Assembly: GCA_003278365.1 (NCBI GenBank)
Contig: QCFS01000012.1
Location: 1 to 42,210, forward strand
Length of the DNA: 42,210 nt
Source of the DNA: Prochlorococcus sp. AG-363-M17
GTDB lineage: Bacteria > Cyanobacteriota > Cyanobacteriia > PCC-6307 > Cyanobiaceae
Direction: 5' to 3'
A program made the position numbers and the translations under genes. The notes under the pieces are model-generated. The model worked only from the letters and a program-made list of their open reading frames with translations. It was not told the origin of the DNA and did no database searches. Below, piece after piece: positions 1-42,210 of this stretch (the stretch's first letter is position 1; each line of letters starts with the position of its first letter).

Positions 1-780
1 TTAACGCAGTCCATCGCTGGTACTGGGCGTCTGCTTGCAATAGTCCTGGATGGTCAATCCATTAGTGAGGCAAAAGTTGGGGATCAGTTTCGTGCGGCAG
101 GAATTACAGGAGGAGCAGCAACAATTAGTGGGGGTTTTGATGCAGAACAAGCTCGGGATCTTGAAGTTCAGATAAGAGGAGGTTCTTTGCCTTTGCCGGT
201 TAAGGTTCTTGAGGTCCGAACTATTGGTCCAACTTTGGGAGCAGAAAATATTCGTCGCAGCCTGTTTGCAGCTATTGGGGGCCTTGTATTAGTTACAATT
301 TTTATGTTGGTCGCTTATAGACTAGCTGGCTTTGTTGCTGTTGTGGCTTTAAGCCTTTATGCACTTTTTAATTTAGCTGTCTATGCGTTGCTTCCTGTAA
401 CTCTTACCTTGCCTGGAATAGCGGGGTTTATACTAAGTATTGGTATGGCTGTAGATGCGAATGTACTTATATTTGAAAGGCTTAAGGATGAACTGAGAAG
501 GGGAAATACTCTTATTAGATCTATAGAGAAAGGTTTCTCTGAGGCCTTCTCATCAATAATTGATGGTCATTTAACAACTTTGATTAGCTGCTCTGCTTTG
601 TTTCTTTTGGGGACAGGATTTGTCAAAGGTTTTGCAGCTACTCTTGGTATAGGAGTTTTCTTAAGTCTCTTTACTTCATTAGGCTGCACTAGAACTTTAT
701 TGAGATTTCTAATGGGTTATCAATCTTTAAGGAAACCCAATAATTTTTTGCCCACAAAGCAATTGCCAGCTTCTTCATAA
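1..780 (+). CDS. secD: Protein translocase subunit SecD, 3' part
   Basis: C-terminal 259 residues of SecD, the membrane partner of SecYEG that uses the proton gradient to help pull proteins across the membrane. The reading frame is open from base 1, so the gene starts upstream of the window. The first 60 residues match the end of the periplasmic P1 head (LAIVLDG, then ATISGGF, then a basic-acidic stretch ending LPLPVKV). Next come the family's membrane helices, with the conserved [17 protein letters not shown] segment. The stop lies 3 bp before secF. The pair order secD-secF is the usual one. Confidence 0.96.
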
Positions 781-783
781 ACT

Positions 784-1809
784 ATGGATAATTTCAGCTC
801 CTCAGTAACAACAATAAGACAATCTCCTCGGTTGAAAATATGTAGAAACCGTCGAATTGTTTGGATTATCTCTGGACTTCTTGTCTCTCTTAGTCTCGTA
901 GGGATTGTTCTTTCTATTCTTAATCCTTCAATCAGAGCTCCCTTAAGGCCAGGGCTTGATTTTACTGGAGGTACTCAGATTCAACTTGAACGTACTTGCA
1001 GAGATGAATGCAGTTCGATAAATACAATGACTATAGAGAGAAATTTAAAAACGATAACTTTACTAAAAGAAGAAGAAAAAGATGCTCCTAGCCTTATTAA
1101 TTCACGTGTTCAGGTTCTTGATCAAGGTAAATCAATTGTATTGAGATTGCCTTTCCTTTCCGCGTCTCAAAGTACAGCTGTAATAGATAGTTTAAGTTCA
1201 ATATATGGACCATTTGATGCTGGTGCGAAATCGGTTGAAACAATTGGACCAAGTTTAGGAGGACAATTGCTTAGGAGTAGTTTGGTCTCCTTATTTGTTG
1301 CATTTGCTGGGATAGCTTTTTATATTGCTATTCGCTATGACCGCCTTTACGCTTTTCTAGCTCTTATAGCACTTTCTCACGATTTGATAATAGTTAGCGG
1401 GATTTTTGCATGGCTAGGGCTGATCCTGAATTTAGAAGTTGAAAGTTTGTTTGCTGTATCTCTACTTACGATTGCAGGTTATTCTGTTAATGACACAGTT
1501 GTTGTTTTTGATCGTATAAGAGAAAAGAGTTCTGAAAACTCATCTTTAAAAATCCAAGAAAGAATAGACAGTGCCGTCTCAGCCACACTTACACGAACTT
1601 TATATACTAGTGGTACAACCTTACTTCCTTTGTTGGCATTGATATTCTTTGGAGGCTCTAGTCTTTATTGGTTCTCTATTTCACTTTCCTTGGGTGTAAT
1701 TATTGGAAGTTGGTCAAGCATTGCTCTTGCCCCTTCTTTACTTAGTCTTAGGAATGATAAACAAACTGCTCAAAACCTGGAACCAAGCAGTCCTTTGCTT
1801 GATGAATAG
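784..1809 (+). CDS. secF: Protein translocase subunit SecF
   Basis: 341 residues, normal length for SecF, the second half of the SecDF export motor. A first membrane helix (about 28-48) is followed by the SecF signature LRPGLDFTGGTQIQL. Then comes a periplasmic domain and a five-helix C-terminal block with GYSVNDTVVVFDRIRE, the SecF counterpart of the SecD proton-path motif. ATG start is 4 bp after the secD stop, so the two are surely co-transcribed. The 3' end overlaps the ATG of the next small gene by 8 bp. Confidence 0.97.
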   Translation: MDNFSSSVTTIRQSPRLKICRNRRIVWIISGLLVSLSLVGIVLSILNPSIRAPLRPGLDFTGGTQIQLERTCRDECSSINTMTIERNLKTITLLKEEEKDAPSLINSRVQVLDQGKSIVLRLPFLSASQSTAVIDSLSSIYGPFDAGAKSVETIGPSLGGQLLRSSLVSLFVAFAGIAFYIAIRYDRLYAFLALIALSHDLIIVSGIFAWLGLILNLEVESLFAVSLLTIAGYSVNDTVVVFDRIREKSSENSSLKIQERIDSAVSATLTRTLYTSGTTLLPLLALIFFGGSSLYWFSISLSLGVIIGSWSSIALAPSLLSLRNDKQTAQNLEPSSPLLDE

Positions 1810-2017
1810 GCTTCTTCGAATATTTCCAAGATCTCTAGAAGGTTGGGTCCCAATATTATTACTTCTGTCAGCAATTTTAGATTTAAACAGAGAGATCTAT
1901 CTTATTTTTGATAATTTTACTTTCACAGCACTTATCTATGCTTTTAAGAATCATACACCTTCAGTTTTAATTATATTTCTAAGCCCTTCTATTATTAAGA
2001 GGTACCGAAAACTATAA
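1802..2017 (+). CDS. Small membrane protein downstream of secF
   Basis: 71 residues, not recognised as a named family. The frame is open further upstream (from 1703), but that part lies inside secF. The ATG at 1802, overlapping the secF stop, is the natural start. The protein has a hydrophobic stretch near residues 15-28 (PILLLLSAILDL), a central LIFDNFTFTALIYA segment, a second hydrophobic stretch (VLIIFLSPSII) and a basic end (KRYRKL). This looks like a two-helix membrane protein. Translational coupling to secDF suggests an export- or membrane-linked role, which is inference only. It ends 29 bp before the convergent permease gene. Confidence 0.65.
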   Translation: MNRLLRIFPRSLEGWVPILLLLSAILDLNREIYLIFDNFTFTALIYAFKNHTPSVLIIFLSPSIIKRYRKL

Positions 2018-2046
2018 CTGGTAAAAGTCTTTATAAACTTAGGAAA

Positions 2047-3045
2047 TCACCATTTGTCGAATATCTCGAGTACAATTACTCTTTGTATAATTACTTGTAA
2101 TACAACAGCGAGAGGTAGTGCTATTAGAACGCCTGGAAGTCCTAGTAATGCACCAAGACTAAGTTGAGATGTAATAGCTACTGTAGGAAGTAAATTTACT
2201 GTGCGTTTCAGAAGAAAAGGAGTGAGTATAAATGCCTCAATATTTTGTATTGCGAGTCGAAGAATAAGAACTTCAATCGTCAGAGTAGGTGAAATAAGTA
2301 TTGCTACTCCTAGAGGTAGTAAAGTAGCTGTTATTGGACCAATAGTTGGTACAAAAGTTAGTAGGCCACAAATCAAAGCACTTAACAATGCTAGGGGAAC
2401 TCCTAGCAATAGAAGTCCTGCCCAAGTCATTAAAAATACACTTAAAGCAGAAATAGTCATGCCTGTTAGCCAACCCCCTAGGGAAGCCCTGCATTTGTCT
2501 AAGAGTTCCTCTACTATTGATCTGCCTGGTTTAGGGGTGGCATAAATTAATATTTTTCGATGTGAAGTTGGATCAAGTGCTAAAAGGATTGCAAGAAGAC
2601 TGATTAGGAGTAATTGCACGATGCTATTTGCGGCACCCCCTGCAAAACCTATTAGGCTTTCTCCAATAGGTTGTAAGCCATCCCAGCTGAACTTATCTGG
2701 AATAAAATCTTGTATATTCTGTAGTCGAGGCTCACTAGATAATATTGACTTTAGCTTTGCAATTAAGTTTGGGAAAAGAGTCCCTAGTTCATTTGCCTGA
2801 CTTATCAGCTCGGGAGCAAGAAGGAAGTAAATAAGGCTCCCCCCACTTATTAGTAAAAATATTGCGACTGTAAGTGCAAATGATCTTGCAATCGGAACTA
2901 TTGATTGAATTTTTACTATAAGAACATCAAAAGCAACAGAGAGTACGATTGCGCCAAAAATGATTAATATTACCCACCTTAATTGCCAAGCAAGTAAGGA
3001 TGAAAATACCATTGTTGAAATTACTAAAAAGTATTTAGCATTCAT
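2047..3045 (-). CDS. AI-2E/PerM family transporter, paralogue 1
   Basis: 332-residue polytopic membrane protein of the AI-2E exporter (PerM/YdiK/TqsA, formerly UPF0118) family. N-terminal helices are followed by a soluble region (about 90-130) and a C-terminal bundle. The late segment has the family-typical pattern LLTFVPTIGPITATLLPLGVA, then ILTPFLLKRTVNLLP and LLGLPGVLIALPLAVVLQV. ATG at 3045 overlaps the stop of the upstream gene in an ATGA junction, so the two are translationally coupled. The substrate is unknown; the family name is historical, and members also include ion antiporters. Confidence 0.85.
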   Translation of the reverse strand: MNAKYFLVISTMVFSSLLAWQLRWVILIIFGAIVLSVAFDVLIVKIQSIVPIARSFALTVAIFLLISGGSLIYFLLAPELISQANELGTLFPNLIAKLKSILSSEPRLQNIQDFIPDKFSWDGLQPIGESLIGFAGGAANSIVQLLLISLLAILLALDPTSHRKILIYATPKPGRSIVEELLDKCRASLGGWLTGMTISALSVFLMTWAGLLLLGVPLALLSALICGLLTFVPTIGPITATLLPLGVAILISPTLTIEVLILRLAIQNIEAFILTPFLLKRTVNLLPTVAITSQLSLGALLGLPGVLIALPLAVVLQVIIQRVIVLEIFDKW

Positions 3046-4124
3046 TTAGCTAGACGCTCCTTCTTCCAGGGGTCTAGAAGATCATGGATTACTATTTCGC
3101 GAATAAGGACTTGTATTACTACTGCAAGTGGTAATGCAAGGAATAGGCCTAAAGGACCGAATATAATAGCAAAGATAAATTGAGCAGTTAGTGTTAACCC
3201 TGGAAGTAATTTTACTTGGTGCTGCATTATTGAGGGAGTTATAAAATAGCTTTCTAGATTCTGAATTAAGATATAGAGACCCATTACACCCACTGCTTTC
3301 CATGGAGCATCCAATAGAGCTACAGAGATTGGGAATATTGTACTAATCAAAGGGCCTACATTTGGAATTATGTTCAAGACTCCCGCTAGAAGCGCATTGG
3401 CCATAATTAATTTTACTCCTAATATCCATAGTCCAATCCCTGCAAGTATTGCTACACATATAGAACTGATTAATACTCCAACCATCCAATAGCTTAAGGA
3501 TTCTGCACATTGTTTAAGTATGGAACGTGCTCTCCGCCTGTAGAAAGATGGTACTAGTTGGATTATAATTTCTTGATAGGCTATTGGTTGGATTGATATC
3601 ATTAAGCCTACTGCTATTACAAACAAAAATTGAATTAGACCACTACCTAAGTCACCAGCAATACCAAGTAATTTCTGTACTCCTTGACTCACTCCTGACG
3701 CAAGAGAGCTGCTATCAGGAAAAGGAATGAAGTTGTTTTGAAGAACTAATGCCTGGTCTAGTGTTTTTGTTGAATCTTCGCCGTAAACTAAAGTAGTTAT
3801 ATTGCTAATACTATTTATACATATTGCCCATAGTTCTCTTGCCGCTTCAGGTATTTGTTTGAGTATTTGTTGGAATTCTTCTATAAAAGGAGGAACTAAA
3901 ATTGCTAATATTACACATAGCATTAATGAAAGTCCTGTAAGACATATTGTTAGTGCCATAGCTCTTGGTATTTGACATCTTGAACGTAGTTGCTCAACAA
4001 GAGTGCATATAGCCATAGCTAAAACCACACCTGCAAAAAGATGTATAAGTACTTCTCTAAGATTCCATAGAAGTACTCCAGCTGCGAGTAGTACTGAAAG
4101 AGATAGCCATTGAGAGAACTTCAC
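3042..4124 (-). CDS. AI-2E/PerM family transporter, paralogue 2
   Basis: 360-residue membrane protein of the same family as its downstream neighbour and clearly its paralogue. Shared landmarks are ILNIIPNVGPLISTIFPISVA, YFITPSIMQHQVKLLPG and GPLGLFLALPLAVVIQV near the C-terminus. It probably starts with GTG at 4124, since no in-frame ATG precedes the first helix. It comes first in the two-gene unit. The tandem arrangement suggests two subunits of one transporter or a recent duplication. Sequence alone does not reveal the substrate. Confidence 0.85.
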   Translation of the reverse strand: MKFSQWLSLSVLLAAGVLLWNLREVLIHLFAGVVLAMAICTLVEQLRSRCQIPRAMALTICLTGLSLMLCVILAILVPPFIEEFQQILKQIPEAARELWAICINSISNITTLVYGEDSTKTLDQALVLQNNFIPFPDSSSLASGVSQGVQKLLGIAGDLGSGLIQFLFVIAVGLMISIQPIAYQEIIIQLVPSFYRRRARSILKQCAESLSYWMVGVLISSICVAILAGIGLWILGVKLIMANALLAGVLNIIPNVGPLISTIFPISVALLDAPWKAVGVMGLYILIQNLESYFITPSIMQHQVKLLPGLTLTAQFIFAIIFGPLGLFLALPLAVVIQVLIREIVIHDLLDPWKKERLAK

Positions 4125-4142
4125 TACTTTTTAATTCAAATA

Positions 4143-4502
4143 TTAATTTCCTGTTTCGGAGTAACCCAGTCCGTGTGACTGGGCATATCTTTCTGCAAAA
4201 CGCATGAAACGTTGAAAATCTATCTCAGATTTCCAGCTATAGACAGCTTCAATAGCACTTGGAGTCCCATTTACAAATCTAGCTTTCACTTCACGTGTAA
4301 CTAGTTCACCTTCTTCGTCAATGAGAAGCATTCCAGAAATCTCGCCCATTTTTTCTGGCTTTAATGCTTCTGGCTCGTCGAAGGAGAAGAAGGCTTGGCC
4401 AGTACGGCCATCTTTGCTGCGCGTCAGTCGAATTTCAGGTACGGAGGGTTCGTCTGTTCCTCGGAAGAATTGGATCGTTGCAAAAGAATTTGAATTTGAC
4501 AC
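4143..4502 (-). CDS. psb28: Photosystem II assembly protein Psb28
   Basis: 119 residues, matching the compact Psb28 (Psb13/Ycf79) family. Recognisable parts are [22 protein letters not shown] at the N-terminus, [22 protein letters not shown] in the middle and [16 protein letters not shown] near the C-terminus. Psb28 is a cytoplasmic-face factor that binds the CP47 side of PSII assembly intermediates and helps build or repair chlorophyll proteins. It lies 31 bp downstream of mnmH on the same strand and ends 18 bp before the permease pair. The link to its neighbours is probably positional only. Confidence 0.95.
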
Positions 4503-4533
4503 TTCGACTCATTCTCAAGATTATCTATTGATC

Positions 4534-5628
4534 TTAAGAGGGAGCCTTTTGAGTTGAAGGACCAGAAAGCTTAATTTGCTTAATTGACTTTTCCAAGATT
4601 TGTCTAGCTGCCGCAGATGTTGTTAATCCTGATATGTCTATGCATAGGTGGCTGGGGGATTTAGATAATTCGTAGTCATAACAACGGTCGTAGTAATCGA
4701 GAATTTCTTGACAAGCTTTTCCCCAGTCTTCTTTTGCAATTGCATCCATCGCCTTGGAGGTTCTTTGAGGACCTAGCCTTTTGCTTATTCTTTGCGTGGC
4801 TTCTTGCAGGGCTTTTATCCCATATGGGCTGTAAACCTTAATAAGTTGGACTATTCGTTCATCTTCGCTGCGCATTATCTCAACTATTGGAGCAGACTTC
4901 ATTTGCTTAAAGAGATCATGAGGTATACGACATTTTCCTAATAGAAGACTCTCTGCCTCTAGCCATATTTCCTTGAAATGATTATTTGATAAACAATCAA
5001 GTTCTTCCGCAAGCAAATTCTCAAATTGTTCGTTAGTTGGTTGACTTTGTAGTCCTAATCCACCAAAACTGCTTCCACGATGATTGGCTAGCCCTTCTAG
5101 GTCGATTACTCCAGCATGCTTTTCTTTCATGATCTTGAGAAGGTCCGTTTTCCCAGTTCCTGTTCTTCCTCCAAGAAGTATTAAAGGGAGTCGGCTTTCG
5201 AATCTTTGCAATACCCACCTTCTATAGCTTTTGTACCCTCCCTCAAGTAACACAGGACCTAAACCAATTAGGTCTGCGAGCCAGGCCATGCTGGACGATC
5301 TCATGCCGCCTCGCCAGCAATAAATCTTTATGGGGGTTGCGGAGGGGTTTTCAGAAGCTTCTTGTTTTTGTTGGGCTATTTTCTTGAGGGCTTGAGATAA
5401 TTTCTCCATTTTTGGACCTGTATATCTGAGCCCTAATTGGATTGCTTCAGTACGACCGCTGTTCTTATAAGTAATCCCTATCTCTTTCCGCTCACAATCA
5501 CTGAACAATGGAAGGTTAATTGCCCTTGGTAAATGACCTTTAGAGAATTCACCGGGACTTCGAACATCGATTGTTGGACCTTCTGAATGTCGGAATTTTT
5601 CGATGGTGAATTTAGAAGTTTCTCCCAT
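4534..5628 (-). CDS. mnmH: tRNA 2-selenouridine synthase (MnmH/SelU)
   Basis: 364 residues from the chosen ATG. An N-terminal rhodanese domain contains TIDVRSPGEF and an active-site Cys near residue 104 in IYCWRGGMRS. It is followed by a P-loop domain with GGRTGTGKT at about 153-161. This two-domain layout is specific to the enzyme that swaps sulfur for selenium (via a geranylated intermediate) at tRNA wobble 2-thiouridine, using selenophosphate from SelD. The frame is open to 5706, but that would run 29 bp into the divergent gun4 gene. ATGs at 5628 or 5637 leave room for promoters and start just before the rhodanese fold. Confidence 0.9.
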   Translation of the reverse strand: MGETSKFTIEKFRHSEGPTIDVRSPGEFSKGHLPRAINLPLFSDCERKEIGITYKNSGRTEAIQLGLRYTGPKMEKLSQALKKIAQQKQEASENPSATPIKIYCWRGGMRSSSMAWLADLIGLGPVLLEGGYKSYRRWVLQRFESRLPLILLGGRTGTGKTDLLKIMKEKHAGVIDLEGLANHRGSSFGGLGLQSQPTNEQFENLLAEELDCLSNNHFKEIWLEAESLLLGKCRIPHDLFKQMKSAPIVEIMRSEDERIVQLIKVYSPYGIKALQEATQRISKRLGPQRTSKAMDAIAKEDWGKACQEILDYYDRCYDYELSKSPSHLCIDISGLTTSAAARQILEKSIKQIKLSGPSTQKAPS

Positions 5629-5677
5629 GCCTGACATAGTGGGTAAAGACCGAGCCAAAGAGAGATCGGTTCTTCCT

Positions 5678-6394
5678 ATGGTCTCTGCTACTTCTCCTTC
5701 TAACAACCTAAGTATTAATGAGCTTCTTGAGAAGCTCAGATCCGGTTCGCCCCGACAAAAGAAGAGCTTGATAAAGCTCTTCGAGGAAAGATCAGGTGAG
5801 ATAGCGGCTTTAGGTTCTGAAGTGTTTACCGATTTTGACCCTCAAGGTGATAACTGGGGGCCAGGTTGGATCTTGCAGGTTTTGCGAAGACATGAACCAG
5901 AAGCGTTAGAAAGGCTTTCTTTAGGAAATACTTCTGGGTGGTACAAAGCCCCATCATCCGTAGGTATTGATTATTGGCCTTTGCAAAAGGAATTATTAAA
6001 TGAGAATTTTGAGGCTGCTGATCATTTTACAAGTGCTGTTCTTAGGAAGTTAGCTGGCACTGCTGCCGAAAATAGAGGATATGTTTATTTCAGTGAGGTG
6101 GAATCAATGCCTGGAATTGATCTTGTAAGTCTTGATCGCCTATGGATTGCTTACTCACAGGGAAGATTTGGATTCTCTGTGCAAGCACGCATTCTAAAGG
6201 CTTTGAATGGGCGATATGACATGCTTTGGCCTCGCATAGGTTGGAAGAGGGAGGGCGTTTGGACAAGGTACCCTAGTGCTTTTACTTGGAGAATTGATGC
6301 AGAAGAAGGTCATATGCCCCTTGTAAATCAACTAAGGGGTGTCAGGCTTATGGATGCAATACTAAATCATCCATTTTTAGTGAACCGTACTTGA
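5678..6394 (+). CDS. gun4: GUN4 family tetrapyrrole-binding protein, Mg-chelatase cofactor
   Basis: 238 residues, the length of cyanobacterial Gun4. A helical N-terminal domain (to about residue 85) is followed by the GUN4 fold. Its signatures are GIDYWPLQ at about 96-102, GYVYFSEVESMPGIDL, LDRLWIAYS, GRFGFSVQ at about 162-169 and WKREGVWTRYPSAFTW. Gun4 binds protoporphyrin IX and Mg-protoporphyrin and stimulates Mg-chelatase ChlH at the entry to chlorophyll synthesis. The frame opens at 5603, but ATG 5678 matches the normal family length and avoids overlap with mnmH. It shares a roughly 50-bp divergent region with mnmH. Confidence 0.95.
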   Translation: MVSATSPSNNLSINELLEKLRSGSPRQKKSLIKLFEERSGEIAALGSEVFTDFDPQGDNWGPGWILQVLRRHEPEALERLSLGNTSGWYKAPSSVGIDYWPLQKELLNENFEAADHFTSAVLRKLAGTAAENRGYVYFSEVESMPGIDLVSLDRLWIAYSQGRFGFSVQARILKALNGRYDMLWPRIGWKREGVWTRYPSAFTWRIDAEEGHMPLVNQLRGVRLMDAILNHPFLVNRT

Positions 6395-6438
6395 CTTTTC
6401 TTTCAGGATGAGTTCTTTTATTCTTACTTTATGATCAC

Positions 6439-6933
6439 ATGATTAAGAATATAAAAGGAAATCAGTTTAAGCGTCTTGGAATTCATTCTCTAGATTTATT
6501 TGATATTAATTCTTTAATTAACTCTTATTCAAGAACTGTCTCTTGGTCGGATTATTTCCTTCCATCGACCCTCCAGTTGTCCTCGTTCCTTAAGTTGTTA
6601 CTTGAGCCAATTGACTGTAAGGAAACCTTCATGAGACTTGAACTAGGGCTTCAAGAGGCATTGGTGAATGCTGTTATTCATGGTAATAAAAACTCACCGG
6701 AGAAATATATAAGAATTAGGCGAATAATGACACCAAATTGGTTTATCTGGCAGATTCAAGATCAAGGTTCTGGTGTGCCTAAGCGATCAAGAGTTGCTTC
6801 CCTTCCTAACAGCTTAGAAGCTACTAGCGGTAGAGGTCTCTTTTTAATACATCAGTGTTTTGATGACGTTCGTTGGAGTCCTAAGGGAAACAGATTGCAA
6901 GTCGCTTTTCGCAGGGATAATTTTATTTCCTAG
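6439..6933 (+). CDS. Anti-sigma-factor-type serine kinase / HATPase domain protein
   Basis: 164 residues forming one GHKL ATPase domain of the RsbW/SpoIIAB type. The N box is LGLQEALVNAVIHGN (about 69-83; Glu73, Asn77). The G1 box is QDQGSGVP (Asp108, Gly110) and the G2 box is SGRGLFLI (130-137). In this family such proteins bind sigma factors or phosphorylate anti-sigma antagonists. No antagonist (STAS) or PP2C phosphatase gene lies next to it, so the partner is unknown. Its last 11 bp overlap the end of the convergent gene. ATG 6439 follows a short AT-rich gap after gun4. Confidence 0.85.
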   Translation: MIKNIKGNQFKRLGIHSLDLFDINSLINSYSRTVSWSDYFLPSTLQLSSFLKLLLEPIDCKETFMRLELGLQEALVNAVIHGNKNSPEKYIRIRRIMTPNWFIWQIQDQGSGVPKRSRVASLPNSLEATSGRGLFLIHQCFDDVRWSPKGNRLQVAFRRDNFIS

Positions 6934-7177
6934 TAGGGCATCCGGGATCTTTGAGCTCACCGCTCAACCATTTTTTTGCTTGATTTAAAAGTTCCTCTAC
7001 GTCTGCATAATCTCCGCCTTGTAGTAACTGGAGCATTGCCGATGTAAGCATTTCAGCAGATCTTCTTTCATGGTTTCCTTTTAAGGAATGCCAATTCTTA
7101 TCATTAAGACTTAGCTTTTCATGTAATTCCTTAGCAAGAACTTTTGCTTCTTTGGGCCATTCGGTTTTTCTACTCAT
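6923..7177 (-). CDS. Small conserved hypothetical protein
   Basis: 84 residues, soluble and charged. The first half looks helical (ELHEKLSLNDKNWHSLKGNHERRSAEML) and the second is an acidic-amphipathic helix ending in WLSGELKDPGCPTRK. The WHSLKGN and LKDPGCP motifs look like family signatures, and the gene resembles small proteins of unknown function in marine picocyanobacteria (from memory, not searched). ATG at 7177 is 6 bp downstream of the methyltransferase stop, so the two are probably one transcript. No function can be assigned. Confidence 0.75.
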   Translation of the reverse strand: MSRKTEWPKEAKVLAKELHEKLSLNDKNWHSLKGNHERRSAEMLTSAMLQLLQGGDYADVEELLNQAKKWLSGELKDPGCPTRK

Positions 7178-7183
7178 GACTTG

Positions 7184-8257
7184 TTAATCATCTTGAATTT
7201 GACATTTTTGGGCTATCCATACCTTTGTCATAAAGAAAGACTTATTAGTCACATTTTCAAAACCACTCTCATAAAGCCTTGTCTCTATATCGTCGTTAAT
7301 GTAGTCCCTGTAGTAGGGCTCATGAAATACTTTCTCAAAGTTATTTAATACAACATTGTAATTCGGAGAGTCTTCCATCTGAATAGAGTCTGCAATTATC
7401 AGAACACCTCCTGGCTCTATTACTCTCCAGCATTCATTTAATACATTCTGACGTGCTTTCTTAGGTAATTCATGCAAGAGGTATACACATGTTACTGCTT
7501 GCATGCTTTCGTTTGAGAATGGCAATTGCTCAGCATTCCCTCTTATCAATTGTGTTAAAGGATAATTGCCGGAATTTAATGTTCGATTCGCTTGTCGTAA
7601 ATATGCGGAGGAAAGATCTATACCTAGCAATTCTACTTTTGGGTTTGCCCTTCTTATTTGCTTTAGGGTTCTTCCTGTTCCAGTCCCTATGTCAAGAATT
7701 TTCAAGCAGGATGTTTTTCGAAGTCTAAAGTTCTCCAAACCTTCTTTTAGAGGAGCTAAAACACGTCTCCTCATTGCATCTGCTGTTCCATTGAAAAGTA
7801 TCTCAACTTGAAGGTCATATAGGCCTGCAGAGTGATCACTTAGATAGCCATCAGTCTGATGGTGGAAGTTTTGCAAGTAATAGGAAGGGTATTGATCTTT
7901 ATCGATCTCTTCGGGGATGTCATGCACTGTGTTGCTTTTTCGCCTTTCCCAAGTTGAGGGAAGATCAAGCCAAACCAATGGATAACGACCTATCCATTCA
8001 AGCCATGGGGCCTCAAAAAGCTGTGCCTTTGGGTAAATTCCTTCCTCAGCTTCGAGCCAGTCCAACTTCTCAAGAGCTTCTACTGATCTCCTGAGCTCTA
8101 AGAGTAGTTCTCTTGAAAGGGGTTCTAAGTTTGGGACTGCTGATGGTGCAAGTATCTCCATGAGCTTTGAGCTAATCCCTTTGTGTGCCAAACCAGCAAG
8201 CCCTTTGCTGGTTTGAAGGGTTTGATATGCAAATTTTGTTAGGTAGGATTGCGCCAT
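7184..8257 (-). CDS. Class I SAM-dependent methyltransferase
   Basis: 357 residues. An N-terminal part of about 180 residues has no recognised fold and contains FEAPWLEWIGRYPLVWLDLP. It precedes a Rossmann methyltransferase domain with motif I ILDIGTGTGR (187-196), an acidic end of strand 2 at Asp214 (GIDLSSAYL), motif II/III YLLHELP and the post-motif WRVIEPGGVLIIADS. The YLLHELP and EPGG pattern is like the UbiE/COQ5 branch, but the long N-terminal extension sets it apart, so the substrate is unknown. ATG start at 8257; the upstream 148 bp is AT-rich and holds the promoter. Confidence 0.85.
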   Translation of the reverse strand: MAQSYLTKFAYQTLQTSKGLAGLAHKGISSKLMEILAPSAVPNLEPLSRELLLELRRSVEALEKLDWLEAEEGIYPKAQLFEAPWLEWIGRYPLVWLDLPSTWERRKSNTVHDIPEEIDKDQYPSYYLQNFHHQTDGYLSDHSAGLYDLQVEILFNGTADAMRRRVLAPLKEGLENFRLRKTSCLKILDIGTGTGRTLKQIRRANPKVELLGIDLSSAYLRQANRTLNSGNYPLTQLIRGNAEQLPFSNESMQAVTCVYLLHELPKKARQNVLNECWRVIEPGGVLIIADSIQMEDSPNYNVVLNNFEKVFHEPYYRDYINDDIETRLYESGFENVTNKSFFMTKVWIAQKCQIQDD

Positions 8258-8405
8258 GAAGTTGAGCTTGCTAGTTGATTATTCGTAATTAAGACGTTGT
8301 TTGGTTAATTCTAAGTTAAATGATCAATCTATGATGGAATTGTAGGGAAAATAATGTATCAAATATATTCAGGCTTGTTCATGTTTGTTTAGCTTATATT
8401 TTATC

Positions 8406-8717
8406 CTAATCACAGTGTCTCAAAATAAGATCATTAGCAACCTCTTGAATGTCAATCCAACTGTGCTGCGGTTCAATCCGATAAAGATCCTCTTTGTTGT
8501 TTTTGATAAGCTCTACGACATTACGAGCTTCTTTACATAGTGCATAGTCGTTATTTGCTTGGGAAAATTTATATATAAGATCAAGATTTTTATTTATTTC
8601 ATCTCTTGCAACCTTTGCGCTTTCATTACGGGATTGATGAGCAGAAGCATTGATATAGAAATCCAGAGTTGAATTAACTGAAATGAACATCAATATCAAT
8701 AAAAGCTTTTTATACAT
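8406..8717 (-). CDS. Small exported protein of unknown function
   Basis: 103 residues with a typical signal peptide: a basic start (MYKK), a hydrophobic core (LLLILMFISVN) and a likely cleavage site near residues 24-26 (NASAH). The mature part is about 78 residues, mostly charged helix (AKVARDEINKNLDLIYKF), with two cysteines (ALCKEA and the C-terminal HCD) that could pair in the periplasm. The gene stands alone, with AT-rich gaps on both sides. It resembles no family I can name. Codon use is like its neighbours. Confidence 0.6.
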   Translation of the reverse strand: MYKKLLLILMFISVNSTLDFYINASAHQSRNESAKVARDEINKNLDLIYKFSQANNDYALCKEARNVVELIKNNKEDLYRIEPQHSWIDIQEVANDLILRHCD

Positions 8718-8745
8718 CTATGAATTTCTTGCTATTCTTGACAAT

Positions 8746-8751
8746 ATTATA
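8746..8751 (-). promoter_or_regulatory. Candidate -10 box for the small exported protein
   Basis: On the minus strand a perfect TATAAT lies 29-34 bp before the ATG at 8717, at a workable -10 distance. The matching -35 position (about 8769-8774) is weak. The stretch is AT-rich, so chance similarity is possible. The rest of 8718-8872 shows no ORF above about a dozen codons. Confidence 0.35.
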
Positions 8752-8872
8752 TTAGCTAAAAAGGATAGCATGGTTTTTATTGATAAATCCTAAGGGATTT
8801 AATATCTGGCGTGATAATTTTACCTTTTGTTTTTCAAGACTTTAAAAGGATTTCGATGAATTGAATAAATGT

Positions 8873-8908
8873 AAAAGATAGGCCTGCTTAAAAGCAGGCC
8901 TATCTTTT
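8873..8908 (-). terminator. Strong hairpin terminator after glnA
   Basis: A perfect inverted repeat, AAAAGATAGGCCTGCT (8873-8888) with AGCAGGCCTATCTTTT (8893-8908), gives a 16-bp stem with a 4-nt loop. It starts 4 bp after the glnA stop. Minus-strand transcription ends it in TTTT followed by an AT-rich stretch, as in Rho-independent terminators. The symmetry lets it also act on plus-strand transcripts. It is the clearest terminator in the window. Confidence 0.9.
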
Positions 8909-8911
8909 ATT

Positions 8912-10333
8912 TTATGCGTCGTAATACATTACAAATTCGTGCGGGTGAGGTCTTTGTCTAAGTTGTTGTACTTCTTCGTACTTAATTGCTATCCAGTTGT
9001 CAATGAAGTCCTCAGTAAAGACTCCTCCTTCCGTTAAATAGTTTTTATCAGACTTCAATGCTTCTAGTGCGCCATTCAGGGAAGATGGAACAGTTGCTAT
9101 TGATGCAAGCTCTTCTTCAGGTAATTCAAATAGATCCACGTCAACTCCATCACCTGGATCAATTTGGTTTTTGATCCCGTCAATTCCAGCCATCATCATT
9201 GCGCTGAATGCAAGGTAAGGATTAGCCATTGCATCACCAGGTCTGAATTCGAATCTCTTTGCTTTTGGACTTGGTCCTGTTAATGGAATCCTGACAGCTG
9301 CAGAACGATTACCTTGTGAATAAACAAGATTTACAGGTGCCTCAAAGCCTGGTACTAGGCGCTTATAGCTATTGGTCGTTGGGTTTGTAAAGGCCAAAAA
9401 TGACGGAGCATGTTTCAGGATTCCTCCTATATACCAACGAGCAGTTTGAGAGAGATTTGCATAGGTCCCTTCTCCAAAGAAAAGTGGTTGGCCTCCTTTC
9501 CAAAGACTTTGGTGAACATGCATTCCTGTTCCATTATCATTGAAAACAGGTTTAGGCATAAATGTTGCAGTTTTCCCATACTTTCTAGCAACATTCCTTA
9601 CCACATATTTGTAGGTCATTACGTTGTCTGCAGCACTAATAAGTTCGGCAAACTTCATTCCAAGCTCGTGTTGACCTGCTCCTGCAACTTCATGGTGGTG
9701 CTTCTCTATTGGTATACCCAATTGACCCATTTGAAGTAACATTTCAGAGCGAATATCCTGTGCTGTGTCATTAGGAGCTACTGGAAAGTAGCCTTCTTTT
9801 ATTTGTATTTTGTAAGCAAGATTCCCCCCTTCTTCAATGCGGCCTGTGTTCCAAGGAGCTTCAATTGTATCAACATTGTAGAAGCAACCTCCTTCACTTG
9901 AGTTGTATCGGACATCATCAAATATGAAGAACTCAGGCTCAGCTCCAAAAAAGGCAGTATCAGCCAAACCGGTACTAGCCAAGTGATTCAGAGCTTTTTG
10001 GGCAAGTGATCTAGGACATCTTGAATAGGGCTCCCCGCTTCTTGGTTCTTGAATTGAACAAATCAAGCTAAGTGTTTTATGTCTATAAAAAGGATCTATC
10101 CAGGCAGTGTTTGCATCTGGAACCATGGCCATATCGGATTCATTAATAGCCTTCCATCCGCGTATTGATGAGCCATCAAATGCAAGACCTGTTTTGAATG
10201 ATTCTTCTTCCACCATGTCGGACGTCACGGTCAGGTGTTGCCACTTGCCGTGTAGATCAGTGAACTTCAGGTCAATTAGTTCAATGCCCTGGTCCTTAAT
10301 TTGGCGGAGGACGTCCTGAGATGACTTACTCAT
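8912..10333 (-). CDS. glnA: Glutamine synthetase type I
   Basis: 473 residues, full length. GlnA condenses ammonia with glutamate using ATP and forms a dodecamer. Seen: DGSSIRGW (53-60), AEPEFFIF (131-138), [15 protein letters not shown] (211-225), [14 protein letters not shown] (265-278), NRSAAVRIP (342-350) and [17 protein letters not shown] (360-376). At the position of the Tyr adenylylated in enterobacterial GS, this protein has Phe402 ([11 protein letters not shown]). That fits cyanobacteria, which do not adenylylate GS. A consensus NtcA site lies upstream and a strong terminator downstream, so it is probably monocistronic. Confidence 0.98.
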
Positions 10334-10369
10334 TGCGAAAGTGCCACTTCATCAATATTTAAGTAACAG

Positions 10370-10412
10370 AAACTAGATAGCTCAATAGGATCTGTTTTGT
10401 ATCAATAGGTAC
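10370..10412 (-). promoter_or_regulatory. NtcA-activated glnA promoter
   Basis: GTAtcaataggTAC at 10399-10412 is a perfect match to the NtcA consensus GTA-N8-TAC. Going toward glnA there are 23 bp, then TAGTTT (10370-10375 read on the minus strand), which fits the TAN3T -10 box at the spacing of class II NtcA promoters. The start codon is about 37 bp further on. The arrangement predicts activation of glnA under nitrogen limitation. The site is palindromic and also lies about 190 bp upstream of the divergent aminotransferase gene. Confidence 0.85.
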
Positions 10413-10604
10413 CTTTTTGAAAGGCTTTCGTCTTTTTTACGTTTTCAGAGGAGTTGAAAGGCGTTCCCCTACAGTGCTTCACAAGAATTTGTTGGATCCT
10501 TGAAAAATCTATTTTTGGCGTTGCAATCTCTCAAAGATTTTCACGAGCTGAAATGTGCCTGTTTAGGCTCTTTGGAATTAATGCTCAAATCCTGAATTTT
10601 GGCA

Positions 10605-11765
10605 ATGCAGCAATACCTGCCTCAGGTCTTAGAAAATCGCCAGAAAGGCCTAAAAGCTATTTCCACTCCAGAACGCCTTTTGCTTGGCCCTGGACCTTCA
10701 AACGCCCATCCGGACGTACTGAGGGCGATTGCAAGGCCACCAGTGGGACATCTTGACCCTTTCTACATTGAGTTAATGGGAGAGGTTCAGGAGTTGTTAA
10801 GGCATGTCTGGCAAACTCAAAATCGACTAACGCTTCCAATGAGTGGTACTGGCAGTGCTGCTATGGAAGCGACAATTGCAAATTCTGTTGAGCCTGGCGA
10901 CAAGGTTTTGGTTGCAATTAAGGGTTATTTTGGTAATCGCTTGTCAGATATGGCTAGTCGTTATCAAGCCGAAGTTGTTCATATTGAAAAGGAATGGGGT
11001 CAAGCTTTCTCTTTAGATGAAATCGAAGAAGCTTTGGTTCTCCACCGTCCCGCAATCCTTGCGATGGTTCATGCCGAAACCTCTACGGGTGTCCTTCAGC
11101 CTATGGAGGGTATAGGAGATCTTTGCCGTAAATTTGATTGTCTTCTACTGCTTGATACAGTTACCTCTCTTGGAGGAGTTCCATTATTTCTTGATGAGTG
11201 GAAAATAGACTTAGCTTATAGCTGTAGTCAAAAAGGTCTTAGTTGCCCTCCTGGTCTCGGACCGTTCTCGATGGGTCCGAGAGCCGAAGAAAAACTTACA
11301 AAGAGGAAAGGAAAAGTCCCTAATTGGTATTTAGATGTTTCTTTGCTTAATCAATATTGGGGTAGCAATCGTGTATATCACCATACAGCTCCAGTGAATA
11401 TGAATTTTGGTATTCGGGAGTCCTTAAGACTTTTGGCTGAAGAGGGATTGGAAAATTCTTGGAATCGTCATAAAGCTAGTGCTAGTAGGCTTTGGGATGG
11501 TTTAGAACGTTTAGGTCTTCGGCTTCATGTTGATGAAAGCTTGAGGCTAGCAACTCTAACTACCGTTGTTATTCCTGAAGGTGTAGATGGTAAAGCATTC
11601 TCCAATCATTTGCTCAATAAGCATGGTGTTGAAGTTGGTGGTGGATTGGGATCCTTAGCGGGTAAGGTTTGGCGAATTGGATTAATGGGATATAACTCAA
11701 CAGATGAAAATGTTGATTATATTCTTAATTTATTTGAGATGGAGTTGCCTAGTTTTCAGAAGTAA
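10605..11765 (+). CDS. Class V aminotransferase, alanine/serine-glyoxylate type
   Basis: 386 residues from ATG 10605 (a TTG six bases earlier is possible). PLP-dependent fold I enzyme with RLLLGPGPSNAHPDVL near the N-terminus, SGTGSAAMEA, HAETSTGV, the PLP aspartate in LLLLDTVTSLGG (about Asp184) and the Schiff-base lysine in SCSQKGLSCPPG (about Lys210). These match the alanine/serine-glyoxylate aminotransferase group, which makes glycine from glyoxylate in photorespiration. Older cyanobacterial annotations call this family 'soluble hydrogenase subunit', which is misleading. The 3' end overlaps tadA antisense by 17 bp. Confidence 0.88.
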   Translation: MQQYLPQVLENRQKGLKAISTPERLLLGPGPSNAHPDVLRAIARPPVGHLDPFYIELMGEVQELLRHVWQTQNRLTLPMSGTGSAAMEATIANSVEPGDKVLVAIKGYFGNRLSDMASRYQAEVVHIEKEWGQAFSLDEIEEALVLHRPAILAMVHAETSTGVLQPMEGIGDLCRKFDCLLLLDTVTSLGGVPLFLDEWKIDLAYSCSQKGLSCPPGLGPFSMGPRAEEKLTKRKGKVPNWYLDVSLLNQYWGSNRVYHHTAPVNMNFGIRESLRLLAEEGLENSWNRHKASASRLWDGLERLGLRLHVDESLRLATLTTVVIPEGVDGKAFSNHLLNKHGVEVGGGLGSLAGKVWRIGLMGYNSTDENVDYILNLFEMELPSFQK

Positions 11766-12243
11766 GACGTCGTCGTTTTCTGAACCATTCTTGTAATTGA
11801 CTTTTAGCAACATCCTCCATTATCCCTCCATAAACCTTCATCTTGTGATGAGCACTTTCATGATCAGACAGATCAATTGTGCCTCCTAGACCACCTCTTT
11901 TAATGTCATGCGCGCCATATATGACTTGTCCCATTCGGGCTTGGATTAATGCACCTGCACACATCGGGCATGGTTCAAGGGTGACAATCATTGTGCAGTC
12001 ATTGAAACGCCAGTCGCCCTTTACAAGTGAGCCTTGTTTTAGAGCAATAAGTTCTGCATGCCCTAGTGGGTTTTTGTCTGTCGCCCTTCTGTTGTTGCCT
12101 TGCCCTATGCACCTGCCGATGTTATCCAGAACTACTGCACTTACTGGGACCTCTCCTGCTAGTCCAACATGAGAGGCTCTCTTTAGAAGAAGTTCCATCC
12201 ACATGTGGACTTGTTTCTCTGTCAGAACAACTGGCTTACTCAA
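11749..12243 (-). CDS. tadA: tRNA-specific adenosine deaminase TadA
   Basis: 164 residues of the CDA/TadA zinc-deaminase family. The catalytic motif HAELIALKQ gives His62 and Glu64, and PCPMCAGALI gives Cys92 and Cys95 as the remaining zinc ligands. TadA converts wobble A34 to inosine in tRNA-Arg(ACG) and is essential in most bacteria. Start is TTG at 12243. The next in-frame ATG (residue 14) would also keep the fold, so the start is uncertain. Convergent with the aminotransferase, divergent from the decarboxylase. Confidence 0.93.
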   Translation of the reverse strand: MSKPVVLTEKQVHMWMELLLKRASHVGLAGEVPVSAVVLDNIGRCIGQGNNRRATDKNPLGHAELIALKQGSLVKGDWRFNDCTMIVTLEPCPMCAGALIQARMGQVIYGAHDIKRGGLGGTIDLSDHESAHHKMKVYGGIMEDVAKSQLQEWFRKRRRLTSEN

Positions 12244-12316
12244 GGGTCAATTTTGTAGTTTTTCTGATTATTGAATGCTATTAAGAGCGAGAATGTTATC
12301 TGAATAAGATTAGTTC

Positions 12317-13726
12317 TTGGTTAGTACTGCACAAATCAAGCCTGTAACTACCTTGACGGCCTTTGCTTCGTCGGATGAGTTCGATCCGAAATTGCAGAGT
12401 TTTTTGCATGAGGCTTGCTCGCAACTATGTAAATGGCTTGGAGATGCAAGTAATAGAGGTCCATTGCCTTTAGGAATTTCTTTTCCTAATCGAGTTGCCC
12501 CTAATCAACATGGACTGTCTGCTGATGAATTGCTTGGTCAGCTAAGGCTGATTATGGAGGGTTCTTATCAGCCGTCTCATCCTGGGGCGCTAGCGCATTT
12601 AGATCCACCTCCTTTGACTGCTTGCATTGCTTCTGAACTCATTTGTGCAGGCCTGAATAACAATCTATTAGCAGAGGAGTTATCACCAAGCCTTTCTCGA
12701 TTGGAAAGAGACTTGTGCAGATGGTTCGCTAATTGTTTGGGCTTGCCTTCTACTTCCAGTGGCGTTGCTGCTAGCGGTGGCAGCTTAAGTAACTTAATGG
12801 CCCTTGTTGTTGCAAGATATCAAGCTGGACTAAATAGTGATCCTAAGGCTGTTGTTATCGCTAGTGCAGATGCTCATATTTCTTTTGTAAAGGCTATTCG
12901 AGTAATGGGATTGATGGATGATGCTCTGGTAATGGTCCCTACTGATGCTAATGGCATAATTCTTCTAGATGAGCTAGATAATATTTTCAATGAATTGAAT
13001 AAGAAAGGACGTAAGTGTATTGCTGTTGTGGCTACCGCAGGTACGACTACACGTGGAGCGATAGATCCTTTGCAGGACCTTTCAGCTTATTGTTCAGGAA
13101 AAGGTGTTTGGCTGCATGTAGATGCGGCTATAGGCGGAGTTTTTGCGTTGTCAGAAGCTACTTCTTCTTTGGTCTCGGGTATTTCTAAAGCGGATTCCGT
13201 TACTTTAAATCCTCAAAAAGTTCTTGGTATACCGAAAACATCATCATTGTTATTAGTTGCTCAGAGCATTCATTTGAAGCAAGCATTTTCGACTGGATTA
13301 CCTTATATGGAACCTGCATGGGGCGAGGCTCATGGAGGTGAAATGGGACTCCAAGGATCTAGAGCTGCTGAAGTCCTAAAGCTTTGGTTGGGTTTAATGC
13401 AACTTGGAGATGAAGGTATAAGTGAATTACTAGAAAGGGCAATAAAACGTCGTTGCTATTTAGAGGAAAAACTAGACTCTCTAAAATTTAATATAGTTAG
13501 CGGTCCTTTACATCTTATCTCCTTTAGTCCAAAGGGAATTGATAGAAATGAAGCATCAAAATGGTCAGCTTCAACTAGGAAATCTTTGTTGGAAAATAAC
13601 ATTATGCTTTCCAGGCCTTTTTATCAAGATCGTTATTACCTAAAAGTTGTTTTAGGTAATCCTCATACAACAACTGCTCACCTTGATAAATTAACCGAAC
13701 TGTTGGGACAGTCCTTAGTTGAATAA
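12317..13726 (+). CDS. Group II PLP-dependent decarboxylase
   Basis: 469 residues of the glutamate / aromatic-amino-acid / diaminobutyrate decarboxylase family. Visible: HPGALAHLDPPPL (substrate entry region), SGGSLSNLMAL (phosphate-binding turn), His187 in SADAHISF (stacks on PLP), Asp269 in WLHVDAAIGG and the putative Schiff-base Lys301 in LNPQKVLG. The usual His before this Lys is Gln here. Substrate cannot be decided from sequence; L-2,4-diaminobutyrate, glutamate, aspartate or tyrosine are options. Start is TTG at 12317, with no ATG before the conserved part. Confidence 0.85.
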   Translation: MVSTAQIKPVTTLTAFASSDEFDPKLQSFLHEACSQLCKWLGDASNRGPLPLGISFPNRVAPNQHGLSADELLGQLRLIMEGSYQPSHPGALAHLDPPPLTACIASELICAGLNNNLLAEELSPSLSRLERDLCRWFANCLGLPSTSSGVAASGGSLSNLMALVVARYQAGLNSDPKAVVIASADAHISFVKAIRVMGLMDDALVMVPTDANGIILLDELDNIFNELNKKGRKCIAVVATAGTTTRGAIDPLQDLSAYCSGKGVWLHVDAAIGGVFALSEATSSLVSGISKADSVTLNPQKVLGIPKTSSLLLVAQSIHLKQAFSTGLPYMEPAWGEAHGGEMGLQGSRAAEVLKLWLGLMQLGDEGISELLERAIKRRCYLEEKLDSLKFNIVSGPLHLISFSPKGIDRNEASKWSASTRKSLLENNIMLSRPFYQDRYYLKVVLGNPHTTTAHLDKLTELLGQSLVE

Positions 13727-13729
13727 AAA

Positions 13730-13909
13730 ATGACTCAAAACTCTAGATCAGGAAAATGGATAGCACTCATTACTGGTGTCTTTTCAATCTTAATAGGATT
13801 TATTTATTTGTTATTAATTACTCTCCTTGATGCTCGGGGTCAGATGCTTCCACCCCCTCCCGAGGCAATGGGCGTGGTGGGAGTTGTCGTTTCTTTTCTT
13901 TCTTGGTAA
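13730..13909 (+). CDS. 59-aa single-helix membrane protein
   Basis: ATG 3 bp after the decarboxylase stop opens a 59-codon frame. A basic start (MTQNSRSGKW) is followed by one hydrophobic helix (about residues 11-33, IALITGVFSILIGFIYLLL). Then come ITLLDARGQ, a PPPP turn and a short hydrophobic tail. The LLLITLLDxR pattern resembles small picocyanobacterial membrane proteins (from memory, not searched). The last 92 bp run antisense to the end of the GTPase gene. Coupling to the decarboxylase is likely from position. Function unknown. Confidence 0.6.
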   Translation: MTQNSRSGKWIALITGVFSILIGFIYLLLITLLDARGQMLPPPPEAMGVVGVVVSFLSW

Positions 13910-15428
13910 GTGGTTCAACAACCCTCCTTATTGCAATTTCTAAGAACTTTTCCATGGATACTTTTCGACGGTTCAAGTCATAATGTTGCTGAACAACTTC
14001 TTGTATTCCGCCATCTCCCCAGTCTTGATCTTGCTCGAAGTAGGTAACGAAAGTTGCTCCCGCAACTTTCGTTAGCCATGCTGCTGCGACACCTTGAATT
14101 ACTTTGCTTACAAGCAAAGTTGGGAGGCTAAGGCTTAGTGCACTCCCAATAATTGACATGCTTCCTTTGACTACGCCAACACCGGCAATTGTCCGCCCTA
14201 CAGAAACTGCTAATTCTTGTGCTCTTTTACGAGTTAGTGTTACCCCATATATTTTTGCTACCTCCATAACCATTTGAGCATTAACTGCAGCAGTCCCTAA
14301 GAGGTCAACTCCTGGGAGTGGTGTCGCTCCGACTACTCCACCAGTTATCCAGCTATAGCGATCTATGCAATTAATAGCCTCTCTATGTCGTTGCTTACTT
14401 AACAGTTCTCTCCCTGAATCACCTAGATGTCTGCATTGGAGCAGAATGTTGTCAGCAAGAAGTTCTTCGCCCTCAGCATGAAGAACTATCGCAAGTCTAT
14501 TAATAAGGGAATTGATTTCTGCAGGTGGTTGCCAAGGATGCTTGCCTGGGCGTGGAATGGATTGAGGTGCGGCGCTTACTGGTATGACATCTTCTGGTTG
14601 CAATAAGCCTCTACATCTAGCTTTTATTAACGCAAGGAGCCTCCTTTCTTCTTCTTCTCCACGTAGGTCACATTTATTCAGAGCTATTAAAAGTCTTTTC
14701 CCTAGTCCACTAAGACTTTCAATTATTTTGAATTCTGATTCTCGTAAGTCTCCATCAACCACTACTAACATCAAATCTGCCCTGCTTGCTTGACTCCTTG
14801 CATGCTTCTCTCTATCAAAACCTTCTCTGCCAGCCTCAAGGATTCCAGGTGTATCTACTAACTGAAGACCACGATCAAAGTTTTTTAGCCTTAGACGATA
14901 AGATTTGCTTTTTGTTGTTGAACCCATTGCTGAACCAACCTCCCCGACGATTTCATTAAGCAATGCTCTTATAAGGGATGTTTTCCCACTTGAGCCACTT
15001 CCGAAAAGCACAACTGCAAGATCACCACGTGCTAATTCCTGTGCAACACGATGCTTTTCTTTTGTAAGTGCCTCTCTTGTTACCTTGTCTTGAAGTTGTT
15101 CAAGAATTCGATCAATACTCTGCAGGCTTTGTTTAGCAGCTTGACGCCTACTGTTTGGAGGAGATATCGGTATTGATGGATTTTTGCTATTCCAAAATCT
15201 TTTTAGCTTTGTGGTTTTCCACCAGGAGCCTCCTACTTGGATGGCTACTGCTATGAATATAATTATTCCAAGAAGTAGGATAGGACTTACTAGCCAATAA
15301 GGAAGAAAGAACTCGAGGGAAAATCTTATTTCATTTATTATTCGAAGAATCATTCCTATGATTCCTCCGATTATCAGCAGAGATATAAATACTCCGCATA
15401 GTATTAGAAGTATCCTTTTACGTGGCAT
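13818..15428 (-). CDS. Membrane-anchored GTPase with DUF697 domain
   Basis: 536 residues. Two N-terminal membrane helices (about 8-30 and 43-66) and a basic linker lead to an Era/YcjX-like G domain: G1 GSGSSGKT (143-150), G3 DTPG (192-195) and G4 NKCD (251-254). A C-terminal DUF697-type hydrophobic region follows (about 350-480, with ITGGVVGATPLPGVDLLGTAAV). Cyanobacteria usually carry such proteins, with roles unknown or tied to membrane and chloroplast-type fission. The last 30 residues are low-complexity and proline/charge rich and overlap the 59-aa gene antisense. It lies 57 bp downstream of lspA, likely in one operon. Confidence 0.88.
   Translation of the reverse strand: MPRKRILLILCGVFISLLIIGGIIGMILRIINEIRFSLEFFLPYWLVSPILLLGIIIFIAVAIQVGGSWWKTTKLKRFWNSKNPSIPISPPNSRRQAAKQSLQSIDRILEQLQDKVTREALTKEKHRVAQELARGDLAVVLFGSGSSGKTSLIRALLNEIVGEVGSAMGSTTKSKSYRLRLKNFDRGLQLVDTPGILEAGREGFDREKHARSQASRADLMLVVVDGDLRESEFKIIESLSGLGKRLLIALNKCDLRGEEEERRLLALIKARCRGLLQPEDVIPVSAAPQSIPRPGKHPWQPPAEINSLINRLAIVLHAEGEELLADNILLQCRHLGDSGRELLSKQRHREAINCIDRYSWITGGVVGATPLPGVDLLGTAAVNAQMVMEVAKIYGVTLTRKRAQELAVSVGRTIAGVGVVKGSMSIIGSALSLSLPTLLVSKVIQGVAAAWLTKVAGATFVTYFEQDQDWGDGGIQEVVQQHYDLNRRKVSMEKFLEIAIRRVVEPLTKKEKKRQLPPRPLPREGVEASDPEHQGE
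13847..13883. repeat. GC-rich inverted repeat in overlapping 3' ends
   Basis: CTTCCACC (13847-13854) can pair with GGTGGGAG (13876-13883), seven Watson-Crick pairs plus one G-U. An extra CCC/GGG pairing is possible inside. It is much richer in GC than its surroundings and lies where the convergent 59-aa gene and GTPase gene overlap. It could slow or end transcription in both directions, but no U-tract follows, so this is only a candidate. Confidence 0.4.
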
Positions 15429-15485
15429 TAGTTCATTCTGTATGCATGCTGGTCAATTTTGATTGTGATTGGGGCATCTTTTCAT

Positions 15486-15965
15486 TTACGCTCGCGTTTC
15501 ACTACGACGTTCCATTAGAGCATTGATCCCAAAACATATGATGGCAATATTTATTGCGATATCAGCAATATTAAAAATGGGAAAACTTATTGGAACTAAC
15601 TCAAGAAAATCTGTAACTCCTCCCTGAAACCATCTGTCAATTCCATTTCCGATGGTTCCACCAAGTAATAGAGCCCCTCCTAATGCTTGGATTAGAGGGA
15701 GTGGTGATGATTGCAATATCCAAATAATTAAGAGGATGCTTACCGCAAAGCTTAAAATTCCTAAAAGTAACGTCGAATTACTAAATATGCTAAATGCTGC
15801 CCCAGTATTTTTTATTAGTCTTATTTGAATTAGATCAGGAATAAATCCTTTTGGCACCCCATTTGTTAAATAGTGTCTGGCCAAGACCTTACTTGCTTGA
15901 TCTATCAGTACCACACAAATACTTATTAGAAGTGTTGGTTTAGAAGCTAGGTTTCGTTTCTTCAT
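15486..15965 (-). CDS. lspA: Lipoprotein signal peptidase II
   Basis: 159 residues, usual length. Four membrane helices with the family motifs IDQASK (21-26), IKNTGAAFSIF (51-61), GGTIGNGIDRWFQGGVTDFLEL (catalytic Asp119) and FNIADIAI (catalytic Asp135). LspA removes signal peptides from prolipoproteins after diacylglyceryl transfer, within the membrane. The frame is open to 16019, but ATG 15965 overlaps the bioY stop as ATGA and gives the expected short N-terminus. It is therefore translationally coupled to bioY. Confidence 0.95.
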   Translation of the reverse strand: MKKRNLASKPTLLISICVVLIDQASKVLARHYLTNGVPKGFIPDLIQIRLIKNTGAAFSIFSNSTLLLGILSFAVSILLIIWILQSSPLPLIQALGGALLLGGTIGNGIDRWFQGGVTDFLELVPISFPIFNIADIAINIAIICFGINALMERRSETRA

Positions 15966-16564
15966 TCGATTAATAGTAGACGCCTTAGTAGAACAGAAAT
16001 AACTCCTATGGCTGAACATAGGACTATTTGTGTTGGTAGTGCTCCGAGTGAATAGCTATATATCATTTCCATTAGATCGAAGGCCCATCTTTGGGAAATA
16101 TGTCCAATAACTAGATTGCTAACACCAATTATGTGTAAGCAAAACAAGCCTGCTACTGCAGATAATGTTTGAGGTATTAATCCGTCCATGCCTTTTTGAT
16201 TTGCCAACCTTCCACTGATCCAAGCGGCAGGAATAAATCCTGCCAAATATCCAAACCCAGGTGTTGCACCATATTCCAGTCCGCCGCCACCGTCAAAGAT
16301 CGGAATATGTAATAACCCAAGTGTTAGATATGCCAAGGCTGCGATAACACCCGCTCTGGGTCCAGCAACAAGCGCACAGAGAAGTGCTGAAGGGACTTGC
16401 CAAGTCCCTGGCAGATTTATCAATATAGGTGGGGAAGAAATGCTTGGAACAAAAAATCCAACAGGAACCATTCCTCCTGCAAGAATGATCATTAGACCGG
16501 CTATTGCGCCACTCCAAGCAGTAAAGGCTTTCAAGGATGGATTACATCTAAGCCCATCCTGCAA
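15962..16564 (-). CDS. bioY: BioY, biotin uptake component of an ECF transporter
   Basis: 200 residues with about six membrane helices. BioY features seen are PGTWQVPSALLCALVAGPRAGVIAALAYLTLG, then GGGGLEYGATPGFGYLAGFIPAAWISGRL and a late HIIGVSNL segment. BioY captures biotin and works with an energising EcfT/EcfA module, or alone at low rate in organisms lacking one. No bioM/bioN-type gene is adjacent. Probable TTG start at 16564, because no ATG is available before the first helix. Only 26 bp separate it from divergent sipA. Confidence 0.9.
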   Translation of the reverse strand: MQDGLRCNPSLKAFTAWSGAIAGLMIILAGGMVPVGFFVPSISSPPILINLPGTWQVPSALLCALVAGPRAGVIAALAYLTLGLLHIPIFDGGGGLEYGATPGFGYLAGFIPAAWISGRLANQKGMDGLIPQTLSAVAGLFCLHIIGVSNLVIGHISQRWAFDLMEMIYSYSLGALPTQIVLCSAIGVISVLLRRLLLIE

Positions 16565-16590
16565 TAGGAATTAGAGGTTGACTAGCTCTT

Positions 16591-16800
16591 ATGACTCTAA
16601 AAATTGGTGATCAAGTTAGTCTTAAAGCACCATTGCGCTATCTGAAGACAATTGATGCTATCCCAATACTTAGACCTCCAGACCTTGTCTCAACAGAGGA
16701 GATTGGGACGGTTTTAGGGATTAGATCAATTGGAATGGTTGAAGTTGTATTTCGCAGAGGTAAGTTTCTAATTCCTGAAGAAGAGTTGACTACTAACTAA
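16591..16800 (+). CDS. sipA: SipA-like NblS-interacting regulatory protein (DUF3148)
   Basis: 69 residues forming a small beta-rich (SH3-like) protein. It matches the SipA/DUF3148 pattern: KIGDQVSLKAPLRYLKT, a PILRPPDLV turn and GTVLGIRSIGMVEVVFRRGKFLIPEEEL. SipA binds the kinase domain of the sensor NblS (Hik33) and boosts its autophosphorylation, affecting high-light and stress responses in cyanobacteria. ATG at 16591 is the only sensible start. The gene stands alone, convergent with the M16 pair. Confidence 0.85.
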   Translation: MTLKIGDQVSLKAPLRYLKTIDAIPILRPPDLVSTEEIGTVLGIRSIGMVEVVFRRGKFLIPEEELTTN

Positions 16801-16814
16801 TCATTGACAACCTT

Positions 16815-18083
16815 CTATATAAATTTATTTCCATTCCAATATTCTGAAAGTTCTTTAAGTGCTTTTTTGGGACCGCTTAAACTTAATAAAGGTCTGTTTA
16901 AGTGTTGACGTGCAGTTTCCATCAGACTATCTCCTGTGATATTATCAATCTCTACAAGATTATTTCTATCATAGTTTCTTGATAGACCAAAAGCTTTTAA
17001 TTGAGCCTGTCTTTCAGCACGTTGTGATGATGTTTGAGAGCCATGAGCTAATTGACCATAGAACTTTGCCTTTGCAAGTGAAAGTTCGCCATTTGTCAGC
17101 TGTCTTTCTTTTAATTCTTTCCAAGATTCCATAAGTAATTTAAGTGTCAAAAGAGCTTTTTCTTCACTAGTAGATGAATTAAGAACAAAAGGTGAACTAT
17201 GTTCTCGCGAGGGATGATGCAGCCCTACGTCATAAGCTACCCCATGTTCTTCTCTTAATTTACGAAAGAGTAAACTTGACATTCCCGCGCTCAAATGTGA
17301 ACCGATCAAACGAAGTAAAAGATCATCATTATGACCGTGAGGAATAGTCGACTTGCCTAGCATTATTACAACCTGATTGGTATTAATTTCAGTCAGATGT
17401 ATGTCCTCTATTAGAGATAATCCTTTGTTGCTCTCCGGATGAATTGGGTCGTCTGATTTGTTAATCACTTCTCTCTTTGAGATGTAGTTAAATGGCTCTA
17501 ATTCTAAAAGCCTATCTGATATTTCTTCTGCTGCTTTACCGGCTATAACAAGTACAGAAGGGCGCAGATTCAGTTCCTCAGCAATTGGAACTAGTTTGTC
17601 ACGATCGATACATAGCAAATCATTTGTATGCCCCATGGGATCATGACCATATGGACCAGACTTATACGCAAGTTTACGCCAACCGTCAAAAGCAAGATGA
17701 AATGGATTTTCCTTTTGTCTTTGTAAAGCTTGAATGGTTAACTGACGTTCTAATAATATTTGATCTTTATCTAAGTGAGGACTCTTTATCATCCAACCAA
17801 GAATTGGTAGAAGATTTAAGGCATCATTACTAGAGCATTTAAGGCTTACAATTAATCCATCTTCATTTACATCACACCTTAGACCTGCTCCACATCCTTC
17901 AACTAGATCTGCTAAAGATATGTTGTCATAAGGACCACATCCTCTACTTAGTAATGCTCCAAGCATGTGATGTAAGCCTTTTTGTCCTTGAGGGTCAGAG
18001 CGACTTCCTTCCTTGATCCAAAGCTTCGCAGCAATAATTTCTGTTGATATCGATGGCATTACTATTAATTCGAGGTTATTCAT
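16815..18083 (-). CDS. M16 peptidase-family protein, zinc site lost
   Basis: 422 residues with the two-lobed M16 fold, like mitochondrial processing peptidase alpha. Where the catalytic partner has HFLEH, this protein has HMLGA (His39, Gly42, Ala43). The catalytic Glu and the second His are therefore missing, and it should be inactive. The C-terminal half keeps the family's glycine-rich and LREEHGVAYDVGLHH segments. Known M16B enzymes often pair an active with an inactive chain, and this gene starts 5 bp after the active one. Probably the regulatory half of a heterodimer. Confidence 0.85.
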   Translation of the reverse strand: MNNLELIVMPSISTEIIAAKLWIKEGSRSDPQGQKGLHHMLGALLSRGCGPYDNISLADLVEGCGAGLRCDVNEDGLIVSLKCSSNDALNLLPILGWMIKSPHLDKDQILLERQLTIQALQRQKENPFHLAFDGWRKLAYKSGPYGHDPMGHTNDLLCIDRDKLVPIAEELNLRPSVLVIAGKAAEEISDRLLELEPFNYISKREVINKSDDPIHPESNKGLSLIEDIHLTEINTNQVVIMLGKSTIPHGHNDDLLLRLIGSHLSAGMSSLLFRKLREEHGVAYDVGLHHPSREHSSPFVLNSSTSEEKALLTLKLLMESWKELKERQLTNGELSLAKAKFYGQLAHGSQTSSQRAERQAQLKAFGLSRNYDRNNLVEIDNITGDSLMETARQHLNRPLLSLSGPKKALKELSEYWNGNKFI

Positions 18084-18088
18084 AATAT

Positions 18089-19375
18089 TTATTTATTTGG
18101 TCTTGCTATAAGTGTGTAGCTGTTTTCTGGTTGAAGGAGTGAAAAGATTCCTTGGTTTAACTTTTCATGACTCCAATATTCAATATGCTCAAGAGGTTGT
18201 AGCAATGTCTGATCACGTCCCCAAAGAGAATGACTTCCTATTAAGGCCGCTACTTGTGCTGATGCTTCCAAATTGAAATATAGACCATTTCTCACTAATT
18301 GGGTTGCTCTTCTAAGTTCTTTTGCGTTACTAGTTAATGTACAACTCTCCTTAAGAAGCTTTTGAATTTCTCCCTCTACCTTTTCTAAGTTATTTTCTAA
18401 ACAGCAAGCTTCAAGAATTACCAAGCTTCCTTGTTCTAGAACTGTTAAATCCATTTCTATTGATTCAACTAACCTTAGATCTTCACGAAGTTTCTGTACA
18501 AGTCTGCTCCTTCTTCCTTCAGCAAGAATAGAAGTAGCGATATCTGCTCCCATTATCATTTGCTGATTGCTTGCTGGAGGAAACTCCCATGCCATTAATA
18601 ACCTTGCCGACTCAAGTCTTGGTATAAAGAGTTCCTCTTTGTCTTTCTTAAATGTCAATACTTGTGAATTAGATGAGGTCGAATTAATATCTAAATCCTT
18701 ATTACTTAATTCCGCAAGTTGAGATTTATCTAGTGACGCATCAATGCCTTTTGGTATGTTTCCTGCAATAACTATGCAACAGTTTTTCCCAATGTATTGG
18801 CGATTATGAAAGGCCCTCATTGTTTCTGGGGTGCTCTTCTTAAGACTTTTTTCTTCCCCTAGGATAGGTCTGCCGTATGGATGATTTCTCCAGCAATTTC
18901 TTAATAGCTCTTGGAATACTTGCTCATCTGGTTGGTCTTTGGATTGTGCAATTTCTTCTAGTACCACTTCCCTCTCTAGGCAATAGGCTTCAGGATCAAA
19001 TGCAGGAGATAAAACCAGGTTTAATAAAAGGTCTAAGGCTGCAAATGCAGCTTTAGGTGGAACAAGTACAAAAAAATGCACATCATCAAAGCCTGTTGCG
19101 GCATTGCTGCTTCCTCCAAGAGTTTCTATTTGAAGATCAAACTCACCTGCATCTAGGGTGGAACTACCTTTGAAAACCATATGTTCAAGAAAGTGAGCAA
19201 GTCCTTCATCCCCTGAGGTTTCAAATGCACTACCTGCTCGACACCAAAGATCTATGCAGGTAAGAGGCGCTTCAGGTATTGGAGCTAAGACACACTTGGC
19301 TCCGCTCTTAAGAGTCCAATGATTCAACTGTGTTTCTTTGGTACCTCTTCCTTGAGCTTTTTGACACAAATTCAT
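18089..19375 (-). CDS. M16 zinc peptidase, active-type subunit
   Basis: 428 residues. The inverted zinc motif HFLEH (His61, Glu64, His65) sits in GLAHFLEHMVFKG. The distal ligand Glu lies in EREVVLEEIAQSKD (about 140-141). LILAEGRRSRLVQKLRE-type sequence in the second lobe matches the family's substrate-binding region. These peptidases cut short, unfolded peptides such as transit or signal remnants. No signal peptide, so probably cytoplasmic. First in a two-gene unit with its inactive paralogue, and divergent from pcyA with only 19 bp between starts. Confidence 0.9.
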   Translation of the reverse strand: MNLCQKAQGRGTKETQLNHWTLKSGAKCVLAPIPEAPLTCIDLWCRAGSAFETSGDEGLAHFLEHMVFKGSSTLDAGEFDLQIETLGGSSNAATGFDDVHFFVLVPPKAAFAALDLLLNLVLSPAFDPEAYCLEREVVLEEIAQSKDQPDEQVFQELLRNCWRNHPYGRPILGEEKSLKKSTPETMRAFHNRQYIGKNCCIVIAGNIPKGIDASLDKSQLAELSNKDLDINSTSSNSQVLTFKKDKEELFIPRLESARLLMAWEFPPASNQQMIMGADIATSILAEGRRSRLVQKLREDLRLVESIEMDLTVLEQGSLVILEACCLENNLEKVEGEIQKLLKESCTLTSNAKELRRATQLVRNGLYFNLEASAQVAALIGSHSLWGRDQTLLQPLEHIEYWSHEKLNQGIFSLLQPENSYTLIARPNK

Positions 19376-19394
19376 TCTGATTGTTTTTGCAGCT

Positions 19395-20135
19395 GTGGTG
19401 CTTTTCTCTTCAATTAGTGGTGGGCAACTTCATCCTCTAGTGGAGTCTCTCGCATCGGTTGTAAAGACTAGGAGGGGGCAATTGCCAAATTTGACCTCGC
19501 TGCCTGCAAATATTGACTTCATGGAAGTTGAAGGAACCCTTGAAGGAGAGGAATTGTTCATCTGGAATGAAATGCACTGTTGCCAAGGATTAAGAAAGTT
19601 ACATCTAGAGATAGCAATCCTAGGTAAAGGTCTTCAGATTCTACATTGTGTTTTCTTCCCTGACCCTTGCTTTGACCTCCCTATATTTGGAACTGACGTT
19701 GTAGTGGGTCCTTCAGGTGTTTCTGCCGCAATTGTTGACATTTCACCTGTTTCTAGTCAACTCTCTAGTTCTTTAGAAGCTTGTTTGATGAACCTTTCAA
19801 TACCGCCTTTTCAGCAAGTAAGAGAATTACCGGCATGGGGTTCAATTTTCTCACCCTTTGTTAAATTTATCAGACCTTCCTCTAAAGAAGAAGAACTTCA
19901 TTTTTTGCAATTGGTAGATGATTACTTAAAGTGCTTTAACTCTGAATTGTTAAAGAACAGTTCAGAGTCTTCTGATTCAGAGTCTTCGATTAAGAGGTAT
20001 CATGGACAATTAAACTATTGTCGAAAGCAGAAAAGCAATGACAAGACAAGACGCCTTTTGGCGAATGCTTTCAATCCAGTTTGGGCGGATCGCTATATAA
20101 ACGAAGTTTTGTTCGACGAACCATTAGGCCTTTAA
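19395..20135 (+). CDS. pcyA: Phycocyanobilin:ferredoxin oxidoreductase
   Basis: 246 residues, near the usual 240-250. PcyA reduces biliverdin IXalpha to phycocyanobilin in two ferredoxin-driven steps. The residues that correspond to Glu76, His88 and Asp105 of the Synechocystis enzyme are present: Glu72 in KLHLEIA, His84 in ILHCVFFPD and Asp101 in DLPIFGTDV. The C-terminal part ends with FNPVWADRYINEVLFD, also typical. GTG start at 19395. The stop overlaps the next ATG by one base (TAATG). No phycobilisome genes are seen in the window. Confidence 0.95.
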   Translation: MVLFSSISGGQLHPLVESLASVVKTRRGQLPNLTSLPANIDFMEVEGTLEGEELFIWNEMHCCQGLRKLHLEIAILGKGLQILHCVFFPDPCFDLPIFGTDVVVGPSGVSAAIVDISPVSSQLSSSLEACLMNLSIPPFQQVRELPAWGSIFSPFVKFIRPSSKEEELHFLQLVDDYLKCFNSELLKNSSESSDSESSIKRYHGQLNYCRKQKSNDKTRRLLANAFNPVWADRYINEVLFDEPLGL

Positions 20136-21040
20136 TGAACAAAAAAATCAGATTTTATTTACTTCTAGCTATTTCAATTTCTTTGCCGATTGCCTTAGCT
20201 TTATTTGCCCTAAGGAGAGAAAGCAAACCCCTTACTTCTCGGGATCATGTTGAGGTAGTACGTCCTCTAGAGGCAGTAGCAGCGTTAGGACAATTACAGC
20301 CATCAGGAGATGTACGACGTTTGGCCGCACCTGTAAGTGGATTTGGTGGTACACCAAGGGTAATCAAATTAAATGTTTCTGAGGGAGATGAGGTTTATCG
20401 AGGTCAAGTTCTAGCAATATTTGATAGTCGGCCCAAAATTCTTGCCGATTTGGATGTGGTTCTTGCTCAAAAAGAGACGCTAGAGATTGAGTTTCTTATG
20501 AAGAAGAAAGAGGTAATTAGATATCAGGAAGCAGCTGATCAAGGTGCCACTGCATTAGTTGTTCTAGATGAAAAAAAGAATCAATTAGTATCTTTAGAAG
20601 GAAGGTTGAAACAAGTATCTGCAGAAGTAAGAGTCTTAAAAACGGATCTAAAGGATAGTGAGCTGAAAACTCCCATTGATGGAGTGGTTCTTAGAATTAA
20701 TACTCAAGTGGGAGAACGTCCGGGCAATGGAGGAGTTCTAGAAGTTGGTGCAAATAAGGCAATGGATGCTCTAATTGAGGTTTATGAATCAGATGTAAAT
20801 CGCGTTAGCCTTAACCAGGAGGTTGTTTTGACTAGTGAGAATGGAGGGTTTAGTGGATATCTTTTTGGACGTGTTGATCGAATAAGTCCACAGGTTCGTC
20901 AGAGAAAAGTCTTATCTACTGACCCAACTGGAGATGCAGATGCAAGGATTGTTGAGGTAAAGGTTCGTTTAGATGAATCATCTGCAGCTAAAGTCAGTCA
21001 GCTAACAGGCATGAAAGTTATTGCTCGCTTTAAGGAATAG
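20135..21040 (+). CDS. devB: DevB-type membrane fusion protein (HlyD family)
   Basis: 301 residues. One membrane anchor near the N-terminus (about 6-26), then the adaptor core: APVSGFGGTPRVIKLNVSEGDEVYRGQVLAIFD (first lipoyl half), a helical hairpin of about 80 residues and TPIDGVVLRINTQVGERPGNGGVLEVG (second half). The hairpin is of moderate length, as in DevB adaptors of ABC exporters. The frame extends upstream to 20081, but ATG 20135 overlapping the pcyA stop is the natural start. Works with DevC and DevA, and presumably a TolC-type outer channel not seen here. Confidence 0.88.
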   Translation: MNKKIRFYLLLAISISLPIALALFALRRESKPLTSRDHVEVVRPLEAVAALGQLQPSGDVRRLAAPVSGFGGTPRVIKLNVSEGDEVYRGQVLAIFDSRPKILADLDVVLAQKETLEIEFLMKKKEVIRYQEAADQGATALVVLDEKKNQLVSLEGRLKQVSAEVRVLKTDLKDSELKTPIDGVVLRINTQVGERPGNGGVLEVGANKAMDALIEVYESDVNRVSLNQEVVLTSENGGFSGYLFGRVDRISPQVRQRKVLSTDPTGDADARIVEVKVRLDESSAAKVSQLTGMKVIARFKE

Positions 21041-22212
21041 TGAAGACTGGTTTTTTGAAAGATAGAAGTATTCCTCTCGCATGGTTGTTACTTACAAGGC
21101 AGCCAGTCAGATTATTAGTTGCACTTGCAGGGATTGGCTTTGCTGGAATTCTTATGTTTATGCAATTGGGCTTTCGAGAAGGTCTTTTTGATGCAAGTGT
21201 GACTGTCCATAGAAAATTTGATGCTGATTTGGTGATGATTAGCCCTCGTTCGATGAGCTCAATCAGTATGAGTGGATTCCCGAGGCGGCGATTAGTCCAA
21301 GCAATGGCTCATAAGGACGTATTAGGCATTACTCCAGTGAATTGGAACTTTCTGCTTTGGCGCAATCCACAAACGTTGGCTACAAGATCAATTCTTGTCT
21401 TGGGATTCGAACCTAGCGCTTCACTTTTTAATGATTCAGACTTGGCTTTAAAAGCACAATCCCTTAAAAACTATGGAAGAGTTTTGTTTGATGATCTTTC
21501 GAGAAGTGAATTTGGACCTGTAGCTAAATGGTTTAACGAAGGGAGAATAGTTGAAGCCGAGTTGTCTGGAAAAAGAGTCAGAGTTGCAGGTCTTGTAAGC
21601 CTTGGCCCCTCTTTTGGGGCTGATGGAAATTTGCTTACAAGTCGAGAAACATACTTGGACTTGCTTCCAAGTACACCGCCTGGAAGTATAGAAATTGGAT
21701 TGTTAAGACTTAATCAAGATGCTAATCCTGAAAATGTTGCAAGTAAACTTAGAAATAGCCTCCCTAATGATGTAAAGATACTTACTAGAGATGGCTTTAT
21801 AAATTACGAAAAGAATTATTGGAAAAGTAGTACTTCAATAGGTTTTATTTTCAGCCTTGGGGCAGCCATGGGATTCGTTGTTGGATCAGTTATTGTTTAT
21901 CAAATACTTTATAGTGACGTAAGTGATCACCTTCCAGAGTATGCGACTCTTATGGCTATGGGTTATGGCCTAAAGAGTCTTTTAGGAGTCGTTGCTAGAG
22001 AAGGAGCTATTTTAGCGGTAATGGGATATATACCTGCATATTTATCTGGGCAGGCCTTGTATGCACTTGTGCGAAGTTCTACTAAATTGCCTGTTTCAAT
22101 GGATCTAGAGAGAACAATTATTGTATTTATCTTAATTGTTTTTATGTGCATGGGATCAGCTCTTTTAGCTATGCGTAGATTAGTTGACGCTGATCCAGCT
22201 GAGATCTTTTAA
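21040..22212 (+). CDS. devC: DevC-type ABC exporter permease
   Basis: 390 residues in the MacB/FtsX-like DevC arrangement. One N-terminal helix (LVALAGIGFAGILMFMQLGFREGLFD) is followed by a large extracytoplasmic domain and three C-terminal helices, with the YATLMAMGYG segment that contacts the ATPase. GTG start shares its first base with the devB stop. In Anabaena, DevBCA exports heterocyst glycolipids; this organism has no heterocysts, so the cargo here must differ. Candidates are lipid-like or toxic compounds (inference). Confidence 0.88.
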   Translation: MKTGFLKDRSIPLAWLLLTRQPVRLLVALAGIGFAGILMFMQLGFREGLFDASVTVHRKFDADLVMISPRSMSSISMSGFPRRRLVQAMAHKDVLGITPVNWNFLLWRNPQTLATRSILVLGFEPSASLFNDSDLALKAQSLKNYGRVLFDDLSRSEFGPVAKWFNEGRIVEAELSGKRVRVAGLVSLGPSFGADGNLLTSRETYLDLLPSTPPGSIEIGLLRLNQDANPENVASKLRNSLPNDVKILTRDGFINYEKNYWKSSTSIGFIFSLGAAMGFVVGSVIVYQILYSDVSDHLPEYATLMAMGYGLKSLLGVVAREGAILAVMGYIPAYLSGQALYALVRSSTKLPVSMDLERTIIVFILIVFMCMGSALLAMRRLVDADPAEIF

Positions 22213-22242
22213 TTATTAATTTTTTGCATAATTGTTTACACC

Positions 22243-22938
22243 ATGAATAACACTTCGGGAGCTACAGTAAGGATTAATAGCCTGAGTCATTGGTTTGGTG
22301 AGGGCTCAATGCGACGACAAGTTCTTGACTCGGTCTCTCTTGTAATTCAACCCGGTGAGGTTGTTCTTTTAACTGGCCCCTCAGGCTGTGGAAAAACCAC
22401 CCTTTTGACTTTAGTAGGGGCTTTGAGAAAGATTCAAGCAGGTAGTGTTTCTTTGTTTGGGAATGAATTAAGTGGCTCAAATCGAAAGTTAAGACAACTC
22501 ATTAGAAGGAATATAGGTATGATCTTTCAAGGACATAATTTACTTAGATGTTTAACAGCTGAGCAGAATGTACAGATGGGAGCAGACTTATTGCCAGGTC
22601 TTACATATAAAACACGCCGAAATCAGGCTCGCAGTTGGCTTAATGCAGTTGGACTGAGCGATCATCTCAGCAAACTCCCACAGGATCTCTCGGGCGGACA
22701 AAAACAAAGAGTTGCTATAGCGAGAGCACTGGCTGCAAGGCCGAAGCTCTTGCTTGCAGATGAGCCGACAGCAGCATTGGATAGTGTTACAGGCAGAGAA
22801 GTGGTTGACCTTTTGAAGCAATTAGCAATTGAGCAAGCTTCTTCTGTACTGATGGTGACTCATGATCCAAGAATTTTGGATGTTGCAGACAGGCTTCTAA
22901 AAATGGAGGATGGTCGTTTAATTACCTCTCTTAGTTAA
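22243..22938 (+). CDS. devA: DevA-type ABC exporter ATPase
   Basis: 231 residues. Complete ABC ATPase: Walker A GPSGCGKT (45-52), Q-loop IFQGHNL, signature LSGGQ (149-153), Walker B LLLADEPT (169-176) and the switch His in VTHDPRI. Length and sequence fit the MacB/LolD/DevA class that powers DevC-type permeases. It lies 30 bp after devC, in the same presumed operon as pcyA-devB-devC. Confidence 0.93.
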   Translation: MNNTSGATVRINSLSHWFGEGSMRRQVLDSVSLVIQPGEVVLLTGPSGCGKTTLLTLVGALRKIQAGSVSLFGNELSGSNRKLRQLIRRNIGMIFQGHNLLRCLTAEQNVQMGADLLPGLTYKTRRNQARSWLNAVGLSDHLSKLPQDLSGGQKQRVAIARALAARPKLLLADEPTAALDSVTGREVVDLLKQLAIEQASSVLMVTHDPRILDVADRLLKMEDGRLITSLS

Positions 22939-22973
22939 GTTGGGGGTAGATCTATTGTTTAAACCATTTCAGC

Positions 22974-23129
22974 ATGGCCAAACGAAGGAACCTTAAGAAG
23001 GAGAAACAGGAGCGCAATCGCGCTTATGCGAGAAAATTCAAAAAGCGCAAGCTCCGTAATGACGGTAGAGGAGAGGGTGCCGGAAATGGTGTGACAGGTA
23101 CAGCTAATAATGGAGGGGCCGCTGACTGA
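22974..23129 (+). CDS. 51-aa highly basic protein
   Basis: ATG 22974 opens a 51-codon frame. The first 28 residues are almost all Lys/Arg and polar (MAKRRNLKKEKQERNRAYAR, then KFKKRKLRND). The tail is Gly/Asn/Ala rich and unstructured. The N-terminus looks like a ribosomal protein or nucleic-acid-binding tail. Codons are richer in G+C than in neighbouring genes, as for highly expressed genes here. Similar small basic ORFs occur in other picocyanobacteria (from memory, not searched). Lies 35 bp after devA and 75 bp before a glycosyltransferase. Function unknown. Confidence 0.65.
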   Translation: MAKRRNLKKEKQERNRAYARKFKKRKLRNDGRGEGAGNGVTGTANNGGAAD

Positions 23130-23203
23130 CCTTTCATTAACTCTCGTAGTCTTTAGAGGCTTAAATCTCTAATCTGTATTCATAAATTCTTTCTTGTTTG
23201 CGG

Positions 23204-24136
23204 ATGTTCGCAAGCGTTGTTATACCCACTTACAATCGCCGATCGATCCTTGAAAAGTGTCTTTCTGCTTTGGAACAGCAGGTCTTGGCATCTCAAGATG
23301 ATCAGTATGAAGTTGTTGTTGTTGATGATGGTTCTACTGATGGGACACCTCTTTGGCTCCGTGAAAACGCTTTAAGGTTTCCTCATGTGCGCTTGTTTGA
23401 GCAGGAACATGCTGGACCTGCCAAAGGAAGAAATTTAGGGGTTGATAAAGCTGATGGAGAAGTAATTGTTTTTATTGATAGTGATCTTGTTGTTACCAAG
23501 TCTTTCCTTGCAAACCATTTGAGGTCACTAAGTGCTTCCTGGCATCGTCGGGGAGACAGGCTTTGCTTTACGTATGGCTCAGTAATTAATACTGCAAATT
23601 TTGAACACCCGACATCTGAACCAAGTAAAATCCAGGATCTTTCCTGGGCATATTTTGCTACAGGCAATGTGGCTATAGATAGGAGCTTGCTCGAACAGTC
23701 CGGTTTGTTTGATACAAGCTTTTGTCTTTATGGTTGGGAAGACTTGGAGTTAGGAGAAAGACTCCGGCAACTTGGTGTTGAGTTGATTAGATGCCCTAAG
23801 GCAAAAGGTTATCACTGGCATCCTCCTTTAAAGCTTGAGGACATTCCAAAACTGATTCGCGTTGAAAAAGAACGATCAAAAATGGGACTTGTGTTTTTTC
23901 GGAAACATCCAACCACTAGGGTTCGTTTCATAATCCAGTTCACTTTGTTGCATTTACTCTTATGGGAGATGCTCACCATTGGTGGAGTTATCAATGAACG
24001 ATCACTTAGACCATTGCTGGCTTGGTTGATACGTAAAGGTAGACCTGGCCTTGCAATGGAGCTTTTACGAATTCCATTGAATCGTATTGGTGTTAGAGCT
24101 CTTTTTCGAGAAGCTTCTTCAATTGGATTTTCCTAG
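23204..24136 (+). CDS. Family 2 glycosyltransferase
   Basis: 310 residues from ATG 23204 (a TTG two codons earlier is possible). GT-A fold: SVVIPTYNRR at the N-terminus, VVDDGSTDGTP (first Asp of the nucleotide-sugar site), GPAKGRNLG, the DxD-like VFIDSDLV and the late acidic pair in YGWEDLELGERLR that serves as base. It transfers an activated sugar to an unknown acceptor; a role in envelope polysaccharide or lipid glycosylation is likely. A hydrophobic C-terminal stretch (FIIQFTLLHLLLWEML) could contact the membrane. Confidence 0.9.
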   Translation: MFASVVIPTYNRRSILEKCLSALEQQVLASQDDQYEVVVVDDGSTDGTPLWLRENALRFPHVRLFEQEHAGPAKGRNLGVDKADGEVIVFIDSDLVVTKSFLANHLRSLSASWHRRGDRLCFTYGSVINTANFEHPTSEPSKIQDLSWAYFATGNVAIDRSLLEQSGLFDTSFCLYGWEDLELGERLRQLGVELIRCPKAKGYHWHPPLKLEDIPKLIRVEKERSKMGLVFFRKHPTTRVRFIIQFTLLHLLLWEMLTIGGVINERSLRPLLAWLIRKGRPGLAMELLRIPLNRIGVRALFREASSIGFS

Positions 24137-24185
24137 CTAGGCAATTTGTTAGATTATTGGATCAACTCACAACGCACACCTGTCC

Positions 24186-24258
24186 GTTTCGGGTGATGTT
24201 GACTTTAAACTCTTAGTAGTTTTTCAACGTCCCAGGCGGGTGGAGGCGAACCCGAAAC
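24186..24258 (+). promoter_or_regulatory. Structured mRNA leader upstream of rpsB
   Basis: GTTTCGGGT (24186-24194) is a perfect 9-bp complement to ACCCGAAAC (24250-24258), which ends 10 nt before the rpsB ATG. Inside it, ATGTTGA/TCAACGT (24196-24202 with 24224-24230) encloses AAACT/AGTTT (24207-24211 with 24218-24222). CCC/GGG (24231-24233 with 24238-24240) forms a second arm. Together they make a three-way-junction-like fold next to the start codon. The only GGAGG (24242-24246) sits between the arms and the closing strand, so folding could control translation. Autoregulation by S2 is inference. Confidence 0.55.
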
Positions 24259-24268
24259 CCTAACAAAC

Positions 24269-24961
24269 ATGGCTGTAGTTACACTCTCCGAGATGATGGA
24301 GGCAGGTGCTCATTTTGGGCATCAGACAAGAAGATGGAATCCAAAGATGTCTCGATACATCTATTGCGCCCGGAATGGAGTCCACATTATTGATTTAGTC
24401 AAGACAGCTGTATGCATGAACAATGCGTACAAATGGACTCGCACAGCAGCAAGGAGTGGAAAAAGGTTTCTTTTTGTTGGCACAAAGAAACAGGCATCTG
24501 AAGTTGTTGCGCAGGAAGCAACTCGATGTGGAGCTGCTTACGTGAATCAACGTTGGCTTGGTGGGATGCTTACTAATTGGACAACTATGAAAGCAAGGAT
24601 TGATCGCTTGAAAGATCTTGAGCGCATGGAGTCAAGTGGGGCCATCGCTATGCGACCTAAAAAGGAGGCTGCTGTTTTAAGAAGAGAGCTTGAAAGGCTC
24701 CAGAAATATTTAGGAGGATTGAAAGGAATGAGAAGACTTCCGGATGTTGTTGTACTGGTAGATCAACGGAGAGAAACTAATGCTGTACTTGAGGCTAGAA
24801 AACTAGACATTTCGTTGGTTTCTATGCTTGATACCAATTGTGATCCTGATCTTTGCGAGGTACCTATTCCTTGTAATGATGATGCGGTGAGGTCTGTTCA
24901 GCTTGTTCTTGGCAGACTAGCTGATGCAATAAATGAAGGTCGCCACGGCTCCAATGAATAG
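24269..24961 (+). CDS. rpsB: 30S ribosomal protein S2
   Basis: 230 residues. [27 protein letters not shown] at the N-terminus, the middle FVGTKKQA and the [10 protein letters not shown] block are diagnostic for bacterial S2. The C-terminal part carries [19 protein letters not shown]. It is followed after 114 bp by tsf, the usual partner. ATG at 24269 sits after a structured leader with no Shine-Dalgarno at normal spacing. Confidence 0.98.
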
Positions 24962-24971
24962 CCTGGCAACT

Positions 24972-25035
24972 ATAACGACAATGCTCATTCATCATTCTTC
25001 GTTATCTTTTTCTGATCGACCTTTTTGATCGATCA
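24972..25035 (+). promoter_or_regulatory. Two hairpins between rpsB and tsf
   Basis: Hairpin 1: ATAACGA (24972-24978) with TCGTTAT (24999-25005), plus an inner AATG/CATT (24980-24983 with 24993-24996), followed by CTTTTTCT. That resembles a weak terminator or attenuator. Hairpin 2: TGATCGA (25013-25019) with TCGATCA (25029-25035) and a 9-nt loop. Such intercistronic structures could lower tsf readthrough or protect processed ends. Stems are only 7 bp each, so confidence is moderate. Confidence 0.45.
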
Positions 25036-25075
25036 TAATTAGCAACTTTTTAAACCCTTTACTTTCATATTTCAA

Positions 25076-25732
25076 ATGTCCGATATTTCAGCGAAGTTAG
25101 TCAAAGAATTGCGCGACAAAACTAGCGCAGGAATGATGGACTGTAAAAAAGCCTTAGTGGAAACTGGTGGCGATATGACCAAAGCAACAGAATGGTTGCG
25201 GCAGAAAGGCATAGCTAGTGCAGAAAAGAAATCTGGACGTGTCGCTGCAGAGGGGGCAATAGGTAGTTACATCCATACAGGCGCACGAGTTGGTGTGCTC
25301 CTTGAGTTGAATTGTGAAACAGATTTTGTAGCTCGTGGTGATTTATTTCAGGGCCTTCTTAGAGATGTGGCTATGCAAGTAGCCGCTTGTCCAAATGTTG
25401 AGTACGTGAATACAGATGAAATTCCTGAGGAAGTAGTTCAAAAGGAAAAGAACATTGAAATGGGTAGAGATGATCTTTCTGGAAAACCTGATGAGATTAA
25501 AGAAAAAATTGTTCAGGGGAGAATTGGTAAGAGATTAAAGGAATTAGCACTTATGGAGCAGCCTTTCATTCGTGATAGCTCTTTAACTGTTGCTGAGTTA
25601 GTTAAACAGGTGGCTGGACAAATAGGAGAGAATGTAAAAGTACGTAGATTCACAAGGTTTACTCTTGGCGAAGGTATTGAGGTTGAGTCCACAGATTTTG
25701 CTTCTGAAGTAGCTTCCATCTCCGGGGGTTAG
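25076..25732 (+). CDS. tsf: Elongation factor Ts
   Basis: 218 residues, the short cyanobacterial/plastid form. The N-terminal UBA-like domain has [38 protein letters not shown]. The EF-Tu-contacting core has [35 protein letters not shown]-Ts recycles EF-Tu by exchanging GDP for GTP. ATG at 25076. The stop is 24 bp before the next gene, so downstream genes may share its transcript. Confidence 0.98.
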
Positions 25733-25756
25733 ATTTCACAGAATAGGGAGATTTTT

Positions 25757-26947
25757 TTGAAGCAGTACGACCCATCAGATCAACTTGCTCAACTTCGATC
25801 TAAGGGGAAGAGCTTAGCTAAGCTAATTTATGCAGATGAAGCTCTTTATTTGCAAGAGTTGAGGAGTTCTTTGCGTCAGGCTGTACGACACGCAATATTT
25901 CTCCTCATTACTGAAGGGAATCAAAACAGATTAAATAAATTGTCCTCTACTGCAAGAGATGCTTTTCAACATAAAGTTGATCACCTTATTTCTAATTGCA
26001 GTTCTTTGTTGACGATCGAACAGTTAATGGATTTAGTTCGAGAAATGGAAAGAGAACGTGAAATAAAAAAGAACGAAGCAAAACGAGAGCTTATCTCCAA
26101 CGTTATACCTGACGATGGTTTCGATAATGATCCAGAGGGTTCTATATCCCTGAGTCTTGAAATGCCTCTTGACAACCCTGGATTTTATGAGGATGTTTTG
26201 AAATCTCTAGATCCACCACCATCCATAGACGACGACCACCAGATCACTATTGATCATCAAATAGATCTCCACCAGGACTCTGAAACTGAACAACGACGTG
26301 TCTCGGAAATAAACCACAGCGACTTTGTAAAGGATGCACCGCCCGTTGATGAAAGGGTTAAAGGTTTTGATGTCATCCGCTCGTTATTCGCTATGGCAGG
26401 AGAGACAATTGCCTCAAATATGTCTCCTGAGAATGATAAGGAATACTCTGACGATGAAAGATCTGATCAAAGTGATCTAGTTGAAGAAATCCCTCAAAGT
26501 CTTTTGCCTGAGGCACCCTTAGAGCTTGTCAGATGGTTTGACTCTCTCGAATATGCACTCACAAGAAGACTACGAAATCTTTCTCATGCGCTCAATGTTG
26601 AGCTTTTAAGAGCAGGTATTGTGAATAGTCTTTTGCCTGTTCCCCTTCTTGATGCAGCGCTCGAAGGTCAATTGGATTCTCATCAAGCTAGTTCTAATGT
26701 GTTGAAATTTTCTGTTCCTGTTCATTATTCAATGATGGATCAGGAGGGAGTTGAATTCCTTTGTATATTGCTCTGCTCTTCTGACATGGAATTTGATTCA
26801 CCTCAATTACGTAGATGCCGAGCAAAACTTAATCGACACCAACGTTTACTTTTAACAATGTCTAGACAGCAGCAACATTGGCAGAAACGTCTTTTGTCTC
26901 AGGAGGCATACCAACAGTGGTTGGGGAATCCTTCAGGGGAAAAATAG
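25757..26947 (+). CDS. Acidic hypothetical protein upstream of recG
   Basis: 396 residues, not recognised. TTG start at 25757 is supported by GGGAG a few bases upstream. The N-terminal third is helical and charged and includes a Lys/Glu-rich coil (REMEREREIKKNEAKRELI). The centre (about 115-245) is acidic and disordered-looking, with His/Asp runs such as DDDHQITIDHQIDLHQD. The last 140 residues form a folded, helical domain (LVRWFDSLEYALTRRLRNLSHALN). The final 31 bp contain the recG start, so translation is coupled. No membrane segment or catalytic motif is visible. Confidence 0.75.
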   Translation: MKQYDPSDQLAQLRSKGKSLAKLIYADEALYLQELRSSLRQAVRHAIFLLITEGNQNRLNKLSSTARDAFQHKVDHLISNCSSLLTIEQLMDLVREMEREREIKKNEAKRELISNVIPDDGFDNDPEGSISLSLEMPLDNPGFYEDVLKSLDPPPSIDDDHQITIDHQIDLHQDSETEQRRVSEINHSDFVKDAPPVDERVKGFDVIRSLFAMAGETIASNMSPENDKEYSDDERSDQSDLVEEIPQSLLPEAPLELVRWFDSLEYALTRRLRNLSHALNVELLRAGIVNSLLPVPLLDAALEGQLDSHQASSNVLKFSVPVHYSMMDQEGVEFLCILLCSSDMEFDSPQLRRCRAKLNRHQRLLLTMSRQQQHWQKRLLSQEAYQQWLGNPSGEK

Positions 26948-29457
26948 ATAATTCCTTCAACAAAATTCTGACACCTGAGCAGCTAGATAGTTTGCTAGAT
27001 GCTATCCGACTTATGCAGCAGGCATTGACGTTAGAGGCAGACCATGACTTTAAAAATCTTCAAGGAAGAAAGGAATATTTTCACCAGTTTGTAACTCACC
27101 ATTCTTCCGAACTGTTGAAGTTTCCACTCCCAGTTGATAGAAAAGAAAGTTTAAGTGAGATAGTTGAAAAGTTTAGAATCTATTCTTCAACGTCGCATTC
27201 GATGCGACGTCGGATGGTCATCGACTTCCGTAGAGCACTTAATCGTCTAGCTAAAGATATCCAACCACAAGAGCCAATTAGTCCACCTCAGTTAAGACAT
27301 CAGCCTAAGGCCGGTGACTTTAATTCGCTGAATAGAAGTGGTGAGTCTTTAGGATTGCATAGTCCAATTTCAATTTTGAAGGGTATTGGTCCCAAAATTT
27401 CAGAAAAGCTTTCCAATATTGGGATCTTAACCATATATGACCTATTGCATCATTTCCCACGCGATTATGTCGACTATTCTGCTTTGCGGAGAATAGAGAC
27501 ATTAAAGGTAGGTGAGACTTCAACTATTGTCGCTAAGGTTAGGCGCTCTAACGGATTTACAAGTCCCAAGAATCGAAACCTATCTATTCTCGAACTTCAG
27601 CTTGAGGATCAAACAGGACGCATAAAAGTCACTCGTTTTTTTGCAGGTAGACGATTTGCTAGATCAGGCTATATACAGTCTCAGGCGCGTTTGTTCTCGC
27701 CTGGAGCAACAGTTGCTGTTAGCGGTCTGGTAAAGCAAGGTAATTATGGCATCAGTTTTCATGAGCCTTTGATTGAGGTAATGGAGAATCCCAGTTCTCC
27801 GATTAAGTCGGAAAATATCGGTCGCTTGATGCCTGTTTATTCTTTGACAGAAGGTTTGAAGGCAGACCGGTTCCGTAATTTAATTAAATCGATACTTCCG
27901 GTTACCCGAAAATTTGTCGACCCTTTACCACTAGTGACTCGAAAGAGTTTAGATTTGCTTTCTAAGAGTGATGCGATGTTCCAAATACATAAACCTGACT
28001 GCAATGAGTTATTAAAAGCAGCTAGAAGAAGACTTGTTTTTGATGAATTTTTCTATTTGCAACTAGGTTTTTTAATGAGAAGGTCTGAACTAAGGAGAAG
28101 CTCAGCTCCGACTTTAAGCCAATCTTACCAAGATGATAGTTTGGTTGATAAGTTTTTTAGACTTCTACCCTTTTCGCTTACTTCTGCGCAAGAGAGGGTC
28201 TTGTCAGAGATATATGGAGATATCTCTGGGTCTAAACCAATGTCTCGCTTACTTCAAGGTGATGTAGGGAGTGGAAAAACTGTTATTGCTATTGCCGCTC
28301 TTTTAGAAGCTGTTCAATCTGGTTGGCAAGGTGCTTTCATGGCTCCTACTGAGGTTTTGGCACAGCAACATTATAAGACTCTTTGCCGATGGCTTCCTCA
28401 TCTTCATGTAACTGTTGAGTTGCTTACAGGTTCCTCTTCCTCTACTAGACGTCGACAAGTGATGAACGATTTAGCTAATGGATCTTTAAAAATTCTAGTA
28501 GGGACACATGCTTTGATTGAAGATTCAGTGAACTTCTCAAGACTTGGCCTTGTAGTGGTTGATGAACAGCATAGATTTGGTGTTCATCAACGTAATCTTC
28601 TGCTTCATAAGGGTCTTCAGCCTCATCTGTTAACGATGACTGCCACTCCTATTCCTAGAACTCTAGCTCTTTCTATTCATGGGGATTTGGATGTAAGTCA
28701 AATCGATGAGATGCCTCCTGGGCGAACACCTGTTGAGACAAGGATCCTCTCAGATGCTCAGCGCCATGAGGCTTACAAGCTTATTAGAGAGGAGGTTTCC
28801 TTGGGCCAGAAAGTCTATGTGGTGTTGCCTTTAGTTGAGGATTCTGAGAAAGTTGATCTCAGATCTGCGGTAATGGTTCATAAAGAACTTTCAAATGACA
28901 TTTTCCCGGATTTACATGTTGGCCTACTTCATGGTCGAATGAAGAGTATAGAAAAAAAATCCATAATCGAAGAGTTTGCTACTGGTAGTTGTCAGGTACT
29001 TGTATCAACAACTGTTGTTGAAGTTGGAGTTGATGTCCCAGAGGCCTCTTTGATGGTAATAGAAGATGCTGGACGTTTTGGATTGGCTCAGTTACATCAA
29101 TTAAGGGGACGAGTTGGTCGTGGATCAGCTCGTTCATATTGTTTGCTTATTAATACAAGCTCAAACTCACTTGCAAAACAAAGATTGGAGGTGCTAGTTC
29201 GCTCAACTGACGGTTTTGAAATTGCAGAAATTGATTTGCGGTTAAGGGGACCTGGACAAGTTCTAGGAACTCGTCAGTCTGGACTCCCTGATTTTGCTTT
29301 AGCAAGTCTGGCTAATGATGGCGAGATTCTGTCTTTAGCAAGAGAAAATGCTAAGGCTCTTTTAGAAGATGATCCTAGACTCGTTAATCACCCTAAGCTC
29401 CACGAACACCTTAAGGAATGCTGGCTTAAGCTAAGTGGAAATACCCACTTGAATTAA
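26917..29457 (+). CDS. recG: ATP-dependent DNA helicase RecG
   Basis: 846 residues from GTG 26917. The frame is open from before 26878, but a perfect AGGAGG at 26901-26906 sits 10 nt before this GTG, deciding the start. After an N-terminal helical extension usual in cyanobacteria come the wedge region (GIGPKISEKLSNIGI, then an OB fold), Walker A GDVGSGKT (448-455), DEQH (Asp549), TATPIPRTL and the C-terminal helicase motif QLRGRVGRG. RecG remodels stalled replication forks and branched DNA. Confidence 0.96.
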   Translation: MVGESFRGKIDNSFNKILTPEQLDSLLDAIRLMQQALTLEADHDFKNLQGRKEYFHQFVTHHSSELLKFPLPVDRKESLSEIVEKFRIYSSTSHSMRRRMVIDFRRALNRLAKDIQPQEPISPPQLRHQPKAGDFNSLNRSGESLGLHSPISILKGIGPKISEKLSNIGILTIYDLLHHFPRDYVDYSALRRIETLKVGETSTIVAKVRRSNGFTSPKNRNLSILELQLEDQTGRIKVTRFFAGRRFARSGYIQSQARLFSPGATVAVSGLVKQGNYGISFHEPLIEVMENPSSPIKSENIGRLMPVYSLTEGLKADRFRNLIKSILPVTRKFVDPLPLVTRKSLDLLSKSDAMFQIHKPDCNELLKAARRRLVFDEFFYLQLGFLMRRSELRRSSAPTLSQSYQDDSLVDKFFRLLPFSLTSAQERVLSEIYGDISGSKPMSRLLQGDVGSGKTVIAIAALLEAVQSGWQGAFMAPTEVLAQQHYKTLCRWLPHLHVTVELLTGSSSSTRRRQVMNDLANGSLKILVGTHALIEDSVNFSRLGLVVVDEQHRFGVHQRNLLLHKGLQPHLLTMTATPIPRTLALSIHGDLDVSQIDEMPPGRTPVETRILSDAQRHEAYKLIREEVSLGQKVYVVLPLVEDSEKVDLRSAVMVHKELSNDIFPDLHVGLLHGRMKSIEKKSIIEEFATGSCQVLVSTTVVEVGVDVPEASLMVIEDAGRFGLAQLHQLRGRVGRGSARSYCLLINTSSNSLAKQRLEVLVRSTDGFEIAEIDLRLRGPGQVLGTRQSGLPDFALASLANDGEILSLARENAKALLEDDPRLVNHPKLHEHLKECWLKLSGNTHLN

Positions 29458-29788
29458 CGTAATACTTTTCCACAACTTGAGACTCGGATGAGACTCAGTA
29501 TTGGTTGTAGTCTTTGCTGTCTGTTGTGAGCTCTTTAAGTCACCTTAATGTTGGAAGTATGGCATTTAGCTTGAGTTTTTAAAAAGTCTCTCCTATGAAT
29601 GATTAAACCTATTCTTTGCAGAGGGTCTGAAGGTTTTTCTTTTGATAGCGAAAATAATTTTTATCTAAAGTCTTGTCAGCTTTTTCTATCGGAATTCAGT
29701 CTTTGTTTTTACATATTTCACTGCTTTGATTTTTTGGCGAGATTATGTCTGTGGAAAAGTAGCCACTTACTGTGGAAATATGTAACGG
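29458..29788. other. 331-bp gap between recG and the dipeptidase gene
   Basis: AT-rich, with no convincing gene on either strand. A hairpin TGAGACTC/GAGACTCA (29478-29485 with 29490-29497, one A-A mismatch, GGAT loop) lies 20 bp after recG. It may mark the transcript end, though it lacks a U-tract. A 66-codon plus-strand frame (29599-29799) is Phe/Cys/Leu rich, overlaps the next gene and looks non-coding. The 3' half should hold the promoter of the dipeptidase gene. Confidence 0.5.
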
Positions 29789-30532
29789 ATGTTTTTTGAT
29801 ATGAAGCCTTGGTCAGAAATATGTATCAAAGAATCTGGAGAGCCTTTTGCTGAGATTCCTTCTTGTCTTTTAAGGCTTTTGCCACATCCTTATGTTTCTA
29901 AAGGTGCGCCTTATGAAAACGGTGCTGATCCTTTCTGGCTTCGTGATGGGGTGCTGAAGCGGCTTTTGATTGCTCAGAAGTCTTTGGCCGAGAATTGTCC
30001 TGAATGCCAACTCGCTATTTTTGATGCCTGGAGACCTATTGCTGTTCAGCAATTTATGTACGATTTGGCAATCCATCAGGAATGTCAGATCAGAGGATGT
30101 CCTTCAATAGAGCTCTTGGGTGATCATGATCAAAAGAAGGTTTTAGAAGCTGTTCAGAATTTTTGGGCACTACCAACTACTGACCCACTGACTCCGCCAC
30201 CTCACAGCACCGGAGCAGCGATTGATATAACGCTTGCCGATTTACAAGGAATTCCTATAGATATGGGAGGCGAAATTGATGCTATTAGCAACGTCTCACG
30301 CCCTGATTATTATATTCAAAAGTTACACAATGAAAAAATACCTAACGCGAATTTATTTCAGGAGAGAAGAAGTAACCTGGCAAATGTGATGAAGAATGCT
30401 GGTTTTAGTCAACACCCAAATGAATGGTGGCACTTTAGTTATGGTGACCAAATGTGGGCTTGGTTTAATAAGTGCTCTATTGCCATTTATGGCTCTTCAA
30501 GTCCTTTTTCTAGCAGTTCCATTATTGTTTGA
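29789..30532 (+). CDS. D-alanyl-D-alanine dipeptidase (VanX/DdpX-like, M15D)
   Basis: 247 residues. The M15 zinc ligands are His139 and Asp146 in PPHSTGAAIDITL, then His215, with the catalytic Glu212 in NEWWHFSY. The VanX-type transition-state Arg is Arg82 in FDAWRPI. These enzymes split D-Ala-D-Ala. In non-resistant bacteria they recycle cell-wall dipeptide as a nutrient. No signal peptide, so cytoplasmic. No vanA/vanH or two-component genes are nearby, so glycopeptide resistance is unlikely. ATG 29789 is chosen; ATG 29801 is also possible. The 3' end overlaps sir antisense by 46 bp. Confidence 0.88.
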   Translation: MFFDMKPWSEICIKESGEPFAEIPSCLLRLLPHPYVSKGAPYENGADPFWLRDGVLKRLLIAQKSLAENCPECQLAIFDAWRPIAVQQFMYDLAIHQECQIRGCPSIELLGDHDQKKVLEAVQNFWALPTTDPLTPPPHSTGAAIDITLADLQGIPIDMGGEIDAISNVSRPDYYIQKLHNEKIPNANLFQERRSNLANVMKNAGFSQHPNEWWHFSYGDQMWAWFNKCSIAIYGSSSPFSSSSIIV

Positions 30533-32283
30533 TCCCCTGCTTCATTTATATATTCACCTAGGCTACTCTCAATCTTACTATTTTTCCAACTTATTAGAAG
30601 AGGTGAAATAACTTGTTCAAGACTATCTAGTGACAGTCGTTGAATGTATGGCTTAGCAAGTCTTTGTAAATTAGGTGTGCCACCTAGCCATAGTTGATAT
30701 TTATCGGCACCACTTCCCACAAGGCCAAGCTCTGCCATGTAAGGTCTTGCACAGCCATTTGGGCAACCAGTTATTCTAATTAGAATTGACTTGTTTATTT
30801 TAAACTTCTTAAGTAGGGTTTCTATCCTGTTGTTAATTGAAGGTAGATATCGCTCTGCTTCAGTCAATGCTAAACCACACAAAGGTAGTGCTGGACATGC
30901 TAGAGAGTGACTTAAAGCCTTGCTTTTTTTGCCTGGATATTCTATTCCTATGTTTTTGAGTGCCGTTCTTATACTTGAAAGTTGACATGTACCTATATTG
31001 CATAGGAGTAGATCTTGATTTGGAGTAAGTCTTATTTCTAATTGATATTTCTTTATTATTCTTGTCAAACTTCTTTTTGCCTCACCTGAAAGTCGACCAG
31101 CTAAGAGAGGTATCCCTACAAACCATATGTTTTTTGATTGTTTATGCCATCCTAAATAGTCTTCTAGTCTCATTATCGGTTCGGTCTTTGATTTATGTAT
31201 TTTATGTTCGAAATAGTTTCCTAATAACTCTTTGCGAAACCATTCTATTCCCAGATCATGTATCAAATATTTCATGCGGGCATGGCGTCTTAGTTTTCTA
31301 TCTCCATAGTCTCTTTGTAAAGCAAGAATTGATTGAACTAAATCAAATATATGGGCAGCCTCTACGTATCCTAGTGGCTCGGCTATTCTTGCAAATGTTT
31401 GTTCGTTATTATGAGTGCGTCCCATCCCTCCCCCTACGTAAACATTGCATCCTTTTAAGGAGCCTTTCGGGTCTGTAAAGACCACTAGACCAATGTCTTG
31501 GGTGAGGATATCAATGGAGTTATCTCCAGGAACTGTTACTCCACATTTGAACTTCCTTGGAAGATATGTTGAGCCATAAAGCGGTTCTGAACTGTTACCA
31601 CTATAGATTTTGCTAGTTGCTTGTCTTTTCCTTGCCTCTAAAACTTTCTTGCTTGGATTGATTTTATAATTAAGATCTCCATCGACCCAAAGTTCTAGAT
31701 AAGCATTTTGTGCTTCGGTTGGACTGAGGAGATCGGCTATATCATTAGCCAGTTGTCTTGCTGCGGGATAACTTCCTTTTTGATAGGGCGCAGCTGGCGC
31801 CATTACGTTTCGAGAGATGTCACCACACGCTGCAAGCGTTGATCCCATTGAACGTACGATCGTATTGATGACTTCGTGTAGATCTTCTTTCTTTACACCA
31901 TGCATCTGAAATGCTTGACGTGTCGTAGCACGTAAGGTCCCATTCCCAAGTTTCTCAGAGAGTGCATCTAAGGCTATAAAGAGATCAGGAGAAATCTTCC
32001 CGCCAGGACTACGCAGTCTCAGCATCATTTGCCAATGCTTCTCTTTACCTTTTTCCCTTTTATCTCTATCATCTTGCTGATAGCTTCCATGAAACTTTAA
32101 TAATTGCCCAGCATCATTAGTGAAATCATTGCAATCATTTCTTAGCTCAGAAGCTAGTGGCTCCCTTAGATAATCACTGTTGGCTTTTAACTGCTCAAAT
32201 TTGGTGGGTTCGGAGCCTATGGCAAGGCAGGGAGAAAAGACATTTTGAGCCTGATCAGGCAATTTTTCCTCACCTTTGTTCAC
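30487..32283 (-). CDS. sir: Ferredoxin-dependent sulfite reductase
   Basis: 598 residues from GTG 32283. The siroheme/4Fe-4S ligands are Cys463 and Cys469 in ACPALPLCG, and Cys507 and Cys511 in TGCPNGCARPY. Two nitrite/sulfite-reductase ferredoxin-like half domains are present (RSPGGKISPDLFIALDAL and IRLTPNQDLLLCNIG). The enzyme reduces sulfite to sulfide for cysteine synthesis. The frame reaches a GTG at 32322, but an AAAGGAG lies inside that extension, 13 nt before GTG 32283, which also gives the more usual N-terminus. It overlaps the dipeptidase 3' end and is divergent from glyS. Confidence 0.95.
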   Translation of the reverse strand: MNKGEEKLPDQAQNVFSPCLAIGSEPTKFEQLKANSDYLREPLASELRNDCNDFTNDAGQLLKFHGSYQQDDRDKREKGKEKHWQMMLRLRSPGGKISPDLFIALDALSEKLGNGTLRATTRQAFQMHGVKKEDLHEVINTIVRSMGSTLAACGDISRNVMAPAAPYQKGSYPAARQLANDIADLLSPTEAQNAYLELWVDGDLNYKINPSKKVLEARKRQATSKIYSGNSSEPLYGSTYLPRKFKCGVTVPGDNSIDILTQDIGLVVFTDPKGSLKGCNVYVGGGMGRTHNNEQTFARIAEPLGYVEAAHIFDLVQSILALQRDYGDRKLRRHARMKYLIHDLGIEWFRKELLGNYFEHKIHKSKTEPIMRLEDYLGWHKQSKNIWFVGIPLLAGRLSGEAKRSLTRIIKKYQLEIRLTPNQDLLLCNIGTCQLSSIRTALKNIGIEYPGKKSKALSHSLACPALPLCGLALTEAERYLPSINNRIETLLKKFKINKSILIRITGCPNGCARPYMAELGLVGSGADKYQLWLGGTPNLQRLAKPYIQRLSLDSLEQVISPLLISWKNSKIESSLGEYINEAGDQTIMELLEKGLEEP

Positions 32284-32376
32284 GATGAAAAAATTACTCC
32301 TTTTACACCGTACTAAAAGCACAATACTTTTTAAGCACAGGTTTCAATAAAGTATGTAGATGCTGTTTCTTGGCGA

Positions 32377-34548
32377 TTGAACACATTCCTTCTTGAGATC
32401 GGGACTGAAGAGTTGCCTGCGGATTTTGCCCGCCTTGCTTTGCCGCAGCTTGAAGAACTAGTTCTTCAAGATTTAGCCCAAAAGCGTCTTTCACATGGCC
32501 CGATTACCTGTAGCAGCACTCCGAGAAGGATTCTGCTTCTTATCGAAAACCTCGCGAGTGCTGCCGAGGATCTAGAGGAGCTTCGTAAAGGACCTCCTGC
32601 AAAACAAGCATTTAGTAATGGGTCGCCCACTTCAGCAGCAACTGGATTTGCAAAGAGTCTTGGTGTCAGCGTTGATGAGCTAGAAGTAAGAGATACGGAA
32701 AAAGGACCATTCGTTTTTGCAAAACTTCTTACAATCGGAGCTCCTTCGGGAGAACTCCTTCAGGCTCGGATCCCGATATGGATAGCTAGTCTTCAAGGAA
32801 GACGTTTTATGAGATGGGGTGATGGTGATAGAAGATTTTCCCGACCTATAAGATGGCTCGTTGCAATGTTGGACGAGGAATTAATTCCTGTTTCCCTTGA
32901 AGGTTCAGACCCAATTATTTCTTCTGCCAAACAAACTAAGGGACACCGATTATATGAAGATGATATATCTATAGAATCTGCAACTACATTTTTTGATCAA
33001 CTTAAATCATCTGGCGTTGTTGCTGATAGAAAAGAAAGAGGTTCTATAATTAAAAATCTTATTAAGAAAAGCGCTGAGAAACTTTCGTGTGAGCCGGACC
33101 TTCCTATAGAACTTTTTGAGGAGCTTATTGACTTGGTTGAAGCCCCTTTACTTGTTCAAGGTGCTATCCCAGACAGATACCTAGATTTACCACCTGAGGT
33201 ACTTAGCACGGTCATGAAAGTGCATCAGCGTTATATACCCCTTTACAAAAGTCATGCGAGTAAGGATCCATTGGAGTTAAAGGCAAGAAATATTATGTTG
33301 TCTCAATTTCTTTGCATAAGTAATGCTTTACCATCTTCATCAGAAACAGTAAAGTTGGGCAATGAACGTGTTTTGAAAGCAAGGCTTGCTGATGCAGAAT
33401 TCTTTGTTAATGCTGATAGATCTGTAAAAAGTAACTCTCGTAGATTAAAACTTGATGATGTCACATTTGCGGAAGGATTAGGCTCCTTATTGGACCGTGT
33501 AAAAAGGATGGAGTGGTTGGTTAATACTTTTCCAGAATTTGCAAATATAGCTGATTTAGATTTAGATGACTTGAGAAGATCAACGTATTTCTGCAAGCAT
33601 GATCTTGTTAGTCAGATCGTAGGAGAGTTTCCTGAATTACAAGGGTTGATGGGTGGTAAATATCTTTTAGAGGAAGGGGAGAATAGAAATGTTGCATTGG
33701 CTGTGATAGAGCATTATTTGCCTAGGGGTGCAAATGATACTTTACCTCTCTCAATCAATGGATCAATTCTCTCCATAATTGAAAGAGTTGAGTTGCTTCT
33801 AAGTATTTTTTCTAAAGGAGAAAGGCCTAGTGGATCTTCTGATCCTTATGCATTGCGTAGAGCAGGTAATGGCATACTGCAGATTCTTTGGTCTAAAGAC
33901 TGGAATTTAGATCTCTATTCACTTCTTGAAAAAGCAACTAATCAATGGGCAAGTATCTTTTCAGATTCAGAGTTTACTATAGATAAGAATCTTCTACTTG
34001 ATGATCTGACCGATTTCTTTCGACAAAGAATAATAACCCTTCTAGAAGAATCATCTATTGATATAGACCTTGTTCAATCTGTTGCTGGCGCGACTACCTC
34101 TATAAAGCGATTGTTGTCTGATCCTCTAGATGCAAAGATTCGTGCAGAACTCTTATCAGAGATGAGGTCAACAGGACAGCTCTTGTCAGTTCAAGCTGTA
34201 GTCACTCGGGCTTCTAGGCTGGCTGAGAAAGGAGATCTTTCAAGAACAATATTAAGCCCTTCGCTGGTCGTAAACTCTGATTTATTTGAGAAGGATAGTG
34301 AGCAAGCAATGTTAAAGGTATTGGAGTTTCTGGAGCCTATTGCAAGAGAATCTTCTGAACGTCAATATAAACAATTAGCAGAAGGTCTAGCCTCTGGTGC
34401 TGATGCACTGGGTATGTTCTTTGATGGCGAGAATAGTGTAATGGTTATGTCAGAAGATCTTGCAATTAGAAAAAATAGATTAAATTTGTTGAGTGTTCTG
34501 AGAAACCAGTCTTCTGTACTTGCAGACTTTAGTCAAATAAATGGCTAA
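32377..34548 (+). CDS. glyS: Glycyl-tRNA synthetase beta subunit
   Basis: 723 residues, slightly longer than E. coli GlyS. FLLEIGTEELPADFA at the N-terminus and RFMRWGDGDRRFSRPIRWLVA are diagnostic. The KVHQRYIPLY and DPYALRRAGNGILQIL segments belong to the HD-like and helical regions. Functions with the catalytic alpha subunit GlyQ, which is not in this window. TTG start at 32377; no ATG precedes the conserved FLLEIGTEELP. Confidence 0.96.
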   Translation: MNTFLLEIGTEELPADFARLALPQLEELVLQDLAQKRLSHGPITCSSTPRRILLLIENLASAAEDLEELRKGPPAKQAFSNGSPTSAATGFAKSLGVSVDELEVRDTEKGPFVFAKLLTIGAPSGELLQARIPIWIASLQGRRFMRWGDGDRRFSRPIRWLVAMLDEELIPVSLEGSDPIISSAKQTKGHRLYEDDISIESATTFFDQLKSSGVVADRKERGSIIKNLIKKSAEKLSCEPDLPIELFEELIDLVEAPLLVQGAIPDRYLDLPPEVLSTVMKVHQRYIPLYKSHASKDPLELKARNIMLSQFLCISNALPSSSETVKLGNERVLKARLADAEFFVNADRSVKSNSRRLKLDDVTFAEGLGSLLDRVKRMEWLVNTFPEFANIADLDLDDLRRSTYFCKHDLVSQIVGEFPELQGLMGGKYLLEEGENRNVALAVIEHYLPRGANDTLPLSINGSILSIIERVELLLSIFSKGERPSGSSDPYALRRAGNGILQILWSKDWNLDLYSLLEKATNQWASIFSDSEFTIDKNLLLDDLTDFFRQRIITLLEESSIDIDLVQSVAGATTSIKRLLSDPLDAKIRAELLSEMRSTGQLLSVQAVVTRASRLAEKGDLSRTILSPSLVVNSDLFEKDSEQAMLKVLEFLEPIARESSERQYKQLAEGLASGADALGMFFDGENSVMVMSEDLAIRKNRLNLLSVLRNQSSVLADFSQING

Positions 34549-34579
34549 TAGATAACACTAACTTTGGATCTATAAATTC

Positions 34580-35935
34580 CTAGTTGCTTTCTGTTGTAGC
34601 TCTATTGTTTTCAACTTTTATACCCCCTTTAATAGTACTTACAGCAAGCATTTTGTTTACTTCTTCATCATCACGTACAGCACTTGGGACTGGTTTATAG
34701 CCAATTGGAGCAAGAGCACGACCCCTTAAGACAGATCCAAGTGTTAGGAATGTTAGCTTTAGCTGTTGCCAGGGTTTCATAGCAACAACTGTTTTATAGA
34801 GATAGCTATCAAATGTGAGACGCTGCACATCCATGTCATCACACATTTCTACAAATGCCTCTCTTGCTCCATCATTTGAATAAAAGATGTTTTGTAGTAT
34901 TTCTAGAACTTTATATGTGGTTCCGTACTTTTTATCCCACTTTTTAAGATATTGCTTCAGGTCTTTTTCTGAAGGAATTCTTTTTCCATCTTGACTTGCT
35001 TCGACAATTTGTTCTGCGCACATACGACCGCTTTTTGCAGCAAAATAGATACCTTCTCCTGAACTCTTCGTGACATAGCCTGCAGCGTCACCAACTAGTG
35101 CCATCCTTCCAACTACCCGGCGAGGACGAGGGTGTTCTGGGATTGGATGTGCTTCAACTTTTATTACCTCACCATTGACCAACCTTTTCTTGGCTCTTTC
35201 TCTTACGCCTACTTGAAGGCTTTTAATTAATGACTGATTTTTTTGCATAGTTCCTGTACCTACAGCCACGTGGTCATATTTGGGAAATACCCATCCATAA
35301 AAGTCAGGAGACACATCAGTACCCACATACATTTCTGCGAGGTCTTCGTAATAGCTCATCTCTTTTTCAGGAAGTTTGATTCGTTCCTGAAATGCAATCG
35401 CTACGTTGTAATCCCCAGCATCCATTGCCTTAGCAACCCGACTATTTGCTCCATCAGCCCCAATGATTAGATCGACCTCTAATTGCTTTGTCTCTCCAGT
35501 CTTCTCGCCACTTGCATAGTCTGAATAGGTAAGAGTGTAGGGACCTTGACGATCAGTACCTGTATCTATTTTCGTGACAAGGCCATTGATGAGGTTTGCA
35601 CCAAGCTCAGCAGCTCGATTTCTCATGAAGGCATCCATAACCTCTCTTCGGCACATCCCTATGTATTCGTTATCTGTTTCGCCATATACCTTGTCTAGGC
35701 TGATATCCACCTCTCGATTAGATGGAGAGATCATCCTCATGTTACGAACTTTTCGGTCGATGATTTCATCGGGAAGCTCGAATTCAGCAACCATGCATAG
35801 TGGTATTGCTCCCCCGCATGGTTTTGCATTATCAAGTTTGCGTTCGAATATCCAAGTCTTAATTCCTGCTTTAACAAGAATTTCTGCGGCACATGAACCA
35901 CTTGGGCCTCCACCGATCACAGCTACTCGCAACAT
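34580..35935 (-). CDS. chlP: Geranylgeranyl reductase
   Basis: 451 residues. N-terminal FAD-binding motif VIGGGPSGSCAAEILVKAG, then KPCGGAIPLCMV (the family's CGG signature), LIIGADGANSRVAKAM and GRMALVGDAAGYVTKSSGEGIYFA. ChlP reduces the geranylgeranyl chain to phytyl for chlorophyll and tocopherol, using NADPH at the thylakoid membrane. ATG at 35935. Convergent with glyS, 31 bp between stops. About 125 bp of promoter region separates it from the divergent peptidase gene. Confidence 0.96.
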   Translation of the reverse strand: MLRVAVIGGGPSGSCAAEILVKAGIKTWIFERKLDNAKPCGGAIPLCMVAEFELPDEIIDRKVRNMRMISPSNREVDISLDKVYGETDNEYIGMCRREVMDAFMRNRAAELGANLINGLVTKIDTGTDRQGPYTLTYSDYASGEKTGETKQLEVDLIIGADGANSRVAKAMDAGDYNVAIAFQERIKLPEKEMSYYEDLAEMYVGTDVSPDFYGWVFPKYDHVAVGTGTMQKNQSLIKSLQVGVRERAKKRLVNGEVIKVEAHPIPEHPRPRRVVGRMALVGDAAGYVTKSSGEGIYFAAKSGRMCAEQIVEASQDGKRIPSEKDLKQYLKKWDKKYGTTYKVLEILQNIFYSNDGAREAFVEMCDDMDVQRLTFDSYLYKTVVAMKPWQQLKLTFLTLGSVLRGRALAPIGYKPVPSAVRDDEEVNKMLAVSTIKGGIKVENNRATTESN

Positions 35936-36061
35936 TTTTTAGGACCACCCCTGTGAGTTTCTATTTGAAAAACTAACACTGCCAGAAGACATCTTGTTGA
36001 GTTCTTTCAATTACCCCGTTACGATCGAAACATCAAACAATTGACTCTTCTGGCTTAAGAG

Positions 36062-36793
36062 GTGGCCGCTCAACCAAAAAATAGGGATGATATCCCAGTC
36101 GCAAAAAGGTCTCTCGGGCCTAGAAGGTTTGTTGGAAGATCGTTAAAATTCAACTTTCCTTTAGTTTTGGGATTTGGCGTTTTTTTCTCGATTGGAATAA
36201 TAGGAATTGGATCACTTGTTGAATTTTCTCCGCTGAATCCTTCTAGTGCTGTTAATACCGAATCTGTGGAGTCAGATGGTCGACTTCTTGGACACTTTCC
36301 CTATCCAGAAGCTGATCCTGGATCATTAGTAAATGTTTACCCTGGGATATTGATGCATTCAGATACAGCAACTGCATTCAGAGCGATGAGGTCTGCGGCC
36401 GCCGTTGATGGGATATCTCTTAGTCTTCTTAGTGGTTATAGATCCCATGATTTACAGAAGGAAATCTTTTTTGAAATTAAATCCGAGAGGAACCAAACGG
36501 CGAAGGAAAGAGCAAGGGTTTCGGCTCCTCCTGGTTACTCTGAACACAGCACGGGATATGCAATAGATTTGGGGGACGCTACAAGGCCTGGAACTCATTT
36601 TCAGGAAGAGTTTGAGTCTACAGCTGCTTTTAGATGGCTTGAAAAGAATGCTGCTAAATATCATTTCGTGCTTTCTTTTCCTGTTGATAACCCTCATGGA
36701 GTGAGTTATGAACCTTGGCATTGGAGGTTTGAAGGTTCAGCTGATGCGTTACGGGAATTTGAGGAAGCCCGTAAAAAATCTCAAGTTTTTTAA
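36062..36793 (+). CDS. Membrane-anchored D-Ala-D-Ala carboxypeptidase (VanY-like, M15B)
   Basis: 243 residues. Basic cytoplasmic N-terminus, one membrane anchor (about 32-52, PLVLGFGVFFSIGIIGIG), then an M15B domain in the periplasm. LLSGYRSHDLQ, zinc ligands His162 and Asp169 in SEHSTGYAIDL, and catalytic Glu217 plus His220 in YEPWHWRFEG are all present. It should trim the terminal D-Ala of peptidoglycan stems. GTG start at 36062. It stands alone upstream of typA and is not linked to resistance genes. Confidence 0.88.
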   Translation: MAAQPKNRDDIPVAKRSLGPRRFVGRSLKFNFPLVLGFGVFFSIGIIGIGSLVEFSPLNPSSAVNTESVESDGRLLGHFPYPEADPGSLVNVYPGILMHSDTATAFRAMRSAAAVDGISLSLLSGYRSHDLQKEIFFEIKSERNQTAKERARVSAPPGYSEHSTGYAIDLGDATRPGTHFQEEFESTAAFRWLEKNAAKYHFVLSFPVDNPHGVSYEPWHWRFEGSADALREFEEARKKSQVF

Positions 36794-36939
36794 GCTCTAG
36801 GTTTTACAATTGATTGGCATAGCGGAAGCCCTCTGCTCAGATATATCCTTTTGTTAGAGATGTTTTTCTGCAAATTGATAATCCCAGCTGATCTTGCCTC
36901 AAAGATCTCCGTCTTTTCTTCTATAAAGTTCTTTTGGTT

Positions 36940-38748
36940 ATGAGTAGTCAAGTTAAGTCGATTCGAAATATTGCGATCATCGCCCATGTTGACCATGGCA
37001 AGACCACTTTGGTAGACGCACTTTTGACTCAGTCAGGTATTTTCCGTGATAACGAGTCTATACCTACTTGTGTGATGGACTCGAATGATTTGGAACGAGA
37101 ACGTGGAATAACCATCTTGTCAAAGAATACAGCTGTTACTTATAACGAAACTCGTATCAATATTGTTGATACACCTGGTCACGCAGACTTTGGAGGAGAG
37201 GTTGAAAGGGTTTTAGGAATGGTTGATGGTTGCCTTCTCATTGTGGATGCGAATGAAGGACCCATGCCTCAAACACGATTCGTTTTAAAGAAGGCGCTTG
37301 AACAGGGACTTAGACCAATTGTTTTTGTTAACAAGATCGATCGTGCAAGAGTTGAGCCAGAAACTGCTGTTGACAAAGTACTTGACCTTTTTTTAGAACT
37401 GGGAGCTGATGATGATCAATGTGATTTCCCTTATCTGTTCGGGAGTGGGTTAGGTGGCTTTGCTAAGCCTGATATGGATACTGATAGTGACAATGTAAAA
37501 CCGCTTTTTGATGCGATTCTTAGGCATGTACCACCCCCTCTAGGAGATGAAAGTAAACCATTGCAGTTGCAGATCACTACTCTGGATTATTCAGACTTTT
37601 TAGGAAGAATTGTCATTGGTCGAGTCCATAATGGTGTAATTAAAAATGGTCAAAATGCTTCTCTAATTAAGGATGACGGAAGTGTTAAAAAGGGACGAAT
37701 TTCTAAATTGCTTGGATTTCAAGGCTTGCAGCGAGTTGAGATAAATAAAGCTTATGCTGGAGATATCGTTGCACTTGCTGGTTTCGAAGATGTAAACATT
37801 GGAGAAACGATTGCTTGCCCTGATGAACCCAAGGCTCTTCCTCTGATTAAGGTTGATGAGCCAACGCTTCAGATGACATTTGTTGTTAACGACTCGCCTT
37901 TCGCAGGTAAAGAAGGAAAATTTGTTACTAGTCGACAATTGCGTGATCGTCTTAAGAAAGAATTGCTTACTAATGTCGCGCTTCGAGTTGATGAAACTGA
38001 CTCGCCTGACCGTTTTGCTGTAAGTGGTCGAGGAGAACTTCATTTAGGGATTCTCATTGAGACAATGCGGCGAGAAGGTTATGAGTTCCAGGTTTCCCAA
38101 CCCCAGGTTATTTTTCGCACAATAGAAGGTGTTTCCTGTGAGCCTGTTGAAACCCTCGTTATGGACGTTCAGGAAGAAGCTGTAGGGGCATGTATTGAAA
38201 AACTAGGTGTTCGTCGTGGTGAGATGAAGAATATGGAGACAGGAAAAGATGGACGAACTCAACTGGAATTCGTTGTTCCATCTAGAGGGCTTATTGGTTT
38301 TCGAGGTGAATTTATACGAGCTACTCGTGGAGAAGGAATCATGAGTCATTCTTTCTTTGAATACCGACCTATGTCTGGAGATTTTGACCCTCGAAGGAAT
38401 GGAGTCCTTATTTCATTTGAAGAGGGAACATCAACTTTCTATGCGCTCAAGAACGCTGAAGACCGAGGACAGTTTTTTATTACTCCAGGCACTAAAGTAT
38501 ATAAGGGCATGATAGTTGGAGAGAATAATCGACAACAAGATCTTGAGCTTAATGTATGTAAGACCAAGCAACTTACAAATATGCGATCTTCTGGTGCAGA
38601 GGAGCTTGACACTCTTCAATCACCTGTTCAGATGACTTTGGAACGAGCTCTAGAATATATAGGCCCTGGAGAGATGTTGGAGGTTACTCCGGATTCGATT
38701 AGATTAAGAAAATTACCTTCTAAGAGATTGGTTAATAGTAAAAAATAA
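36940..38748 (+). CDS. typA: Ribosome-associated GTPase TypA/BipA
   Basis: 602 residues. G1 AHVDHGKTT, switch I RGITILSKN, G3 DTPGHADF and G4 NKIDR, followed by EF-G-like domains and the TypA-specific C-terminus (GVLISFEEGTSTFYALKNAEDRGQFFI). TypA binds ribosomes under stress and helps 50S assembly. TTG at 36934 could serve, but ATG 36940 is preferred. The upstream 146 bp contains no supported gene. DUF309 follows without a gap. Confidence 0.97.
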   Translation: MSSQVKSIRNIAIIAHVDHGKTTLVDALLTQSGIFRDNESIPTCVMDSNDLERERGITILSKNTAVTYNETRINIVDTPGHADFGGEVERVLGMVDGCLLIVDANEGPMPQTRFVLKKALEQGLRPIVFVNKIDRARVEPETAVDKVLDLFLELGADDDQCDFPYLFGSGLGGFAKPDMDTDSDNVKPLFDAILRHVPPPLGDESKPLQLQITTLDYSDFLGRIVIGRVHNGVIKNGQNASLIKDDGSVKKGRISKLLGFQGLQRVEINKAYAGDIVALAGFEDVNIGETIACPDEPKALPLIKVDEPTLQMTFVVNDSPFAGKEGKFVTSRQLRDRLKKELLTNVALRVDETDSPDRFAVSGRGELHLGILIETMRREGYEFQVSQPQVIFRTIEGVSCEPVETLVMDVQEEAVGACIEKLGVRRGEMKNMETGKDGRTQLEFVVPSRGLIGFRGEFIRATRGEGIMSHSFFEYRPMSGDFDPRRNGVLISFEEGTSTFYALKNAEDRGQFFITPGTKVYKGMIVGENNRQQDLELNVCKTKQLTNMRSSGAEELDTLQSPVQMTLERALEYIGPGEMLEVTPDSIRLRKLPSKRLVNSKK

Positions 38749-38749
38749 A

Positions 38750-39124
38750 TTGGATAATTACTTGTTAGGTTTACATTCTGACCCAAGATTTGTTAAGGCC
38801 ATATCTCTTTTTAATCAGGCTGAGTGGTATCCAGCTCATGATCTTTTTGAAGAGATATGGCATGAAACTAATGGCCCAGAACGTACAACTATTCAAGGCA
38901 TATTACAAGTTGCAGTTGCTGAACTTCATTTAGAAAATGGTAATACAATTGGTGCAACAATACTTTTTGGAGAAGGTTTAGGTAGATTGAGGACTTTGGG
39001 GGTTCCAGACCTTGGACTTGATTTGATAAAGCTTTGTAATTGTGTTGAGGAAAGGATGAAATTGATTCACGAGAACTCAGACCTAAGTTCTTCTAGCTTT
39101 CCTTTCTTGTCATTAAGGCCTTAA
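38750..39124 (+). CDS. DUF309 family protein
   Basis: 124 residues. The DUF309 core FNQAEWYPAHDLFEEIWHETNGPERTTIQGILQVAVAELHLENGN has the conserved His, Glu and Trp residues of this all-helical family, whose biochemical role is unknown. TTG start one base after the typA stop, so translation is probably coupled. In other cyanobacteria the gene also follows translation or membrane genes, which says little about its role. Confidence 0.88.
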   Translation: MDNYLLGLHSDPRFVKAISLFNQAEWYPAHDLFEEIWHETNGPERTTIQGILQVAVAELHLENGNTIGATILFGEGLGRLRTLGVPDLGLDLIKLCNCVEERMKLIHENSDLSSSSFPFLSLRP

Positions 39125-39425
39125 TCCTTCGACTGTCTCTCCATGTAAGGTTGTAATTAGTTTTGAACTCTACTCGCTACAACATGTCTCAGGGGTCTAG
39201 TGCTGATAAGACTCATATGTTTATTCAACTTTATTCTTTTTCAATTAATCCTTGGATTGGCTTTAAAATTAAATTAGAAAGCATTTCAATTTTCTTTGTT
39301 GAGTTGCACCATTCTTTAAAGTCAATGACTCCTTCTCCTGTAATTAGTTTATTGGCTAGTTTATTCTCCATTGACTCAAATGCTCCAATTCTTATAAACC
39401 TTTCCTTCGATATTTATAATTACCA
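39125..39425. other. 300-bp gap before lptB
   Basis: The gap separates DUF309 from lptB. In many bacteria a periplasmic Lpt protein (LptA, OstA-like, or LptC) precedes lptB, but no plus-strand frame here carries a signal peptide or OstA-like repeats. The only ORF with protein-like composition is on the minus strand (39371-39231). The lptB-lptF promoter should lie here, or the genes read through from typA. Confidence 0.45.
39231..39371 (-). CDS. Candidate 46-aa ORF antisense in the lptB upstream gap
   Basis: On the minus strand, ATG 39371 opens 46 codons. It reads like a real AT-rich-genome protein: Lys/Glu/Ile/Asn rich, with GEGVIDFKEWCNSTKKIEML and the end LILKPIQGLIEKE, and no odd residue runs. 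The frame is open 14 codons further upstream (to 39413), where only non-standard starts exist (AAGGAAAGG 9 nt before an ATT). It is not recognised. It could be a small gene or a remnant of one. The opposite-strand frame (39163-39429) looks like a shadow. Confidence 0.4.
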   Translation of the reverse strand: MENKLANKLITGEGVIDFKEWCNSTKKIEMLSNLILKPIQGLIEKE

Positions 39426-40154
39426 ATGAGCCTATCTTTATCAGAAGTTGCGCTTAAATTGTCTGGCCGTCTTTTGGTCAGTAATGTCTCCTTAATTCTT
39501 AACCCTGGTGAAGTTGTAGGACTTCTAGGCCCAAACGGGGCTGGGAAGACAACTACTTTCAATTTAATTATCGGTCTTTTAAGGCCTGATTCAGGACAGG
39601 TTTTACTTGATGATCAACCGATTAGTGATTTTCCTATGCCTAAGCGTGCAAGACTTGGCATAGGTTATCTACCTCAGGAACCAAGCATTTTTCGATCTTT
39701 GACAGTTCGTCAGAATCTTCAGTTGGCGCTTTCTGAGGGCCAACTGAGTAAATCTCAATCACGTGAACGCATACAAGAACTCATAGATAGTTTCAGGTTG
39801 GGGTCTTTTCTGGATAGAAGAGGCTATCAACTTTCTGGTGGCGAGCGTAGACGATGTGAGGTTGCCAGGGCTCTTGCTGTTGGCTCTCAAGGCCCCCGCT
39901 ATTTGTTATTAGATGAACCCTTCGCAGGAGTAGATCCTCTCGCGGTAGCTGATTTACAAGAATTGATCAATGCTTTAAGAGAACGAGGTATGGGGATTCT
40001 TATTACAGACCATAATGTGAGAGAAACTCTTGCTATAACAGAGCGTTCTTATATTCTTTCTGATGGAAAGATCCTGGCTTCTGGTAAGTCCGATGAAGTA
40101 TCTAATGACCCTTTAGTTCGAAGACATTATTTAGGGGAGGGTTTTCAGCTTTGA
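39426..40154 (+). CDS. lptB: LPS export ABC transporter ATPase LptB
   Basis: 242 residues. Walker A GPNGAGKT (35-42), Q-loop YLPQEPSIFRSLTVRQNL, signature LSGGERRRCEVARAL, Walker B LLLDEPFAGVDP and LITDHNVRETL. The YLPQEPSIFR and DEPFAGVDPLAV sequences are those of LptB rather than of general branched-chain ATPases. It powers transfer of lipopolysaccharide from the inner membrane. The stop overlaps the lptF start by 4 bp (TTGA). Confidence 0.94.
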   Translation: MSLSLSEVALKLSGRLLVSNVSLILNPGEVVGLLGPNGAGKTTTFNLIIGLLRPDSGQVLLDDQPISDFPMPKRARLGIGYLPQEPSIFRSLTVRQNLQLALSEGQLSKSQSRERIQELIDSFRLGSFLDRRGYQLSGGERRRCEVARALAVGSQGPRYLLLDEPFAGVDPLAVADLQELINALRERGMGILITDHNVRETLAITERSYILSDGKILASGKSDEVSNDPLVRRHYLGEGFQL

Positions 40155-41362
40155 AAAAATTGCCTTTAGCTAGTTACCAGAATTCTTTTGGTTTTCTAAA
40201 TAGACCCTGGAAACTTCTGTTGTCGAGGTGGAAAAAACTACCGCTCCTGGATAGATGGATATTGGGCGAGCTTTTCTCACCTCTTGTTTTTGCTATAGCT
40301 GCTTTTACCGTAGTTTCTCTTTCTGTCGGTGTAATGTTTGATTTAGTTAGAAGAATAGTTGAGTCTGGGCTCCCAATATTTTCAGCAGTTAAGATTTTAG
40401 GTTTAAAACTCCCTGGCTTTTTGGTCATTTCTTTCCCAATGGCAACGTTGATGGGAACTCTGATGGCTTATGGAACACTCTCTGCTAATAGTGAATTAAA
40501 AGCTTTAAGAAGTGTTGGCATAACTACCAAAAGGATAGTAGCCCCTGCATTGCTATTGTCTTTCTTTATGACAGCAATGACCTTTTTCTTTAATGACTTT
40601 ATTGTTCCTAATGCTAACCGTAATGCTGAAGTCACCCTTCAGAGAGCACTTGGAAGAGCTATATCAACAGAGAAGGGTGATGATATTATCTATTCGAGGT
40701 TTGGTGCAATAAGTTCATCAAATAATGAAGACCTGAGGAAAGGATTAGCTCAATTGTTTTACGCAAGAGAGTTTAGAAGAGGGGAAATGAATGACGTAAC
40801 TGTGCTTGATTTCTCCAGGTTAGGTTATACCCAGATGTTGACCTCTAAAAAAGCACTATGGAATGAGAAAGAAGCTAAATGGGAATTTTTGGATGGGCAA
40901 ATTCTTACTAGAACTCCAAATGGAAGTAGTACATCAGCAGTTTTTGATCGCTACTTATATCCTTTGAGTTCAGCGCCTTTGCGTATATCTAAGCTCTCAA
41001 AGGATGCTAATAATATGACAATTTCGGAGGCAATAGAGGCGCAGAAACTATACGCAGAGGCGGGAAATCGTAAGGAAGCAAGACGCATGAAAGTTCGCAT
41101 TCAAGAAAAATTCACCTTGCCTATGGCGTGTCTAGTTTTCGGTCTTATTGGCAGCAGTCTTGGCGCGAAACCAAATTCGAGAACAAGTAGAAGCCAAGGT
41201 TTTGGCATCAGTGTCGTTTTGATACTTATGTACTATGTCTTGAGTTTCAGTTTTAGTTCTTTAGGTGTAAAGGGCGTCTTGATGCCTTTTGTTGCTGCCT
41301 GGTGTCCCGTTTTTATCTCATTGTTTAGTGGTGGATTGCTGTTGCAGCAGTCAAGTCGCTAA
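40151..41362 (+). CDS. lptF: LPS export permease (LptF/LptG, YjgP/YjgQ family)
   Basis: 403 residues. LLDRWILGELFSPLVFAIAAF at the N-terminus, SFPMATLMGTLMAYGTLSANSELKALRSVGIT, a soluble periplasmic domain (about 150-290) and C-terminal helices with FTLPMACLVFGLIGSSLGAKP give the six-helix YjgP/YjgQ layout. Cyanobacteria often have a single such gene, acting as a homodimer with LptB. Probable TTG start at 40151, overlapping the lptB stop. Confidence 0.93.
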   Translation: MKKLPLASYQNSFGFLNRPWKLLLSRWKKLPLLDRWILGELFSPLVFAIAAFTVVSLSVGVMFDLVRRIVESGLPIFSAVKILGLKLPGFLVISFPMATLMGTLMAYGTLSANSELKALRSVGITTKRIVAPALLLSFFMTAMTFFFNDFIVPNANRNAEVTLQRALGRAISTEKGDDIIYSRFGAISSSNNEDLRKGLAQLFYAREFRRGEMNDVTVLDFSRLGYTQMLTSKKALWNEKEAKWEFLDGQILTRTPNGSSTSAVFDRYLYPLSSAPLRISKLSKDANNMTISEAIEAQKLYAEAGNRKEARRMKVRIQEKFTLPMACLVFGLIGSSLGAKPNSRTSRSQGFGISVVLILMYYVLSFSFSSLGVKGVLMPFVAAWCPVFISLFSGGLLLQQSSR

Positions 41363-41394
41363 GTTTTTAAAGAACTCTAAAACTTTTCCTCTTT

Positions 41395-42210
41395 GTGGAG
41401 TTTCTCCTTGCATTGGCTTTTAGGCCATTAGTTGGTTCAGATCCTGTTCTTTTGCTTGGCCTTGCAGCATTTTTTTTGCTTCTCGTGGCTATGCCAATAG
41501 CTTTTTGGGCTATTGGAGGAAAACAGAGCTCTTCGGCAGTGACAGTATTTATAGCTGCATCCAACTTTGTTTTGACAGCACAGTTGATTTCTCGTTGGTG
41601 GCAGTCAGGACATTTCCCGGTAAGCAACCTTTATGAATCTCTTTGTTTTTTAGCTTGGGCTTGTACTTTGACTCAATTGTTGGCTGAACGTGCTTGGCCT
41701 TCTCCTTACGTCGGGGCAGCAGCTACTCCAATGGCACTTATATCAGTTGGATTTGCAAATTTTGTATTGCCACAGAGCCTGCAAAGTGCATCACCTTTGG
41801 TCCCTGCTCTTAGGTCAAGCTGGCTTGTGATGCATGTGAGCGTAATTATGTGTAGTTACGCAGCCCTTTTAGTGGGATCTCTTTTCTCACTTGCTGTTAT
41901 TTTTCTAGATAAAGGTAATCAATTACAGATTAGAAGTAGCTCTTTAGGTGTAGGTGGATTTAGGAGTTCAGAGATGATTACTAAAATGAATGGAACTGTA
42001 GATAACTCCCTTAAATTGAGCTCAATTAATTTAGGCCTTAATGAGCAGTTAGATAGCCTTAGTTACCGTGTTATTACAGTAGGTTTTTTGCTCCTGACAA
42101 TAGGTTTAATTAGTGGATCAGTTTGGGCAAATGAGGCTTGGGGAACCTGGTGGAGTTGGGATCCTAAGGAAACATGGGCTTTGATCTGTTGGTTCTTCTA
42201 TGCGGCATAT
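41395..42210 (+). CDS. ccsA: Cytochrome c biogenesis protein CcsA, 5' part
   Basis: First 272 codons; the gene runs off the window end. Multiple membrane helices with [13 protein letters not shown] and the heme-handling WWD motif [13 protein letters not shown] (249-261) define CcsA of System II. With Ccs1 it carries heme across the thylakoid membrane and attaches it to c-type cytochromes. GTG 41395 is the only standard start after the in-frame stop at 41368-41370. It begins 32 bp after lptF. A weakly conserved loop (about residues 178-220) precedes the WWD segment. Confidence 0.95.

Follow-up and report, generated by a model that had tools for sequence, protein, structure and literature searches.

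The 'rpsB motif' was described by Meyer et al. 2009 (PMC2704228). In the text of that paper, the motif comprises the stems P1, P2 and P3 and a pseudoknot, its carriers include Alpha- and Gammaproteobacteria, Cyanobacteria and Firmicutes, P2 is missing or very short in Cyanobacteria, and Prochlorococcus appears only as a genus of the ocean survey (PMC2704228). In E. coli, excess S2, aided by S1, represses rpsB-tsf translation through the leader, as reviewed in PMC10931766; the S2 operator there does not contain the ribosome binding site, which leaves the mechanism unclear (PMC10931766). A preliminary description of the present locus had noted this S2-dependent control of E. coli rpsB, and had left open whether the cyanobacterial fold was already described: it was, as a family that includes Cyanobacteria (PMC2704228). 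More broadly, the leader would share the general principle of autogenous control with a set of 20 candidate ribosomal leaders (PMC7247131), a paper whose main text lacks the terms uS2, t44 and 'cyanobact' and has rpsB once, in an L13 table row. A full-text search of the literature found the term 'rpsB motif' only in PMC2704228, and searches for rpsB together with Prochlorococcus or Synechocystis brought up nothing that, by title or opening of the abstract, dealt with the S2 leader of a cyanobacterium. The leader family, Cyanobacteria included, is already known; what is new here is its streamlined picocyanobacterial form, with a 9-bp pseudoknot and no Shine-Dalgarno sequence.

We give a probability of roughly 0.8 to the reading that the rpsB leader of Prochlorococcus sp. 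AG-363-M17 is a member of this rpsB motif/S2 leader family, in which excess S2 would stabilise the pseudoknot, block initiation and repress both rpsB and tsf.

The rpsB leader and its fold

In the window (the whole stretch of DNA analysed, 42,210 nt), a glycosyltransferase gene ends at 24136, and the 132 nt from there to rpsB contain a promoter-like box and a structured leader. Single-cell genomes of Prochlorococcus are the closest relatives, their S2 being up to 99% identical. The features of the locus are as follows.

24147-24155, + strand: extended -10 promoter box TGTTAGATT (TGnTAnnnT), predicted transcription start about 7 nt 3' (~24162)
24177-24184, + strand: 5' strand of P1 (CACCUGUC), 8/8 pairs with 24235-24242; covaries
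24186-24194, + strand: 5' strand of the pseudoknot helix (GUUUCGGGU), pairs with 24250-24258
24195-24231, + strand: P3 hairpin arm, 24195-24202 with 24224-24231 and, inner, 24207-24211 with 24218-24222
24235-24242, + strand: 3' strand of P1 (GGCGGGUG), 8/8 pairs with 24177-24184; covaries
24242-24249, + strand: GGAGGC linker from P1 to the pseudoknot strand; conserved, not a normally spaced Shine-Dalgarno sequence
24250-24258, + strand: 3' strand of the pseudoknot helix (ACCCGAAAC), 10 nt 5' of the rpsB ATG
24269-24961, + strand: rpsB, ribosomal protein S2 (Pfam Ribosomal_S2, PF00318, 2e-90)
25076-25732, + strand: tsf, elongation factor Ts (PF00889, 1.9e-34), presumed second gene of the operon

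By the known rpsB-tsf arrangement, the two genes are presumably co-transcribed. In all 86 picocyanobacterial loci a TGnTAnnnT box stands no more than 50 nt before P1 (shuffled mean 7.4, maximum 15), at a distance of 15-20 nt in 84 of them and of 5 and 14 nt in one each. Of 60 loci from other cyanobacteria, 54 have the box in this range too (shuffled mean 3.3, maximum 8), mostly 15-20 nt away. A generic sigma-70 scan found no promoter. Since the predicted start (~24162) lies 5' of the fold, and hence of position 24200, the transcript should include the entire fold. A transcription attenuator was considered and ruled out, as a terminator-like site is absent near the leader.

The preliminary description had proposed a three-way junction formed by a 9-bp closing stem, a 7+5-bp arm and a 3-bp GC arm. 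The structured leader of rpsB is real, but the junction gives way to a pseudoknot. The 9-bp complement (24186-24194 with 24250-24258) exists with every pair standard, and constitutes the pseudoknot helix, while the 7+5-bp arm, likewise with every pair standard, is P3; all pairs of P1 in the window are standard as well. P1 interleaves with the 9-bp stem in the order A-B-A'-B', and the topology is therefore that of a pseudoknot. P1 had been overlooked because the 73 nt then considered (24186-24258) begin downstream of its 5' half; the conserved element begins at about 24173, not at 24186.

A junction lacking P1 is indeed the minimum-energy fold of these 73 nt, and two of its helices, P3 and the 9-bp stem, are genuine. 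We nevertheless hold it to be extremely improbable: when the leader is extended to 24173 the minimum-energy fold includes P1 (-25.5), and the GC arm both loses its third pair in 44 of 47 relatives and uses bases of the strongly covarying P1, which excludes it. Energy alone does not prove any fold here, as the z score of the 73 nt is only -1.67 (-23.3 versus -17.95 for shuffled sequences, sd 3.2) and 13 of 200 shuffles fold as well; it is conservation that supplies the proof. The energy fold also contained an extra CGC/GCG helix outside P1, which we set aside since, by eye, its second pair becomes A and C in, for example, L021 and L032 of the picocyanobacterial alignment.

In the relatives (80 read), the block takes the form CGCACAcCUG-nn-GUUUCGGGU-hairpin-CCnGnCAGGUG-GAGGC-nA-ACCCGAAAC. 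The gap between P1 and the pseudoknot strand is 1 or 2 nt in 86/86 picocyanobacterial loci, and the P3 arm differs in length among relatives. In one leader of a lake cyanobacterium (L042:829-1001) the P3 arm is much longer than usual.

Conservation, distribution and the E. coli counterpart

Covariation was evaluated in two separate alignments, after a mixed one was discarded because it misaligned the pseudoknot strand of picocyanobacteria with that of the other leaders. Of the 82 distinct picocyanobacterial leaders the first contains 47, hand-picked starting from a diversity list (L005 and L042 are among those omitted). The second contains 42 of the 49 leaders parsed by then from other cyanobacteria, leaving out L093, L095, L112, L124 and L137, which have long arms, plus L128 and L135. 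P1 cells are paired at 96.8% in the former, where 4 of 8 pairs change on both sides, and at 98.5% in the latter, where 7 of 8 do; RNAalifold finds P1 unaided in the set of 42. Across the 86 picocyanobacterial loci (82 distinct), P1 has 8/8 pairs in 68 and 7/8 in 18, and its pair 7 occurs as all six standard pair types. For the four basal pairs of P3, 83.0% of cells are paired and three of the four show both-sided changes. In both alignments the covariation score of the whole structure is higher than that of any of 500 shuffles or of the six slid registers; the shuffles ignore relatedness, which the slid registers keep, and the shuffle figure is not a probability.

The pseudoknot helix is formed by 9/9 pairs in 86/86 picocyanobacterial loci and is nearly invariant there, the only change being a one-sided U-G in 3 of 47 rows, so that support for the pairing comes from deeper cyanobacterial lineages. 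Its inner six pairs are intact and invariant in 49/49 other cyanobacteria. In one order, seven of eight leaders (L149 was unparsed) form an 8/8-pair pseudoknot from CUACGGGU and ACCCGUAG, with U-A replaced by A-U, and all four leaders of one genus form UGGGU/ACCCA, with C-G replaced by U-A. Compensatory changes of the kind for which the preliminary description had proposed to align relatives are thus present in P1 and, in deeper lineages, in the pseudoknot. In L150 and L162 the pseudoknot is down to four contiguous pairs; by eye, a one-base bulge would permit more. Judged by this conservation, the leader before rpsB is a genuine structured RNA with pseudoknot topology.

GAGG stands 3' of P1 in 82/82 distinct picocyanobacterial leaders, and in the 49 others the linker reads GAGG in 45 and AAGG in 4. 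We consider the GGAGGC linker (24242-24249) a probable recognition element. In two lineages (L129 and L143-L148; L131, L157, L158 and L161) GGAGG is replaced and P1 and the pseudoknot are kept; as a recognition element the linker would therefore not be universal, and such lineages are useful for identifying what S2 recognises.

The distribution of the leader was explored with a covariance model, R2, built from the 42 non-picocyanobacterial leaders and applied to 156 genomes from the phylum. It matched 68 of them at E <= 0.01. The matches with E < 1e-7, in 64 genomes, all adjoin rpsB (coordinates compared by eye), and the remaining weak ones lie away from it. R2 matched 61 of 63 genomes of the same class outside the family of our genome; the two exceptions (G085 and G089) match weakly when the rpsB upstream stretch alone is searched (L129, E 0.008; L131, 2e-5). 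At genome scale, R2 left unmatched our own genome and two of the five others of its family, and a local search of the window gave 32.1 bits. The picocyanobacterial model has a single match in our genome, the rpsB leader (80 bits), the window being among the sequences from which that model was built. All of 20 further leaders from two orders match R2 (E 4e-26 to 0.025), some of them being close to members of its alignment. No convincing R2 match emerged from 20 upstream stretches outside the class, and one of three others gave a match (L140, E 3.5e-4).

Two observations from other rpsB upstream regions may be added. A family of the same phylum outside the photosynthetic class is without the S2 leader and has its own conserved block in the last ~100 nt 5' of rpsB, CCGTAGTA, invariant in 11/11 loci (L167-L169, L171-L174, L176, L177, L179, L180), possibly a different leader. 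In genome G036, a glutamine riboswitch (RF01739, 43.3 bits) lies on the opposite strand a few hundred bases 5' of rpsB (L088:389-445).

How does this leader compare with those already described? As in the rpsB motif, it lies upstream of rpsB, with a covarying P1, a variable P3, little or no P2 and a pseudoknot from the junction to the 3' side of P1 (PMC2704228). The pseudoknot is given there as five pairs outside Firmicutes, whereas all 86 picocyanobacterial loci have nine, and the picocyanobacterial leaders, unlike the described motif, are without a downstream Shine-Dalgarno sequence. The E. coli S2 operator (t44, RF00127) likewise has CAC...GUGGAGGC and an 8-bp P1 (CACGUAUC/GAUACGUG), a UUGGGGU/ACCCCAA pairing of 7 bp, arranged as in the cyanobacterial leader, and the GGAGG linker element; its Shine-Dalgarno-like GAGG lies well 3' of the fold, unlike in picocyanobacteria. 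Rfam classifies t44 as an sRNA gene; its match directly before rpsB in L082 identifies it as the E. coli rpsB leader. On the window t44 scores 15.4 bits, below its gathering score of 44 bits, and R2 scores 11.4 bits at the homologous place of the E. coli operator, both cross-matches being under normal thresholds. None of 19 non-E. coli loci scanned reached 44 bits, compared to 83.5 bits for the E. coli control, and an Rfam 15 scan missed all the cyanobacterial copies scanned. With the same order of elements and the same place, the leader corresponds in cyanobacteria to the S2 operator of E. coli.

This likeness also bears on what recognises the leader. Recognition by EF-Ts, by a small RNA or by a ribonuclease instead of S2, or control of mRNA stability, would be conceivable since EF-Ts is encoded in the operon too and S2 repression is demonstrated for E. 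coli only, but topology and place match the S2-responsive E. coli leader, and we regard this explanation as improbable. The suggestion of an autoregulatory leader in the preliminary description is retained, then, without its three-way junction: an S2-type leader accounts best for the place, the covariation, the E. coli topology and the published motif.

The start region and the proposed control by S2

The preliminary description had noted that the fold ends 10 nt 5' of the rpsB ATG and that the sole nearby GGAGG (24242-24246) is within it, 22 nt from the ATG; both statements are accurate. None of the 86 picocyanobacterial loci has GGAG, GAGG or AGGA in the stretch from the pseudoknot strand to the start codon; at least one of these is present there in 62/62 parsed loci of other cyanobacteria. 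Among the ten loci left unparsed (L143-L146, L148-L150, L155, L158, L162), nine have GGAG or AGGA 5' of the start by eye, L149 being excluded. With a looser set that adds AAGG and GGAA, 9 of 86 picocyanobacterial loci score, at least six of them having the pseudoknot strand ACCCGGAAC. The absence extends to other genes. Counting Shine-Dalgarno 4-mers before long ORFs, whose starts are uncurated, we obtained 2/32, 1/15, 1/14 and 1/14 in four picocyanobacterial stretches, no more than the background of 0.09-0.12, and 5/14, 3/11, 3/17 and 3/14 in four other stretches, more than the background of 0.05-0.10. To judge from these ORFs, Shine-Dalgarno loss in picocyanobacteria is not peculiar to rpsB.

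Could the fold instead serve to activate? By bringing the GGAGG, linearly 22 nt away, near the start codon, it might aid initiation, as the conservation of GGAGG and the lack of any other Shine-Dalgarno sequence 5' of the ATG in picocyanobacteria would suggest. However, E. coli and the other cyanobacteria have both GGAGG and a separate Shine-Dalgarno sequence, so GGAGG is not retained as a Shine-Dalgarno; moreover, picocyanobacterial genes show no Shine-Dalgarno enrichment, and the 9-bp helix would separate GGAGG from the ATG. We consider activation of this kind quite unlikely, slightly more so than a recogniser other than S2.

Under the repression by S2 that we favour, and which for cyanobacteria is drawn from the E. 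coli case, S2 in excess of free 30S subunits would bind the P1/GGAGG/pseudoknot region and stabilise the pseudoknot. With 10 nt between the pseudoknot strand and the ATG, the stabilised fold would cover the landing site of the ribosome; translation of rpsB would thereby be repressed, and the repression would carry over to tsf. The E. coli operator is reported not to include the ribosome binding site, so this occlusion step is one that we infer for cyanobacteria. In one order, the pseudoknot strand extends into the Shine-Dalgarno sequence itself (ACCCGUAG then GAG). Picocyanobacteria might have a distinct form of the leader, with the Shine-Dalgarno sequence lost after the fold and the pseudoknot extended to an invariant 9 bp next to the start region, in which S2 directly blocks a Shine-Dalgarno-independent start, a proposal that we put forward only tentatively and think somewhat less likely to be right than wrong.

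In conclusion, this leader is ordinary in kind and represents a lineage-specific variant of the start region. The cyanobacterial S2 leaders scanned go unflagged by Rfam, and S2 leader control very probably operates across oxygenic cyanobacteria, marine Prochlorococcus included. Because the pseudoknot adjoins the start region in cyanobacteria, a direct occlusion mechanism, the step that is unclear in E. coli, becomes testable there. If the tentative proposal is right, the picocyanobacterial form, together with the order in which the pseudoknot runs into the Shine-Dalgarno sequence, would settle for cyanobacteria the mechanism left open in E. coli.
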